A stretch of DNA of 64,000 nt, from the NCBI GenBank assembly GCA_902617025.1, contig CACMVB010000001.1, positions 124,001-188,000 on the forward strand. The letters are read 5' to 3'. A program made the position numbers and the translations under genes. The notes under the pieces are model-generated. The model made no database searches. It was not told the origin of the DNA and worked only from the letters and a program-made list of their open reading frames with translations. Positions 1-64,000 of the stretch are shown in pieces; positions within the stretch are counted from its first letter, which is position 1; each line of letters opens with the position of its first letter. This stretch comes from an uncultured Pelagibacteraceae bacterium. Lineage in GTDB: Bacteria; Pseudomonadota; Alphaproteobacteria; Pelagibacterales; Pelagibacteraceae.

Positions 1-13
1 TTCTTAGGCATAA

Positions 14-1483
14 TTAGCCTTTTAAAAGTTTTTTTAGAATTTCATTTGTCAATTGAGGGTTTGCTTTCCCGCCAGATAATTTCATAACCTGTCCAACAAA
101 AAAACCAAACAATTTTTCTTTCCCAGCTTTATATTGATCAACTTTATCTTTATTTTTTGATAGTATTTCATTAATTATTTTCTCTAATTCTTTAGGATCG
201 CTTTGTTGTTTCATCCCTTTTGACTCTATGATTTTTTTTGGGTTATCACCGCTTTTAATCATAATTTCGAAAACTTCTTTTGCTATTCTTCCTGAAATCT
301 CTCCAGATTTAATTGATTGAACTAACTCAGCAAAATTTTTAGCAGAAATTGGTGAGTTAGAAATATTAAGTCCTTTGTCGTTGAGCATTGCAAATAAATC
401 ACCTATCATCCATGTAGCTGCTAGTTTTTTGTCAGACAATTTTGCAACTTCCTCATAATAATCAGAGATTTCTTTTTCGGAAACCAATACGTTTGCTTCG
501 TATGAGTTAAGCCCATATTCTTGAATAAATCTCTCCTTCTTATTATCTGGTAACTCAGGCAAAGATTTTTTTAAATCATCAATTAATTTTTTTTCAAGTT
601 TTAAGGGTAAAAGATCTGGATCAGGAAAGTATCTATAATCGTGAGCATCTTCTTTTGATCTCATTGATCTTGTTTCATTTTTTTTTGTATCAAATAATCT
701 TGTTTCTTGATCTATCTCTTTTCCATCTTCTAGTAATTCAACCTGTCGATTAGCCTCATATTCAATCGCCATTTGCATAAATTTAATTGAATTTACATTT
801 TTAATTTCACATCTTGTACCAAAATTTTTATCGCCTACTTTTCTTACTGATACATTTACATCTGCTCTTAATGAACCTTCTTGCATATTGCCATCACATG
901 TGCCCAAGTATCTCATAATGGTTCTTAATTTTTTTATGTAAGCATTTACTTCATCGGGCGAACGAAGATGAGGTTTGCTAACGATTTCCATTAAAGCTAT
1001 TCCAGAACGATTTAAATCAACATAGGTGCTTGAAGGATCCATATCATGGATACTTTTACCTGCGTCCTGTTCTAAATGAAGCCTTTCAATGCCAATTTCT
1101 TTTGAACCATAAGGCATATCAAGTAAAACTTTTCCTTCACCAACAATAGGATTTTTATATTGGGAAATCTGGTAGCCCTGTGGAAGATCAGCATAAAAAT
1201 AATTTTTTCTATCGAATACTGAATAATTGTTTATTTTTGCATTTAAACCTAAGCCTGTTCTTACAGCTTGTTTCACACACTCCTCATTGATAACTGGTAG
1301 CATTCCGGGAAAAGCAGAGTCAATTAAACTTACTTGTTTGTTAGGATCAGCTCCGAATTTAGTTGAGGAGCCTGAAAAAAGTTTAGAATTAGAAAGGACT
1401 TGAGCATGAACTTCTAAACCTATAACTACTTCATACTTCCCTTTCTCACCATTTATAAAATAATCAAATTTTTCTTTGCTCAT
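14..1483 (-). CDS. gatB: Aspartyl/glutamyl-tRNA amidotransferase subunit B
   Basis: GatB is the kinase/tRNA-binding subunit of GatCAB. It phosphorylates misacylated Glu-tRNA(Gln) or Asp-tRNA(Asn) and uses ammonia from GatA to form the amide. The N-terminal signature IGLEVHAQ (about residues 22-29), [12 protein letters not shown] and the [14 protein letters not shown] stretch are typical. The C-terminal 140 residues look like the helical YqeY-like tRNA-binding tail. The ATG at 1483 is preferred to an in-frame GTG at 1492: it forms an ATGA overlap with the gatA stop and gives 489 aa, normal for the family. It is the last gene of a gatC-gatA-gatB run. Confidence 0.97.
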
Positions 1484-2937
1484 GACCACCACTTTTTAAT
1501 TTCATTTTTATAACCACAATTCTTTTCGAATGCGTAACCAATATTGAGAATTTTTTGTTCATCTAAGGCTTTGCCTATCAATTGTAAACCTAGTGGATAA
1601 CCTTTCTTGTCTAATCCAGCAGGTAGAGATAAGGCTGGTAATCCAGCTAAATTTACAGGCACAGTAAAAATATCATTTAGATACATTGATACAGGATCAT
1701 TAGTTTTTTCTCCTATCTTAAATGCTGAGCTTGGTGTTGAAGGTGTTAAAATAGCATCAACTTTAGTAAAACTGTCATCAAAATCTTTTTTTATTAATTG
1801 TCTTATTTTTTGGGCTTTTAAATAATAGGCATCGTAATAACCAGAAGATAAAACATAAGTGCCTATTAATATTCTTCTCTTTACTTCATCACCAAATCCT
1901 TCTGATCTAGTGTTTTCATACATTTCAATTAAATCTTTTCCTTTTTGTGATCTATAACCATATCTTACACCATCATATCTTGCTAAATTTGATGAAGCTT
2001 CTGCAGGTGCAACGATATAGTAAGTAGGCAAAGCATACTTGGTGTGGGGTAATGAAATATCAATTAAATGAGCACCCAAATCTTTTAATATTTTTTTTCC
2101 TTTTTCCCAAAGTTCATCAATTTCCTTTGGCATATTATCTACTCGATACTCTTTAGGGATACCAATTTTCAATCCTTTGATGTTATCTTTTAAATTTTTT
2201 GAGTATGTTTCTTTTTTTTTATTAATTGAAGTTGAGTCTTTTTCATCAAAACCAGACATTGCTTCAAGCATAATTGAGCAATCATTTACTGTTTTAGTCA
2301 TTGGTCCTGCTTGATCTAATGAGGAAGCAAAAGCAACGATACCCCACCTCGAACAAAGACCGTAAGTTGGCTTAAGACCTACAGTGCCAGTAAATGATGC
2401 AGGCTGTCTAATAGATCCACCTGTATCTGTTCCAATTGTTGCAGGAGTAAGATCAGCCGCCAAAGCAGAAGAAGATCCCCCTGAAGAACCACCTGGAACT
2501 AGATGATCTCCGATAGGATTAATAACGTTTCCAAAAAAACTTGTCTCATTCGAAGAACCCATAGCAAATTCATCACAATTTAATTTTCCAAGTAAAAAAG
2601 CTCCATTGTTCCATAAATTTTTTGTTACAGTAGACTCATATGAAGGAACAAAATTATTTAAAATATTGCTTCCAGCCGTAGTTTTTACATTTTCAGTACA
2701 AAATAAATCTTTTACAGCTAAAGGTACTCCGCTAAGAAGTTGTTCATTATTTGGTTTATTATCAAATTTTTTTGCATTTTCTAAAGCTTGATCAAATGTT
2801 GTAGTTACAAAAGCATTTAGTTTTTTAGCATTTTCAATGTTCTTTATATATGCTTGTGTAAGTTCTAATGAGGATATCTTCTTAGACTTTATACTTTCCA
2901 AAATTTCACTTAAACTTTGATTTGTTATATTGCTCAT
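1480..2937 (-). CDS. gatA: Aspartyl/glutamyl-tRNA amidotransferase subunit A
   Basis: GatA is the glutaminase subunit of GatCAB, which supplies ammonia to GatB. It is an amidase-signature enzyme of 485 aa, the usual length. The Ser-cisSer-Lys triad can be placed by motif: Lys76 in VPLAVKD, Ser151 in [10 protein letters not shown] and Ser175 in [10 protein letters not shown], with the spacing expected for GatA. The start codon shares one base with the gatC stop (TAATG) and the stop overlaps the gatB start, so the three subunits are probably translationally coupled. Confidence 0.98.
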
Positions 2938-3224
2938 TACTCAACCACCTTTGGTACTACGAAAAACTCCTCATTTTTTTTTGGAGAATTTTTAAGAATT
3001 TTTTCTCTTATCTTGCCATCACTGATTTCGTCTTTCCTTGATCTCAATGACTGGTTTAAAATCGATGTTAATGGTTCAACTTTATCAGTATTCAGTTCAT
3101 TTAATTGTTCAATAAACTTGAAAATTGAGTTTAAATCTTTGGTTAAGCTGTCTACTTTAGCTTCATCAACTGAAATTCGAGCTAATTTAGCTACATGTTT
3201 AATTTTCTCTTTATCTAAGGACAT
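2937..3224 (-). CDS. gatC: Aspartyl/glutamyl-tRNA amidotransferase subunit C
   Basis: GatC is the small structural subunit that wraps around the GatA-GatB interface. The protein is 95 aa, full length for the family, with the usual N-terminal pattern ([13 protein letters not shown]) and a central V-P-L/T stretch (VEPLTSIL). It is the first gene of gatCAB. Its promoter must lie in the 51-bp divergent spacer shared with ruvX (3225-3275); I see no clear consensus boxes there. Confidence 0.95.
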
Positions 3225-3275
3225 TTGTGCAATAAGTTAATTTAAATGTGTTTTATCACAAATTAGGTAAATTTC

Positions 3276-3740
3276 ATGCTCGATATTGACGTATTTATTG
3301 AAAAAACTAAGAAAAAATCAAGATTAATAGGTATTGATCCTGGTGGCAGGAGAATTGGAATAGCTTTGTCAGATGAAAATAAAATTGTAGCTACCCCATA
3401 CACCACAATTATTAAAGAAAATTATAGAGACTTAGTGGATCAAATTCAGAAAATTGTTAAGGAGTATAACATTGATGGAATAGTCATAGGTAATCCAATT
3501 AATATGGATGGAACGGAAGGACCCTCTTCGCAATCAGCTAAAGATCTAGCTAAAAATCTTTCAAAAGATATTACAGAAAATATCACTATATGGGATGAGA
3601 GACTATCTAGCCAGGGAGCCTTTAATCTATCTAATGATTTAGCAATAAATTCGTCAAAAAAAGTGAAGAAATTAGACGAAAATTCTGCTCAATTTATACT
3701 TCAGGGGGTGCTTGATTATTATCATAAAAAAAATACTTGA
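3276..3740 (+). CDS. ruvX: Putative pre-16S rRNA nuclease (YqgF/RuvX)
   Basis: An RNase H-fold nuclease of the YqgF/RuvX family, linked to 16S rRNA 5'-end maturation and to Holliday-junction resolution in some bacteria. Visible motifs are IGIDPGGRRIGIALSD near residue 18 (first catalytic Asp), GIVIGNPINMDGTEG, WDERLSSQGA and LDENSAQFILQGVLDYY (last acidic residue). At 154 aa it is slightly long because of about 15 extra N-terminal residues. It leads a plus-strand run continuing into pyrB. Confidence 0.93.
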   Translation: MLDIDVFIEKTKKKSRLIGIDPGGRRIGIALSDENKIVATPYTTIIKENYRDLVDQIQKIVKEYNIDGIVIGNPINMDGTEGPSSQSAKDLAKNLSKDITENITIWDERLSSQGAFNLSNDLAINSSKKVKKLDENSAQFILQGVLDYYHKKNT

Positions 3741-3775
3741 TATAATACAGTAAAAGGCCTATAGAGTTGATTTTA

Positions 3776-4720
3776 ATGGCAACTGCAAAAAAAGTTTCAG
3801 CTATTAAAAACACTCCAAAACATCTATTAGGTATTCAAAATTTATCAGTTCTCGAAGCAAAAGAAATTTTAACAGAAGCAAAATCCTTCATAAAACTAAA
3901 CAGAGGAAGTTCTAAAAAACTAGATATCCTTAGAGGAAAAACTCAAATTAATTTATTTTTTGAACCCTCTACGAGGACACAGAGTTCATTTGACTTAGCT
4001 GGAAAAAGACTAGGTGTAGATGTGATGACGATGAATATGGGTAACTCTGCATTAAAAAAAGGTGAAACATTAATTGACACTGCTATGACGTTGAATGCAA
4101 TGCATCCAGATATAATTGTTATAAGGCATCAAGACTCAGGTGCACCAAATCTTCTCTCACAGAAAGTTAATTGCACTGTAATAAATGCTGGTGATGGAAG
4201 GAGAGAACATCCTACACAAGCCTTACTTGATGCTTTAACAATTATTAATAGAAAAGATAGTATTGAGGGATTAAAAATTGCAATATGTGGAGACATTCTT
4301 CATTCAAGAGTTGCTAGATCTAATATTTATTTAATGAATATGTTAGGTGCAGAAGTAAATGTCATTGCACCAAAAACTTTAATGCCTAGAGGTATAGATA
4401 ACTTAGGAGTGAAATCATTTACGGATATGAAAAAAGGATTAGATGGATGCGATATTGTTATGATGCTGAGATTACAAAATGAAAGAATGCAAGGATCGTT
4501 TCTTCCATCTAAGCGAGAATATTATGAATTTTTTGGACTGACTCCTGAAAAACTAAAATTTGCAAAAAAAGATGCTTTGCTAATGCATCCTGGCCCAATG
4601 AACAGAGGAGTTGAAATTGATACTAAACTAGCAGATGACATTAATGTCAGCCTGGTAAAAGAACAAGTTGAATTAGGTGTGGCTGTCAGGATGGCATGTT
4701 TAAAATTGTACTGTAAATAA
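3776..4720 (+). CDS. pyrB: Aspartate carbamoyltransferase catalytic subunit
   Basis: Condenses carbamoyl phosphate with aspartate to N-carbamoyl-aspartate, the first committed step of pyrimidine synthesis. The carbamoyl-phosphate loop [20 protein letters not shown] and the C-terminal [12 protein letters not shown] are present. The ATG at 3776 gives 314 aa; an in-frame TTG at 3767 would add three residues. The next gene, a dihydroorotase homologue lacking metal ligands, starts directly after the stop. In other bacteria such a partner assembles with PyrB into one complex. Confidence 0.96.
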
Positions 4721-6001
4721 ATGAACGAAAAAATTTTAATGAATTTAAGAATTATCGATCCATCTCAAAAAATGGACGAAATAGGTAATATAGTAATTGA
4801 TGAAAAAGGAAAAATAAAATCAATTGGAAAAAAATCTGACTCATCAAAAACAGCAGAAAAAATTGATTTGAAAGGCCTTATAGCTGTTCCTGGGTTAGTT
4901 GATATGAAGGCTTTTGTTGGTGAACCTGGCTTTGAGTATAAAGAAAATTTTAGAACACTGAGTCAAGCAGCTTTGGCAGGTGGAGTAACTTCTATTGTAA
5001 CAATGCCAAACACTAAGCCAATTATAGACAATGTATCTATGGTGGACTTTATAATTAGAAGAGGCAGGGATAAAGCTAAGGTAAATCTTTTTCCATGTGC
5101 TTCAATTACCAGACAGAAGGAAGGTAATCAAATGACTGAATTCGGATTATTAAAAGCTAGAGGAATCATCGGATTTAGTGATGTTAATAAAACTATTCAA
5201 AATACTGAATTGATGTCTAGAATAATGAATTACGCCTCAGACATTGATGTTCTGATTATGCAACATGCCGAGGACTACGAATTAGCTAGAAATTCTTGCA
5301 TAAATCAAAGCGAAGTAGCAACAAGATTGGGTTTGCAAGGTGTTTCAGATATTGCCGAAAAGATTATTATTGAAAGAGATTTATCTTTATTAAGTGAGTA
5401 TCCTTGCAGATATCATATAAATCAAATTTCCTCAAAAAATTCTCTTGATGTTATAAAAAAAAATAAATCTAACGGAATTAAATTTAGTACAGGGGTTTCT
5501 ATAAACAATTTATCGTTAAATCAAAATGACATAGGAGAATTTAGAACTTTTTTAAAACTATCTCCCCCTCTGAGGACTGAAGAAGATAGGCTTTCATTAA
5601 TAGAAGGTATAAAAAACGATCTCATAGATGTAATAGTTTCAGATCACATACCTGAAGATGAAGAAAGTAAAAGGCTTCCATTCGCACAAGCAGCTACTGG
5701 TTCGATTGGAATAGAGACATTGCTATCTCTATCTTTAGAACTTTACCACAATGAATCTTTACCTTTAGAGAAAATAATCCAGTGTTTAACAATTAATCCA
5801 GCTAAAATACTTAAGATAAATAAAGGAACTCTTAAAGAAGGATCGGACGCAGATATTTGTATATTTGACTTAGAAAAACCATGGGTGGTTAAAGCTGAAG
5901 AGTTAAAATCAAAATCAAAAAATACCGCAATAGAAAATAGAAAGTTACAAGGTAAAGTAAAAATGACTTTACTTCAGGGTGAAGTAGCATTCGCAATCTA
6001 A
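4721..6001 (+). CDS. pyrC: Dihydroorotase-like protein, probably non-catalytic (PyrC')
   Basis: Amidohydrolase-fold protein of 426 aa, clearly of the dihydroorotase family (AGGVTSIVTMPNTKP, the SDHIPEDEES region, a C-terminal INPAKILKINKGTLKEGSDADI stretch split over residues 360-385). The place where active class I enzymes have DxHxHxREPG reads DMKAFVGEPG near residues 60-70, so both histidines of the first metal motif are missing. Later His and Asp positions (QHAED, YHINQ, SDH) remain. Such PyrC' proteins beside pyrB in Pseudomonas are structural partners of ATCase. By inference this one is too, and a separate active dihydroorotase should exist elsewhere. It starts directly after the pyrB TAA. 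Confidence 0.88.
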   Translation: MNEKILMNLRIIDPSQKMDEIGNIVIDEKGKIKSIGKKSDSSKTAEKIDLKGLIAVPGLVDMKAFVGEPGFEYKENFRTLSQAALAGGVTSIVTMPNTKPIIDNVSMVDFIIRRGRDKAKVNLFPCASITRQKEGNQMTEFGLLKARGIIGFSDVNKTIQNTELMSRIMNYASDIDVLIMQHAEDYELARNSCINQSEVATRLGLQGVSDIAEKIIIERDLSLLSEYPCRYHINQISSKNSLDVIKKNKSNGIKFSTGVSINNLSLNQNDIGEFRTFLKLSPPLRTEEDRLSLIEGIKNDLIDVIVSDHIPEDEESKRLPFAQAATGSIGIETLLSLSLELYHNESLPLEKIIQCLTINPAKILKINKGTLKEGSDADICIFDLEKPWVVKAEELKSKSKNTAIENRKLQGKVKMTLLQGEVAFAI

Positions 6002-6582
6002 TGGATACAAATTTAATTATTGTAGTAATTTATTCATACCTTTTGGGATCAATACCATTTGGATTAATATTAACTAAAATATTTCTAAAAAAAGATATAA
6101 GAACTGTTGGGTCTGGAAATATCGGAACTACAAATGTACTTAGAACCGGAAATAAATTTATTGCAATGAGTACATTAGCTCTTGATTTATTAAAAGGATA
6201 TATTTCAGTTTACATAACAATATTTTATTTTGAAAATTTAACCTCTTTATCAGCATTGATTTGTTTCATTGGACATATTTTTCCTATTTGGTTAAAATTT
6301 AAAGGTGGAAAAGGTGTAGCGACTTACCTTGGTATAATTTTAGCTTTATCTTATAAATTTTTTTTAATTTTTATCGTATCATGGATTTCTTTATCATTAT
6401 TATTTAGATTTGCGTCATTGTCTTCAATGATTTCTGCTTTAATCGTTTTTCTATGTGCCTATTTTTTTGAAATAAATAACAATATTCTAATACTTTTTAT
6501 TTTTTTCGTAGTGATTCTTTTAACTCACAAAGAAAATATTTTAAGACTTAAAAGTTCTACAGAAACTAAAATTAAGTTATAA
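6001..6582 (+). CDS. plsY: Glycerol-3-phosphate acyltransferase PlsY
   Basis: Inner-membrane acyltransferase that uses acyl-phosphate to acylate glycerol-3-phosphate, the first step of phospholipid synthesis. It is 193 aa with several hydrophobic segments. The three conserved loops are visible: GSIPFGLI, GSGNIGTTNVLRTGNK and KGGKGVATYLG. The ATG shares one base with the pyrC' stop (TAATG), so it is translated in the same run. Confidence 0.95.
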   Translation: MDTNLIIVVIYSYLLGSIPFGLILTKIFLKKDIRTVGSGNIGTTNVLRTGNKFIAMSTLALDLLKGYISVYITIFYFENLTSLSALICFIGHIFPIWLKFKGGKGVATYLGIILALSYKFFLIFIVSWISLSLLFRFASLSSMISALIVFLCAYFFEINNNILILFIFFVVILLTHKENILRLKSSTETKIKL

Positions 6583-6650
6583 GTGCTGTCTTTTCTAGTT
6601 TTTCAATAATAAATTTGACAAACTCGTTTTATTTTGAAAATAAACAATTA

Positions 6651-9236
6651 ATGAACTTAGTAATTGTTGAAAGTCCAGCTAAAGCAAAAACTATAAATAA
6701 ATATTTAGGAAAAGATTATTTAGTTTTAGCAAGTTATGGTCATATAAGAGATTTACCCTCAAAAAATGGGTCAGTGGATCCTGAGAACAAATTTCAAATG
6801 GAATGGGAAATTGACTCTTTTTCAAAAAAATATTTGAAGGAAATTACAAATGCTGCTGAAGACTCGGATAAGATTATATTAGCAACAGATCCAGATCGAG
6901 AAGGTGAAGCTATCGCTTGGCATGTTAAAGAAGTTCTTGAGAAAAAGAAATTACTCAAAGATAAAAATTTGGAAAGAGTTGTCTTTAATGAAATTACTAA
7001 GAAAGCAATACTTGATGCTATAAAAAATCCAAGGCAAATTCATCTACCTTTAGTTGAAGCTTACTTAGCTAGACGAGCATTAGATTATCTTGTTGGATTT
7101 AATATCTCTCCAATTCTTTGGACTAAACTTCCTGGATCAAAATCAGCAGGGAGGGTTCAATCTGTAGCCTTAAAACTTATAACTGAAAGGGAGAAGGAAA
7201 TAGAGTTATTTAAACCAGAAGAATATTGGACTCTTACATCAGATTTTACGAACAAAGATAATAAAAATATTTTTTCAAAATTAAGTTTATTTAATGGAGA
7301 AAAAATTGAAAAATTTTCTTTTAAAAATAAAGAAGAAATACAAAAAGCAGTTGATGTTATCAATAAAACAAAATTTAAAATTGCAGATGTGAACACAAAA
7401 ATATTTAGGCGAAACCCCCTAGCCCCTTTTACAACTTCAACTTTACAACAAACTGCTTCAGGACGATTTGGATTTGGCGCTTCCAGAACAATGCAAATTG
7501 CACAACGACTGTATCAGGGAGTAGATATCGAGGGTGAAACTACCGGATTAATTACTTATATGAGAACTGATGGAACTAATATTTCAAAAGAGGCAATTGA
7601 TGATTTTAGAAAATTCATTACTGATGATTATGGTGATAAGTATTTACCAGAGGTAGCTATTAGTTATACAGGAAAAAAAGCAAAGAATGCCCAAGAAGCT
7701 CATGAAGCAATTAGACCAACAAATATAAGTAGAAAACCTTCTGACATCAAAAAATATGTAAATCCAGATCAATTTAAACTCTATGAATTAATTTGGAGTA
7801 GAGCCTTATCATCTCAAATGACACCAGCAGAATTTGATAGAAATACGATAATTATTTCCTCAAATGATAATAAAATTAACTTTAGAGCTAGCGGCTCGGT
7901 AGTAAAATTTGATGGATTTCTTAAAGTTTATCAAGTTCAAGAAACTGACGAAGATGCAAAGAATATTTTGCCTGAAGTCAAAGTTGGTGAAGAAATTAGC
8001 ATACTTAAATTACATGATGAACAGCACTTTACAGATCCACCGCCACGTTACTCTGAAGCTAGTTTAGTGAAAAAGATGGAAGAATTAGGCATTGGCAGAC
8101 CCTCTACTTATGCTAGCATTATCTCAGTATTATCAACAAGAAATTATGTCGAATTAATTAATAAAAGGTTTAATCCTACTGATAGAGGCAAGCTAATTTC
8201 AGCTTTTTTAGAGAAATTATTCTCTAAATACGTGGATTATAATTTTACTGCGGACCTAGAAAATCAACTAGATGAAATCACTAGTGGTAAAATTGAATGG
8301 GTTCAAGTTTTAGATAATTTTTGGAAAGATTTTTACAAAAATGTTGGAAAAGTTAAAGAAAAAAGAACTAGAGAAGTATTAGACTTATTAAATGAAAGTT
8401 TAGGAGCTTTAATATTTGAAAGAAATAATGATGGTAACATTGATAGGAGTTGCAAATTATATAATAAAACATGTGTTTCTGGTGAAGGAACATTAAGTTT
8501 AAAAAATAGTTTTAGAGGAGGAGCTTTTATAGGATGTTCAAATTATCCAGAGTGCAAATTTACTAGACCTTTATCTAAAGCTAAAGCTGCAGCTCAATAT
8601 AACTTAGCAGAACCTAAATTACTGGGTCAAAACGAAAAAGGGAAAGATATATACTTAAAGAATGGTAGATTCGGCCCCTACTTGCAGTATGAAAAAGAAA
8701 AAGATGAATTAGAAACAAAAAAGAAAAAAGGTATAAAAAAAAAAAATGAGAATGATCATCTTCAAAATGTATCAATTCCAAAAGGTATAGATGTTGATAG
8801 TGTTGATTTAGATAAAGCAAAATATTTATGCTCTCTTCCTAAAGTATTAGGACAACACCCTGATAATGGTCATAACATAACATTAAATTCTGGAAGATTT
8901 GGTCCTTACCTGAAATGTGAAAATAAATCTGCAAAACTTGAAAATATTGAGGATCTTTTTTCTATTGGAATCAATCGAGCAATTACATTAATTGCCGAAG
9001 CTAAACCGGGAAGAATTTCTTCTTCATTAATAAAAGACCTTGGTGAACATCCAGAGGATAAAAAACCAGTAAGAATCATGAAAGGCCAATATGGACCATA
9101 CATAAAATATAAATCTCTTAATGCAACTATCCCAGAAGAAAAAGATCCAAACGATCTTACTATGGAAGAAGCGCTTATATTAATTGAAAAAAGAAAAGAA
9201 TACGACAAAACAAAAAAAAAAGGTAAAAGAAAATGA
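6651..9236 (+). CDS. topA: DNA topoisomerase I
   Basis: Type IA topoisomerase that relaxes negative supercoils. The N-terminal Toprim domain has VIVESPAKAKTINKYLG and DPDREGEAIAWHV. The active-site tyrosine lies in GLITYMRTDG near residue 300, followed by EAHEAIRPT. The C-terminus has a four-Cys zinc-finger-like segment near residues 605-650 and three repeats with the pattern GRFGPY/GQYGPY (near 675, 750 and 815), then a lysine-rich tail. An upstream TTG at 6615 is open, but the ATG at 6651 gives the canonical MNLVIVESPAKAK start. The stop overlaps the next gene (ATGA). Confidence 0.97.
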   Translation: MNLVIVESPAKAKTINKYLGKDYLVLASYGHIRDLPSKNGSVDPENKFQMEWEIDSFSKKYLKEITNAAEDSDKIILATDPDREGEAIAWHVKEVLEKKKLLKDKNLERVVFNEITKKAILDAIKNPRQIHLPLVEAYLARRALDYLVGFNISPILWTKLPGSKSAGRVQSVALKLITEREKEIELFKPEEYWTLTSDFTNKDNKNIFSKLSLFNGEKIEKFSFKNKEEIQKAVDVINKTKFKIADVNTKIFRRNPLAPFTTSTLQQTASGRFGFGASRTMQIAQRLYQGVDIEGETTGLITYMRTDGTNISKEAIDDFRKFITDDYGDKYLPEVAISYTGKKAKNAQEAHEAIRPTNISRKPSDIKKYVNPDQFKLYELIWSRALSSQMTPAEFDRNTIIISSNDNKINFRASGSVVKFDGFLKVYQVQETDEDAKNILPEVKVGEEISILKLHDEQHFTDPPPRYSEASLVKKMEELGIGRPSTYASIISVLSTRNYVELINKRFNPTDRGKLISAFLEKLFSKYVDYNFTADLENQLDEITSGKIEWVQVLDNFWKDFYKNVGKVKEKRTREVLDLLNESLGALIFERNNDGNIDRSCKLYNKTCVSGEGTLSLKNSFRGGAFIGCSNYPECKFTRPLSKAKAAAQYNLAEPKLLGQNEKGKDIYLKNGRFGPYLQYEKEKDELETKKKKGIKKKNENDHLQNVSIPKGIDVDSVDLDKAKYLCSLPKVLGQHPDNGHNITLNSGRFGPYLKCENKSAKLENIEDLFSIGINRAITLIAEAKPGRISSSLIKDLGEHPEDKKPVRIMKGQYGPYIKYKSLNATIPEEKDPNDLTMEEALILIEKRKEYDKTKKKGKRK

Positions 9237-9697
9237 GCGTCATTGAAAACAAAATAAAAAGCTTAAATATAAAATTACCTGAGCCAAAAGCTCCAGTGGG
9301 AGCTTATGTTGCGACTAAGATTGTTGGAAAACTATTATATGTTTCTGGTCAAGTATCTATTGATGAAAATTCAAAACTTATAACAGGTAAGATTGGAAAA
9401 GAAATAGATTTAGATAAAGGTTATAAAGCTGCCGAAAGATGTGGTTTAAGCATTATTGCACATGTTAAAAATGCTTGTGGAGGTGATTTAGAAAAAGTTA
9501 AATCTTGTGTAAAATTAACAGGTTATATTAATTCAACGGATGATTTCAAAGATCAGCCAAAAATTATAAACGGAGCTTCAGATATTGTAGCTAAGATTTT
9601 TGATAAAAGAGGCGAACACACGCGCGCAGCAGTGAGTGTGAATAGTTTGCCTTTAGGAGTTGCAGTAGAAGTTGATGCTATCTTTGAGCTTAATTAG
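9233..9697 (+). CDS. RidA/YjgF family protein
   Basis: A 154-aa protein of the RidA/YER057c/UK114 superfamily. It belongs to the longer alphaproteobacterial subgroup with an N-terminal extension (LPEPKAPVGAYVATK, LYVSGQVSI, GLSIIAHVKNACGGDL, VNSLPLGVAVEVDAIFEL). Canonical RidA deaminates reactive 2-aminoacrylate and other imines; the activity of this subgroup is less certain. It overlaps the topA stop by 4 bases and its own stop overlaps the convergent ugd gene by 8 bases. Confidence 0.87.
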   Translation: MSVIENKIKSLNIKLPEPKAPVGAYVATKIVGKLLYVSGQVSIDENSKLITGKIGKEIDLDKGYKAAERCGLSIIAHVKNACGGDLEKVKSCVKLTGYINSTDDFKDQPKIINGASDIVAKIFDKRGEHTRAAVSVNSLPLGVAVEVDAIFELN

Positions 9698-10994
9698 CAT
9701 TTGGTCTTCCAATTGAGTAATATTTGATCTTATTTTTTTTCATTTCTACAGCGGAATAAAGATTTCTTAAGTCGTATACTTTAAATTTATTATTTTTAAC
9801 AATCTTTTTGAAATCTATTGATTTGAATTCGTCCCATTCAGTAAGTAAAACCACTAAATCTGCACCAATACAATTAGTTTTTATATTGTTTCTGTAATTG
9901 CAGTTTTTGATTTTTTTAAATTCTTTTTTTTCTCCAGAGGGATCATAATAATTTACTTTTGCTCCCTTTTTGCATAGATAAGGTATCATTTTGAGGCTAG
10001 TAGAATCTCTCATGTCATCAGTGTTTGGCTTAAATGTTACGCCTAAAAAAGAAATCTTTTTATTTTTAATATTCGAACCCAATATTTTATGAACTCTTTT
10101 TGTAAGTAAATTTACTCTTTCTTGATTAGATTTAATAACTGATTTTACAACTGATAGATTAATTTTAAATTTTTCTGCTGCTGATACTAGGCCTTTTGTG
10201 TCTTTTGGAAAGCAAGAACCACCATAGGCCGGACCAGCACGTAAAAACCTACCACCTATTCTACTATCAGAGCCCATACCTAATGAAATATCTTCTATAT
10301 TTACTCCGGACTTTTCACACAAGTTAGCAAGTTCATTAATAAAAGTAATTTTTGTAGCAAGAAAAGCATTTGATGCATATTTTATCAATTCTGCTCCTCT
10401 TCTTGAAGTGGTAAAAAATTTTGCTCCTTTATTAATTAAAGGTGTATAAAGTTTTCTCATAATATTAAAGGCTTTATTTTCGTTAGATCCTATTACGATC
10501 CTATCAGGATATCTAAAATCCCGTATTGCTTCACCTTCTCTTAAGAATTCAGGATTAGAGATTACTGTAAAAAGTTTTTTCTTTTTTTTTAGAATTTTTT
10601 CAATTTCATCACCTGATCCTACAGGTACTGTAGACTTGGTAATAATAATCTTTTTTCTTTTTGAATATTTTAATATTTCTTTTGCACATTTATAAACAAA
10701 AGATAAATCGACTTTAATTGATCCTTTTTTTGTAGGAGTTCCTACACATATAAATATTATATCTGATAAGCTTATAGCTTTATCAATATCTGTTGTGAAT
10801 GAGAGACGTTTAGCTATATAATTTTTTTTTATTAATTCATCTAATCCTGGTTCATAGATTGGTGAAATTCCAGAGTTGAGTTTATCTATTTTGTTTTTAT
10901 CTTTATCAACACAGATAACTTGATTTCCTATATCGGCAAAGCAGACACCACTTACTAATCCAACGTAACCAGTTCCTATCATGCACAGTTTCAT
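9690..10994 (-). CDS. ugd: UDP-glucose 6-dehydrogenase
   Basis: Oxidises UDP-glucose to UDP-glucuronate with two NAD+, giving a sugar donor for surface glycans. The N-terminal Rossmann fold (MIGTGYVGLVSGVCFADIG) and the catalytic-cysteine motif GGSCFPKDTKGL (near residue 260) are present, followed by the central helix and the UDP-binding C-terminal domain (SFLGVTFKPNTDDMRDS). At 434 aa it is full length. It follows galU with no spacer, so the pair supplies UDP-glucose and then UDP-glucuronate. Confidence 0.96.
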   Translation of the reverse strand: MKLCMIGTGYVGLVSGVCFADIGNQVICVDKDKNKIDKLNSGISPIYEPGLDELIKKNYIAKRLSFTTDIDKAISLSDIIFICVGTPTKKGSIKVDLSFVYKCAKEILKYSKRKKIIITKSTVPVGSGDEIEKILKKKKKLFTVISNPEFLREGEAIRDFRYPDRIVIGSNENKAFNIMRKLYTPLINKGAKFFTTSRRGAELIKYASNAFLATKITFINELANLCEKSGVNIEDISLGMGSDSRIGGRFLRAGPAYGGSCFPKDTKGLVSAAEKFKINLSVVKSVIKSNQERVNLLTKRVHKILGSNIKNKKISFLGVTFKPNTDDMRDSTSLKMIPYLCKKGAKVNYYDPSGEKKEFKKIKNCNYRNNIKTNCIGADLVVLLTEWDEFKSIDFKKIVKNNKFKVYDLRNLYSAVEMKKNKIKYYSIGRPNAN

Positions 10995-11810
10995 TTATTT
11001 TCCTTTTGATATTTGAATTCCTGAATTAATATATCCACTTAAAGTTCCACAATCTAAATATTTGCCTGTAAAAATATTTCCGTAAAATTTATTTTCTTTT
11101 TTAATTAAGCTTCTAATTGCGTCAGTAATATGTATTTCTCCACCTTGACCGGGTTTTAATTTTTTAATTTCTCCGAAAATTTTCGTCGGCAATATATATC
11201 TACCGATAATTGCAAAATTTGATGGCGCTTTTTTGGTGCTAGGTTTCTCTATGACGTCTTTAATTTGAAAATATCTTTTTTTTTTATTTTTAAGTGATAA
11301 AATTCCCCATCTTGATACTGTTTTTCTTTCTACTCTTTTTGTGGCAATAATAGATCCATTAGTTTTTTTATGTAATCGTATCATTTCTTTAGAACAATTA
11401 TTTCTTATGATTAAGTCATCAGGTAAAAGCATTAAAAAGTGTTTGTCTTTTATATATTTCTGACATCTTAAAACTGCATCGCCTGTACCTTTTGGTTTAT
11501 TCTGATAAACAAATTTAATCATTTTTTGATATCTTCTTATTTTTTTGAACTCTTCAATAAGTCTTTTATCTTTTTTCTTTTTTATAATTTTTTTATAAAA
11601 ATTGTCGTTAAAAAAATATTTTTTTATTGATAATTTTTTTTTTGAAATTATAAATATGAATTCCTTTATACCTGCATCAATACATTCTTCTAATATATAT
11701 TGTAAATTTGGTTTACCATTGATCGGCATTAACTCTTTTGGCATTACACTTGTCAAAGGTAGCATTCTAGTCCCTAATCCTGCTAATGGAATAATGGCTT
11801 GTTTTATCAT
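10995..11810 (-). CDS. galU: UTP-glucose-1-phosphate uridylyltransferase
   Basis: Makes UDP-glucose from glucose-1-phosphate and UTP. The nucleotidyltransferase signature PLAGLGTRMLPLTSVMPKELMP is at the N-terminus (split by position 20), with the VEKP motif near residue 190 and a GEIHITDAI motif near residue 225. The 271 aa are slightly short for the family. It is the first gene of galU-ugd, read from a 38-bp divergent spacer shared with panC (11811-11848). Confidence 0.95.
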   Translation of the reverse strand: MIKQAIIPLAGLGTRMLPLTSVMPKELMPINGKPNLQYILEECIDAGIKEFIFIISKKKLSIKKYFFNDNFYKKIIKKKKDKRLIEEFKKIRRYQKMIKFVYQNKPKGTGDAVLRCQKYIKDKHFLMLLPDDLIIRNNCSKEMIRLHKKTNGSIIATKRVERKTVSRWGILSLKNKKKRYFQIKDVIEKPSTKKAPSNFAIIGRYILPTKIFGEIKKLKPGQGGEIHITDAIRSLIKKENKFYGNIFTGKYLDCGTLSGYINSGIQISKGK

Positions 11811-11848
11811 ATGATTCTTATAATAGTTATTATCATTGCTTTATAGAA

Positions 11849-12664
11849 ATGAAAATATTTAAAGACAAACAAAGCCTTCAGAAAGAGATTTTCAAAACTA
11901 AAGGTATATCATTTGTACCTACAATGGGTGGGTTACATAAAGGGCATATTTCACTGATCAAACAATCCAAGAAATCTAAGTTAAAAACTTTAGTATCAAT
12001 TTTTGTGAATCCAAAACAATTCAATAAAAAAAGTGATTTTAGATCTTATCCAAGAAATACAAAAAAAGACTTAAAACAGCTAAAAAAATTGAAAATTAAC
12101 TACCTATACATTCCGACAATTAAAGACATATATGGATTTAAACCTAAGGAGAGAGTTTTTTTAGATAAATTCTCAAAAAAATTATGTGGTAAATTTAGAA
12201 GAGGTCATTTTGAAGGTGTTTTAAATGTGATAAATAGATTTATAGAAATAATTAAACCTAAATATATTTTTTTAGGAAAAAAAGATTATCAACAAATGTA
12301 TTTAATAAAAAAACATATAGAAAAAAGAAAGATTAAATCTAAAATAATTGAATGCAAAACTATAAGAGAAAATAATGGCATCGCTTGCTCATCAAGAAAT
12401 TCAAAACTTAATAAAGATCAAATGAAGATCGCGTCTAATATTTATTATTATTTATATAACTTAAAGAAAAAAATAAAAAAAAATTATAGTTTATTTGATG
12501 TAAATAAAATAAAAAAAGATCTAATGGATTTAGGTGCAAATAAAATAGATTATATAGAAAATTACAATATAAAACATTTTAAAAAAATTAAAAAAACTGA
12601 CAAAAAATTTAATTTATTTTTTGCATATTACATTAAAAACATAAGATTAATTGATAATATCTAA
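11849..12664 (+). CDS. panC: Pantothenate synthetase
   Basis: ATP-dependent ligation of pantoate and beta-alanine to pantothenate, the precursor of coenzyme A. Motifs: PTMGGLHKGHISLI (HIGH-type nucleotide motif near residue 30), SIFVNPKQF, LCGKFRRGHFEGV, FLGKKDYQQM and SSRNSKL. It is 271 aa, near the usual 280. The C-terminal third is very lysine-rich. The last 4 bases overlap the mgtE stop in a shared CTAA. Confidence 0.94.
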   Translation: MKIFKDKQSLQKEIFKTKGISFVPTMGGLHKGHISLIKQSKKSKLKTLVSIFVNPKQFNKKSDFRSYPRNTKKDLKQLKKLKINYLYIPTIKDIYGFKPKERVFLDKFSKKLCGKFRRGHFEGVLNVINRFIEIIKPKYIFLGKKDYQQMYLIKKHIEKRKIKSKIIECKTIRENNGIACSSRNSKLNKDQMKIASNIYYYLYNLKKKIKKNYSLFDVNKIKKDLMDLGANKIDYIENYNIKHFKKIKKTDKKFNLFFAYYIKNIRLIDNI

Positions 12665-14040
12665 TTTAAAAAATAAAAGGATCCTAAACCTAGGAAGGAA
12701 AGAAAACCAATAACATCTGTAATAGTTGTTACAAAAACACTTGAGGCTAAAGCGGGATCAATATTTAATTTTTTTAATGACACGGGAACTAAAATACCAA
12801 ACAATCCTGCAACTATCATATTCAAGACCATTGAAATACCAATTAATATTGAAAGATTTAATTCCTTAAACCATAATTGAACTATTATTGCAGTAATTAT
12901 TGCAAAAATTATCCCATTTAAAATACCAATCAGAAATTCTTTTCCAACTACTCTATTGAAATTACTTTTTGATAATTCTTTTGTTGCTATTGCTCGAATA
13001 GTAACCGCCAAAGTTTGCATCCCAGCATTGCCCCCCATTGAAGCAACTATTGGCATAAGAAAAGCTAAAGCTACCATTTGTTCAATAGAAGCTCCAAAAA
13101 AGCTTATAACCCAAGTGGCAAGTAAAGCTGTAAATAAATTTAATAGTAACCAATTAAATCTTCTTTTTGTTTTTAACATAACACTATCGGTGATTTCTTC
13201 GTCACCAACACCTGCTAAACGTAAGGCATCTTCTTCTGCTTCTTCTTGAACAACAGTTACGACATCGTCAGCTGTGATCATACCAACTAATTTATTTTCT
13301 TTATTTACTACTCCCGCAGAGACTAAATTATAATTTTCAAACGTAAGACCAACTTCCTCTTTGTCCATATTAACTGAAATTAAAACGGGCATTTCCCTCA
13401 TTATAGAGTTCATTTTTAAATCTCTAGATGTTCTTAGTACTCTTGATGAAGGAACAGTTCCAATTGGTTTAAAATCATTATCTACAATAAATATTTCTAA
13501 GAATTCTTCCGGCAAATCTTTGTCTTCTCTCAAATAATCTATAGTTTGTCCCACAGTCCAGTTACTTGGTACTGCTGTAAATTCTCTTTGCATAATTCTT
13601 GCTGCAGAGTCCTCGGGATAACTTAATCCCTCTTGTAGTAAAAATTTATCTTTTGGGGGAAGTTTTTCTAAAACTTTTTCTTTTACCTCTTTAGATAAAT
13701 TTTCAAGAATTTTTATAGCATTATCAGACTCTAATCGTTTTATTATTTTAATAAGCGAGTCTATAGAAAGTAATTGTAAAACTTCACTTTGGATTGACTC
13801 ATTTAATTCAATAAAAATTTCTGGATCAATATTGAACGACTCAATTTCAATTAATTTATTCCTTGTTTCAGGATTTAAATTTTCAATTAAATTTGCAACA
13901 TCAGCTTCATGTAAATCTTTTAACGTTTGATTAATAAATTCAACATTTTTACCCTCAATATTTTGAGTAAAAGTATTGATAAATTCTTTGTTAAAATCGA
14001 AATTAACTTTTTTTGCTTCTCTTGATTTTGGTAAAGCCAT
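12661..14040 (-). CDS. mgtE: Magnesium transporter MgtE
   Basis: Homodimeric Mg2+ channel/transporter of the inner membrane, gated by Mg2+ in its cytosolic domains. It has an N-terminal superhelical MgtE_N domain (about residues 30-135), a pair of CBS domains (about 140-265) and a C-terminal membrane domain with about five helices, including MPIVASMGGNAGMQTLAVTIR, of which the ASMGGNAGMQT core is the pore signature. 459 aa is the family length. A perfect inverted repeat sits in the spacer shared with lipB. Confidence 0.95.
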   Translation of the reverse strand: MALPKSREAKKVNFDFNKEFINTFTQNIEGKNVEFINQTLKDLHEADVANLIENLNPETRNKLIEIESFNIDPEIFIELNESIQSEVLQLLSIDSLIKIIKRLESDNAIKILENLSKEVKEKVLEKLPPKDKFLLQEGLSYPEDSAARIMQREFTAVPSNWTVGQTIDYLREDKDLPEEFLEIFIVDNDFKPIGTVPSSRVLRTSRDLKMNSIMREMPVLISVNMDKEEVGLTFENYNLVSAGVVNKENKLVGMITADDVVTVVQEEAEEDALRLAGVGDEEITDSVMLKTKRRFNWLLLNLFTALLATWVISFFGASIEQMVALAFLMPIVASMGGNAGMQTLAVTIRAIATKELSKSNFNRVVGKEFLIGILNGIIFAIITAIIVQLWFKELNLSILIGISMVLNMIVAGLFGILVPVSLKKLNIDPALASSVFVTTITDVIGFLSFLGLGSFYFLN

Positions 14041-14060
14041 TAATGCCTCTTTAAGTTTTT

Positions 14061-14089
14061 TTGAGACTATTAGTCTATAAAATGATAAA
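14061..14089 (+). promoter_or_regulatory. Candidate lipB promoter containing a palindrome
   Basis: The 60-bp mgtE/lipB divergent spacer contains TTGAGA (14061-14066) and GATAAA (14084-14089) with a 17-bp spacer, a plausible sigma70 promoter about 12 bases before the lipB ATG. Within the spacer is a perfect 6-bp inverted repeat, AGACTA-T-TAGTCT (14064-14076), which overlaps the -35 box and could be an operator for both genes. Inference only. Confidence 0.35.
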
Positions 14090-14100
14090 ATTCAAATTAA

Positions 14101-14712
14101 ATGAGTATAGAAATTAAAATAAGCAAAAAACGTATTACTTATAAAAAGGCAATGCTTTATCTCAATAAAAGAGTAGAGGAGGTAAAAAATGGCACAAATA
14201 GAGAGTTATTATGGATACTAGAGCACCCAACTACTTACACTGCCGGTGTTAGTTTTAATAAAAAAGAAATAATAGATAAAAAAATAAAAATAGTTAAGTC
14301 AAATAGAGGTGGAAAAATTACACTACATAACCCTGGACAAAAAATTATTTATTTTGTCATTAATTTAAATAAAAGAAAGAAGGACATAAGAAAATTAATA
14401 AATTCGATTGAAAAAAGTATAATACAATTTTTAAAAAATTATAAAATAAAATCTAAAAATGACAAGAAAAATATAGGCATATGGGTTAAAGATAAAAAAA
14501 TTGCAGCAATAGGTATTAGAGTGTCTAGATGGGTAGCCTATCACGGTTGTTCAATAAATATTTCTAATAATTTGAATCAATATTTAAAGATTATTCCTTG
14601 TGGTTTAGATAACAAAAAAGTTACTTCTATTTCGGAATTAATTTCTATTAAACCTAAAAAATTTGAAAATAATTTAGCAAACATTTTCATTAAAAACATA
14701 AACAATATTTAG
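14101..14712 (+). CDS. lipB: Octanoyltransferase (lipoyl-ACP transferase)
   Basis: Transfers octanoyl groups from acyl carrier protein to lipoyl domains of 2-oxoacid dehydrogenases and the glycine cleavage system. Motifs: LEHPTTYTAGVS near residue 40, SNRGGKITLHNPGQ (the RGG-x-T-x-H-x-PGQ signature near 65), the catalytic Lys in KIAAIGIRVSRWVAYHG, and the acyl-accepting Cys in IIPCGL (near residue 162). 203 aa. Its TAG overlaps the convergent pseudouridine synthase stop in a 4-base TTAG. Confidence 0.94.
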   Translation: MSIEIKISKKRITYKKAMLYLNKRVEEVKNGTNRELLWILEHPTTYTAGVSFNKKEIIDKKIKIVKSNRGGKITLHNPGQKIIYFVINLNKRKKDIRKLINSIEKSIIQFLKNYKIKSKNDKKNIGIWVKDKKIAAIGIRVSRWVAYHGCSINISNNLNQYLKIIPCGLDNKKVTSISELISIKPKKFENNLANIFIKNINNI

Positions 14713-15608
14713 AAGTTCTTTTTAAGGAAATCTTCAAATAAATTATGGTAGTTTGCTTTAAAATTATATTGAACATTATTAATCATAAATTTTATTTTAT
14801 ATGCGTGTAGCATAAGATTTTTAATTTTAATTCTTTTCCTATCATTTAAAAAATATTTATTATCACCTATTATTGGGCATCCAATTTTAAGTAATTGTTT
14901 TCTTAATTGATGCTTTCTTCCAGTAATTGGATTTAACTCCAAGAAAGAATAATTTTCGTCTGATTTAATGATTTTTAAATTTGATACAGCTTTTTGAAAA
15001 ACTTTTTTATTGTTTTCATAGTAAATTAAATCATCTTTCATCACATTTAAAGACTTATCTACTTTTCCGTATACTATCGCTAAATAAGTTTTATGAATTT
15101 TTCTTATCCTAAAAAGTGAGGTAAATAATTGAGCGTATTTTCTATTTTTAGCAATTATCAAAACTCCAGATGTCTCTTTATCTAATCTGTGAACAATGAA
15201 AGGTTTTGAATTTTTAAAGTATTTTGAATTTTTTAATATATCAATAATATTTTTAAATGATTTTGTGCCTGATTGAACTGGCACTCCTGTTGGTTTGTTA
15301 ATTACTATAAAATTTTCGTTATCTTCAATTACATAATCATCATAGATACCTATTTCTTTTTTTTTTGGAAAATATTTAATCTTTTCTTTTTTATCTACAG
15401 GTTTTAATTTAGAAATATCATAAATTTCAATCAAATCACCTTTCTGAAGTCTATAAGATGATTTAGTTTTTTTTTTGTTAACTTTAATTTTATTTTTTCT
15501 TATTATTTTTTCTAATAAAGAGTGTGGTAAGTTAATTATTTTATTTTTAAACCATTTATCTAGACGTGAGTCATTATAGTCATCGTCTACGGTATAAGAT
15601 TTAGGCAT
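14709..15608 (-). CDS. rluC: RluA-family 23S rRNA pseudouridine synthase
   Basis: Isomerises specific uridines in rRNA. It has an N-terminal S4-like RNA-binding domain (residues 15-75; RLDKWFKNK, then KGDLIEIYD) followed by the catalytic domain with VHRLDKETSGVLIIAKN (catalytic Asp near residue 144) and ITGRKHQLRKQL. RluC is the best guess from domain order, but RluA/RluD specificity cannot be told from sequence alone. It follows rplQ by 11 bases and may be the last gene of the ribosomal transcript. Confidence 0.85.
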   Translation of the reverse strand: MPKSYTVDDDYNDSRLDKWFKNKIINLPHSLLEKIIRKNKIKVNKKKTKSSYRLQKGDLIEIYDISKLKPVDKKEKIKYFPKKKEIGIYDDYVIEDNENFIVINKPTGVPVQSGTKSFKNIIDILKNSKYFKNSKPFIVHRLDKETSGVLIIAKNRKYAQLFTSLFRIRKIHKTYLAIVYGKVDKSLNVMKDDLIYYENNKKVFQKAVSNLKIIKSDENYSFLELNPITGRKHQLRKQLLKIGCPIIGDNKYFLNDRKRIKIKNLMLHAYKIKFMINNVQYNFKANYHNLFEDFLKKNF

Positions 15609-15619
15609 GAAAGCTTAAT

Positions 15620-16069
15620 TTATTTACTTGCTACTTTCGGAGCTGGCTGGGGTTCTTTTTTCTTATCTTTTTTTTCAGTTTTTTTTGGTTTATCAATTTT
15701 TTTAGCTTCAGGATTTCGATCAACTAATTCAATCACAGCCATTGGTGCATCATCGCCTGTTCTAAAGCCAGCTTTTAAAACTCTTGAATATCCCCCTTTT
15801 CTTGAACTATATCTTTTTGACAATTCATCAAATACTTTTGATACTGATTTTTTATCTTGTAATTTTGAAAATAGTCTTTTCTTATTACTTAATATATTGT
15901 TTTTACCAATAGTAATCACTTTGTCTATTTGTGGTTTTAATTCTTTTGCTTTTGGAAGTGTGGTTATAATCTGCTCATACTTAATTAAAGAATTGAGCAT
16001 ATTTTTGAATAAAGCTTTTCTATGTTCGCTTGTTTTATTGAGTTTTCTATAACCTAAATTATGTCTCAT
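15620..16069 (-). CDS. rplQ: 50S ribosomal protein L17
   Basis: L17 lies on the back of the large subunit near the exit tunnel. The conserved body [17 protein letters not shown] through AVIELVDR spans about 120 residues. The last 30 residues are a low-complexity Lys/Pro/Ala tail, giving 149 aa against about 120 in E. coli; such tails occur in other alphaproteobacteria. The ATG shares one base with the rpoA stop. Confidence 0.97.
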
Positions 16070-17103
16070 TAGTAATTATTTTCCTCTAGTTTCTTTGATA
16101 ATTCTGCAATGTTGTCAGGTGGCCAGTTAGGTATTTCCATACCTAAATACAAAGACATTGTATTAAGCACTTCTTTTATCTCGTTAAGAGATTTTCGTCC
16201 AAAATTTGGGGTTCTTAGCATTTCAGGTTCTGTTTTTTGAACTAAATCACCTATATAAATTATATTGTCATTTTTTAAACAATTCATCGACCTGACTGAA
16301 AGCTCTAGCTCTTCAACACGCTTTAAAAGGTTTCTGTTAAATTCAGGCTCAGTTGATTTAACTTCTTTTACAACCTCTTTCGGATCCTCAAAGTTTACAA
16401 ACATTGAAAGCTGATCTTGAAAAATCCTTGCAGAATAAGCTATAGCATCCTCTGCATCAACAGTTCCATTGGTTTCTACAGTCATCAATAGTTTGTCATA
16501 ATCCAAAGCACTTCCAGCTCGAGTGTTCTCTACAGAAAAAGAAACTTTTTTTACAGGACTAAACAAAGAATCAATTGAAATTAAACCTAAAGGACTTTCT
16601 TCTGATTTATTTTTAGCTGCTTGAATATAACCTTTGCCAATATTTACCATTAGTTCCATATGAAAGTGAGTTTTTTCGTCTAAATTACAAATTGTCTGTT
16701 CTGGATTTAAAATTTCAATTTCAGGAACTAATGTAATATCCTTAGCTTTTACTTCTTTTGGACCTTTTATATCTAGGATAATTTTTTTTGGGTTTGAAGT
16801 TGAGGATTTTATAGCAAGATTTTTTACATTTAAAACAATATCGGTAACATCTTCTCTTACTCCTTTTATTGAAGAAAATTCATGTAAAACTCCGTCGATT
16901 TGAATTGCTGTTACTGCTGCACCTTGAATAGATGATAGTAAAATTCTTCTTAGTGAATTACCAATAGTTTGGCCGAACCCTTTTTCAAGAGGCTCTGCTA
17001 CCACTGTAGCAATAGTTTTGTCTTCATTGCTCGTTATGTCTAATTTATTGGGTTTAATTAAAGCTTTCCAATTTTTATCAATTATATTTGATGAAGCTTC
17101 CAT
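16069..17103 (-). CDS. rpoA: RNA polymerase subunit alpha
   Basis: Scaffold subunit of RNA polymerase. The N-terminal dimerisation domain includes [17 protein letters not shown] (residues about 38-54). The C-terminal domain ([15 protein letters not shown], then [18 protein letters not shown]) binds UP elements and activators. 344 aa, the normal length. It sits in the classic rpsM-rpsK-rpoA-rplQ order and starts directly after the rpsK stop. Confidence 0.98.
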
Positions 17104-17547
17104 TTATACTCTCCTTCTTTTTGGTGGTCTAGCGCCATTATGGGGCATTGGTGTTGTGTCCTTGATTGATGTAATTTTAAAACCTCTTGATTGAAGAGAT
17201 CTCAAAGCTGTTTCCCTTCCAGAACCTGGTCCTTTTACCTGAACCGTAAGAGTTCTTAAACCTTGTTCAAAAGCCTTAGCTCCAGCATCGTCAGCTGCAA
17301 CTTGTGCAGCATAAGGTGTCGATTTTCTTGAACCTTTAAATCCTTTTGCCCCAGCTGATGACCAAGAAATTACATTACCACTTTCATCTGCTATTGAGAC
17401 TATCGTATTGTTAAAAGTTGAGTAAACATAAGCAATCCCCGAGGTAATATTTTTCTTTGTTTTATTTTTCTTTTTAAAAGAGGTTATTTTTTTAGGTTCT
17501 GTTTTACCTTTTAATTCTTTATCAGTTTTCTCTATTTTTTTATTCAT
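17104..17547 (-). CDS. rpsK: 30S ribosomal protein S11
   Basis: S11 forms part of the platform of the small subunit. The conserved body ([18 protein letters not shown] through [16 protein letters not shown]) is intact. The protein has about 20 extra lysine/threonine-rich N-terminal residues, giving 147 aa against 129 in E. coli. No internal Met near the conserved body would allow a shorter start. It follows rpsM by 3 bases. Confidence 0.97.
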
Positions 17548-17550
17548 GAT

Positions 17551-17934
17551 TTATTTCTTTAGTGGAGTTAATTTTTTTCCTGCTATTGCTATAGCTTTTC
17601 CTTTTCGAGTTCTTGCATTACATTGGGTTCTTTGACCTCTTACTGGTAATTTTTTCTTATGACGTGTGCCTCTGTAACACGCGAGATCAACCAATCTCTT
17701 AATATTAACTGAGACTTCTCTTCTAAGATCTCCTTCTACTTTATGATTTGCATCAATAAATTCTCTAATCTTTAAAACTTCCTCTTCGGATAGTTGGTTA
17801 ACTCTTTTATTAGATGGAATATTTAATTTTATGCAAATTTTTTTTGAGGAATGTAGACCTATTCCATGTATATATGTCAATGCAATACTAACAACTTTAT
17901 TTTGTGGAATATTTATTCCTGCTATACGAGCCAT
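17551..17934 (-). CDS. rpsM: 30S ribosomal protein S13
   Basis: S13 contacts the P-site tRNA with its C-terminal tail and bridges to the large subunit. The 127-aa sequence begins [13 protein letters not shown] and ends with the basic tail including [15 protein letters not shown], as expected. rpmJ (L36), which often lies just upstream in other bacteria, is absent; adk precedes it instead, an alphaproteobacterial arrangement. Confidence 0.98.
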
Positions 17935-17987
17935 ATGTTAAATGAAATCAAATTTTATGCGTATTTATATTGAGTAATCACTTAAAG

Positions 17988-18560
17988 TCAACCCTTGATA
18001 CTTTCAATTATACCGCTAATTTCAACGTTAATTTCAGTAATAGATGCCTCACCGTTAACATCTTTAAGTAAATTTGATTTGTTGTAATAATCTAATACTG
18101 GCTTTGTAGAGCTTTCATAATTTTTAAATCTTTTTATCGCTACAACTTCATTATCATCAGCTCTTTTTTCTTGAAATCTTCTCTCAAGTATTCTTTTTTT
18201 TATTGTGTCTAATTTTACTGATAAATTTAAAACTAGATCAATTTTTTGATCGTATTTTTTTAATAATTTATCTAAATTAATTGCTTGATTTAAATTTCTT
18301 GGATAACCATCAAAAATAAGTCTATTTTTATAAGTATTTTGAGAAATATATTTTTCAATCAATGTTGTTACAATATCATCTGAAACTAAATCTCCAGAGT
18401 TCATAATTGAAGAAATCTTAGAGCCAAGTATTGTTTTATTTTTTATTTCAATACGAAGTAATTCTCCGGTTGATAATTGATGAAGATTAAATCTATTTGA
18501 GATAAATTTAGATTGTGTTCCCTTACCGGCACCTGGAGGACCAAATATAACTAGATTCAT
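17988..18560 (-). CDS. adk: Adenylate kinase
   Basis: Interconverts AMP, ADP and ATP. The P-loop GPPGAGKGTQSKFI is at the N-terminus and FDGYPRNLNQA near residue 85. At 190 aa this is the short form without the long zinc-type LID insertion, as is usual in alphaproteobacteria. Placement between secY and rpsM is also typical of that class. Confidence 0.97.
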   Translation of the reverse strand: MNLVIFGPPGAGKGTQSKFISNRFNLHQLSTGELLRIEIKNKTILGSKISSIMNSGDLVSDDIVTTLIEKYISQNTYKNRLIFDGYPRNLNQAINLDKLLKKYDQKIDLVLNLSVKLDTIKKRILERRFQEKRADDNEVVAIKRFKNYESSTKPVLDYYNKSNLLKDVNGEASITEINVEISGIIESIKG

Positions 18561-18568
18561 TAAATTAG

Positions 18569-19873
18569 TTATTTTCCAAATTTTGTTTTTTTTATCAATG
18601 ACTCGTACTGAGAGCTCATTAATCTAGTTTGAACTTGAGTAACTGTATCCATTGCAACTACAACTACAATCAAAATCGAAGTTCCACCTAAATAAAATGG
18701 TATAGGATATTTTGCAATTAGAAATTCTGGCATTAGGCAAACAAATGTTAAATATAAAGAACCAACTGTTGTTAATCTTATTAAAATACTTTCTATGTAT
18801 TCGGCTGTTCTTTCGCCAGGCCTTATCCCGGGAATATATCCACCATATTTTCTCAAATTTTCAGCTGTTTCTTTTGGGTTAAAAACTATTGAAGTATAGA
18901 AAAAAGAAAAAAATATTATTCCAGAAGCATATAACAACATATAGAGTGGTTGACCTTGTGTGAACATTGAAGAAATCTTTAAAAAATTATCAGACTCTGC
19001 AAAACCAAAATTTGAGATAGTAATCGGTAGTAACAACAGTGCAGAGGCAAAAATTGCAGGAATAACACCTGCTGTATTTATTTTAAGAGGTAAATGAGAT
19101 GATTCTCCGCCATACATTTTATTACCTACTTGCCTTTTAGGATAGTTTATTAATATTTTTCTCATAGCTCTCTCAAAAAAAACAATGAATAAAACTGTTA
19201 ATATAACTAAAATAAATATCCCAACAATCATAAGCGCGGATAGAGCTCCAGTTCTTCCTAATTCAAAAGTAGAAGCAAGTGCTCTAGGTATTTCTGCCAC
19301 AATACCTGAAAAAATAATTAATGAAATTCCGTTACCAACGCCCCTTAGAGTAATTTGCTCTCCTAACCACATTAAAAAAGTCGTACCTGCAACTAAAGAA
19401 ATTGTTGTAATTATTTTAAATGACATGCCTGGTTCTATAACTAAATTACCAGCATTTTCTAAACCAACAGATACACCATAACCTTGGAGCGCAGCAATTA
19501 ACACTGTTCCATATCTAGTTATCTGAGTGATTTTTTTTCTACCAATCTCTCCTTGTTCTTTCAAACTTTTGAAATAATCAGAAACACCAGTTAACAATTG
19601 CACAATAATTGATGAGGATATGTAAGGCATTATTCCTAATGCAAATATTGCCATTCTCGTAACTGCGCCACCTGAAAACATGTTAAACATACCAAGTAAC
19701 CCCTTTTGGCTTGATGACATGATTTCTTTTAAAGCCTGTGGATCGATACCTGCTAACGGAACATAAGTTCCAAGTCTATAAACTATCAAAATTAAAATTG
19801 TGAAGAAAATTCTATTTTTTAAATCTTTTGCTTGGCTAAAAGCACCTGCTGTATTTAAAGATTCTGAGGACAT
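18569..19873 (-). CDS. secY: Protein translocase subunit SecY
   Basis: Central channel of the SecYEG translocon in the inner membrane. 434 aa with ten predicted membrane helices. Recognisable segments: YRLGTYVPLAGIDP (cytosolic start and TM1), LGIMPYISSSIIVQLL (TM2), GNGISLIIFSGI and the C-terminal GIRPGERTAEYIESIL loop that contacts SecA and the ribosome. It follows rplO by 2 bases; secE lies separately at 42,544. Confidence 0.98.
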   Translation of the reverse strand: MSSESLNTAGAFSQAKDLKNRIFFTILILIVYRLGTYVPLAGIDPQALKEIMSSSQKGLLGMFNMFSGGAVTRMAIFALGIMPYISSSIIVQLLTGVSDYFKSLKEQGEIGRKKITQITRYGTVLIAALQGYGVSVGLENAGNLVIEPGMSFKIITTISLVAGTTFLMWLGEQITLRGVGNGISLIIFSGIVAEIPRALASTFELGRTGALSALMIVGIFILVILTVLFIVFFERAMRKILINYPKRQVGNKMYGGESSHLPLKINTAGVIPAIFASALLLLPITISNFGFAESDNFLKISSMFTQGQPLYMLLYASGIIFFSFFYTSIVFNPKETAENLRKYGGYIPGIRPGERTAEYIESILIRLTTVGSLYLTFVCLMPEFLIAKYPIPFYLGGTSILIVVVVAMDTVTQVQTRLMSSQYESLIKKTKFGK

Positions 19874-19875
19874 AT

Positions 19876-20331
19876 TTATTTATTTTTAACTAAATTTAAT
19901 TTACCACCAGCTTTTTGAATTTTTTCTAAAGCCTGTTTTGAGGCAAAATCTGCTGTAATTTCAATATTTTTTTTTAACTCTCCACTTCCAAGTATTTTTA
20001 ATTTTGAACATTTTTTACCAATAAGTTTTTTTTCTTTCAAAATTTTTATATCAATTGTGTCTTTTATATTATTTTTTCCCTTCTCAATTATATTTTGAAT
20101 TTTTGATAAGTTTAAAATAGCAACATTTTTTTTATTTATTGATTTAAAACCTCTTTTAGGTAATCGTCTGTACAATGGCATTTGACCACCTTCAAAACTT
20201 TTAATCGCAACACCTGATCTTGATTTTTGACCCTTGTGACCACGAGAAGAAGTTTTTCCTCTTCCTGAACCAATTCCTCTACCTACTCTAATTTTTTTTT
20301 TATTTATTTTTGTTAAACTATTCAAATTCAT
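19876..20331 (-). CDS. rplO: 50S ribosomal protein L15
   Basis: L15 is a late-assembling large-subunit protein. The 151-aa sequence has the Gly/Arg-rich N-terminus (GRGIGSGRGKTSSRGHKGQK) and the MPLYRRLPKRGF motif. It directly follows rpsE with a 2-base gap. In most bacteria rpmD (L30) lies in this gap. Confidence 0.98.
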   Translation of the reverse strand: MNLNSLTKINKKKIRVGRGIGSGRGKTSSRGHKGQKSRSGVAIKSFEGGQMPLYRRLPKRGFKSINKKNVAILNLSKIQNIIEKGKNNIKDTIDIKILKEKKLIGKKCSKLKILGSGELKKNIEITADFASKQALEKIQKAGGKLNLVKNK

Positions 20332-20333
20332 TC

Positions 20334-20849
20334 TTAAGACTCCCTCTTTAAAATGATATCAGAAATTTTTTTACCTCTTAAAGCTGATAAATTTTTTGGT
20401 GATATTTGAGATCTCAAACCATTAATGCAAGCTTTGAGAACATTGTGTGGGTTAGCTGACCCAAGAGACTTGGCTACGACATCTTGAATTCCTATAACTT
20501 CACAAACAGATCTTATCGCACCACCAGCGATTATGCCAGTACCAGCAGGTGCGGCTCTTAAGAAAACTTTACCTGATCCATTTTTTCCCTTTACATCATG
20601 ATGCAAAGTTCTTCCATCTTTTAAAGAAATTTTAATTAAACTTCTTTTCGCAACTTCAGTAGCCTTTTTTATTGCATCAGGCACTTGTTTTGATTTTCCT
20701 TGACCAATACCTATTGACCCTTTTTGATTTCCAACAACTACTAAAGCTGCAAATCCAAATCTTCTACCTCCTTTAACAACTTTTGTAATTCTATTAATTG
20801 CTACAAGTTTCTCTTTAATATCGCTTTCTATTTTTTTGTTTTCGCTCAT
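20334..20849 (-). CDS. rpsE: 30S ribosomal protein S5
   Basis: S5 lines the mRNA entry site and affects decoding accuracy. It is 171 aa with the N-terminal double-stranded-RNA-binding-like domain ([23 protein letters not shown]) and the C-terminal domain ([21 protein letters not shown]). Followed directly by rplO. Confidence 0.98.
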
Positions 20850-20850
20850 T

Positions 20851-21204
20851 TTAAAATTTTAATCCATTTTTTCTTAAAGTTTCAGCAAAAGCTTTAACTC
20901 GACCGTGATATTTATGTTCACCCCTGTCAAAGTATACTTTTGTAATTTTTTTTTCTATAGCTCTTTTTGCTAAAATTTCACCAATTAAATTTGATTTATC
21001 AATTTTTTTAACTTTTTTAAGTTTTAAATCTTTTTCGACAGAGGATGCAGAAACTAAAGTAATTTTTTGTTTATCATCAATAATTTGAGCTGAAATATTT
21101 TTTAGTGATTTACTAACAGTTACCCTAAATCTATCAAAGCTAACGTCCTTTAACCTTTTTCTATTTCTTAATTTCCTTTTAATTTTATTATTTAACTTTT
21201 TCAT
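20851..21204 (-). CDS. rplR: 50S ribosomal protein L18
   Basis: L18 binds 5S rRNA in the central protuberance. It is 117 aa, the normal length, ending with [19 protein letters not shown], a typical L18 C-terminus. The N-terminus is very basic. The ATG shares a base with the rplF stop. Confidence 0.97.
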
Positions 21205-21746
21205 TATTTTTTCTTACCCTCTTTTCTTAGTACAAATTGACCTTTTTCTTTTATGCCTTTTGCTTTGTATGGCTCTACAGGTTTAAGACTTTTTATGTCT
21301 GCAGCAATCTTGGATACAAGTTCTTTATCAACGCCATTAATCTTTATAATTGTTTGTTTTTCAACTGTGATTTTTATTTCTTTAGGTATATTAAAATCTA
21401 CATCATGGCTAAAACCAATTTGTAAATTTAATTTTTGTCCCTTTAAATTTGCTCTAAAACCAACCCCATTTAGTTCAAGAATTTTTTCGTGACCAACTGA
21501 AACTCCTTTCACTGCGTTATCTATTAAACTCCTATAGGTACCCCACATAACAGATGTCTTTTTATCAACTTTTTTTTCTAAAGGTAATAATTGAAATTTA
21601 CTTTCAGTTAATTTTGATGAGAAAATTTTATCATTAATTGATAGTTTTTTTGTTCCTTTTGGCCCAGTGATAGTTAAATTTGATCCTTCTATCTTTATTG
21701 AAGAGTCCTTAGGTATCATTATATTTTTTTTTCCAATTTTCGACAT
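21204..21746 (-). CDS. rplF: 50S ribosomal protein L6
   Basis: L6 lies near the factor-binding site at the base of the L7/L12 stalk. 180 aa with the two L6 repeats; the second ends in [22 protein letters not shown], the family signature region (residues about 152-173). One-base overlaps on both sides indicate coupled translation. Confidence 0.97.
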
Positions 21747-22144
21747 TAAAAAACCTTACAAATTACCTCACCGCCAATATTATTTTTTCTAGCTTCAACA
21801 TCGCTCATTACTCCTTTCGGAGTTGATAAAATGGCTATACCAAGTCCATTCATTACCCTAGGTATACTAGACGCTCTTGAATAAACTCTTCTGCCTGGTT
21901 TTGAAATTCTTTTTATTTCTTTAATTACTGGATCACCTTCATAGTATTTTAATGTTATTTTCAAATTTAACTTATTATTTTCTGATTTAGATACAAAAAA
22001 ATCCTTAATATACCCTTCACTTTTTAAAATCTCTAAAATATTTTTTCTAAAATTTGATGAAGGTATTTCTATAGAATTCAAGGATCTCATCTGACCGTTT
22101 CTTATTCTTGAAAACATATCTCCTATAGGGTCTGTAAGTGTCAT
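21746..22144 (-). CDS. rpsH: 30S ribosomal protein S8
   Basis: S8 binds helix 21 of 16S rRNA and, in E. coli, represses the spc operon by binding near rplE. It is 132 aa. MTLTDPIGDMFSRIRNG opens the protein and GIAILSTPKGVMSDVEARKN closes it, both typical. No obvious S8-like target could be assigned near rplE by eye. Confidence 0.98.
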   Translation of the reverse strand: MTLTDPIGDMFSRIRNGQMRSLNSIEIPSSNFRKNILEILKSEGYIKDFFVSKSENNKLNLKITLKYYEGDPVIKEIKRISKPGRRVYSRASSIPRVMNGLGIAILSTPKGVMSDVEARKNNIGGEVICKVF

Positions 22145-22151
22145 AATCCTC

Positions 22152-22457
22152 CTACCAACTTGATTTAGTTATTCCAGGAATTTTACCAGAAGATGCCATA
22201 TCTCTGAGTGCAATTCTTGATATTCTTAATTTTCTATATACACCGTGAGGTCTGCCTGAAACCTCACATCTGTTTCTGACTCTAATTTTTGCAGAATTTT
22301 TTGGTAATTTATTTAATTTTAACTGAGCTTCAAACCTCTCTGAGAGTTCTAACTTCTTATTTTTAATAATTTTCTTTAATGCAGCACGTTTTTTTTCAAA
22401 TTTTTTCACTAATTTCATCCTCTTTAAATTTTTTTGTATTGCGCTAGTTTTTGCCAT
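22152..22457 (-). CDS. rpsN: 30S ribosomal protein S14
   Basis: S14 of the small-subunit head. At 101 aa it is the long, zinc-free type: there is no CxxC pair, and the C-terminus reads RCEVSGRPHGVYRKLRISRI. It lies between rplE and rpsH in the standard spc order. Confidence 0.98.
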   Translation of the reverse strand: MAKTSAIQKNLKRMKLVKKFEKKRAALKKIIKNKKLELSERFEAQLKLNKLPKNSAKIRVRNRCEVSGRPHGVYRKLRISRIALRDMASSGKIPGITKSSW

Positions 22458-22465
22458 TTATTACC

Positions 22466-23017
22466 TCAGTTTTTATTGTTAATTGGAAAATTGAATTCTT
22501 TTAATAACTCAAAAGTTCCAAATTGATTTTTACTATTTGTTACAATTGTAATGTCTAGTCCTCTAATTTTATCTACTTTATCAAAATTCACTTCTGGAAA
22601 AATAATATGTTCTTTTATTCCAAATGAATAATTGTTTGATTTGTCTATACCCTTAGACGATAAACCTCTAAAATCTTTTATTCTAGGCAAAGCAATATTT
22701 ATTAATCTATCAATAAATTCGTACATTTTGTAAGAACGTAAAGTAACTTTAATTCCTGCGCTAGATCCTTTTCTTGTTTTAAAATTTGATATAGATTTTT
22801 TAAATTTGGTAATTATAGGTTTTTGACCAGAAATTGATGCCATATCATCCATGCAAGATTTGAGTTTTTTCCCATCAGATGCATCTTCTCCAAGTCCCAT
22901 ATTCAAAATTACTTTTAAAATCTTAGGAACTTCATGTTTATTCTTACACGATAATTTATTCATTAATTTAACTACTATTTCTTTTTCATAATTTGTTTTT
23001 AATCGTGCTGTCATCAT
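22466..23017 (-). CDS. rplE: 50S ribosomal protein L5
   Basis: L5 binds 5S rRNA and contacts P-site tRNA. The protein is 183 aa (or 182 from the second of two adjacent ATGs). Motifs: VPKILKVILNMGLGE, GQKPIITKFKKSIS and GLDITIVTNSKN. The start shares a base with the rplX stop. Confidence 0.98.
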   Translation of the reverse strand: MMTARLKTNYEKEIVVKLMNKLSCKNKHEVPKILKVILNMGLGEDASDGKKLKSCMDDMASISGQKPIITKFKKSISNFKTRKGSSAGIKVTLRSYKMYEFIDRLINIALPRIKDFRGLSSKGIDKSNNYSFGIKEHIIFPEVNFDKVDKIRGLDITIVTNSKNQFGTFELLKEFNFPINNKN

Positions 23018-23259
23018 TAGTTACCTTTCTTTTTATTTTTTTTTTCATCCAAATTTTTAATATTTGATTGGTGAATAAAGCTCTCTTTGGATATTATTCC
23101 ACCTTTATTTTCTTTAGTAGGTTTAACATGTCTTTTGATCATGCCTATAGATTTTATTTTCACCTTATTTAATTTTTTATTTATTTCCAAAATTTCTCCT
23201 GTTTTCCCTTTGTCTTTTCCATAAATAATTTTTACCTGAGTTCCTTTTTTAAGTATCAT
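23017..23259 (-). CDS. rplX: 50S ribosomal protein L24
   Basis: L24 initiates large-subunit assembly. The start is set at the ATG at 23259, giving MILKKGTQVKIIYGKDKG with the KOW motif and 80 aa. A strong Shine-Dalgarno GGAGG lies about 10 bases upstream inside the last codons of rplN. The longer open frame to 23280 would add seven residues within rplN and is less likely. The protein is shorter than many L24 proteins (about 100 aa). Confidence 0.95.
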   Translation of the reverse strand: MILKKGTQVKIIYGKDKGKTGEILEINKKLNKVKIKSIGMIKRHVKPTKENKGGIISKESFIHQSNIKNLDEKKNKKKGN

Positions 23260-23260
23260 T

Positions 23261-23629
23261 TTATAGTACCTCCGGAGCAAGCGAAATTATTTTTGTATGA
23301 CCTTTAGATCTAAGTTCTCTTGTAACAGGTCCAAATATTCTTGTGCCAATTGGTTCGCCTTTATCATCTGTTAGAACAACTGCGTTGTTATCAAACTGAA
23401 CTTTAGAACCGTCATTTCTATAAATTTCTTTTCGTGTCCTTACTACTACAGCTTTATGAACAGCTCCTTTTTTAACTTTTCCTTTAGGTATTGCATCCTT
23501 AACACTTATAACAATTATATCACCAACTGCTGCGTACCTTCTCTTTGAACCTCCGAGAACTTTAATACACTCCACTCTTCTAGCTCCTGTATTATCTGCA
23601 ACCTGTAATTCAGTTTGTATTTGTATCAT
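23261..23629 (-). CDS. rplN: 50S ribosomal protein L14
   Basis: L14 lies at the subunit interface. From the ATG at 23629 the protein is 122 aa, exactly the family length, starting [18 protein letters not shown]. An in-frame upstream extension to 23647 lies inside rpsQ and is rejected. The chosen ATG forms an ATGA overlap with the rpsQ stop. Confidence 0.97.
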
Positions 23630-23856
23630 TTCTCTAACACCTGCCAAGTTTTCTTTTTTGAAATTGGTTTAGACTCAATAATCGAAACTTTTTCTCCCTC
23701 TTTAAATTTATTTTTCTCATCATGAGCATGATATTTTTTAGATCTTTTAATAATTTTCTCATAAAATGGGTGTTTAAATTTCCTTGTAACCTCCACAACT
23801 ATAGTTTTGTTATTCTTAGCGCTTACAACAGTCCCTTTTAATATTTTTTTTGTCAT
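23626..23856 (-). CDS. rpsQ: 30S ribosomal protein S17
   Basis: S17 is a primary 16S rRNA-binding OB-fold protein. The 76-aa sequence has [20 protein letters not shown] and the [26 protein letters not shown] region (residues about 41-67). It has 4-base ATGA overlaps with rpmC upstream and rplN downstream. Confidence 0.97.
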
Positions 23857-24041
23857 TTTGAGTTTTTAATTGTTGTATTTAATCTAGCTATATCTTTTTT
23901 AATTAATCTGTATTGAGCAGGATTATTTACTTGATTATTAATTTTTTTAAACCTTATGTTAAATAAATCTTTTTTGAGCATAATAATTTTTTTCTCTGCT
24001 TGATCTTTGGTTAACTTTTTATTTTCTTTTTTTTTAGCCAT
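23853..24041 (-). CDS. rpmC: 50S ribosomal protein L29
   Basis: L29 sits at the tunnel exit and helps dock SRP and trigger factor. It is a short two-helix protein of 62 aa, very lysine-rich, with the family C-terminal pattern [12 protein letters not shown]. It lies between rplP and rpsQ, as standard. Confidence 0.93.
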
Positions 24042-24043
24042 AA

Positions 24044-24448
24044 TTATCTTTTTATAAATTTTGTTTTTATCGGTAATTTCGCTGAAGCTTTGTACAAAGC
24101 TTCTCTTGCTATTTCCTCACTCACACCATCTATTTCAAATATAATTCTTCCTGGTTTTACTCTACATGCATAATATTCAGGGGAGCCCTTACCTTTACCC
24201 ATTCTTACCTCTGTAGGTTTTTTTGAAACCGGTATATTAGGAAAAATCCTTGTCCAAACCTTTCCAGTTCTTTTCATATATCTTGTTAGGGCTACCCTAG
24301 CTGCTTCAATTTGCTTACCAATAACTCTATCTGGCTGAACTGCTTTTAATCCAAACTGTCCATAATTTAATTTAACAGCTCTTGAAGCTTTACCATGAAT
24401 TCTTCCTTTAAAAGCTTTTCTAAATTTAGTTCTGACTGGTTGAAGCAT
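24044..24448 (-). CDS. rplP: 50S ribosomal protein L16
   Basis: L16 helps position A-site tRNA and contacts antibiotic-binding sites in 23S rRNA. 134 aa, starting [17 protein letters not shown] and including [21 protein letters not shown]. The canonical start at 24448 means it overlaps the end of rpsC by 23 bases, an unusually long overlap for this cluster. Confidence 0.97.
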
Positions 24449-25112
24449 TTTTCACCCTTTCTTTTTTTTCTTTTTCAACATCTTTTGCCATTAATTCACC
24501 TTTATAAATCCATACCTTAACACCAATAATTCCGTAAGTAGTTAAAGCTTCAGCAAAACCATAATCAATATCTGCTCGTAATGTATGAGAAGGTATACTT
24601 CCTTCTCTTAGCCACTCTGTTCTAGCTATTTCATTTCCTGCCAATCTACCGCTTAACATTACTTTTATGCCTTTTGCATTTAGTCTCATTGCAGATTGCA
24701 TCGCTCTCTTCATTGCTCTTCTGTATGCTACTCTTTTAACTAATTGTTGAGCTATATTTTCTGCGACTAAACTTGAATTGAGCTCAGGTTTTTTGATTTC
24801 TTTAATATTAACATTTACTTCGCTTTCAGTTATTTTCATTATACTTTTTTTTATTTTTTCAATATCGGCACCTTTTTTTCCAATTACAAATCCTGGTCTA
24901 GAAGTGTGTATTGAAACAGTGCATTTTTTTGATGATCTCTCAATAATAATTTCTGAAACACCAGAATTTTGAATATTCTTCTTAATAAATTTTCTTATTT
25001 TAAAATCTTCAATCAAATATTTACCAAAATCTTTTTTTTTAGCAAACCAAGTGGAATCCCATCCTCTGTTTACGCCTAATCTTAATCCTATAGGGTTGAT
25101 TTTTTGTCCCAT
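24426..25112 (-). CDS. rpsC: 30S ribosomal protein S3
   Basis: S3 forms part of the mRNA entry channel. It is 228 aa with the [20 protein letters not shown] start, a KH domain ([17 protein letters not shown]) and the C-terminal S3 domain ([20 protein letters not shown]). The last 23 bases are shared with the start of rplP in another frame. Confidence 0.98.
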
Positions 25113-25486
25113 TATTTTTTTACCTTTTGTTTAATTTCTTTTTTTTCTTCAAGGATAATTGTAATTCTACTAAACGGTTTTTTTATAGGGCTAGCTCTAC
25201 CTTTGGCTCTTGGTCTAAATCTTTTCATTACCAGAGATTTTCCAACATATGCCTCCTTGATGAATAAGTTATCTATATCAAGTTGATTATTATTTTCTGC
25301 ATTAGAAATAGCGGATTTTACAGTTTTGCTTACGTCGTTAGCGATTTTTTTTCTAGTAAATTGTAAATCTCTTAAAGCAATATCTGCTTTTTTTCCTTTG
25401 ATAAAGTTACAAACTAATGCAAGTTTTCTTGGACTCGTCCTTACGTTCTTATTAATTGCTTTTACTTGTAAATTGTTTTTTTCCAT
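25112..25486 (-). CDS. rplV: 50S ribosomal protein L22
   Basis: L22 lines the peptide exit tunnel with its beta-hairpin. 124 aa; [18 protein letters not shown] near the N-terminus and [20 protein letters not shown] in the hairpin/C-terminal part are diagnostic. One-base overlaps with rpsS and rpsC. The C-terminal tail is lysine-rich. Confidence 0.97.
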
Positions 25487-25800
25487 TATTTTTTATCTCC
25501 TGGTGAAGATTTTTCTGGTTCAGCTGCAGCTGCTTTTTTATCAGCAGGCGTATGACCTTTAAATGATCTTGTTGGTGCGAATTCCCCTAGTTTGTGTCCA
25601 ACCATTTCCTCCGAAATTGTAATTGGTATGAAAGATTTTCCGTTATGAATTGCAAAACTATGTCCTACAAAATCTGGTATGATTGTTGAGTTTCTTGACC
25701 ATGTTTTAATAGGTTTTTTATTCGGTGATGCTTTAAGCTTATCTATCTTTTTTAATAAACTCGGATGAACAAATGGTCCTTTCCAAACAGATCTAGTCAT
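25486..25800 (-). CDS. rpsS: 30S ribosomal protein S19
   Basis: S19 of the small-subunit head, paired with S13. The body [18 protein letters not shown] through [12 protein letters not shown] is standard. The last 15 residues are an Ala/Lys/Glu-rich extension, giving 104 aa against about 92. One-base overlaps on both sides. Confidence 0.97.
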
Positions 25801-26633
25801 TATTTATTTCTCTTCTTTCTTCTTGTTAAAATCAACTTATCGCTTCTTTTTGGTCTTCTAGTTTTTAAACCTTTTGCTGATTGACCCCAAGGAGAGACCG
25901 GGCTTCTTCCGCCAGAAGTTTTTCCTTCCCCACCACCGTGTGGATGATCTACAGGATTCATAGCTACACCTCTTGTTTGTGGTCTTTTACCTCTCCACCT
26001 ATTTCTTCCTGCTTTTCCTATCTTAATATTTTTTTGATCTGGATTAGATACAACTCCAATGGTTGCTAAGCACGAACTATTAACCTTTCTCATCTCTCCA
26101 GAACCGAGTTTCAAAATCGCATAGTCACCGTCATATCCAGATAAAATAACCGAAGAACCCGCCGATCTAGCTAATTTTGCCCCATTTCCAGGAATTAATT
26201 CAACATTATGAAGCGAAGTACCTGGAGGTATATCTTTTAGTTCTAGAGAATTACCTGTTCTTATCTCTACTTTTTTTCCAGCCTCGATAATATCTCCAAC
26301 TTTTAAACCTTGTGGGCAAATAATATATTTTTTTTCATTATCTTTATAATTTATTAATGCAATATGAGCAGTTCTATTAGGATCATACTCAATCCTTTCA
26401 ACTGTTCCTGGAACATTCTTTTTCTTTCTATAAAAATCTATTATTCTATACTTGTGCTTCGATCCGCCCCCTATATGTCTAGAAGTTATCCTTCCATTAT
26501 TATTTCTACCACCAGTGAAATTTTGACCTTTCGTAAGAGGTTTGTAAGGAGCTCCTTTCCACAAACTGCTTTTATCCAATACAACGGTGCCCCTGGTTGA
26601 TTTTGTATATGGTTTAAAAGTTTTTAGTCCCAT
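25800..26633 (-). CDS. rplB: 50S ribosomal protein L2
   Basis: L2 is required for subunit association and peptidyl transfer. It is 277 aa, including the signature near residues 215-235 ([20 protein letters not shown]) with the conserved His. It lies between rplW and rpsS in the S10 order. Confidence 0.99.
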
Positions 26634-26635
26634 AA

Positions 26636-26929
26636 TTATATTCCAGTTGTAAGATCAATACTTTGACCTTTTTTTAATGTGATTATAGCTTTTTTGTAAC
26701 CACTTTTATAAGATTTTTTTCCTTGTTTCATTTTAAGTTTTGTTTTTTGATTAATTATATTTACTTTTATAACATTTACTTTAAACAGTTTTTCAATATT
26801 TTTTTTGATAGTTTTTTTGTTAGCTTTTTCGTGAACTTTAAACACAGTCTTATTTTGATCTGAGAGTATAGTTGCTTTCTCAGTAATTATTGGATGTCTG
26901 ATAGAGTCTATAAAATTAATTTTTTTCAT
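26636..26929 (-). CDS. rplW: 50S ribosomal protein L23
   Basis: L23 sits at the exit tunnel and is the docking site for trigger factor and SRP. 97 aa, with RHPIITEKATIL near residue 11 and FKVHEKANKKTIKKNIEKLF in the middle. It overlaps the end of rplD by 14 bases. Confidence 0.97.
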   Translation of the reverse strand: MKKINFIDSIRHPIITEKATILSDQNKTVFKVHEKANKKTIKKNIEKLFKVNVIKVNIINQKTKLKMKQGKKSYKSGYKKAIITLKKGQSIDLTTGI

Positions 26930-27551
26930 TGAGGATCCTATCTTGAATTTTTTTAACGGAAGATGAAGTTATGATTAAATTTTTAAATTTAAAAATATCA
27001 TAAATATTTGCTCCTTCTTCTTTAATAAGTTTTAAATTTTTAATGTTTCTAGCTGACCTATTTATATTTTTAAGTGAGCCAGCATCAGAAATAATTAGTA
27101 CATTTGATAATTTGTTTTTTTGTAAAAATTTATTAAAATCTTTTGTTTTTTTTATTTCCTTTTTAACATCAGCTAGGATATAGAGGCTGTTGTCTTTATT
27201 TTTCTTCGAAAGCGTTTGGGCTAAAGCTAATTTTCTTACTTTTTTATTTATTTTTTTTATCTTATATTTAGAACCTTTGGGACCATGTGCTACACCCCCA
27301 CCTACAAATATTGGTGCTTTTTTACTAGCATGCCTAGCACCACCGCTGCCTTTTTGGGCAATTATTTTTTTTGTAGAACCTTTAATTTGATTTCTTTGTT
27401 TTGTTTTGGCAATTCTTGGTTTTAAATGATTAAGCTGCCAATCTATAACAAATTTAATTAGTTTATAATTAATCTTTAATTTCACTAATTTATCATTAAG
27501 CTCGATTGTAGAGTCTTTTGATCCATCAATATTAAGAATAGGAAACTTCAT
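26916..27551 (-). CDS. rplD: 50S ribosomal protein L4
   Basis: L4 lines the exit tunnel. In E. coli it also represses the S10 operon. 211 aa, with the tunnel-loop segment (QKGSGGARHASKKAPIFVGG and GPKGSKYKIKKINKKVRK, residues about 70-105) and the LIISDAGSLKNINRSARNI region near residue 155. It starts directly after rplC. Confidence 0.97.
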   Translation of the reverse strand: MKFPILNIDGSKDSTIELNDKLVKLKINYKLIKFVIDWQLNHLKPRIAKTKQRNQIKGSTKKIIAQKGSGGARHASKKAPIFVGGGVAHGPKGSKYKIKKINKKVRKLALAQTLSKKNKDNSLYILADVKKEIKKTKDFNKFLQKNKLSNVLIISDAGSLKNINRSARNIKNLKLIKEEGANIYDIFKFKNLIITSSSVKKIQDRILNEKN

Positions 27552-28256
27552 TTATTTTTTACCTTTCTTGGAAACAGCTTCTTTTACTTTAGCTTCATGT
27601 TTTTCTTTAATAGTTTTGCGCGTTACTTTTTTTATAGATCCCCGTAATAAAACAGTAGAGTTTTTTGAGCCAGGTATTGAACCTTTTAAATAAAGTAAAC
27701 TATTTTCTATATCTGATTTTATTATTTCTAAATTCAACATTGTTCGATTTTTGTCACCCATGTGACCTGCCATTTTTTTTCCCTTAAATACTTTTCCAGG
27801 GTCTTGTCTTTGACCAGTTGATCCATGAGATCTGTGAGATACAGAAACACCATGAGAAGCTCTTAGTCCTCCAAAGTTCCATCTTTTCATAACTCCAGCG
27901 AAACCTTTACCAATTGTTCTTGATCTTACATCTAAAAATTTATTATCTTTAAATATTTCTAACCCCAATTCATTTCCCTCTTTGTAATTTTCTGTATTTT
28001 CTACTCTAAATTCTTTCAATATTTTTTTTGGTTCTGTATTTTTTTTAGAAAAATATCCCTTCATTTGTTTTGACAATTTAGAATTTTTAAGTTTAAAGAA
28101 GCCAATTTTAATAGCATTATAGCCTCTTTTTTCTTTGTTAATTACATCTAACACTCTGCCTTTTTCGACTTTTATAACTGTAACTGGGACAGACTGGCCT
28201 GTATCTATAAATTCTCTTGTCATACCAATTTTTGTTCCTAATAATCCAATGCTCAT
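27552..28256 (-). CDS. rplC: 50S ribosomal protein L3
   Basis: L3 is one of the earliest large-subunit assembly proteins. 234 aa, starting MSIGLLGTKIGMTREFID. The conserved loop GRRGSTGQ-type region reads SHGSTGQRQDPGKVFKGKKM (near residue 143). The C-terminus carries about 20 extra Lys/Glu-rich residues. Confidence 0.98.
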   Translation of the reverse strand: MSIGLLGTKIGMTREFIDTGQSVPVTVIKVEKGRVLDVINKEKRGYNAIKIGFFKLKNSKLSKQMKGYFSKKNTEPKKILKEFRVENTENYKEGNELGLEIFKDNKFLDVRSRTIGKGFAGVMKRWNFGGLRASHGVSVSHRSHGSTGQRQDPGKVFKGKKMAGHMGDKNRTMLNLEIIKSDIENSLLYLKGSIPGSKNSTVLLRGSIKKVTRKTIKEKHEAKVKEAVSKKGKK

Positions 28257-28259
28257 AAT

Positions 28260-28568
28260 CTATATTTTTATCTCTATGTCTACTCCTGAGGCTAAGTCTA
28301 GTTTCATAAGAGCTTCTACTGTTTGAGGTGTTGGCTCAATAATATCTATTAATCTTTTATGTGTCCTAGACTCAAATTGTTCTCTACTTTTTTTATCTAT
28401 ATGCGGAGATCTCAATACCGTATATCTTTCTATCCGAGTAGGTAATGGTATTGGTCCTTTTACTTGTGCACCTGTCCTCTTTGCTGTGTTTACTATTTCC
28501 TCTGTAGATAAATCTAGTATCTTATTATCATAGGCCTTTAAATGAATTCTTATATTTTGATTTTCCAT
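28260..28568 (-). CDS. rpsJ: 30S ribosomal protein S10
   Basis: S10 of the small-subunit head, also the transcription-antitermination factor NusE. 102 aa; [20 protein letters not shown] and [18 protein letters not shown] are diagnostic. It follows fusA by 3 bases without a separate leader. So the S10 genes appear to be read through from the str genes, and tuf is not in its usual place between fusA and rpsJ. Confidence 0.98.
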
Positions 28569-28571
28569 AAA

Positions 28572-30644
28572 TTAAGCTAATTTTTTAGTTACTTCGTCTT
28601 GAACATTTTGTGGCACTTTATCATAGTGACTAAATTGCATTGTATACTGTGCTCTTCCTTGAGTTGATGATCTAAGATTATTTATGTATCCGAACATATT
28701 TGCTAAAGGTACAACAGCGTTTATTGCAGTAGCATTTCCTCTAGACTCGGTGGATCCAACTTGACCTCTTCTACTGTTTAAATCTCCAATTACATCTCCC
28801 ATAAATTCTTCTGGAGTAACTACCTCAACTTTCATCATTGGTTCTAACAATTTTAACGTAGCTTTTTGACATGCCTCTCTAAAACATGATCTACTTGCTA
28901 TTTCAAAAGCTAATACACTAGAGTCTACATCATGGTGTAAACCATCTAAGATTTTTACTTTATAATCAATTATTGGAAACCCAGCTAGAATACCGCTGTC
29001 AGCAACACCCTCTACTCCTTTTTCAACACCTGGGATAAATTCTTTTGGAATTGCACCTCCTTTAATAAGATTTTCTATCTCTCTACCTTTTCCAGGTTCT
29101 AATGGTTCAACACTCAACCTTACTTTTGCAAACTGACCAGCTCCACCACTTTGTTTTTTATGTATGTATTCCATTTCAGATGTGCCTAAAATAGTTTCTC
29201 TGTAGGCTACCTGAGGTGCTCCTACGTTTGCCTCAACTTTGAATTCTCTTTTCATCCTGTCTACAATTATATCCAAATGTAACTCACCCATACCTTTAAT
29301 AATTGTCTGACCTGACTCCTCGTCTGATGAAACTCTAAAGGATGGATCTTCTTTAGCTAATCTTGCTAAAGCCTCTCCCATTTTTTCTTGATCTCCTTTT
29401 GTTTTTGGCTCAACTGCTATTTCTATTACTGGATCTGGAAATTCCATAGGTTCTAATAAAATTGGATTTTTTGCATCGCAGAGAGTATGGCCGGTAATGG
29501 TATTTTTTAAACCTGCTAATGCAACTATATCACCTGCACATGCAGATTTAATATCCTCCCTGCTATTAGCATGCATTAATAACATTCTGCCTATCCTTTC
29601 GTTTTTATCTTTAGATGAGTTTAAAATAGATGTTCCAGCATTTAATGTTCCGGAGTAAATTCTTATAAAAGTTAGAGAACCTACGAAAGGGTCATTAGCT
29701 ACCTTAAATGCTAAAGCTGAAAAATTTTCTTTTTCATCAAATTTCATTGTGACTTTATCCTCTGATCCGACTTTTGTACCTTCAATTGATTTAAGATCAT
29801 TAGGACTTGGTAAAAAATCTATTACAGCATCAAGTAATGGTTGTACTCCCTTATTTTTAAATGCAGATCCAGTTAATATTGGAACAAAGTTAAATTTTAG
29901 TGTGCCTTTTCTTACACATCTTATTAATTCAGCCTCCGATGGTTCTTTACCCTCTAAATAAGACTCCATTAATTTTTCATCTTCTTCAACTGCTGTTTCA
30001 ACTAGATTTTGCCTGTATTGTTTTGCTTTTTCTTTTAAATCTTCGGGGATATCAACGTATTCAAATTTTGCACCAAGATCCTCATTTTGCCAAACTACAC
30101 CTTTCATTTTAATAAGATCAATTACACCTTTTAAATCTGCTTCAGAACCTATTGGCAGCTGTAGTGGTAGAGGTTTGCATCCCAATCTCTCTTTTATCAT
30201 TTCAACGCATCTATAAAAATCAGCTCCAGTTCTATCAAGTTTGTTTACAAAACAAATTCTTGGCACCTTATATTTGTCCGCTTGTCTCCAAACTGTTTCA
30301 GATTGAGGTTCTACACCAGCTACACCATCAAACACGGCAACTGCACCATCAAGAACTTTTAAAGATCTTTCCACTTCAATGGTAAAATCTACGTGGCCAG
30401 GCGTATCTATAATATTGATCCTATGATCTCTCCAAAAACAAGTTGTTGCAGCAGATGTAATTGTAATACCGCGCTCTTGCTCTTGCTCCATCCAATCCAT
30501 TGTTGCAGCACCATCATGAACTTCTCCAATTTTATGACTTTTGCCAGTGTAATATAAAATTCTTTCCGTTGTCGTAGTTTTACCTGCATCTATATGAGCC
30601 ATTATCCCAATGTTTCTATATTTATCTAAAGTATATTTAGTCAT
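28572..30644 (-). CDS. fusA: Elongation factor G
   Basis: GTPase that drives translocation. 690 aa, the normal length. The G1 motif [19 protein letters not shown] lies near residue 15, with DTPGHVDFT (G3) and NKLDRTGAD (G4). Domains II-V follow, including the GRRGQVGS-type segment in domain IV/V ([17 protein letters not shown]). Located between rpsG and rpsJ. Confidence 0.99.
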
Positions 30645-30650
30645 AATCTA

Positions 30651-31121
30651 TTACCACCTGAAATGTGCAAATGCTTTATTTGCTTCAGCCATTTTGTGTG
30701 TGTCTTCTCGTTTTTTAATCGCTGAACCTTTATTTTGAGATGCATCAATTATTTCAGCATATAGTTTCTCCGCCATTGTTTTATTTTTTCTTTTTCTTGT
30801 AGCATCCATAATCCATCTTAGAGCTAATGCCTGTGCTCTTTTTGATTTTACCTCAACTGGAACTTGATAAGTTGCCCCTCCTACTCTCCTTGATCTACAT
30901 TCTAAATTAGGTTTAACATTGCTTATAGCTGTGTTAAATATCTTTAAAGGATCTTCATTATTTTTTGTTTTAATTTTATCTAAAGCATCATAAAGAATTT
31001 TTTCAGCAGTAGTTCTTTTGCCGTCGTACATAATTGAATTAATAAATTTTGAAACTACTTCAGAGTGAAATCTAGGATCTGGATATACTTTTCTAATTGG
31101 TGCTTTTCTCTTCCTTGACAT
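30651..31121 (-). CDS. rpsG: 30S ribosomal protein S7
   Basis: S7 initiates assembly of the small-subunit head. In E. coli it autoregulates the str operon by binding between rpsL and rpsG. The protein is 156 aa and starts [18 protein letters not shown]. Here the rpsL-rpsG gap is only 6 bases, so that intercistronic binding site cannot exist in the E. coli form. Confidence 0.98.
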
Positions 31122-31127
31122 AAATAA

Positions 31128-31499
31128 TTATTTTGGTTTTTTTGTCCCGTAAAGTGATCGTCTTTTTTTTCGATTTGCTACTCCTTGAGTATCTAAATTA
31201 CCTCTTAGAATATGATAACGAACGCCTGGTAAATCTTTTACACGACCCCCTCTTAACAATACTACAGAATGCTCTTGTAAATTATGTCCCTCTCCTGGTA
31301 TGTAAGCTGTGACTTCAAATCCATTAGATAATCTTACCCGAGCAACCTTCCTTAGTGCTGAATTAGGTTTTTTTGGTGTGGTAGTATAAACTTTTACACA
31401 AACTCCACGCTTTAATGGTTGTTTCTCTAAAGCTGGCACTTTGTTTCTAGCTATTGGTTTAATTCTACTTTTTTTAATCAATTGATTAATTGTTGGCAT
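31128..31499 (-). CDS. rpsL: 30S ribosomal protein S12
   Basis: S12 is the decoding-centre protein; mutations in it can give streptomycin resistance. The ATG at 31499 gives the canonical [13 protein letters not shown] start and 123 aa. The open frame runs back ten codons to a non-ATG start, which is rejected. [20 protein letters not shown] carries the conserved Lys of the resistance region (wild-type appearance). First gene of the str run, about 90 bases downstream of a candidate promoter. Confidence 0.98.
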
Positions 31500-31544
31500 A
31501 AAATTATTTTGAAATGTAAGGAAGTACAACCAGTTTAATAATTT

Positions 31545-31581
31545 GTTAGTGTTTAAGGTTATAATCTACCTTACTTCTAAC
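31545..31581 (-). promoter_or_regulatory. Hairpin in the rpsL leader
   Basis: The region forms an imperfect hairpin: an outer 5-bp stem (GTTAG 31545-31549 with CTAAC 31577-31581), a small internal loop, an inner 6-bp stem (TAAGGT 31554-31559 with ACCTTA 31568-31573) and an 8-base loop. In the minus-strand transcript it lies about 50 bases before the rpsL ATG. No U-run follows it, so it is not an intrinsic terminator. It may be a binding site for a ribosomal protein; that is inference. Confidence 0.4.
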
Positions 31582-31597
31582 ATTCAAAATGTGCCGT

Positions 31598-31625
31598 AAA
31601 CTAACACTGAATTGATAAAAGTCAA
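31598..31625 (-). promoter_or_regulatory. Candidate str promoter
   Basis: In the 150-bp gap between rpoC and rpsL, read on the minus strand, TTGACT (31620-31625) is followed by a 16-base spacer and TAGTTT (31598-31603). The predicted transcript start is near 31590, leaving a leader of about 90 bases. This is the only sizeable gap between rplL and rplQ and the natural place for an internal promoter. Confidence 0.45.
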
Positions 31626-31649
31626 TATTTAAAGGTTTTAATTTAGATT

Positions 31650-34600
31650 TTAGACAGTCTGTTCAGGCGCAGCTGTTGCGGATTCTAGCTCTTGTTTTTT
31701 TAATTCTTCTATCCTAGCTTTATCTTGTTCTCTAGCTTGTTTGTCCCACTCAATTTTTGTTAAACCAGTTCCTGCAGGTACTAAACGGCCAACTATTACA
31801 TTTTCTTTCAAGCCTTCCAAGGTATCAGTTTTTCCTTTAATAGATGCATCAGTCAAAACTCTAGTAGTTTCTTGGAAAGATGCCGCTGAGATAAACGAAT
31901 TCGTTTGTAATGATGCCTTAGTAATACCTAATAAAACTCTCTCAAATGTTGCTGGTTTTTTTTTATCAGATCTTAATTTTTCATTAATTTTATCAATATC
32001 TAAAAGATCTATTACCTCACCAACTAATAATTCAGAGTCGCCTGGATCTTTTATTTCAACTCTTTTTAACATTTGTCTAACAATTGTCTCAATATGTTTG
32101 TCATTAATTACAACTCCTTGTAGCCTATAGACTTCTTGCACTTCTGAAACAAAATATTCAGTAAGTTTCTCAACACCTAAAATTCTCAAAATATCGTGAG
32201 GAGCTGGACTTCCATCTAAAAGATATTCGCCTTTCTTGATTTTTTCACCTTGGTTAAAATTAACGTGTTTGCCTTTTGGAATTAAATAATTAGATGTCTC
32301 TCCGTTTGAAGAAACAATTGAAATTTTTTGTTTACCTCTAACTTCTTTACCAAATTCTATAACACCGTCGTTTTCTGCAATGATGGCACTATCTTTAGGT
32401 CTTCTCGCCTCGAACAACTCAGCAACCCTAGGTAAACCTCCTGTGATATCTTTTGTTTTTGAAGTTTCTTTAGGTAATCTTGCTAACACATCTCCAGCAG
32501 ATATTTTTTGTCCATCTTTAACAGACAAAATTGTATCAGGAACTAAATAATATCTCGCTTCATTTCCATCAGCTTTCTTAATTATTTCTCCCTTTTCGTT
32601 TCTTAGAGTAATTCTAGGCTTTAGTTCAGAGTTTTTGGATGAGGACTTCCAATCTGTTACAGATTTTGAAGATAATCCAGTAGCATCATCTAATGTTTCT
32701 GTTAAAGAGCTTCCTTCCATTAAGTCCATATAATTTACTATACCTCCAGTTTCTGCAATTACAGGTAAAGTGTATGGATCCCACTCGGCAACTTTTTTTC
32801 CTTTTTCTACGACATCTCCATCTTTAAAGAATAATTTAGATCCATAATTAACTTTATAAATCGCAAGTTGTCTTCCATTAGCATCTTCGATGCTTAATTG
32901 GGTGTTCCTCCCCATAACGATTGTATTTTTTTTAGAGTCTTCAATTAGATTTTTATTAATTATATTTAACTTTCCTTTGGTCTGTGAAATTATTTGAGAC
33001 TCCTCTTTAATTTGTGCTGTTCCACCAACATGGAAGGTTCTCATGGTTAATTGAGTTCCCGGCTCACCAATTGATTGAGCTGCAATCATTCCAACTGCTT
33101 CACCAACACTAACAAGCTTACCTCTGGCTAAATCCCTTCCATAACTCATTGCACAAACACCTCTAGTAGAACCACAAGTAATTACTGAATAAACATTTAC
33201 TGATTTAACTCCAGCAGCATCAATTTTTTCACAATCATTTTCATCTATTAATTTTTCCTTTTTAATAATAACTTCACCAGTCACTGGATTTTTAATATTT
33301 TCGGCTATAACTCTACCCAGAACCCGTTCAGATAAACTCACTAAAATATTTCCACCTTCAATAATTTCAGAAATAGTCACTGAAGATTTTGATTTGCAAT
33401 CGCACTCTTTTTTAGTAATTTGAACATCTTGTGCAACATCACATAGTCTTCTCGTAAGGTAACCAGAGTTAGCTGTCTTTAAAGCTGTATCTGCTAATCC
33501 TTTTCTAGCTCCATGTGTAGAGTTAAAATATTCTAAAACTGATAAACCTTCTTTAAAGTTTGATATAATCGGTGTTTCAATAATTTCTCCAGATGGTTTT
33601 GCAATTAAACCTCTCATACCTGCGAGCTGTTTCATTTGTGCTTGTGATCCTCTTGCACCTGAATCTGCCATCATATAAACAGAATTTGTTTCAATTCTAT
33701 CATCATCATAAATTTTTTCTGCAGAAGAAATTTCTTTCATCATTTCATTTGCAACCGTATCGGTGCATTTTGACCAAACATCAACAACTTTATTATATTT
33801 TTCACCTCTGGTAATCAATCCATCGGAATATTGTTTCTCATACTCTTCTATCTGTTTTTTTGTACTGTTAATCAAGTTCTCTTTTGTTTTAGGGATAATT
33901 AAATCATCTTTACCAAATGAAATTCCGGCTTTAAATGCATGTTTGAAGCCTAAAGTCTTTATTCTGTCACAGAAAATTACTGTTTCTTTTTGTCCGCAAT
34001 ATCTAAAAATTGTATCAATTACTTCAGACACATTTTTTTTTGTTAGAAGTTTGTTGACTAGGTTAAATTTAATATTATGATTTTGAGGTAGAAGATTAGC
34101 AAGTAAAAATCTTCCGGCTGTGCTAGTATATTTTTCAGAAACTGATTTTCCGTCTTTATCAATAGTTTTAAATATAGAAGTAATTTTTGAATGCAAACTA
34201 ATTGACTTATTTTCTAACGCATGTTCAATTTCCTCAACATTCGAAAATATTCCCCTTGATTTATTTTCTTCTTTATCAGAACCCTGAGATAAATAATATA
34301 TCCCTAAAACTATATCCTGACTTGGAACAATAATAGGTTTCCCATTAGATGGGCTTAAAATATTATTTGTTGACATCATAAGAACTCTTGCTTCAAGTTG
34401 TGCTTCTAAACTTAAAGGAATATGAACAGCCATTTGATCACCATCAAAATCTGCATTAAAGGCAGCACAGACAAGAGGGTGAAGTTCTATAGCATTACCC
34501 TCGATTAACTTTGCTTCAAAAGCTTGAACTCCAAGTCTATGTAATGTAGGAGCTCGATTTAAAAGAATAGGGTGTTCTCTGATTATATGCTCGAGTGAGT

Positions 34601-35840
34601 CCCAAACTTCACTTTTTTCTCTTTCAACTAATCTTTTAGCTTGTTTTATAGTAGTAGCTAATCCAAGTTTATCTAGTCTTGCGTATAAAAAAGGTTTAAA
34701 CAGTTCTAAAGCCATTTTTTTTGGCAAGCCACATTGGTGCAACTTAAGTTCTGGACCAACAACAATTACAGATCTTCCTGAATAATCTACTCTTTTTCCT
34801 AATAAGTTTTGTCTAAATCTACCTTGTTTACCTTTCAACATTTCTGCCAAAGATTTAAGTGGTCTTTTTCCTGTTCCTGTAATTACTCTTCCTCTTCTAC
34901 CGTTATCAAACAAAGCGTCTACGGACTCTTGTAACATTCTTTTTTCATTTCTAACTATGATGTCTGGAGCTTTTAAGTCTAGTAATCTTTTTAGACGATT
35001 GTTCCTATTAATAACTCTTCTGTATAGATCGTTTAAATCAGAAGTCGCAAATCTGCCTCCGTCTAAGGGAACTAATGGTCTCAGCTCTGGTGGAATTACT
35101 GGTATAGAAGTTAAAATCATCCACTCAGGTTTATTGCCTGATGAAATAAATGACTCTATAAGTTTTAATCTTTTAATAGTTCTTTCTTCTGTAACTTTTG
35201 ACTTTATTTCAGAAAGAGACTCTCTTAGTTTTTTTTGCTCTTTCTTAAGATCTAAACTCACCAAAATTTCTCTGACTGCCTCAGCCCCAATACCAGCAGT
35301 AAAAGCATCTTCACCGAACTCCTCTTGAGCCTTTAGCAATGCCTCCTCAGAAATCAATTGGCCTTTTTTAAGGGTAGTCAATCCTGGTTCTACCACGATG
35401 AAACTCTCAAAATATAAAACCTTTTCAACCTCTTTAAGTTTCATATCAATAGCTAATGAAATTCTACTTGGAAGTGATTTTAAAAACCAAATATGTGCTA
35501 CTGGGCATGCTAAATCTATATGGCCCATTCTTTCTCTTCTAACATTTGATTTTGTTACCTCAACACCACATTTCTCACAAATTATACCTCGAAACTTCAT
35601 TCTTTTATATTTACCACATAAACATTCATAATCTTTCACAGGACCAAATATTCTTGAACAAAATAGACCGTCTTTTTCTGGTCTAAAAGTTCTGTAATTT
35701 ATAGTCTCTGGTTTTTTAATTTCTCCGTAAGACCAAGATTTAATTTTTTCAGGACTAGCTAAAGTAATTTTGATACTATTAAATATATTTTCTTGACTAA
35801 TATTTTGATTATCAAAGTTTTTTACAATATTTTTTTCCAT
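31650..35840 (-). CDS. rpoC: RNA polymerase subunit beta'
   Basis: Largest RNA polymerase subunit, forming the clamp and part of the active site. 1396 aa. The N-terminal zinc site (CLCG and CEKCG near residues 70-90), the catalytic Mg motif [12 protein letters not shown] (near residue 460), the second zinc-binding cysteines near residues 810-900 and the trigger-loop region ([20 protein letters not shown], near 910) are all visible. Follows rpoB by 2 bases. Confidence 0.99.
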
Positions 35841-35842
35841 GT

Positions 35843-38800
35843 TTAATTTAATTCTATATTGAGACCTAAAGCCCTTATCTCTTTAACAAGAACATTAAAA
35901 GATTCGGGTACACCAGACTCAAAATTATTATTACCTTTTACAATAGTTTCATAAACCTTTGTTCTTCCAGCAACATCATCGGATTTAACAGTCAGTATTT
36001 CTTGTAACGTATACGAAGCACCATAAGCTTCTAAAGCCCAAACTTCCATTTCACCAAATCTTTGACCACCCAATTGAGCTTTACCACCAAGAGGCTGCTG
36101 AGTTACCAAACTATATGGTCCAGTTGATCTTGCATGAATTTTATCCTCAACTAAATGATTAAGTTTTAACATATAAATAATTCCAACTGTGACAGGTCTA
36201 TCAAATTTTTCTCCTGTTTGACCATTCCATAAGTTAGTCTGACCTGTATTAGGAAGTTTTGCTAAGTCTAACATTTTAGTTATGTCACTTGTGCTTGCCC
36301 CGTCAAACACTGGTGTCGCAATAGGAACACCATTAGCGAGGTTTTGAACAAGTTCAACTATTTCTTTATTAGATAATTTTTCAATTACATTTTGAAAGTA
36401 ATCTTCTCCATAAATATCTTTTAACTTGAGTTTTACTTGATTAATTTCTTTATCGATATTTTTCATATATTTTTTAATTTGATCACCGAGTTCAGAGCAT
36501 GACCAACCCAAATGAGTTTCTAAAATTTGACCAACATTCATCCTGCTTGGTACTCCTAACGGATTTAAAACAATATCTACAGGTTTGCCATTTTCCATAT
36601 AAGGCATATCTTCCACTGGTACAATTTTACTAACTACGCCTTTGTTTCCGTGTCTACCTGCCATCTTATCACCTGGCATAAGTCTTCTTTTAACTGCTAC
36701 AAAAACTTTTACTACTTTCATCACAGTTGGAAGTAAATCATCCCCTTGTTGTATTTTGGATACTTTGTCATCAAATCTTATTTTTATATCTTCAAAGGCA
36801 TTGTCGAATTGTTTTTTTAACTTATCTATGTTTTCATTTATCGTCGTTTCTTGGAAAGAGAGTTTCCATAAATCCTTTAAGCTTAAATTTTCAAAATCAT
36901 TTTTATTTAAAGTAGTCCCTGGCTTCAAATCTTTAAACTGTTTGTTAATACTTTTGCCATTTAATAAATCAATTGCCCTGAGCTTTATATTCCTATTCAA
37001 AATCTCTTCTTCTACTTTTTTATCCTCTTGGACTAATTCAATTTCAGCTCTTTCGATAGCAATTGAACGTTCGTCTTTATCAATGCCATGTCTATTAAAT
37101 ACTCTAACGTCTATTACTACCCCTGTACTACCTGAAGGTAGTTTTAAAGAAGAGTCTCTTACATCAGTTGCCTTTTCACCAAAAATTGACCTTAGCAACT
37201 TTTCCTCTGGGCTTGATGAAGTCTCGCTTTTAGGTGTTACTTTTCCAACTAAAATATCACCAGGTTTAACCTCAGCACCAACATATACAATTCCAGACTC
37301 GTCTAAGTTTCTAAGACTCTCTTCACTGACATTAGGAATATCTCTTGTAATTTCTTCTGCGCCTAATTTTGTATCTCTTGCCATAGACTCATATTCTTCT
37401 ATATGAACAGAAGTAAATACATCATCTGTAACACATCTTTCTGAAATAAGTATTGAGTCCTCAAAATTATAACCTTGCCATGGCATGAATGCTACTGTCA
37501 CATTCTTGCCTAAAGCTAGTTCGCCAAGTTTAGTAGCCGGGCCGTCTGCAATTATATCTCCTTTTTTTATTTTATCTCCGACTTTAACTAAAGGTTTTTG
37601 ATTAATGCAGGTGTTTTGATTTGATCTTTGAAATTTTGATAAATTATAAATATCAACCGCTGACTGAGATAAGTCCGTAACATCAGTAGCTTTAACAACA
37701 ATTCTTTTTCCGTCAATTTTATCTACTATTCCATTTCTTTTTGCTACAATTGTAACCCCTGAGTCTAAAGCCACATCGGACTCTATTCCTGTTCCAACTA
37801 ATGGGGACTCTGGTTTTAACAAAGGAACTGCTTGCCTCATCATATTAGATCCCATTAACGCTCTATTAGCATCATCATTTTCTAAAAATGGAATGAGTGC
37901 TGCAGCAACGGAAACTAATTGTTTTGGAGATACGTCAATGTATTCAATGCTATCTCTATTAGATAATTCAAAGTTAAGATTTTTACGACATGCAACTAAT
38001 TCCTCTGCAAAGTGCCCATCTTTTGTTAATTTTGAATTCGCTTGAGCAATTGTATATTTTTCCTCCTCTATAGCTGATAAATATTTAATTTCAGAAGTAA
38101 CTTTTCCATTTATAACTTTTTTATATGGACTTTCTATATATCCAAATTTATTAACTCTGCAGTAAGTAGCTAAACTATTTATTAATCCAATATTTGGTCC
38201 TTCAGGGGTCTCAATAGGACAAATTCTTCCATAATGTGTCGGATGAACATCCCTGACCTCAAAACCAGCTCTCTCTCTAGTTAATCCGCCAGGTCCTAGG
38301 GCTGATACTCTCCTTTTGTGAGTTATTTCTGAAAGAGGATTTGTCTGATCCATAAATTGGGACAACTGTGAGGTAGCAAAAAAATCTTTTAACGACGTTG
38401 TGATAGGTTTTGCATTAATTAAATCTTGTGGCATTGCTGACTCGATTTCTAAAAAAGTAGACATTTTTTCTTTTACAGTTCTTTCCATACGTAAAAGTCC
38501 AATTCTAAACTGATTTTCTACTAGTTCTCCAACTGACCTTACTCTTCTATTTCCCAGGTGATCAATATCATCTACATCGCCTTTCCCGTCTCTTAAATCC
38601 AACATAAATTTTATTATTGAAACTATATCCTCGGTATCTAAGATCGTTTTTTTTGAATTTGTTTTTAAATTGAGTTTTGAATTTAATTTGACCCTACCAA
38701 CTTCAGATAAATCATACCTTTCTTTTTTAAAGTATAAATTATTGAAAATTTCCTCTGCTACTTCTGATGAAGGTGCTTCACCAGGTCTCAAAACTTTATA

Positions 38801-39934
38801 AATATCATTTAAAGCTTCAGATTTATTTGAATTTTTGTCTACTTTTAATGTTTCTAAAATATATGGCCCTTTATTAATTGGGTCTATGTTTACAATCTTT
38901 AAAAGTTTTTCATTTTGATCGATTATCTTTTGTAGAACTTCTTCTGTAATATCAAAACCACTTTTAATTAAAATTTCTCCATTTTTATCTTTAACATCTT
39001 GAGCAATATATTTACCAATAATTTCATCATTATTAACAAGTACAGATCTTAAACCTTTTTCATGAAGTTTTTTAGCTATTATGATATTAAGTTTTTCTCC
39101 TTTTGCTAAAAGTTTTTTTTTATTATTCGCATCTATTAGATCGTAAGATAATTTAATAGGCCTTTTATAGTCTTCTGGAACAAAATCTGTTACCCAAGCT
39201 TTATCATCTGAATTAAATGAGTAATTGCTAGTTGTATAAAAACTATTAATAATTTTTTCTTTTGAAAAACCTAAAGCAAATAAAATTGTTGAGATTGGTA
39301 ACTTCTTTTTTCTATCAATTCTGAAAAATAAAATATCTTTTGGGTCAAACTCGAAATCAAGCCATGAACCTCTTCCAGGAATTATCCTACAATTAAATAA
39401 TAACTTACCACTTGCATGAGTTTTACCTTTATCATGATCAAAAAATACACCCGGACTTCTATGCATCTGATTAACAACGACTCTTTCGACACCGTTTGTA
39501 ATAAAAGTAGCGCTAGGAGTCATTAACGGTAAGTCGCCAATAAATACTTCTTGTTCTTTAGCAGATAGTATTTGTTTTGTATTATTTTCAGTATCTATGT
39601 CATAGACAACTAATCTCAAAGTAGCTTTTAAAGCAGCAGAGTAAGACAAACTTCTTTGTTTGCATTCAATAACATCAAATTTTGGTTTTTCTAAATTGTA
39701 AGAAATATATTCTAATGTCGATTTATCATTACCGTCCTCTATTGGAAAAATACTTTTAAAAACCTTATCAATTCCTTTTGATAAGTCACTGAGTTGCTCA
39801 TTTAATGACTTTGATTTTAAAAATTCATTGTAGGAATTTTTTTGAACTTCAATAAGATTAGGAATAGATAATCCTTCAACTAATTTACCAAAGTTTTTTC
39901 TAATATGTTTCTTTTGAGTAAAAGATAATTGCAT
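35843..39934 (-). CDS. rpoB: RNA polymerase subunit beta
   Basis: Second largest RNA polymerase subunit. 1363 aa from the ATG at 39934; a TTG one codon upstream is possible. The rifampicin-binding region ([20 protein letters not shown] near residue 515, then [17 protein letters not shown]) looks wild-type. The C-terminus includes [20 protein letters not shown]. Preceded by a 60-bp gap after rplL that contains a small inverted repeat. Confidence 0.99.
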
Positions 39935-39953
39935 CAAATATAAAAAATTTTAC

Positions 39954-39970
39954 TGCAATTATTCTTTGCA
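39954..39970 (-). other. Small inverted repeat between rplL and rpoB
   Basis: TGCAA (39954-39958) and TTGCA (39966-39970) form a 5-bp stem with a 7-base loop, followed in the minus-strand transcript by an A/T-rich run ending in six T. In E. coli the rplL-rpoB gap holds an attenuator and an RNase III site. This may be a reduced equivalent, but the stem is short. Confidence 0.25.
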
Positions 39971-39994
39971 ATAAAATCTAGTCTTTAATTTTGT

Positions 39995-40366
39995 TTACTT
40001 TAATTCTACTTTAGCTCCAGCTGCTTCAAGTTTTTTCTTAAATTCTTCAGCATCTTTTTTTGCTACTCCACCTTTAATCTCTTTTGGAGCAGCCTCAACT
40101 AAATCTTTAGCTTCTTTCAAACCTAAACCAGTTATCGCTCTTACTTCCTTAATTACATTAATTTTTTTATCGCCAGCTGCTGCTAAGAAAAGTGAAAATT
40201 CGGATTTCTCCTCTCCTGCTGGAGCTGCTGCTCCGCCTGCTGGTGCTGCGGCTACTGGAGCTGCTGCTGTGACACCCCACTTCTCCTCTAGTTGCTTGGA
40301 CAGTTCTGCTGCTTCAACAACTGTGAGCGAAGATAGTTCATCTATAATTTTATTTAAATCTGCCAT
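39995..40366 (-). CDS. rplL: 50S ribosomal protein L7/L12
   Basis: Stalk protein that recruits and activates translation GTPases. 123 aa: an N-terminal dimerisation helix, an Ala/Gly/Pro hinge (residues about 35-52, [17 protein letters not shown]) and the C-terminal domain with [18 protein letters not shown]. Follows rplJ by 8 bases. Confidence 0.98.
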
Positions 40367-40374
40367 TATTAATC

Positions 40375-40893
40375 CTATGAATTAGTTTTTAAACTCTTTG
40401 CGCGCGCTAAATTAGCAATTTTTGAGCCCGGTGCAAGTAAAATACTAACTAATTTTTGTGCAGGTGAGGTCAAAATACCTACGATTTTAGCCCTTGCCTC
40501 CTCCAATGAAGGGAGTGTGGCTATAATAGACACCTCTTTTTCGTCTAAAACTTTTCCATCCATGAATCCAGCTATTATTTTTAATTTTGAATTAGACTTA
40601 GAAAACTTAGTCAAAATTTTTGCTGTTGAAATAGGGTCAGAAGAAATTGCTGCAGCCGTTGGGCCGGTAAAATATTTTTCTAGATCTTTTTTTGGAGTAT
40701 CTTTTAAAGCAATCTTAGTAATTCGGTTTTTAGTAATTTTAAATAATATACCTTTTTCTCTCAATTCTTTTCTCAAAGCATCTAACTCATTTACATTTAG
40801 GCCTTGATATTGAGCGATCATTACAGACTCATTGGCGGTGAAATTTTTTTTCAGTTCTTCAACGTAAACTTTTTTTGCTTCTTTGCTCATCAT
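40375..40893 (-). CDS. rplJ: 50S ribosomal protein L10
   Basis: L10 anchors the L7/L12 stalk. 172 aa, or 171 from the second of two adjacent ATGs; [24 protein letters not shown] near the N-terminus is typical (residues about 17-40). It lies 5 bases after rplA. The structured L10 leader that mediates autoregulation in E. coli therefore has no room upstream of the gene. Confidence 0.97.
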
Positions 40894-40898
40894 ATCTT

Positions 40899-41588
40899 TT
40901 ATTTCGCTCCAACTTTATAAGATAGACCCATTGTAGATGTTATAAAAATATTTTTTATAAACTCACCTTTAATAGTGTCAGGTTTCTCTTTTTTGATACT
41001 TTCCAAGAAAAAATCATAATTTTCTAAAAGTTTCTCTGTTGAATAACTCTTTCTTCCGATCGTTGAAGCTAAATTACCGTCTTTATCGTTTCTAATTTCG
41101 ACCAAACCAGTTTTTATGTCTTTAACTGCTTTAGTTATATCATTTGAAACTGTGCCAAGTTTCGGGTTTGGCATTAAACCTTTTGGGCCTAATACTTTTC
41201 CGTGTTTTCCAATTTTACTCATCATTGATGGAGTACATATTAATTTGGTAAAATCAAATTTACTTGAAGCAATTTTTTCAATCAAATCTTCTGAACCATA
41301 GACTTCCGCTCCACTTTTTTTTGCCTCCTCTATTTTATCTGGGTCACATAACACAGCTACTTTCTCTTTTTTTCCAGAGCCATTCGGAAGTTTTACAACT
41401 GTCCTTAAACTAAAATCTCCACCCTTAGATTGTTTTACATTTATTCTTAATGAGACATCAACCGACTCATCAAATTTTGTACCAGCACTTTTTTTGACTA
41501 TTTCTAATATTTCTTTAGCGCTAAGTCTTTTTTTTTCTTTTTCTGAAAGTTTCATTAATGCTTTGAACCTTTTTGATTTCTTTTTCAT
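40899..41588 (-). CDS. rplA: 50S ribosomal protein L1
   Basis: L1 forms the mobile stalk that ejects E-site tRNA. In E. coli it represses its own operon. The start is the ATG at 41588, giving 229 aa, the family length; a longer open frame to 41633 lies within rplK. GKVLGPKGLMPNPKLGTV (residues about 125-142) is the L1 signature. Confidence 0.97.
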   Translation of the reverse strand: MKKKSKRFKALMKLSEKEKKRLSAKEILEIVKKSAGTKFDESVDVSLRINVKQSKGGDFSLRTVVKLPNGSGKKEKVAVLCDPDKIEEAKKSGAEVYGSEDLIEKIASSKFDFTKLICTPSMMSKIGKHGKVLGPKGLMPNPKLGTVSNDITKAVKDIKTGLVEIRNDKDGNLASTIGRKSYSTEKLLENYDFFLESIKKEKPDTIKGEFIKNIFITSTMGLSYKVGAK

Positions 41589-41590
41589 CG

Positions 41591-42016
41591 TTATTCTTTT
41601 ACCTCTATACCCATTGATCTTGCTGAACCACAAATTATTTTAGTAGCTTCTTTTAAATCGAAAGCATTTAAATCCTTCATTTTTTCTTTAGCAATTGCTT
41701 CTGCTTGTTTCATTGTAATTGATCCTGCAACAACCCTACCTGGTTCACTTGAACCACTTTTTAATTTGGCAGCCTCCCTAATAAAATGTGAAGCTGGTGG
41801 AGATTTAATTATAAAATCAAACTTTTTATCTTTGTAAACTGTTATTACTACTGGGACAGGCTTCCCCATAAAACTTTTAGTTTTCTCGTTAAAAGCTTTA
41901 CAGAATTCCATTATATTAATTCCCCTCTGGCCAAGCGCTGGTCCAACTGGAGGTGCAGGATTTGCCTGACCACCTTTTATTTGTAATTTTACATATCCTA
42001 CAATTTCTTTTGCCAT
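41591..42016 (-). CDS. rplK: 50S ribosomal protein L11
   Basis: L11 forms the base of the GTPase stalk and is needed for the stringent response in bacteria that have RelA. 141 aa, with [21 protein letters not shown] near the N-terminus (residues 12-32) and the rRNA-binding C-terminal domain. Directly follows nusG. Confidence 0.98.
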
Positions 42017-42541
42017 TTAATTTTTTTCAACCTGATTAAATTCTAAATCTACTGGTGTTGCTCTACCAAATATAGAAACTGACACTTTAAGTCTAGATTT
42101 TTCTTCATCAATTTCTTCAATTAACCCATTAAAAGAGGCAAATGGTCCATCACATACCTTAACTTTTTCTCCAATTTCAAAGGTTATTCCAGATTTTTGA
42201 TTAACTGCGCTCTCAGAAACCTGTCCTAAGATACGTTTGATTTCATTGTCGGAAATAGGTGTAGGTTTGTCCGAAGATCCAAGAAAACCACTTACTTTTT
42301 GAAGATTTTTAATTAAATGATAAATTTGTTTTGTTAACTCTATTTTGACAAGAACATATCCTGGAAAAAATTTTTTTTCTCTTTTAGTTCTTTTTCCCTT
42401 TTTAACTTCTGTTACTTGATGTGTGGGAACTAAAATTTCTGCTAGATTATCCGATAGTTTGTGCTTCTTTAACTCATCCTTAATAGAATCAACCACTTTT
42501 TTTTCAAATCCAGAGTATGCTTGTACTATATACCAATTCAT
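42017..42541 (-). CDS. nusG: Transcription termination/antitermination protein NusG
   Basis: Binds RNA polymerase and links it to Rho or to the leading ribosome. 174 aa with the NGN domain (WYIVQAYSGFEKKVVDSIKD at the start; FFPGYVLVKI) and a C-terminal KOW motif (VCDGPFASFNGLIEEID). Located in the standard secE-nusG-rplK order. Confidence 0.98.
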   Translation of the reverse strand: MNWYIVQAYSGFEKKVVDSIKDELKKHKLSDNLAEILVPTHQVTEVKKGKRTKREKKFFPGYVLVKIELTKQIYHLIKNLQKVSGFLGSSDKPTPISDNEIKRILGQVSESAVNQKSGITFEIGEKVKVCDGPFASFNGLIEEIDEEKSRLKVSVSIFGRATPVDLEFNQVEKN

Positions 42542-42543
42542 TT

Positions 42544-42735
42544 TTAGAAATTAATTGTTAAAATAATATTTAGTAAAAATCTTAATATTTGATCAAGGAT
42601 TAAAAAGAAAATTGCAGCAATTGAAGCTAAGGCAAAAACCATCACAGCTCCCATCATTGTTTCTTTTTTTGAGGGCCAACTAATCCTAAAAGTTTCTTGT
42701 TTTACTTCTTGAATAAATTTAAGAGGATTTTTCAT
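42544..42735 (-). CDS. secE: Protein translocase subunit SecE
   Basis: Small clamp subunit of SecYEG. 63 aa, one C-terminal membrane helix (about residues 30-55) preceded by the conserved amphipathic helix FIQEVKQETFRISWPSKKET. This is the single-helix form, unlike the three-helix SecE of E. coli. Located between tRNA-Trp and nusG. Confidence 0.95.
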   Translation of the reverse strand: MKNPLKFIQEVKQETFRISWPSKKETMMGAVMVFALASIAAIFFLILDQILRFLLNIILTINF

Positions 42736-42749
42736 ATTCTAAATCTGTT

Positions 42750-42825
42750 TGGCAGGAGCGGAGGGACTCGAACCCACAACCTCCGGTTTTGGAGACCGGC
42801 GCTCTACCAATTGAACTACGCTCCT
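42750..42825 (-). tRNA. tRNA-Trp (CCA anticodon)
   Basis: A 76-base cloverleaf on the minus strand: acceptor AGGAGCG pairs with CGCTCCT, the anticodon loop carries CCA, and the T-loop reads GGTTCGAGTCC. The 3' CCA is encoded. It lies between tuf and secE, the usual position in many proteobacteria. Confidence 0.97.
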
Positions 42826-42831
42826 AAGCGT

Positions 42832-44031
42832 TTATTTAATTATTTTAGTTACTACTCCAGCTCCAACTGTTTTTCCACCCTCTCTTATCGCAAAGTTAAG
42901 GTTTTCATTCATAGCTATCGGCGTGATCAGCTTAACAGTAAATTTTCCATCATCACCTGGCATCACCATTTCAGTTCCAGATGGTAAAGTTACTTCTCCT
43001 GTCACATCTGTAGTTCTAAAATAAAACTGAGGTCTATATTTTGTGAAGAATGGTGTGTGTCTTCCTCCCTCTTCTTTTTTCAAAATATAAGCCTGACATT
43101 CGAATTCTGTATGTGGTGTTATTGATCCTGGTTTGCAAAGAACCTGACCTCTTTCAACATCATCTCTCTCTACACCTCTTAAGAGTGCACCAATATTATC
43201 TCCAGCTTCACCGCTATCTAAAAGTTTTCTGAACATTTCAACACCAGTACATACTGACTTTTTAGTATCTCTGATACCAACAATTTCTATTTCTTCACCA
43301 ACTTTGATCACACCTGACTCAACTCTGCCGGTAACAACTGTTCCTCTTCCTGAGATAGAGAAAACATCTTCAACTGGCATTAAGAAAGGTTTGTCTTTAG
43401 GTCTATCAGGTTGAGGAATTGTTTCGTCAACGGCTTTCATTAATTCCATTATAGCTTTTTTACCAGTGGTTTCATCTTTACCTTCAACAGCATTTAATGC
43501 TGAACCTTTAATTATTGGAATTTTATCTCCAGGAAACTTATACGAAGTTAAAAGTTCTCTAATTTCTTCTTCAACTAAATCAACTAACTCTTTATCTTTT
43601 ACAGTGTCAATCTTATTTAAGAAAACTACTATTGCCGGAACACCTACTTGTCTTGCTAAAAGAATGTGTTCTCTTGTTTGAGGCATTGGGCCGTCAGCTG
43701 CATTAACAACTAAAATTGCACCGTCCATCTGCGCTGCACCTGTAATCATATTTTTAACATAGTCGGCGTGTCCTGGACAATCTACGTGAGCGTAATGTCT
43801 TTTTTCGGTTTCATACTCAACATGTGCTGTTGAAATAGTTATTCCTCGCTCTTTCTCTTCAGGAGCTTTATCTATTTGATCATATGCAACAAAGTTTGCG
43901 CTACTGGAACCCCCTGCTTCGGATAATACTTTTGTTATAGCCGCAGTAAGAGTTGTTTTTCCATGGTCCACGTGTCCGATTGTACCGATGTTACAATGTG
44001 GTTTGTTTCGGTTAAACTTTTCTTTTGACAT
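42832..44031 (-). CDS. tuf: Elongation factor Tu
   Basis: GTPase that brings aminoacyl-tRNA to the ribosome. 399 aa. Motifs: [15 protein letters not shown] (G1, near residue 19), [12 protein letters not shown] (G3), NKIDTVKD (G4) and the C-terminal [18 protein letters not shown]. It lies between tRNA-Gly and tRNA-Trp. No second tuf copy is next to fusA. Confidence 0.99.
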
Positions 44032-44064
44032 TTATTTTTTTCCTCACTTTTTATTTTAATTTTT

Positions 44065-44138
44065 TGGAGCGGGTAAAGGGAATCGAACCCTTACATCCAG
44101 CTTGGAAGGCTAGCGTTCTACCATTGAACTACACCCGC
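44065..44138 (-). tRNA. tRNA-Gly (TCC anticodon)
   Basis: 74-base cloverleaf on the minus strand, acceptor GCGGGTG, anticodon TCC in the loop CTTCCAA, T-loop GGTTCGATTCC, encoded CCA. It lies between tRNA-Tyr and tuf, matching the tyr-gly-tuf arrangement known from proteobacteria. Confidence 0.97.
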
Positions 44139-44182
44139 AATATCCAAACTTATCGCGCTCTTTATTATTAAACATTTAAGTT

Positions 44183-44268
44183 TGGTGGAGGGGGAAAGAT
44201 TCGAACTTTCGAAGACCGAAGTCAACGGGTTTACAGCCCGCCCCATTTGACCGCTTTGGTACCCCTCC
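44183..44268 (-). tRNA. tRNA-Tyr (GTA anticodon)
   Basis: 86-base class II tRNA on the minus strand with a long variable arm, acceptor GGAGGGG, anticodon GTA in CTGTAAA, T-loop AGTTCGAATCT and encoded CCA. It is the first gene of the tRNA-tuf-secE-nusG run. Confidence 0.96.
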
Positions 44269-44322
44269 TAATATTCAATGTGGGGATACCCACTAACTTA
44301 AAAAGCATTTAACAACAAGCGT

Positions 44323-44350
44323 TTTATAAGCATTTATAAAATAATTGCAA
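44323..44350 (-). promoter_or_regulatory. Candidate promoter of the tRNA-Tyr/tuf/rpoBC supercluster
   Basis: On the minus strand, TTGCAA (44345-44350), a 16-base spacer and TATAAA (44323-44328) lie about 55 bases before tRNA-Tyr. This divergent spacer with rlmB is the only gap upstream of the whole minus-strand run. A 5-bp GTGGG/CCCAC hairpin (44280-44293) lies between the promoter and the tRNA. Confidence 0.45.
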
Positions 44351-44403
44351 TAAATCATTTTGCCTTAAAATATGCTAGTAATTTTAAAAATTTGCTTAAA
44401 ATT

Positions 44404-45147
44404 ATGAAAAAAACAACGTTTTTGATAGTTGGAAAACATGCTGTTTTAGAAGCATTAAAAAACCCTTCCAGAAAAATCGAGAGAGTTTTTTTAACTGAAG
44501 ATGCCCAAAAAAAGCTAAATAGAGAAAATCAATCATTAAACCTGTTTAAGTCTGTGAATGTTTTCTTCAAATCACAAAGAGAACTTAATAATTTATGTGG
44601 AAAAGATGACACATCTCACCAGGGTTTAGTCGCTGAGGTAGAACAATTAGAAGAAATAACAATAAAAGATTTCGTTCTGGAAAATAAAAACCGAAATATA
44701 AATTTAATAGCTTTAGAAGAAGTTACTGACCCAAGAAATATTGGATCAATTATAAGAAGCGCCGTTGCATTCAATATTGATGGTATAATTGTTAAAGAAC
44801 GTTCGTTTCCCTCAAAAAGTAAATTATTATATAAGAGTGCAAGTGGTGGAGCAGAGCACATTAAAATATTTAGAGTTTCTAACCTTAATACTACTCTTAG
44901 ATTTCTTAAAACTAAAAATTTCTGGGTAAGTGCTTTCGATGTATCTGCAAAAAAAGATTTTACACAAAATAAATGGGAAGGTAAAAACGTTCTATTATTT
45001 GGATCAGAGGGATATGGTTTAAAAAGAAAAACTTTGGAAAACTCTGATTATAAATTTAAAGTCAATATTAATAAAAATATTGAAAGTTTAAACATTTCTA
45101 ATACTGTTTCAGTGGTGTGTCACCATATCTTTCAATCAATAAAATAA
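44404..45147 (+). CDS. rlmB: SpoU-family RNA 2'-O-methyltransferase (RlmB/TrmH type)
   Basis: SAM-dependent 2'-O-ribose methyltransferase with a trefoil knot, most like RlmB (G2251 of 23S rRNA). The N-terminal substrate-binding domain (LIVGKHAVLEALKN...) is followed by three SpoU motifs: ALEEVTDPRNIGSIIRSA (near residue 105), LFGSEGYGLKR (near 200) and LNISNTVSVVCHHIF (near 230). 247 aa from the ATG at 44404; a TTG at 44392 would add four residues. Confidence 0.9.
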   Translation: MKKTTFLIVGKHAVLEALKNPSRKIERVFLTEDAQKKLNRENQSLNLFKSVNVFFKSQRELNNLCGKDDTSHQGLVAEVEQLEEITIKDFVLENKNRNINLIALEEVTDPRNIGSIIRSAVAFNIDGIIVKERSFPSKSKLLYKSASGGAEHIKIFRVSNLNTTLRFLKTKNFWVSAFDVSAKKDFTQNKWEGKNVLLFGSEGYGLKRKTLENSDYKFKVNINKNIESLNISNTVSVVCHHIFQSIK

Positions 45148-45198
45148 CATTTAATTTTGATTGTTTTTTAAGCAAATTTATCTTAAAGAGACACTTAA

Positions 45199-45274
45199 GC
45201 CCTCATAGCTCAATTGGTAGAGCAATTGATTTGTAATCAATAGGTTCGCGGTTCGAGTCCGTGTGAGGGCACCA
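45199..45274 (+). tRNA. tRNA-Thr (TGT anticodon)
   Basis: 76-base cloverleaf on the plus strand, acceptor GCCCTCA pairing with TGAGGGC, anticodon loop TTTGTAA with TGT, T-loop GGTTCGAGTCC, encoded CCA. Three bases separate it from the convergent nadK stop. Confidence 0.97.
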
Positions 45275-45277
45275 AAT

Positions 45278-46045
45278 TTAATTAGTTTCTTTTATTAATT
45301 GTTCTAGTTGTATCTTTTTTTGTAAACTTTTATTCTTATCATATAATAGGTTAAATTTTATTTTACTTGCTACTGTAACTATTACTCTCTTTGCATTTCT
45401 AATTTCAACATTATCTGCAACCGCGCTCACAGGTCTTTTAGATGAATTTAAATTTGAAATAATTATCTTCGACTTATCGCTAACAATTTTACCTTTCCAT
45501 CTTCTTGGTCTAAAAGCACTTATTGGAGCAATGGATATTTTTTTTGAATTCAAATTCAGTATTGGGCCATGAACTGATAAATTATAAGCTGTGCTTCCTG
45601 CTGGTGTTGAAACCATGACACCATCAGAAACTAATTTTTTCATTATAAATTTTGATTTATTTTTTATTGAGAGATTTGCAGCCTGTCTACTTTGTCTTAG
45701 TATCGAAACTTCATTTATCGCAATGCATTTTTTTGTTTTTTTTGTTCTGGAGACAGTCATTTCTAGAGGTGAGATGCTTATCATTTTTGATTTAATAACA
45801 TTAGTGATTAAATTTTTTTTCGAAAATTTATTCATTAGGAACCCGTAGCTTCCAGAGTTAATCCCATAAAAAAACCTATTTTTTTTTTTATTTCTTTTCA
45901 GTGTTTGAAGCATGAAGCCATCTCCACCGATTACAATTACAACATTCATTCGTCTCAAATTTTTTTTATTTAAAATTTTAATTACTTGTCTCTTAATAGA
46001 TTGAGATCTAGAATTTTTATCTGAAATTATTATAGGTTTATTCAT
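45278..46045 (-). CDS. nadK: NAD kinase
   Basis: Phosphorylates NAD+ to NADP+. The GGDG motif (residues 40-43, VIGGDGFML), NSGSYGFLMN and the TPAGSTAYNLSVHGPIL motif (near residue 150) are all present. 255 aa, typical of the compact alphaproteobacterial form. It lies between tRNA-Thr and tRNA-Leu on the opposite strand to tRNA-Thr. Confidence 0.95.
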   Translation of the reverse strand: MNKPIIISDKNSRSQSIKRQVIKILNKKNLRRMNVVIVIGGDGFMLQTLKRNKKKNRFFYGINSGSYGFLMNKFSKKNLITNVIKSKMISISPLEMTVSRTKKTKKCIAINEVSILRQSRQAANLSIKNKSKFIMKKLVSDGVMVSTPAGSTAYNLSVHGPILNLNSKKISIAPISAFRPRRWKGKIVSDKSKIIISNLNSSKRPVSAVADNVEIRNAKRVIVTVASKIKFNLLYDKNKSLQKKIQLEQLIKETN

Positions 46046-46052
46046 TTTTTAG

Positions 46053-46138
46053 TGGTGCCCTCGGCCAGACTCGAACTGGCACTCCCAAAAGGGCAAGGAT
46101 TTTAAGTCCTTTGTGTCTACCAATTTCACCACGAGGGC
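46053..46138 (-). tRNA. tRNA-Leu (TAA anticodon), attachment site of the island
   Basis: 86-base class II tRNA on the minus strand with acceptor GCCCTCG/CGAGGGC, anticodon stem AAGGA/TCCTT around the 7-base loop CTTAAAA (anticodon TAA), a long variable arm and encoded CCA. Nucleotides 1-39, from the 5' end to the end of the anticodon loop, plus one upstream base recur exactly at 51126 and 52286. The gene therefore served as an integration site, and its present 5' half and promoter probably came from the inserted element. Confidence 0.97.
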
Positions 46139-46139
46139 A
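46100..46139. repeat. tRNA-Leu attachment core, copy 1 (left end of element 1)
   Basis: 40-bp core identical to those at 51126-51165 and 52286-52325. It begins with the 7-base anticodon loop (TTTTAAG, 46100-46106 on the plus strand) and runs to one base beyond the tRNA 5' end. In the intact tRNA the loop is flanked by the inverted arms AAGGA and TCCTT, a layout that fits a tyrosine-recombinase core with a 7-base overlap. Confidence 0.9.
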
Positions 46140-46154
46140 TTCCGTGTTTTTTGT

Positions 46155-46207
46155 TGTTATTGTTAATATATTAATACACAAGAGTTTTGAAGAAGTAAAA
46201 AAAAATT
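46155..46207 (-). promoter_or_regulatory. Element-borne upstream region of tRNA-Leu
   Basis: The region just 5' of the tRNA (on its strand) is about 53 bp and is nearly identical to 51181-51233, which lies at the same place beside core copy 2; I count two substitutions. It contains TATATT/TATTAA boxes suitable as a -10. The third copy, at 52326 onward, has an unrelated AT-rich flank. Conservation beside a truncated tRNA suggests that elements carry their own promoter to restore tRNA expression after insertion. Confidence 0.5.
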
Positions 46208-46219
46208 ATTTTACGTCTC

Positions 46220-46255
46220 TATCTTCTAGTTGTCTTCTAGTCTTCCCATATTTTA
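46220..46255. repeat. Arm repeats A, left end of element 1
   Basis: Two copies of TCTTCTAGT (46222-46230 and 46233-46241; 11-bp period), followed by a segment identical over 19 bases (46237-46255) to 49729-49747. They lie 83-102 bases inside core copy 1. The spacing of one helical turn suggests paired protein-binding sites. Confidence 0.75.
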
Positions 46256-46291
46256 TATGACAATAAATGAGTTTTTTTCTGTCTGCGGCAA

Positions 46292-46310
46292 CTGGCAACA
46301 GAACGCACCT
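46292..46310. repeat. 19-bp direct repeat, left copy
   Basis: Begins CTGGCAACAGAACGC and matches 46564-46582 at 18 of 19 positions. The two copies flank the small membrane-protein ORF. Purpose unknown. Confidence 0.7.
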
Positions 46311-46343
46311 TGCACTACAATTAAGCATGATAAATAATAAAGC

Positions 46344-46559
46344 ATGATTGATTTTAAAAAAAATCCTAAATTAGCATTATTCACTTATGGAATATTATTA
46401 TGTTCTGCTCTGATAGAAATAGGTGCAGAACTTGGACTCCATGAATTTGATGATTTTGCTTCACATCACGGCTTAGCAATTTTTTCTATCGGAAGTTTAA
46501 TTGCTAATTGGGAAAAAATTTCTCAAATATTAACTAAAGGTAAAAAAAAGAAATATTAA
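46344..46559 (+). CDS. Small membrane protein of unknown function
   Basis: Not recognised. 71 aa with one or two hydrophobic stretches (about residues 8-28, LALFTYGILLCSALIEIGAE, and a weaker one near 42-54) and a lysine-rich C-terminal end (LTKGKKKKY). No clear Shine-Dalgarno. It is the first ORF inside element 1 and is flanked by 19-bp direct repeats, so it may be a small cassette. Confidence 0.5.
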   Translation: MIDFKKNPKLALFTYGILLCSALIEIGAELGLHEFDDFASHHGLAIFSIGSLIANWEKISQILTKGKKKKY

Positions 46560-46563
46560 GCAC

Positions 46564-46582
46564 CTGGCAACAGAACGCTCCT
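46564..46582. repeat. 19-bp direct repeat, right copy
   Basis: Second copy of the CTGGCAACAGAACGC repeat, 272 bases after the first and 5 bases after the small ORF stop. Confidence 0.7.
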
Positions 46583-46673
46583 ACTTAATTTAATATTTAA
46601 AAATATAATCCTCTTTAATAAAAGATTAAATATTTTGTAATATAGGCTTAATAATTAGATGTTCTGATTACTT

Positions 46674-46739
46674 ATGTTTAAACTAAAAAAAATATTAAAA
46701 AAGATTTATTATTTTATCTTCCCTAAGGAGCTTAAATAA
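46674..46739 (+). CDS. Candidate 21-aa micro-ORF
   Basis: Reads MFKLKKILKKIYYFIFPKEL plus a final Lys, a basic amphipathic peptide. Its TAA shares a base with the ATG of the next micro-ORF. It has no strong Shine-Dalgarno. It could encode a small peptide or a leader. Too short to support a function. Confidence 0.25.
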   Translation: MFKLKKILKKIYYFIFPKELK

Positions 46740-46786
46740 TGTGGCCATACAACGATAAAGAAAATGAGTTTATCTCATTGAATTGA
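46739..46786 (+). CDS. Candidate 15-aa micro-ORF
   Basis: Reads MWPYNDKENEFISLN. A good Shine-Dalgarno, AAGGAG, lies 8 bases before the ATG, and the start overlaps the preceding micro-ORF stop (TAATG). The pairing looks like translational coupling, but coding cannot be shown from one sequence. Confidence 0.25.
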   Translation: MWPYNDKENEFISLN

Positions 46787-46811
46787 ACTGTTTTAGAGAA
46801 TATTATTTTCA

Positions 46812-47432
46812 TTATTTTATGATATTTTCAATAATATAATTTGATTTAGCATCATTCATTCTTATATTTTTAAATGTGTAAAAATATTTTTTTTTTTTTA
46901 TTTTTTTTATTTTGGAAATAAATAAAAATTGAGTATGAAAAACAAGGAAATTAATATGATTTTTATTTAGTTTTTGGTTAATTTTACCATTTTTTCGATG
47001 ACTATGTAATATTAAACCAAGTTTAAAATCTTTTGTGATGCCTCTAATCTTGACTAGATTGCTTTCTTTAAAAGAAATAAAATAAACATTCTTCTTAAAA
47101 CCATTACATGTTTCAAGCAATCGATTTAAAGTATTTTTCCTAAGCAGAGGCTTAATCTCAACTAACACTTTTGTATTTACAGTTAAAATTTTTAAAAGAT
47201 CACATAGTTTTGTTATCTTGTATTTTTTTAAATTCTTATCAAGAATTGTTCTAGTTTTTTTTCTGATATTGAATAACCTTCTTAAGCTATAATCATGAAA
47301 GCAAATGGGTGTATTGTTTTGGGTAAAGTGAATATCAGTCTCAATATTAAACTTTTTTTTTATACACTCTTTAAATGAAGTAATATGATTTTCTCTAAAG
47401 TTTTTTTCAATTAATCCTCTGTGTATAAACAT
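46812..47432 (-). CDS. Glycerophosphodiester phosphodiesterase family protein
   Basis: GDPD TIM-barrel enzymes release glycerol-3-phosphate from glycerophosphodiesters. The N-terminal HRG (IHRGL) and the metal motif ETDIHFTQNNTPICFHD (near residues 31-47) are present, with VEIKP near residue 91. At 206 aa it is shorter than the usual 240-250 and seems to lack part of the C-terminal barrel. No signal peptide, so cytosolic. Its ATG overlaps the MFS gene stop (TAATG), so the two form one unit. Confidence 0.8.
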   Translation of the reverse strand: MFIHRGLIEKNFRENHITSFKECIKKKFNIETDIHFTQNNTPICFHDYSLRRLFNIRKKTRTILDKNLKKYKITKLCDLLKILTVNTKVLVEIKPLLRKNTLNRLLETCNGFKKNVYFISFKESNLVKIRGITKDFKLGLILHSHRKNGKINQKLNKNHINFLVFHTQFLFISKIKKIKKKKYFYTFKNIRMNDAKSNYIIENIIK

Positions 47433-48646
47433 TATTTTAATCCCTTGGTTCTATGCAATATGATCCATCCAAAAAAGAGCAGTAAAAGAACTGAGGCAAA
47501 ACCTATCCTTTGATTTTCAGTTATGAAAGTAATGGTTCCTACTAAAAATGGGCCAAAAAAAGACGTTAGCTTTCCAGAAGTAGCAAATAAACCAAAGGCT
47601 TTATTCTGATCCTCAATTTTTGTTAATTTAGTTATCATGACCCTACTAGCTGATTGTATTGGTCCTATAAATAATCCCAAGAAAAATGAAAAAATAAAAA
47701 AACTAATTTTTGACTGTGTAAAAATGATTAAAATGGAGAAGAAAATAAGACATATCAAGGAAAAGGAAATTGTTTTTTTTGAATTATATTTATCATTGAA
47801 ATATCCACCAAAACTAGCACCTATTAAAGCAGCAACATTCATTAAAACAGACATCATTAAAAGTTCATTTATTGATAGTTTAAATACCCCAACAGCAAAA
47901 ATACCTCCCATGACAAAAATGGTATTTAAACCATCAGCATAAAGTAGCCGTGCAAACAAAAAACGAGTTGTGTTAGTTAGACCATTATTCCAAAGAATCT
48001 TTTTTAAACTATTTGATTTTTTTTTGTTTGGTTCAACTTTTTTATATTTTGTTTGACTTAATAGTGGATAGGAAAAAATGAGAAACCAAAGGGCTACAAA
48101 AATGGCAGTGGATCTAAAATTAATTTTTTGATCTAAATCGATTAAATAATTTGATTGAATTAATAAAATAATGGTCAAAACAAGTGTGATAATACCACCT
48201 AAATACCCCAGCGCAAAAGCAAAACCAGACACCTTTCCCACATGTTGTTTATCCGCTGAATGAATTAATAATGAATTATAGAAAATAGAACTTAGTTCAT
48301 AAAAATAGTTTGCCAAACAAACTATGATTAAGGTAAATAAAATATATTCAGTAGATGGTTTTGCAAACCATAATGCTGCTGTAAAAAGTATACATAAATA
48401 GGTGCTTGATTTTAAGATAATTGAGTTTAAATTCTTCTTATCAGCTAAATTTCCTAAAAAGGGTCCGCTTAATGCAATGCATAGTCCTGATACTGAAATG
48501 GCCCAACCCCAATATGCCTGGCCATTAACCATATCTTGAACAATTGACTCCGCAAAATAATTTGAGAAAACAAAAGTTATAATAACTGTTGTAAAGGCAG
48601 AATTAGCAAAATCATAAAGAGAAAATTTATAAGATTTTAAATTCAT
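47432..48646 (-). CDS. MFS transporter, UMF1/Atg22-like
   Basis: 404 aa with about 12 membrane helices. The opening KFSLYDFANSAFTTVIITFVF is characteristic of the UMF1 (BtlA/Atg22-type) branch of the major facilitator superfamily, and GPFLGNLADKK is the loop 2-3 motif. The substrate cannot be deduced. Sharing a transcript with a GDPD enzyme suggests, by inference, import or export linked to glycerophosphodiesters or their products. Confidence 0.82.
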   Translation of the reverse strand: MNLKSYKFSLYDFANSAFTTVIITFVFSNYFAESIVQDMVNGQAYWGWAISVSGLCIALSGPFLGNLADKKNLNSIILKSSTYLCILFTAALWFAKPSTEYILFTLIIVCLANYFYELSSIFYNSLLIHSADKQHVGKVSGFAFALGYLGGIITLVLTIILLIQSNYLIDLDQKINFRSTAIFVALWFLIFSYPLLSQTKYKKVEPNKKKSNSLKKILWNNGLTNTTRFLFARLLYADGLNTIFVMGGIFAVGVFKLSINELLMMSVLMNVAALIGASFGGYFNDKYNSKKTISFSLICLIFFSILIIFTQSKISFFIFSFFLGLFIGPIQSASRVMITKLTKIEDQNKAFGLFATSGKLTSFFGPFLVGTITFITENQRIGFASVLLLLFFGWIILHRTKGLK

Positions 48647-48700
48647 GCTAATTTAATATCTTATAAATCCAGAACCACGATCGCTAAAAGTTTTTTCATT

Positions 48701-49663
48701 TTAAAGTTTATTACAATTGTACCCTAAATTTATTAGGTTTAATTTATTACATTGATCTGCAAATCTTATTTCATCTATGTACAAAATTTGAACTGTTGAC
48801 GCTTCCTCATACTTCCATTTAGTTTTCACTTTTTTTCCTTTAGCCTTTATTTGATTTGCTCTTGGTTGATAAATACCAAAATTTGTTGACGAGAGTGATG
48901 AGTTTCCTGGCATTTTATTTTGCATATCTACAATTTTTTTGCCGTTAACCCATATGAATAAACTTTTCTTATTTGGTGTATGTACTATTACATCTATCCA
49001 CTTTCCTAAGTGATTAGAAAAATGTTTTAAATCAAAAAAAGGTGGATCGTGATATTTTTCGCTTATTTTTCTACAAATATTTTTTCCCAGAAGTTTTTTG
49101 CTAATTTTCACGCACTCATTGTCGTGAAGAAAACTTCTTAACTGTACATTTACAATTCCTTCAGGTGAAATACCCATTCTATAATGTGCACCTTTGCCTT
49201 TTCTATGTATTTGATTGAATATAAGTGGCGTATTTGAATGAATATAATTTTTAGGGATTAATACGGAAAATGAAAGCCATTTACTTCCCCAATCCCGATA
49301 CTTTGTTCCTATAAAAACTCGTCGTGCTCCCTCATAGCAATTGTTCCAGTTATTTATGCTATCATTTGATTTCTTGTATATCCCACAATCACCTGGATGA
49401 CTTTCAAATTTAATAGAGAAATTATCTTCTCTTGACATCTCATCTGTGATTATCAAACAGTGATCAGGTCCTTTACCTTTCTGCCAACAAGCATCCCAAT
49501 GGTTCATTCTCAATTGTTTTCCATCAAGAGCACTTTCAGGTAAATTAATTAAACGCGAATTACCACTACTTTTACCTCCAGCTAATTCTTTCCATACTAT
49601 TGGATCAGCATATGAATTATTTAAAAAGAGAAAAAATAATAAAAATATAGACAAACTTTTCAT
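48701..49663 (-). CDS. Secreted polysaccharide-lyase-like protein (heparin lyase I-like fold)
   Basis: 320 aa with a signal peptide (MKSLSIFLLFFLFLNNSYA, cleavage near residue 19). The body resembles the jelly-roll polysaccharide lyase group that includes heparin lyase I-like and glucuronan lyase-like proteins: FESHPGDCG, WGSKWLSFSVLIP, LIFNQIHRKG near residue 150, HLGKWIDVIVHT near 218 and IWVNGKKIVDMQ near 235. Several cysteines may form disulphides. Predicted periplasmic or secreted. Substrate unknown. Assigned from motif pattern only. Confidence 0.6.
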   Translation of the reverse strand: MKSLSIFLLFFLFLNNSYADPIVWKELAGGKSSGNSRLINLPESALDGKQLRMNHWDACWQKGKGPDHCLIITDEMSREDNFSIKFESHPGDCGIYKKSNDSINNWNNCYEGARRVFIGTKYRDWGSKWLSFSVLIPKNYIHSNTPLIFNQIHRKGKGAHYRMGISPEGIVNVQLRSFLHDNECVKISKKLLGKNICRKISEKYHDPPFFDLKHFSNHLGKWIDVIVHTPNKKSLFIWVNGKKIVDMQNKMPGNSSLSSTNFGIYQPRANQIKAKGKKVKTKWKYEEASTVQILYIDEIRFADQCNKLNLINLGYNCNKL

Positions 49664-49710
49664 CGTTAAAATTTAAATTATCAGTATTAAATATTTATGA
49701 AAAGTAAAAA

Positions 49711-49747
49711 TTATCTTCTAGTCTGCACCTAGTCTTCCCATATTTTA
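49711..49747. repeat. Composite arm repeat B inside element 1
   Basis: The left part (49711-49728) is identical over 18 bases to repeat C (50989-51006) and the right part (49729-49747) is identical over 19 bases to repeat A (46237-46255). So a right-end-type arm is fused to a left-end-type arm without a core between them. This is what a deletion across a tandem element junction would leave. Confidence 0.7.
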
Positions 49748-49831
49748 GCAGTGATAAGTGGACATAAAAGTTGGGTTAAGTTGAAGAGTTATTAACGTAT
49801 CAAAGCTAGTCTGTTTGATGATAAGTTTAAA

Positions 49832-50950
49832 TTAGTAACGAATATAATTTTTACCGTATAAACAACCTGAGTGAATAGCCAAAGCTCCACCAGAATAATC
49901 ATCTAAACTAAATCCAGTTGCAATTTCATGAACTTTTTGAATATTTTCTGTATTATTTTTTTCGTCGTTTAAATAAAACGGTATCCAAGCTACATGGGCT
50001 CCATAACCTCGAGTTTTGACTATACTTGTTTTGCCTGCATCTGGGTCTAGGCCTGCAATTTCTTTGTTGTTATTTTTAATCAGTCTTTTAGCATGTGTTT
50101 CTAATTGATCTCTAAGAGAACCATTTTTAAATTTAGTGTTATAAATATTGAATCCATTCAATCTTAAAACTTCAGCTCCTTGAATAACGTGTTGGATAAC
50201 TTCATTATTACCTCTTAACTTTTTTTCAAAAAATTTTTTTTTATCTAAAGTTTTCATTAAATTCATATAAATTTCATAACCTTCCACAAATAGTTTTTTG
50301 TCATTAATTGCCGCGCCCCACATGATAAATGAAGTTGCTCTAGCGAATTTTGTATCGATTGTAAAATATTTAGTATCGTCTCCAGAAATTGATTTATATC
50401 TTCCAGCATCTTTGTTCTTAATTCTTGCATCAGCTAAATAAGAATTTTTCTTTAAGTCTTCAACGTAAATATTCAGTTGATTAATTTCTTCTTTATTTAA
50501 TTTGTTTTTATTTCTCAAATACGAAGTAGAATACGCTAAAGATTTTATTAATATATTTGTCACAAATGAAGGTGATGACCCCCCTTTTTCAGTCCAATCA
50601 ACTTTTTTAAAACTATTTGATATAGAGAGATCAACCAATCTTTTTTTAAATATCCCATCTTCTTTTTCAGAACTGTAACCAGCTAGGGCGTTATTTAGGT
50701 AAGCGGTATTATCCTCTATAAAAGTTGACGCTCCATCTATTGCCAACGGTTCCTCATAACCTTGGATGAAATCTGAAAAATTTTTGTTTAGTGTTAATGC
50801 GCCTCTCCCTGCATATCTACAGCTTTCTTCATTAACTTTTGATAAATCTAAAAGTTTTAAATCTTTTGTAATTTCAATGCTATGTGAAGGAATATGTAAA
50901 AATAATAATAACGTAAAATTTATTATTATCAATTTTAAAAGTTTTCTCAT
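49832..50950 (-). CDS. Secreted alginate-lyase-like protein
   Basis: 372 aa with a signal peptide (cleavage near residue 24, after HIPSHS). The mature part is mostly helical and resembles the PL5/alginate lyase alpha-toroid group: a RGNNEVIQHVIQGAEVLRLNG segment near residue 245-265 sits where alginate lyases have the NNHxYW motif, but the His/Tyr residues do not match exactly. Catalysis is therefore uncertain. Predicted periplasmic. Located at the right end of element 1. Confidence 0.42.
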   Translation of the reverse strand: MRKLLKLIIINFTLLLFLHIPSHSIEITKDLKLLDLSKVNEESCRYAGRGALTLNKNFSDFIQGYEEPLAIDGASTFIEDNTAYLNNALAGYSSEKEDGIFKKRLVDLSISNSFKKVDWTEKGGSSPSFVTNILIKSLAYSTSYLRNKNKLNKEEINQLNIYVEDLKKNSYLADARIKNKDAGRYKSISGDDTKYFTIDTKFARATSFIMWGAAINDKKLFVEGYEIYMNLMKTLDKKKFFEKKLRGNNEVIQHVIQGAEVLRLNGFNIYNTKFKNGSLRDQLETHAKRLIKNNNKEIAGLDPDAGKTSIVKTRGYGAHVAWIPFYLNDEKNNTENIQKVHEIATGFSLDDYSGGALAIHSGCLYGKNYIRY

Positions 50951-50978
50951 TAGATCATTTTACCAAATTTTCCCTCTC

Positions 50979-51008
50979 TGTCTTCTAGTTATCTTCTAGT
51001 CTGCACAA
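50979..51008. repeat. Arm repeats C, right end of element 1
   Basis: TCTTCTAGT at 50981-50989 and 50992-51000 (11-bp period), followed by CTGCACAA. The repeat ends are exactly 137 and 126 bases before the first base of core copy 2, the same distances as in element 2. Confidence 0.75.
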
Positions 51009-51075
51009 ATTAATTTGCCTTGATTTCTAATGCTAATTGAAAGGTTAAATAATAAAATAAGGATTGATAATTTTT

Positions 51076-51102
51076 TGAGACTACCTGAGACTGTCTGAGA
51101 CT
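51076..51102. repeat. Core-proximal iterons of element 1
   Basis: TGAGACT three times with a 10-bp period (51076, 51086, 51096), starting at -50, -40 and -30 from the core at 51126. Element 2 has different iterons at exactly the same offsets. Confidence 0.75.
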
Positions 51103-51125
51103 CTAATCTTACTGTATCCTTGGGG

Positions 51126-51165
51126 TTTTAAGTCCTTTGTGTCTACCAATTTCACCACGAGGGCA
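51126..51165. repeat. tRNA-Leu attachment core, copy 2
   Basis: Truncated tRNA-Leu (nucleotides 1-39 plus one base), identical to copy 1 over 40 bp. To its left the sequence departs from the tRNA exactly at the anticodon loop, so no functional tRNA can be made here. Confidence 0.9.
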
Positions 51166-51244
51166 CGTCGTTATTTTTATTGTTATTGTTAGTATATTAA
51201 TACACAAGAGTTTTAAAGAAGTAAAAAAAAATTAATTATCTCTT

Positions 51245-51267
51245 TATGTACAAGTCATGTGCAAGTA
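51245..51267. repeat. Arm repeats, left end of element 2
   Basis: GTACAAGT (51248-51255) and GTGCAAGT (51259-51266), 11-bp period, ending 90 and 101 bases after core copy 2; the equivalent pair in element 1 ends 91 and 102 bases after core copy 1. The 16 bases at 51245-51260 are identical to 52139-52154. Confidence 0.72.
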
Positions 51268-51290
51268 ATCCCATTTTTTATAGGATTAAA

Positions 51291-51884
51291 CTATAATTTT
51301 AATTTTATATTTTTATTAATAATGGCCAACATTACTCCCATTAAAAAATTTTCTCCGATTGCAAGACAACTTCCTCTCTTAATTAAATCTTTATCAACAT
51401 CAGTATCGGGTATTGCTTTTATATTTCTTATAATTGCAGTTGCTATATGTTGACCAGTTGAAATTAATTTAGCTCCATCACCTTTCGTTATATTCGAAAG
51501 TCCCCACTTCAGCGCATTATTTCCATCATGACTAAATTTGCCATCAGCGTCAGTTTCTAATTTAAGATTAGGAAATATTTTATCTTTGAATGGCTTTGAT
51601 CTTTTATCGCTTAGACCTAAATTGAATAAGCTCACTGCATTAACACAACTTTGTGTACGTTGAGAGTTTTCAACTTTCATCCCTAATCTACCAATCACTA
51701 CACCAATTAAAATACAAATACATATTTGATAAGTTTCTTTTTCTGGTCGAGTTATAATTTTATTAACTTTATTATATTGATCAACTTTTGATGCATCATC
51801 TAAAAAATCGACGTAAGCTTTAAGTGCACTAAATACAATTAAATTTGAATGTTGTTCAATTCCCTCAATCTCTTTAGCGTCCAT
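51291..51884 (-). CDS. Element 2 protein of unknown function, 197 aa
   Basis: Not recognised. It has a possible membrane or buried helix near residues 50-70 (TYQICICILIGVVIGRLGM) and another near the C-terminus (ENFLMGVMLAIINKNI), with a soluble middle containing ALKWGLSNITKGDGAKLISTG. No signal peptide and no DNA-binding or recombinase motif (no R-HxxR-Y pattern). It follows the 62-aa ORF by 3 bases, so the two are probably co-transcribed. Confidence 0.65.
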   Translation of the reverse strand: MDAKEIEGIEQHSNLIVFSALKAYVDFLDDASKVDQYNKVNKIITRPEKETYQICICILIGVVIGRLGMKVENSQRTQSCVNAVSLFNLGLSDKRSKPFKDKIFPNLKLETDADGKFSHDGNNALKWGLSNITKGDGAKLISTGQHIATAIIRNIKAIPDTDVDKDLIKRGSCLAIGENFLMGVMLAIINKNIKLKL

Positions 51885-51887
51885 TAA

Positions 51888-52076
51888 TTATTTATCTCCT
51901 TTAAAAAAACCAACAATGCATCCAAATAAATAAAGGAAAAGAATTATATTTATAAGTGTATTTTCAAAATACATTAGTCCAATAATTGCTGGTATCGCCA
52001 ATAAAATATATTTTCCAGGAAATGACCATCCATATTTTTCAGAATAAAATACTTTTTTACTTTTTTTATCTTTCAT
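51888..52076 (-). CDS. Element 2 small membrane protein, 62 aa
   Basis: Not recognised. A basic N-terminus (MKDKKSKKVFYSEKYGWSFP) is followed by two hydrophobic segments (about residues 22-37 and 42-58) separated by a short polar turn. First gene of a two-gene unit in the 1.16-kb element. Confidence 0.55.
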   Translation of the reverse strand: MKDKKSKKVFYSEKYGWSFPGKYILLAIPAIIGLMYFENTLINIILFLYLFGCIVGFFKGDK

Positions 52077-52138
52077 TTGTTTAGATTAACAGAATTAAAC
52101 TATATTGCCGAGTCGGTTTTTATTCGGCTCAGTGTTTC

Positions 52139-52170
52139 TATGTACAAGTCATGTACAAGTTTGCACAAGT
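52139..52170. repeat. Arm repeats, right end of element 2
   Basis: GTACAAGT at 52142-52149 and 52153-52160 (11-bp period), plus a third, GCACAAGT, at 52163-52170. The first two end exactly 137 and 126 bases before core copy 3, as in element 1. The GCACAA after the repeats is shared with element 1 at the same offset. Confidence 0.75.
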
Positions 52171-52235
52171 AAATTTCATTGAATTTCTGTTATTTTTTTT
52201 AGAGAGTGATTTTTTTGCTTTTATTTTGTGGATTT

Positions 52236-52260
52236 CGATACAGAGGGATACTAACGGATA
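52236..52260. repeat. Core-proximal iterons of element 2
   Basis: CGATA, GGATA and GGATA with a 10-bp period (52236, 52246, 52256), at -50, -40 and -30 from core copy 3, the same offsets as the TGAGACT set of element 1. Confidence 0.65.
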
Positions 52261-52285
52261 TTGATTAAAATGTGAATCCTTTGCC

Positions 52286-52325
52286 TTTTAAGTCCTTTGT
52301 GTCTACCAATTTCACCACGAGGGCA
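52286..52325. repeat. tRNA-Leu attachment core, copy 3 (right end of the island)
   Basis: Third exact 40-bp copy. The sequence to its right has no similarity to the flank shared by copies 1 and 2, so this is probably the displaced original 5' half of the chromosomal tRNA-Leu. Confidence 0.9.
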
Positions 52326-52392
52326 CATTTATTTTTCGTAATATATATGACATTTATATTATTATTTAAATCTAATAAAGTATATTTATCTA

Positions 52393-53346
52393 ATGAAAAA
52401 AATCTTAATTTATAATTCTGGTGGTGGTTTAGGGGATTCAATCCAATTATTTCCATTATTAATAAGTTTAAAAAATCATTTTAAAAAAGCAAATTTCTAT
52501 TATTTAGGGGCGCATGCAAATCATTTTATTGGAGCGTTAAAGGAATATAGTATTAAGCTTGAAACTTTAGAGCTAGGTTTAAAATATTTTGGCTTTAGAT
52601 GGTGGCACATATTGTTTGCTAAAAGCAGAGCTTCAAAAAATACTTTTGGAAAATTTGATTTAATAATTGATTTACAAACTAAATTAAGAAACTCTCTCAT
52701 TTTGAGTAAAATTCCTCATGAATTATTTTACTCAAGGACATTGAACGGTTTTTTTTCCTCTAAAAAAATTAAATCTTATTCTAATAATCATTTGGAAAAC
52801 TTGAGTTTATTTTTAGAGGAAGATGTTATCGAAATGGAATTCAAAGTTAATAAGCTTCCGAAGACATTAATTTCTGAAGCAAAAAGACTACTTCCAGGTA
52901 CAAATTATGTTGGTTTTTCAATTACTCAGGGAAATGAATATCGAAAAAAAAGTTGGTCGATTTTTAAGTTTACTGCGCTAGCAAACAAAATACTTTCAAA
53001 AAATAAAATTCCAGTTTTTTTTGTTGAGAAAAATAATATCGAATTAATAGATAAAATTAAAAATCAAGTCCCAGCAGCAATTTTCCCAGAAATAAATTCT
53101 AAATTTGCTTGCCCAGCTTTAGTAACTGCATTGTCTTCGAGACTTGATACTGCTGTGTCGATTGATAACGGTATTATGCATATGATAGGTCTCGCAAATA
53201 TTCCTATGATTGTTCTATTTGGTCCAACTAACTCAGAAAAATTTGCACCAAAAAATAAATTTGTTAAAGTGTTGGACAGTAAAATAATTCATAAAACCAA
53301 AGATATTAATTCAATAGAAGTTGATGAAGTTCTTAGTCTGATTTAG
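52393..53346 (+). CDS. Glycosyltransferase family 9 (heptosyltransferase-like)
   Basis: ADP-heptose:LPS heptosyltransferase-type enzyme of 317 aa. GGGLGDSIQLFPLL at the N-terminus and the C-terminal VSIDNGIMHMIGLANIPMIVLFGPT (near residues 256-280), including the D-G-MH-A pattern of the family, are clear. Likely acts on lipid A core or another surface glycan at the cytosolic face of the inner membrane. It is the first core gene after the island. Confidence 0.85.
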   Translation: MKKILIYNSGGGLGDSIQLFPLLISLKNHFKKANFYYLGAHANHFIGALKEYSIKLETLELGLKYFGFRWWHILFAKSRASKNTFGKFDLIIDLQTKLRNSLILSKIPHELFYSRTLNGFFSSKKIKSYSNNHLENLSLFLEEDVIEMEFKVNKLPKTLISEAKRLLPGTNYVGFSITQGNEYRKKSWSIFKFTALANKILSKNKIPVFFVEKNNIELIDKIKNQVPAAIFPEINSKFACPALVTALSSRLDTAVSIDNGIMHMIGLANIPMIVLFGPTNSEKFAPKNKFVKVLDSKIIHKTKDINSIEVDEVLSLI

Positions 53347-54098
53347 ATATTTAAAATTTTGATTTTTTTATTTTTAATCACTTTGATTAAGTCATTATGC
53401 ACTTTTACTAAATTTATTTTAGATGTTGATCTTGAAACAATTGAAACACCAATTTTCCCTAACCTAAAAAAAGGGTAACTTCCAATATCAACGAATTTTT
53501 TATATCTTTTTTGTATAATTTCTAATTGTTTTGAAATGTTACTTTCCACAGTATATAGATTAATGGTTTTGCTATAAACTTTTAATCCTTTAACTAAATA
53601 TTTTTTACAATTTTCTATCATAGAATTTAAAATTGAAGGAACACCTGGTAGGGATAAAACATTTTTAGTAATAAATCCTGGGGCGGCACTAGAGGGGTTA
53701 TATATTAATTTAGCAATCGCTGGCATTTTTGCCATTTTTTTTCTACCATCATTAAATTTTTTTTTACCATAATAATTTTCTAATATTTTATAAGCTTCTT
53801 TATGATACTTATATTTTACTTTGAACGCTTTTGAAATAGACTTTGCTGTAATATCATCATGTGTTGGTCCTATGCCACCAGTTGTAAATACATAATTAAA
53901 TTTTTTTGATAGTGACCTTATATTTTTAACTATAATATTTTCAACGTCAGGTATAATTCTTACTTCCGAAACTGATATTCCACAATTAAGATTTAACCAA
54001 TTGCTTAAAAATGCAATATTTTTATCTTGAGTTCTTCCTGATAAAATTTCATTTCCAATAATTAAAATTGCTGCATTTACTTTCTTTTTTTTCCTCAT
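53343..54098 (-). CDS. CinA-type molybdopterin-binding domain protein
   Basis: Single MoCF_biosynth domain of 251 aa: IGNEILSGRTQDKN (residues about 13-26), FTTGGIGPTHDDIT (near 70) and SLPGVPSILNSM. This is the N-terminal half of CinA-like proteins, without the C-terminal NMN deamidase domain; in other bacteria the domain has ADP-ribose pyrophosphatase activity. The stop overlaps the GT9 stop in a 4-base TTAG. Confidence 0.85.
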   Translation of the reverse strand: MRKKKKVNAAILIIGNEILSGRTQDKNIAFLSNWLNLNCGISVSEVRIIPDVENIIVKNIRSLSKKFNYVFTTGGIGPTHDDITAKSISKAFKVKYKYHKEAYKILENYYGKKKFNDGRKKMAKMPAIAKLIYNPSSAAPGFITKNVLSLPGVPSILNSMIENCKKYLVKGLKVYSKTINLYTVESNISKQLEIIQKRYKKFVDIGSYPFFRLGKIGVSIVSRSTSKINLVKVHNDLIKVIKNKKIKILNI

Positions 54099-54114
54099 AG
54101 ATTATTAATTATAC

Positions 54115-54810
54115 ATGAACTTTGATGAATCACTAATATCAGGAGAATTTATAAAAAGATATAAACGTTTTTTTGTAGATATCAAAATCGGTAAAAATAC
54201 AGTTACTGCTCATTGCCCAAATACAGGTTCAATGATGGGTTTATTGAAAAAGGGAAATAATGTATGGCTAAGTAAATCTCATAATCCCAAAAGGAAACTT
54301 AAATATACATTACAAATTATTGAAAACCAAAAGTCAAAGGTTGGCATTAACACTCATTTGACAAATAAAATAGTATTTGATGCTTTAAAGAAAAGAATGA
54401 TCAAAAATTTTAAAGATATTAATAGTATTCAACAAGAGGTTAAGTTTGGTGAAAATACAAGATTTGATTTTTTGTTAACACAAAAAAATAATAAAACCTT
54501 CATTGAAGTTAAAAATGTAACTCTTTCTAGAGAAAAACAAATTGCAGAGTTTCCTGATGCGATTACCTCTCGGGGTCTTAAACACATACAAGAGTTATTA
54601 AAAGCAAACAAACAAGGATTTGAAATTTATCTTCTTTTTGTAATTCAAAGAGATGATTGCAGCAAATTTAAATTAGCTAAAGATATTGATCCAGAATATT
54701 GTGAATTATTAGCTAAAGCTGTTAAAAAAAATCTAAAAATACTTTGCTATGATTGTAAATTTTCATCAAAAGGAATAAAACTAAATCGAGAAATATTATT
54801 CAAAATTTGA
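54115..54810 (+). CDS. sfsA: SfsA family DNA-binding/nuclease-like protein
   Basis: 231 aa. Typical SfsA features: N-terminal OB-like domain (RYKRFFVDIKIG, then TAHCPNTGSMMGLL) and a C-terminal PD-(D/E)xK-like domain (TRFDFLL...FIEVKNVTLSRE, FPDAITSRGLKHIQEL). Originally described as a sugar-fermentation regulator in E. coli; the biological role is still unclear. Only 16 bases separate it from the divergent CinA-type gene. Confidence 0.92.
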   Translation: MNFDESLISGEFIKRYKRFFVDIKIGKNTVTAHCPNTGSMMGLLKKGNNVWLSKSHNPKRKLKYTLQIIENQKSKVGINTHLTNKIVFDALKKRMIKNFKDINSIQQEVKFGENTRFDFLLTQKNNKTFIEVKNVTLSREKQIAEFPDAITSRGLKHIQELLKANKQGFEIYLLFVIQRDDCSKFKLAKDIDPEYCELLAKAVKKNLKILCYDCKFSSKGIKLNREILFKI

Positions 54811-55559
54811 TGATTGAAAATTATAAAGAAGCCTTTGAAAAAACAAGATCTGCTGGAGTTATTGCTGCTGGTGCATTAGACGAAGTTTTTAAGATTGCTA
54901 AGCCTGGGATAAGAACTGACCAAATTGACAATTTGTGTTATGAATACCTAAATGATCATGGTGCTTACTCAGCTCCACTTTTTTACAGAGGTTTTCCTAA
55001 ATCATGTTGTACGTCGGCCAATCATGTAGTTTGTCACGGAATACCATCGGATAAAATTTTAAAAGATGGAGATATTATCAACGTAGATGTTACTGCTTTA
55101 AAAGATGGTTGGCATGGAGATACTAGTAGGACATTTGAAATTGGTGAGGTTTCAATCAAAGGAAAAAAATTAGTTCAAACAACTTATGAAGCTATGATGA
55201 AAGGTATCAAAATTATTAAAGAAGATATTTTCTTAGGGGATATTGGGGCTACTATTCAAAGTCATGTAGAAGCCGAAGGATTTTCAGTTGTGCAAGATTT
55301 TTGTGGACACGGTATTGGCAAACAATTTCACAAAGAGCCGAATGTTCTACATTATGGAAAAAAGGGAACTGGTGAAAAGATAAAGGCTGGAATGATTTTT
55401 ACCATTGAACCTATGATAAATCTAGGAAAATACGAGACAAAAACTTTGAATGATGGTTGGACAGCTGTCACAAAAGATAAATCTTTATCTGCACAATTTG
55501 AACATACTATAGGTGTAACAAAAGATGGTTATGAAATTTTTACTTTGTCAAAAAATTAA
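54810..55559 (+). CDS. map: Methionine aminopeptidase, type I
   Basis: Removes the initiator methionine. 249 aa. The five metal ligands can be placed in DVTALKDGWHGDTSR (two Asp), GHGIGKQFHKEP (His), FTIEPMI (Glu) and AQFEHTIGV (Glu). The ATG at 54810 shares one base with the sfsA stop (TGATG); a TTG one codon upstream is ignored. Confidence 0.97.
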   Translation: MIENYKEAFEKTRSAGVIAAGALDEVFKIAKPGIRTDQIDNLCYEYLNDHGAYSAPLFYRGFPKSCCTSANHVVCHGIPSDKILKDGDIINVDVTALKDGWHGDTSRTFEIGEVSIKGKKLVQTTYEAMMKGIKIIKEDIFLGDIGATIQSHVEAEGFSVVQDFCGHGIGKQFHKEPNVLHYGKKGTGEKIKAGMIFTIEPMINLGKYETKTLNDGWTAVTKDKSLSAQFEHTIGVTKDGYEIFTLSKN

Positions 55560-56857
55560 TGATAGAGAGATATTCTAGAAAAGAAATAAAAAACATTTGG
55601 GAAGATAAAAATAAATATTCCATATGGTTGGATATTGAATTAGCTGCAGCTGAGGCAATGGAAAAACTTAAAATCATTCCAAGAGGAGTTTCTAAAAAAG
55701 TAAAAAAAAAGGGAAAAATAAACGTTAAACGGATTTTAAAGATTGAAGATAAAGTAAAGCATGATGTAATTGCTTTTTTAACATCAATTACTGAAAAAGT
55801 TGGAAAAGAAGCTAAATATCTGCATAAAGGTATGACTTCCTCTGACGTTCTAGATACATGTTTTAATCTTCAATTAATACAATCAAGCAAAATTTTATTA
55901 AAAGATTTAGATCAATTACTTACTGCAATCAAAAGACAGGCTTTAAAACACAAATACACATTATGTATCGGAAGAAGTCATGGGGTTCATGCTGAACCAA
56001 TAACATTTGGTTTAAAAATGTTATCTTTTTACCAAGAATTCTTAAGGAACAAAAAAAGATTAGAAAGTTCAGTTAAAGAAATCTCAACTTGCGCAATTTC
56101 TGGTGCGGTAGGAACTTTTGCAAATATTGATCCAAAAGTTGAGAGCTTTGTTGCAAAAAAATTAAAATTAAAAGTTGAACCTATATCAACTCAAATAATA
56201 CCCAGAGATAGACATGCTCAATTCTTTGCAACACTTGCGATCATAGCTAGCTCAATAGAGAGATTTTCATTAGAAATTAGACATCTTCAAAGAACCGAAG
56301 TATTAGAAGTTGAGGAATTTTTTGGAAAAAAACAAAAAGGATCTTCAGCAATGCCACACAAAAAAAATCCAATTTTAAGTGAAAATTTAACTGGCTTAGC
56401 GAGATTAATTAGATCAAGCGTAATTCCAGCTCTTGAAAACGTAGCGTTATGGCACGAAAGAGATATCTCTCATTCTGCTGTAGAGAGAAATATAGGACCG
56501 GACGCAACTATTACATTAGATTTTGCATTAAATAGATTATTTAATATAGTTAAAAATTTAAATATTTATCCAAAGAAAATGCTTAAAAATTTAGAGCTTA
56601 CAAACGGAATTTTTTTTTCTCAAAGAATTTTACTCGAATTAACAACATCTGGTTTTACTAGAGAAGAAGCTTACAGAATCGTTCAAAAAAATGCGATGGA
56701 TGCTTTAAAAGAGAATTCCTCTTTCTTAAGTAAAATTATTTCAGATACAAAAATTACAAGTAAAATACCTGTTAATAAACTAAAAAAGTTATTTGATTTT
56801 AGTTATCATACTAAAAAAATTAATATAATTTTTAATAGAAGTCTGAAAAATAAGTAA
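55559..56857 (+). CDS. purB: Adenylosuccinate lyase
   Basis: Cleaves SAICAR to AICAR and adenylosuccinate to AMP. 432 aa. The fumarase/ASL signature SSAMPHKKNPILSE is near residue 260, with GMTSSDVLDTCFNL (near 91) and GRSHGVHAEPITFG (near 138) contributing catalytic His/Ser. TAATG overlap with map. First of the purB-C-S-Q-L run. Confidence 0.97.
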   Translation: MIERYSRKEIKNIWEDKNKYSIWLDIELAAAEAMEKLKIIPRGVSKKVKKKGKINVKRILKIEDKVKHDVIAFLTSITEKVGKEAKYLHKGMTSSDVLDTCFNLQLIQSSKILLKDLDQLLTAIKRQALKHKYTLCIGRSHGVHAEPITFGLKMLSFYQEFLRNKKRLESSVKEISTCAISGAVGTFANIDPKVESFVAKKLKLKVEPISTQIIPRDRHAQFFATLAIIASSIERFSLEIRHLQRTEVLEVEEFFGKKQKGSSAMPHKKNPILSENLTGLARLIRSSVIPALENVALWHERDISHSAVERNIGPDATITLDFALNRLFNIVKNLNIYPKKMLKNLELTNGIFFSQRILLELTTSGFTREEAYRIVQKNAMDALKENSSFLSKIISDTKITSKIPVNKLKKLFDFSYHTKKINIIFNRSLKNK

Positions 56858-56861
56858 TCAA

Positions 56862-57653
56862 ATGAATAAAGGTAATAAATTATACGAGGGTAAAGCTAAA
56901 ATTATTTATGAAACAAAAGATAAAGATTTAGTAATACAACATTTCAAGGATGATGCCACTGCTTTTAATAATTTAAAAAAAGCAAAGGTAGAGGGTAAAG
57001 GCGTTCTTAATAATAGAATTTCAGAGTATATTTTAAGCAATCTTTCTCAATGCGGAATTCAAACTCATTTAGTTAAGAGGTTGAACATGAGAGAACAATT
57101 AATAAAAAAGGCTGAAATTTTTCCCATTGAATTTATTGTAAGAAATATTGCAACTGGTTCCTTAACAAAAAGACTTGGAATTCCTGAAGGAACTATTTTA
57201 GATAAACCTTTATTAGAATATTGTTACAAAAAAGATGAATTAAACGACCCTTTAGTTTCAAAAGAACATATTTTTACATTTGGTTGGGCAACTGAAAAAG
57301 AAATTCAGACTATTGATAAAATGACTTTCAGAATTAATGATATTTTAATAGGAATGTTTAGAGCTATAGGTATTAAACTAGTAGATTTCAAAATTGAATA
57401 CGGAAAAACCTGGAACAAAGATACGAAAAAAAAGGAAATAGTACTTGCTGATGAAATTAGCCCGGACACTTGCAGATTATGGGATGCTAAAACTGAGAAA
57501 AAACTTGATAAAGATAGATTTAGAAAAGATTTAGGTAATATTATTCAAGCTTATCAAGATGTAGCGAGAAGACTAGGCATTATGCCTGAGGAAACTAATA
57601 TAAGTGAAGTTAATTTTGGAAAAACAATTCCAATAAAATTCAAAAAAAAATAA
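56862..57653 (+). CDS. purC: SAICAR synthetase
   Basis: Joins CAIR with aspartate in purine synthesis. 263 aa. Motifs: LYEGKAKIIYET at the N-terminus, FPIEFIVRNIATGSL (near residue 87) and LADEISPDTCRLWDA (near 195). Four bases after purB, one base before purS. Confidence 0.97.
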   Translation: MNKGNKLYEGKAKIIYETKDKDLVIQHFKDDATAFNNLKKAKVEGKGVLNNRISEYILSNLSQCGIQTHLVKRLNMREQLIKKAEIFPIEFIVRNIATGSLTKRLGIPEGTILDKPLLEYCYKKDELNDPLVSKEHIFTFGWATEKEIQTIDKMTFRINDILIGMFRAIGIKLVDFKIEYGKTWNKDTKKKEIVLADEISPDTCRLWDAKTEKKLDKDRFRKDLGNIIQAYQDVARRLGIMPEETNISEVNFGKTIPIKFKKK

Positions 57654-57654
57654 A

Positions 57655-57894
57655 TTGAAATTCTCGGTTACAGTCACACTTAAAAAAGATGTATTAGACC
57701 CACAAGGTAAGGTGGTTCAAAACACTTTAATAAATTTAGGATTAGACAATCTTAAAGAGATAAGACAGGGAAAATACTTTGAAATCGAGATTGATGAAAA
57801 AGATCAAAACACTGCAAAAAAAAAGATTGATCTAATGTGTAAAAAATTATTAGCAAATTTAATTATTGAAAATTATAAGATTAGTAAACTTTAA
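57655..57894 (+). CDS. purS: Phosphoribosylformylglycinamidine synthase subunit PurS
   Basis: Small bridging subunit of the three-part FGAM synthase (PurSQL). 79 aa: SVTVTLKKDVLDPQGKVVQN at the N-terminus, then LGLDNLKEIRQGKYFEIEI. It must start at a TTG (57655), one base after the purC TAA; no ATG is available before the conserved beginning. Its stop overlaps the purQ ATG (TAATG). The TTG may keep it at a level suited to the complex. Confidence 0.94.
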   Translation: MKFSVTVTLKKDVLDPQGKVVQNTLINLGLDNLKEIRQGKYFEIEIDEKDQNTAKKKIDLMCKKLLANLIIENYKISKL

Positions 57895-58571
57895 TGAGAT
57901 CATCTGTGATTGTATTTCCTGGATCAAATTGTGACAGAGATATCTCTGTGGCTTTAGAAAAAATGCAATTCAAAAATCAGATGGTTTGGCACAAAGATAC
58001 AGTGTTACCTAAATCTGATCTGATAGTCATACCAGGAGGATTTTCCTATGGTGATTATCTTCGTTCAGGGGCTATTGCTGGAAAATCTTTAATAATTGAT
58101 GAAGTAATAAAAGCAGCAAATTCAGGATGTTTAATCTTAGGTATTTGTAATGGTTTTCAAATCTTAACTGAAACTGGTCTTCTTAAAGGAACATTGCTTA
58201 GAAATAAAAATCTCAAATTTATAAATAAAGATGTAAATATTAAAGTAACTAATAATAATACAAAATTTACATCTAAGTATAAAGCCAATCAAATATTAAA
58301 AATTAATATTGCACATAACGAGGGAAATTATTTCACTGATAGAAATCATTTAGATGAACTGTGTAAAGATAATTTGATAGCTTTTAAATATTGTGATGAA
58401 AAAGGAAATATTAATATGGAGTCTAATCCAAATGGAGCTATTGAAAATATTGCAGGAATTTATAACCCCAAAAAAAATATTTTAGGAATGATGCCTCACC
58501 CCGAAAGAATGATCGATAACCTAATTTCCAATACGGATGGGGCAGATCTTTTTTTGAGTATATTAAACTAA
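57894..58571 (+). CDS. purQ: Phosphoribosylformylglycinamidine synthase subunit PurQ
   Basis: Glutaminase subunit supplying ammonia to PurL. Class I glutamine amidotransferase of 225 aa; catalytic Cys in LGICNGFQIL (near residue 86) and the His/Glu pair in GMMPHPERM (near 202). VFPGSNCDRDI opens the protein. Confidence 0.97.
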   Translation: MRSSVIVFPGSNCDRDISVALEKMQFKNQMVWHKDTVLPKSDLIVIPGGFSYGDYLRSGAIAGKSLIIDEVIKAANSGCLILGICNGFQILTETGLLKGTLLRNKNLKFINKDVNIKVTNNNTKFTSKYKANQILKINIAHNEGNYFTDRNHLDELCKDNLIAFKYCDEKGNINMESNPNGAIENIAGIYNPKKNILGMMPHPERMIDNLISNTDGADLFLSILN

Positions 58572-58576
58572 TATAA

Positions 58577-60757
58577 ATGGAAATTACGAAAAAAATTATA
58601 GAAAAGCATGGTCTTAAATTAGAAGAGTATAAGAATATTCAAAAACTAATGAGAAGAGATCCTAATTTATTGGAACTAGGAATTTTCTCAGCTATGTGGA
58701 ATGAGCATTGTTCTTACAAATCATCTAGATTGCATTTAAAAAAACTGCCAACAACAGGTAATCAAGTTATTCAAGGCCCAGGGGAGAATGCTGGTGTAAT
58801 AGATATCGGAGACAATGATGCGATTGTATTTAAAATCGAAAGTCATAATCATCCTTCTTACATTGAACCTTACCAAGGAGCGGCAACTGGTGTTGGTGGC
58901 ATTCTTAGAGATGTATTTACAATGGGTGCAAGACCTATCGCTCTTTTGAATTCCATTCATTTTGGATCCCCAGAACATCCAAAAACTAAAAGTTTATTAA
59001 ACGGTGTTGTTTCTGGAATTGGTGGATACGGAAATTGCATTGGTATTCCAACTGTTGCTGGTGAAACTAAATTTAATGAAACTTATAATGAAAATATTCT
59101 AGTTAATGCTATGGCAGTTGGTCATGCAAAAATCGATAGAATATTTTATTCGAAGGCAAAAGGGGTTGGTAAAGCTGTAGTTTATGTAGGTTCAAAAACA
59201 GGTAGAGATGGTATCCATGGTGCTTCTATGGCGTCAGCAGAGTTTGATGAAAATTCTGATGAAAAAAAACCTACTGTGCAAGTTGGAGACCCTTTTACAG
59301 AGAAGTTGTTATTAGAGGCGTGTTTGGAATTAATGAGAGATGATTCAATTATAGCCATCCAAGATATGGGTGCAGCTGGATTAACTTCATCAAGTGTAGA
59401 AATGGCATCAAAGGGGTCATTAGGAATTGAATTAGAATTAGACAAGGTTCCATGTAGAGAAGAAAATATGACACCATATGAAATGATGTTGTCAGAAAGC
59501 CAAGAAAGAATGTTAATAATTTTAGAGGATGGTAAAGAAGATCATGCTAGGAAAATTTTTAAAAAATGGGATTTAGATTTTGTTGTCATTGGAAAAACTA
59601 CAAATACAAAAAAATTAACGTTAAAATTTAACAAAGTCATTCAAGGTGAAATACCTATTGATGCGTTAGCCTCTAAAGCACCGGTTTATGACAGAAAATT
59701 GGTAAGAAAAAAATCTTCTAATAGTAAAGTAGATATTAAAAAATTTGGAAAGATTAAAATAGAAGATGCTTTAATAAAAATTTTATCTTCACCTAATCAT
59801 TCAAGCAAAAATTGGATAACAGAACAGTATGATCAAATGGTTATGTGTGACACAGCAAAAAAGTCAGGATCAGATGCTGCAATAATTAGAATTCATAATA
59901 AAGATAAAGCGATAGCTGTATCAGTAGATTCTTCAGCAAATTATTGTAAAGCTGATCCTTTGACTGGAGGAAAACAGATAGTCTGTGAAAACTGGAGAAA
60001 TCTTATAGCTGTCGGAGCTAAACCATTGGCTATAACAAATTGTTTAAATTTTGGTAATCCAGAAAATAAAGTCATAATGGGAGAATTTGCAGATTGTTTA
60101 GAGGGAATAAAAAAAGCTTGTGAATTTTTAAATTATCCAGTGGTTTCAGGTAATGTGTCTTTTTACAATGGGACAAATAAAAAAAACATATTTCCTACAC
60201 CAGTAATTGGTGGAGTAGGATTAATAAAAAAATTATCTGAGCCGGTAAGTCATAAATTTAAAGAATTAAATAGTGTTATAATCTTGGTAGGCAAAACTTT
60301 TGGGCATCTTGGCCAAAGCTGTTTTTTAAAAGAAAATTTTTCTGTAATTGATGGAAAACCTCCTGAAATAAACCTTATTAACGAAAAAAATAATGGTGAA
60401 ACAGTTTTAGAGTTAATTAATCAAAATTTGATAAATTCAGCTCATGATGTCTCTAATGGTGGTTTAATTTTGGCTTTAAGCGAGATGGCAATTGGATCTA
60501 ATTTAGGATTAAAAGTTGAAAAAAATAAAAATTTAAGAAATTTAATTGAATTTTTCTTTGGAGAAGATCAAGGAAGATACATTTTAGAAGTTAAAAGAAA
60601 TAAATTAGCTTATGTAGAAAAAATATTAAAATCTTATAATATTCACTTCGAAAAAATTGGCTTTACTCAAAAAAAATATTTTGAAATCGAGGGGGAAATG
60701 AAAACAGACATAAATGACCTATTTAAAATTAATAATCAATGGTATAATAATTACTAA
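58577..60757 (+). CDS. purL: Phosphoribosylformylglycinamidine synthase subunit PurL
   Basis: Synthetase subunit that converts FGAR to FGAM using ATP and PurQ-derived ammonia. 726 aa, the small PurL type that requires PurS and PurQ. Motifs: [12 protein letters not shown] (near residue 40), [23 protein letters not shown] (residues about 87-109), [19 protein letters not shown] (near 262) and AHDVSNGGL (near 620). Confidence 0.98.
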
Positions 60758-60996
60758 TGCCGCTTCCTATAAATGAGATAAAAAGATTAATTAAAGAATC
60801 TATCCCAGATGCAATTATTGAAATTAAAGATCTAATGGGTGATAGCAATCACTATTCAGCTATTATTAAATCAGAGCTATTTAATAATTTAAATAAAATT
60901 GAACAACATAAGTTGGTATATAAATCTCTAAAAGGCAAGATGGGAAATGAGCTCCACGCATTATCGATTACAACTTTAAAAAATAATGGAAACTAA
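60757..60996 (+). CDS. BolA family protein
   Basis: 79-aa BolA/IbaG-like protein with the helix-turn region [19 protein letters not shown], the [10 protein letters not shown] loop and the [21 protein letters not shown] segment (residues about 48-70). In many bacteria and eukaryotes BolA binds a monothiol glutaredoxin through a shared [2Fe-2S] cluster; here the next gene is exactly that, overlapping by 11 bases. It follows purL by a TAATG overlap. Confidence 0.92.
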
Positions 60997-61303
60997 AGAA
61001 AAAATAAAAAGTTTTATTAAAGAGAATGCAGTTTGTTTGTTTATGAAAGGTACGCCTGAAAATCCTCAATGTGGATTTTCAATGGCTGTATCAAACGTAT
61101 TGAAACATTTAAAAATAAATTTTAAAGGGGTTAACGTTTTGGAGGATGAAAATTTAAGACAAGGTATTAAAGAATTTAGTGATTGGCCAACTATACCTCA
61201 GCTTTATATAAAAGGTGAATTTATAGGAGGTTGTGACATTGTAAAAGAGATGTTTGAAAAAGGTGAGCTTTTAGAATTATTTAAACAAAAAGGAATTAAA
61301 TAA
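60986..61303 (+). CDS. grxD: Monothiol glutaredoxin, Grx4 type
   Basis: Iron-sulphur cluster carrier of 105 aa. The CGFS active site is at Cys29, followed by [20 protein letters not shown] with the glutathione-binding residues. Pairs with the adjacent BolA homologue; the two ORFs overlap by 11 bases, which suggests coupled translation of a BolA-Grx complex. Confidence 0.96.
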
Positions 61304-61567
61304 ATGAGACAATACATTTATAAAATTCTAATTGCTTTAATAGCTGTAATTTTAGCATTTGAATTTACAATTGGAAAAGAAATTTCACAAATAAATGAAA
61401 AAATAAATACATTCGCCTCATCAGATGGAAGAAAAAAAATTGTAGAATCGCTTAAAAAAGAAATTGAAAAAGCAAATAATAAAGAAAATTACTTGGATGA
61501 AGATGAAAGAGTGCTTATTAGAAATTTTTTACTAAAAATTCGGAAAGAAATAAATTTAAATAATTAA
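61304..61567 (+). CDS. Small membrane-anchored or secreted protein, unknown
   Basis: Not recognised. 87 aa: an N-terminal hydrophobic segment (residues about 4-22, YIYKILIALIAVILAFEFT) that may be an anchor or signal, then a charged, probably helical part ending LIRNFLLKIRKEINLNN. It starts directly after the grxD stop. Its TAA is shared with the convergent glycosyltransferase in a 4-base TTAA. Confidence 0.72.
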   Translation: MRQYIYKILIALIAVILAFEFTIGKEISQINEKINTFASSDGRKKIVESLKKEIEKANNKENYLDEDERVLIRNFLLKIRKEINLNN

Positions 61568-63141
61568 GAACATTTAAAAATCTTTGCAACTACTAATTTT
61601 TCTTTAGAAAAATTCATTTTAAAATTTTCATCATAAATTTTTTCACAATTGTTTGGAACGCCCTTATTCAAAGAACGCTCTGTTAACACTACAAAAAATG
61701 GTCTTTGATTTTTTTTATGTAAATTTCTAAAATTTATAAAACATGCTTCTCTTAAGTTTAAAAATTGTTTAATTCCATCATTCCTATTAGAAATTATACA
61801 CTCGTCTTTGTTAAATTTATTTTTTTTAAAAAACTTTGCTATATTTTTTGTTGATGCGCCCCAATAATCAAGTTCAAAGTTATTTGTTATTTTAGCTATA
61901 GTAGAAAAATTATTTAACCATAAATAATTATAGGGAAAAATTTTTATATTTTGATACAAGAAAAAAATTAAATAAATTATTAATATACTTTTAGATATTG
62001 CATTAGAAAAAAAATAAATTACAGAAAGTGAAATGATAAAACATAACGGAACTAAAAACATTACTTGTCTTATCTCATCGTATAAATGAAAATTAAAAAA
62101 GATTACACTAAGCATTATTATTATTATAGATAATATTAATGATCCTATATTAATTGAGTGTAACTCATTTGAAAAAATTTTTTTATCTATTAGTGGTAAA
62201 ATTAAAAAACCTACTAAAATTATTATTGGCAGTTTCACCAACAACCATAATGGAACATATGTAGAGGGGAGACTTTGAGCTTTCATACAATCCCCAAAAG
62301 TTGTTGTGCAAACAGTTTGAATGTGCTGGCTCATGTAACTAATTGAGTCAAAAAAGATAAAAGGATTGGTCCAATAAGTAGGATGAAGTAAAAATAAGGA
62401 CGATATGAAAGTTAATATGAACAATAATAATTTTGGAGTAATAATTTTTAAAAATTTTTTAAAATTTATTTTCGATATTTGATAAGTAAATAGTACAAAA
62501 ACAAAAAACTCAAAAAAAATAAGAATTCCTGAAATTCTAATTGATATTAAAAATGATGTCAGAATCGCGAGTAAAAATAAGTCCAAATTTTTAATTTCAT
62601 TTCTTTTGAAGAAAATATTTGAAATTTTAATTATGTAGAACGTACAGATTACCCAGATTGACATAAAAGGAATATCTTTGAAGTTGAAAAAACTATGTCC
62701 TAAAAGGTAAGGATAGGAAAGATAGAAAATAGCAGATAAGCTTGCATAGGTTTTGTTTTGAACAATAAAATTTAAAATTTTTTGAAAATAAATACCCGAG
62801 ATTGTAAAAATAATCACAATCGAGGGATGTTTTAACATTAGTGTTTTTCCCAACTCTGTAAGATCTAGATTGGAAAAAATTAAGTTGAAAATTAATTCGA
62901 AAGGCAGAGAGAAAAAGTGAAATCCAACCCCATAATATTTCATCCCAAGATCCTCAAATTCAACAGAGAGATTTGAATTAAACAAATAATTCAGATAAAT
63001 ATTTTTTTTAATATTCCAAACATCTAAATTGTGAAACTCGTCATGAGTTATCCCAACATTTAAAGACGCGAATATAGAAACAATTAAATACAACAATATA
63101 AAATAATTAAAAAAATTGTTTTTAAAGTGAAGCATTTTCAT
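61564..63141 (-). CDS. Membrane glycosyltransferase, GT39/GT83-like (PMT/ArnT fold)
   Basis: 525 aa with about 11-12 hydrophobic helices and a soluble C-terminal part of about 110 residues. The first periplasmic loop carries GITHDEFHNLDVW (near residue 30), matching the acidic DE motif of polyprenyl-phosphate-sugar glycosyltransferases. Likely adds a sugar from a lipid carrier to a surface glycan or lipid. Very AT-rich codons; five bases after the methyltransferase gene. Confidence 0.68.
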   Translation of the reverse strand: MKMLHFKNNFFNYFILLYLIVSIFASLNVGITHDEFHNLDVWNIKKNIYLNYLFNSNLSVEFEDLGMKYYGVGFHFFSLPFELIFNLIFSNLDLTELGKTLMLKHPSIVIIFTISGIYFQKILNFIVQNKTYASLSAIFYLSYPYLLGHSFFNFKDIPFMSIWVICTFYIIKISNIFFKRNEIKNLDLFLLAILTSFLISIRISGILIFFEFFVFVLFTYQISKINFKKFLKIITPKLLLFILTFISSLFLLHPTYWTNPFIFFDSISYMSQHIQTVCTTTFGDCMKAQSLPSTYVPLWLLVKLPIIILVGFLILPLIDKKIFSNELHSINIGSLILSIIIIMLSVIFFNFHLYDEIRQVMFLVPLCFIISLSVIYFFSNAISKSILIIYLIFFLYQNIKIFPYNYLWLNNFSTIAKITNNFELDYWGASTKNIAKFFKKNKFNKDECIISNRNDGIKQFLNLREACFINFRNLHKKNQRPFFVVLTERSLNKGVPNNCEKIYDENFKMNFSKEKLVVAKIFKCS

Positions 63142-63145
63142 TACG

Positions 63146-63877
63146 TTATTTACTTATAAAACAAATATCGGAATGTTCAAAATTCCCTTTATGAAAGAAA
63201 ATGTTATCTATATTTTCGTGAAAATAAATTTGGGTTTGTTTGTCGAAGATTTTTGATTCGAAGAATTTTTTAGAAACAATATTTTTAAGCATATTATCGA
63301 CGAGGATATCATCAATATTTTTATTATATGAATAATAATTTGGGAATTTATAATCTTCAATTACATAGAGACCTCCTTTTTTAAGATATTTGAACATATT
63401 TTTAAACGCTATTAAGATATCTTCAAGATTATGTGACCCATCATCAATTATTAAATCAAAATGATTTTCTTCATTAATTCTATTTAAAATTTTTTTTACT
63501 TTATTGTAATCTTTGATATCCAATCCAAATACTTTTATGTTTTTTGAATTATAAATAAACTTAGAAATATTTATGTCAAAACAAATAATTTGAGGGTTTT
63601 CAAAAAACTTATTAAATGCTGCTGCGGATGCGCCAGAATAAGATCCAATTTCTAAAATATTTATTTTTTTTGTTTTAAATTTCTCAAAATATTTCGAGTA
63701 AAATTTTGAATAACCATGTCCTCTTGTATTTTGATTTTTGATAAAATTTGATTTATCGCTTCCATAATGAAAAAGCAACTTATCTAGATCTTGTTCCATT
63801 ACACCATCAGTATCAATATTAATTTTTTTTTTTAATTTGTAAATTAATTTCCTTTTGAAAAGACTAAAAAAATTCAA
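63146..63877 (-). CDS. Class I SAM-dependent methyltransferase
   Basis: 243 aa. The Rossmann SAM motif INILEIGSYSGASAAAF lies near residue 72, the motif II acidic region FDINIS near 97, and DLIIDDGSH near 137 resembles TylF/macrocin-type and cephalosporin-hydroxylase-like methyltransferases of surface-sugar loci; the opening LLFHYGSDKS also fits. The frame begins at a TTG (63877) immediately after the rpsD stop. An internal Met at residue 26 is an alternative start. Probably forms a pair with the downstream membrane glycosyltransferase. Confidence 0.7.
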   Translation of the reverse strand: MNFFSLFKRKLIYKLKKKINIDTDGVMEQDLDKLLFHYGSDKSNFIKNQNTRGHGYSKFYSKYFEKFKTKKINILEIGSYSGASAAAFNKFFENPQIICFDINISKFIYNSKNIKVFGLDIKDYNKVKKILNRINEENHFDLIIDDGSHNLEDILIAFKNMFKYLKKGGLYVIEDYKFPNYYSYNKNIDDILVDNMLKNIVSKKFFESKIFDKQTQIYFHENIDNIFFHKGNFEHSDICFISK

Positions 63878-64000
63878 TTATCTAGAATAGTATTCAATTA
63901 CTAAGTTAGGCTCCATTACTACTGGGTAAGGTACTTCGGAAAATTTTGGTAATCGTACTAGTTTAATAGTTTTATTTTTATCATCTAGTTGAATATATTC
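63878..64000 (-). CDS. rpsD: 30S ribosomal protein S4, C-terminal fragment (runs off the window)
   Basis: The last 40 codons of a minus-strand gene. The end reads [20 protein letters not shown] followed by a typical I-E-Y-Y-S-R terminus, matching alphaproteobacterial S4. S4 nucleates small-subunit assembly. The 5' part lies beyond position 64000. The stop directly abuts the methyltransferase start. Confidence 0.88.

Follow-up and report, generated by a model that had tools for sequence, protein, structure and literature searches.

Integrase-less cassettes with attP-like ends at a SAR11 tRNA-Leu gene and their probable integration in trans

SAR11 cells are very abundant and streamlined, and how they gain their variable genes is poorly understood. 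The window analysed here, a stretch of 64,000 nucleotides from an uncultured Pelagibacteraceae bacterium (host genome 1.04 Mb, 98.8% complete), holds two adjacent elements whose ends follow one geometry with different repeat sequences. The original prediction read this as one recombination machinery with diverged arm-binding specificity, perhaps so that each element answers only to its own integrase. This raises the question of which enzyme such ends would serve, and where it is encoded.

The tRNA-Leu(UAA) site and its two elements

The elements lie beside a tRNA-Leu(UAA) gene, the 5' half of which is present three times in the window as a repeated core. The features of the locus are as follows.

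46053..46138, minus strand: tRNA-Leu(UAA), integration target
46100..46139, minus strand: core copy within the tRNA, TTTTAAG to GGGCA on the plus strand
46140..51125, unstranded: element 1, apparently composite integrase-less cassette, ~5.0 kb
46140..46211, unstranded: element 1 left-end block adjoining the core, conserved between elements; possibly the tRNA upstream region
46222..46230, plus strand: element 1 left arm copy 1, TCTTCTAGT
46233..46241, plus strand: element 1 left arm copy 2, TCTTCTAGT
46812..47432, minus strand: element 1 cargo, GDPD-like protein
47432..48646, minus strand: element 1 cargo, MFS/ATG22-like transporter
48701..49663, minus strand: element 1 cargo, polysaccharide-lyase-like protein
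49714..49733, plus strand: relic left arm pair within element 1, TCTTCTAGT and GCACCTAGT
49832..50950, minus strand: element 1 cargo, 372-aa protein, no Pfam match
50981..50989, plus strand: element 1 right arm copy 1, TCTTCTAGT
50992..51000, plus strand: element 1 right arm copy 2, TCTTCTAGT
51076..51102, plus strand: element 1, three TGAGACT core-proximal repeats, 10-bp period
51126..51165, minus strand: core copy separating elements 1 and 2
51166..52285, unstranded: element 2, integrase-less cassette, ~1.16 kb
51166..51237, unstranded: element 2 left-end block, resembles that of element 1
51247..51255, plus strand: element 2 left arm copy 1, TGTACAAGT
51258..51266, plus strand: element 2 left arm copy 2, TGTGCAAGT (one mismatch to TGTACAAGT)
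51291..51884, minus strand: element 2 cargo, 197-aa protein, no match
51888..52076, minus strand: element 2 cargo, 62-aa protein, no Pfam match
52141..52149, plus strand: element 2 right arm copy 1, TGTACAAGT
52152..52160, plus strand: element 2 right arm copy 2, TGTACAAGT
52237..52260, plus strand: element 2, three GATA core-proximal repeats, 10-bp period
52286..52325, minus strand: core copy at the far end of element 2

The spacing that had drawn attention to the locus is exact to the base. In both elements the right arms end 137 and 126 bases ahead of the core TTTTAAG (51126; 52286) and are followed by GCACAA at an equal offset (51003-51008 in element 1, 52163-52168 in element 2), and the left arms end 91 and 102 bases past the core in element 1 and 90 and 101 bases past it in element 2. 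The core-proximal repeats had been placed at -50, -40 and -30 in both elements, which is correct for TGAGACT in element 1; in element 2 GATA itself begins at -49, -39 and -29, so the register common to both is NGA(G/T)A. An exact arm pair is found at three of the four window element ends, the fourth having one mismatch. Among 200,000 simulated 40-bp stretches of the window's dinucleotide composition, 52 held a 9-mer with an identical copy 11 bp further along, within 16 offsets. Arm sites repeated on both sides of a core that is identical to part of a tRNA gene are the arrangement expected of the attP of an arm-binding tyrosine integrase. The first reading lacked three points: the core is the 5' half of tRNA-Leu(UAA), no integrase was found in either element, and element 1 appears to be composite.

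Element 1 has moved recently, since together with the tRNA and core it is 99.94% identical to genome G023 over 5114 bp, whereas the flanks are 77.5% and 80.2% identical. Many further element pairs are 97-99.9% identical, with flanks of 66-81% where aligned, although many have no 200-bp flank alignment; in the pairs of L057 with L067 and L071, a 98% 'far flank' lies past the core that starts another shared element. G006 is a counter-case, its flank on the tRNA side being no more diverged than the element (96%). Neither G023 nor G006 has element 2 at the corresponding junction. The left part of element 1 occurs alone as a 3782-bp element in G135 (L058), and element 1 seems to be a fusion of two cassettes from between which the core has gone, the relic left arm pair (49714-49733) lying where they join.

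A cassette family in two genera

The core was found in 108 of 151 same-genus genomes and, in a family-wide search, in 280 of 397 genomes. By hand count, 36 of the same-genus genomes, including that of the window, carry the core two, three or four times, with some of the copies on different contigs. The site is empty in relatives L010, L013 and L026, where both window flanks meet at one core. We examined 79 core-to-core segments, 40 from the window's genus (the window and L042-L081, covering all 36 genomes with at least two cores) and 39 from a second genus, the latter from 29 loci hand-picked among the matches listed and not a random sample. A GT-ended left arm pair lies at the same offset in 37/40 segments of the window's genus, the other three having no left arms, and in 27/39 of the second, where several of the remaining 12 show arms that end otherwise. 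Rather than being found nowhere else, the spacing occurs at other tRNA-linked islands in both genera. Of 169 same-genus genomes, that of the window alone has the complete element 2; elsewhere the first ~120 bp of the element are widespread, and G013 has 174 bp of it at 90% identity.

Other arrangements are also seen at this site. In L052, L064 and L073, two fragments of tRNA-Leu enclose a segment of ~6.9 kb that lacks arm pairs and has genes in both orientations, another kind of insertion at the same tRNA gene. Segments of ~2.18 kb without arms lie between cores in L237, L243 and L244; in the last two, both core copies resemble the tRNA side, so the segment may be a duplication. In L192 (G013) and L194 (G044), the core after class A right ends is shortened, which looks like a loss of the distal portion of the site.

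The arm sequences of an element vary together. In the window's genus, the two copies of 21 distinct left pairs differ by 1.24 mismatches (3.17 when re-paired), and the left and right arms of 19 distinct elements differ by 0.74 (2.50 when shuffled). The second genus gives 0.79 versus 3.10 mismatches for 19 distinct pairs and 0.68 versus 2.95 for the left and right arms of 19 elements. In each of these four tests 0/20,000 permutations matched the data, related elements being only partly independent. Identical arm sets were collapsed, both arms had to end in GT in the real as well as the permuted sets, and left ends without a GT pair, including chromosome-side flanks, were dropped (49 of 86 kept in the window's genus, 31 kept in the second). 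The left/right test includes three cases that bias against the result: L057 and L075, whose right 9-mer is spurious, and L230 at 11275, where the pair is doubtful. Elements with unlike ends are L045, L046 at 4129, L057, L075, L239, L241 and L250.

Conservation differs along the ends. Between class A left ends with unrelated cargo, identity is 0.89 over the 67 bp by the core, 0.77 over the arms, 0.79 over the next 14 bp and 0.36 over the cargo; the corresponding class B values are 0.90, 0.59, 0.65 and 0.37, and shuffling gives baselines of 0.37 (67 bp) and 0.43 (20 bp). At right ends of the GAGACT type the 10-bp repeats are 0.87 identical and the arms 0.61; at other right ends the repeats are 0.67, the arms 0.65 and the stretch between them 0.52 identical. 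Two of these comparisons count against the reading preferred below: the 14 bp after class A left arms are roughly as variable as the arms themselves, and the arms of non-GAGACT right ends are more alike than the neighbouring stretch. The class A block also adjoins tRNA-Leu at the arm-less loci L018, L052 and L073, which suggests that it is the tRNA upstream region carried along. The left-end block may restore a tRNA promoter; a promoter scan of the region gave one weak site, not above shuffles.

Neither element was found to contain an integrase in a protein and Pfam scan or with profiles of the matching integrase family described below, which were also applied because Pfam misses several of its members. 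In the whole window genome there is a single Phage_integrase match, a 325-aa frame elsewhere that is presumably Xer, and zero profile matches to the matching family. A matching integrase is encoded in 0/40 segments of the window's genus, none of which has an integrase relic, and in 2/39 of the second genus (G330, G294). The idea that each element answers only to its own integrase is therefore not borne out; as the window elements and nearly all their relatives are without a matching integrase, they would answer to one in trans.

The cargo is diverse, the 124 ORFs of the 40 window-genus segments falling into 52 clusters, the largest with 11 members, and all picked ORFs are directed toward the tRNA in 27/40 segments. 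Pfam was run on 30 of the 52 cluster representatives and on the window proteins. Examples are a Type ISP restriction-modification protein (L056), a methylase with a ResIII helicase (L060, Type III-like; L045), a JetC-like protein (L055, weak), a Mokosh-like helicase (L061) and a DHQ synthase-like protein (L048); satellite-type genes were absent from the scanned cargo. As in cis-mobilizable elements, att sites flank an element without integrase or transfer genes, the cargo scans covering part of the clusters. The definition of tycheposons includes carrying a recombinase, which the window elements do not.

Integrases of related elements and their N-terminal domain

Integrases linked to this type of site are found in a few relatives. 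Among 43 IMG/VR stretches with the exact core, six (L083, L110, L117, L121, L111, L115) carry a recombinase of one divergent family and have left arm pairs at the cassette offsets. With G330, a chromosomal case, and G294, eight sequences link the same site type to a tyrosine integrase gene, as expected of an attP. L083 is a 7.8-kb contig with the core near both ends, and its GAGACT repeats keep the same register as those of window element 1. Its genes code for an integrase of 545 aa, a primase-like protein of 781 aa and a RusA-like protein; no capsid gene was recognised among the eight ORFs scanned. The integrase-bearing elements look satellite-like.

The family is rare, being present in 1/151 same-genus genomes and 10/397 family genomes, three of the latter with full-length proteins; two GTDB loci match it (in the same assemblies as G330 and G126). 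Its members are 515-570 aa long, and five of seven tested were missing from Pfam results or below the cut-off. R373, K400, R485, H508 and Y518 (L083 numbering), the catalytic residues of tyrosine recombinases, are invariant in nine aligned sequences, and the position three before R485, where H is usual, has another residue here. The best Foldseek matches of a structural model are Tn1549 Int, XerA/XerH and lambda Int (best E 7e-7), which agrees with a tyrosine recombinase fold. Confidence in the model is moderate (pLDDT 74, pTM 0.43), and its N-terminus has strands at 70-76, 79-88 and 91-99 followed by a helix. Truncated N-terminal matches occur in L176 (G155), L179, L181 and L182, and are either decayed genes or stand-alone arm-binding domains. 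The L175 integrase as query gave no relatives in IMG/VR, the L083 integrase had no match among INPHARED phages or PLSDB plasmids, and class B repeats were not found in IMG/VR.

Neither repeat type served as a marker by itself. The arm-pair pattern alone picked out ten IMG/VR loci, of which seven, inspected by eye, had no att-like context and 0/10 matched the integrase profile. GAGACT 10-bp repeats alone occur in 29 IMG/VR stretches, including L083, L110 and L121; 0/26 of the others match the profile, and a Pfam integrase is present in only 4/23 records searched. As these stretches are mostly without an integrase, the motif is not diagnostic without the core. An excisionase was sought in the ~97-aa protein encoded behind the integrase, whose confident model (pLDDT 87) had no significant PDB match (a putative excisionase was fourth, E 1.0); one homologue has weak HTH_7 and AlpA matches below cut-off, and calling it an excisionase is a guess.

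The same tRNA-Leu core is also found with a different attP layout, characterised by AGTAGCGGATAG-like motifs, in L099, L100, L108, L120 and the pelagiphages HTVC105P/HTVC109P, so at least two integrase systems share the site. In L082, L088, L090 and similar viral contigs the core lies just upstream of an apparent gene start, unlike either attP type.

When repeat types were paired with the linked integrases, arm sequence was found to track the putative arm-binding N-terminal domain (n=8). L083 and L121, with nearly the same arms, share 93% identity in this domain and 94% in the rest of the protein; L083 and L110, with arms ACCCTAG and ATCCTAG, share 76% and 94%; L111 and L115, with GGGCAACT and GGGTAACT, share 56% and 95%; and L117 and L184, whose arms are two letters apart (ATTACTAGT, GTTTCTAGT), share 73% and 59%. 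The silent rate of L111/L115 is also elevated in the N-domain (1.47 vs 0.19), suggesting that domains were exchanged. Across the eight integrases arm distance tracks N-domain distance given the rest (partial Mantel r 0.61, 0.0008 of 40,320 permutations), whereas the reverse partial correlation, the rest given the N-domain, is 0.07 (0.37). Leaving out residues 1-30, some of whose codons make up the right arms in these genes, gives a partial r of 0.59 (0.0032); for the five members of the L083 clade the value is 0.94 (0.017 of 120). The boundary of the N-domain was placed by hand from the alignment at residue 118 of L083, and the arm 9-mers were likewise aligned manually. The correlation does not include the G126 integrase (L166), which is full-length, since neither core nor arms were found for it.

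One integrase can be matched to candidate cassettes. In the integrase-bearing G330 element (7776 bp), GTTTCTAGT forms both left arms and the first right arm, and the integrase-less, 6370-bp element of G280 (L255) has GTTTCTAGT arms at both ends. The last 60 bp of the G330 element are 88% identical to those of G280, the closest of 38 others (next best 77%), and the left 120 bp of the two are no more alike than in other elements. L248 contains another element that has no integrase and bears GTTTCTAGT at each end. In the second genus, L233 has arms resembling those of window element 2 (TGTACAAGT/TGTGCAAGT); among the integrase-bearing relatives no integrase with arms TCTTCTAGT or TGTACAAGT (or TGTACAAGT/TGTGCAAGT) was found.

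Movement of the cassettes and comparison with known systems

These results bear out the idea of one recombination architecture with diverged arm repeats, as the layout is held in two genera, both ends vary together and the arms track the N-domain in eight integrases. Each window element has complete attP-like ends for an arm-binding tyrosine recombinase, consisting of the tRNA-Leu 5'-half core, two 11-bp-spaced arm sites per side and three 10-bp core-proximal repeats that may also play a part, with crossover probably within the anticodon-loop segment of the core. Integrases from rare satellite-like elements at the same tRNA would integrate the cassettes in trans, and excision is presumed to occur likewise. 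The arm repeat would act as the address, read by the N-terminal domain of the integrase, and cassette arms and N-domains would have diversified together. Hitchhiking of integrase-less cassettes, integrated in trans by arm-specific integrases, is in our judgement the best reading and probably the right one.

Other explanations can be weighed against the same evidence. If the cassettes were old and spread with chromosome segments exchanged by homologous recombination, the att-like ends would be fossils; the high conservation of the tRNA and left-end blocks and the 96% identity that in G006 continues into the tRNA-side flank would fit this. However, the 99.94% identity with G023 gives way to 77-80% at both boundaries, the tRNA and the core end, and the arms differ likewise at four positions beside a left-end block that is ~0.9 identical, unlike drifting fossils, which makes this account rather unlikely. 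Slightly more weight, though still little, can be given to a CIME-like origin, in which the cassettes are deletion remnants of integrase elements, mobile only in cis beside an integrase-bearing neighbour. Tandem stacking with shared cores, the fused cassette in element 1 and the truncated N-terminal integrase matches in a few genomes are in line with it. Yet in the tandem arrays that are present such a neighbour is almost always missing, the integrase family being absent from the window genome and 150/151 same-genus genomes, and the 40 segments have no integrase relic and the scanned cargo no satellite-type genes.

Pelagiphages that use the same tRNA could also be the helpers, as HTVC105P, HTVC109P and AP013542 carry the core beside an integrase gene. 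Their attP flanks, inspected by eye, have AGTAGCGGATAG-like inverted motifs instead of an arm pair at the cassette offsets, and contigs sharing this attP type encode integrases of only distant similarity (E about 1e-5 to 1e-4), so that we think this very improbable. Chance repeats in A+T-rich DNA are hardly credible: GC is low and short motifs (the arm pair or GAGACT alone) recur in unrelated viral contigs, but the offsets are fixed in dozens of elements of two genera, and both simulation (52/200,000) and permutation (0/20,000 in four tests) reject a low-complexity origin.

Hitchhiking cassettes would be one concrete route by which SAR11 gains variable genes, bringing one to several genes to a fixed tRNA site without carrying an enzyme. 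The cargo types entering in this way include restriction-modification and other predicted defence proteins, DHQ synthase-like proteins and transporter genes, and island searches based on the integrase gene would miss most of these elements. A wider picture, for and against which we see about equal grounds, is of an open exchange in SAR11, where integrase-less cassettes bear interchangeable addresses, diversifying outside integrases decide which of them move, and the domain that recognises the arms changes more quickly than the catalytic part, from which its evolution is partly uncoupled. Arm sites and the domains reading them vary naturally, which could open the specificity of arm-binding integrases to testing; if the reading is true, the pairing of repeat and domain would be a readable specificity code for arm-binding tyrosine integrases.

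No paper title describing these SAR11 cassettes was found in the open-access literature searched. Several known systems are comparable. As far as the relevant parts of the source describe them, the ssrA islands of Dehalococcoides depend on a serine recombinase, with 15 islands without an integration module beside 16 with one (PMC3146451). Like these and cis-mobilizable elements, the SAR11 cassettes stand in tandem at one RNA gene, some having att repeats and no integration genes beside others that possess such genes; unlike them, they have a tyrosine-integrase layout and arm addresses, with an integrase in 2/79 segments. CALIN and integron cassettes and MITE 'hitchers', in the portions of PMC11389934 that concern them, are likewise enzyme-less units with few genes, occurring in arrays and moved by an outside enzyme; the SAR11 cassettes differ in that each carries an attP-like site with arms by a tRNA core. 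Tycheposons and VEIMEs, going by mentions in PMC10872708 and PMC11389934, are also marine integrative elements and resemble the integrase-bearing relatives; the window cassettes differ in having no recombinase or recognised replication genes. In the tRNA-Lys additive flexible genomic island of Methylopumilus, recurrent tRNA fragments similarly mark an added island in a streamlined aquatic bacterium, and arm sites are analysed only for the SAR11 cassettes, so far as the passages on this island go (PMC10872708). Finally, the integrases share with arm-binding tyrosine recombinases, as outlined in sections of PMC8138268, N-terminal arm-binding, core-binding and catalytic domains and the arm sites by the core, and differ in forming a divergent family of 515-570 aa with a fast-changing putative arm-binding domain.
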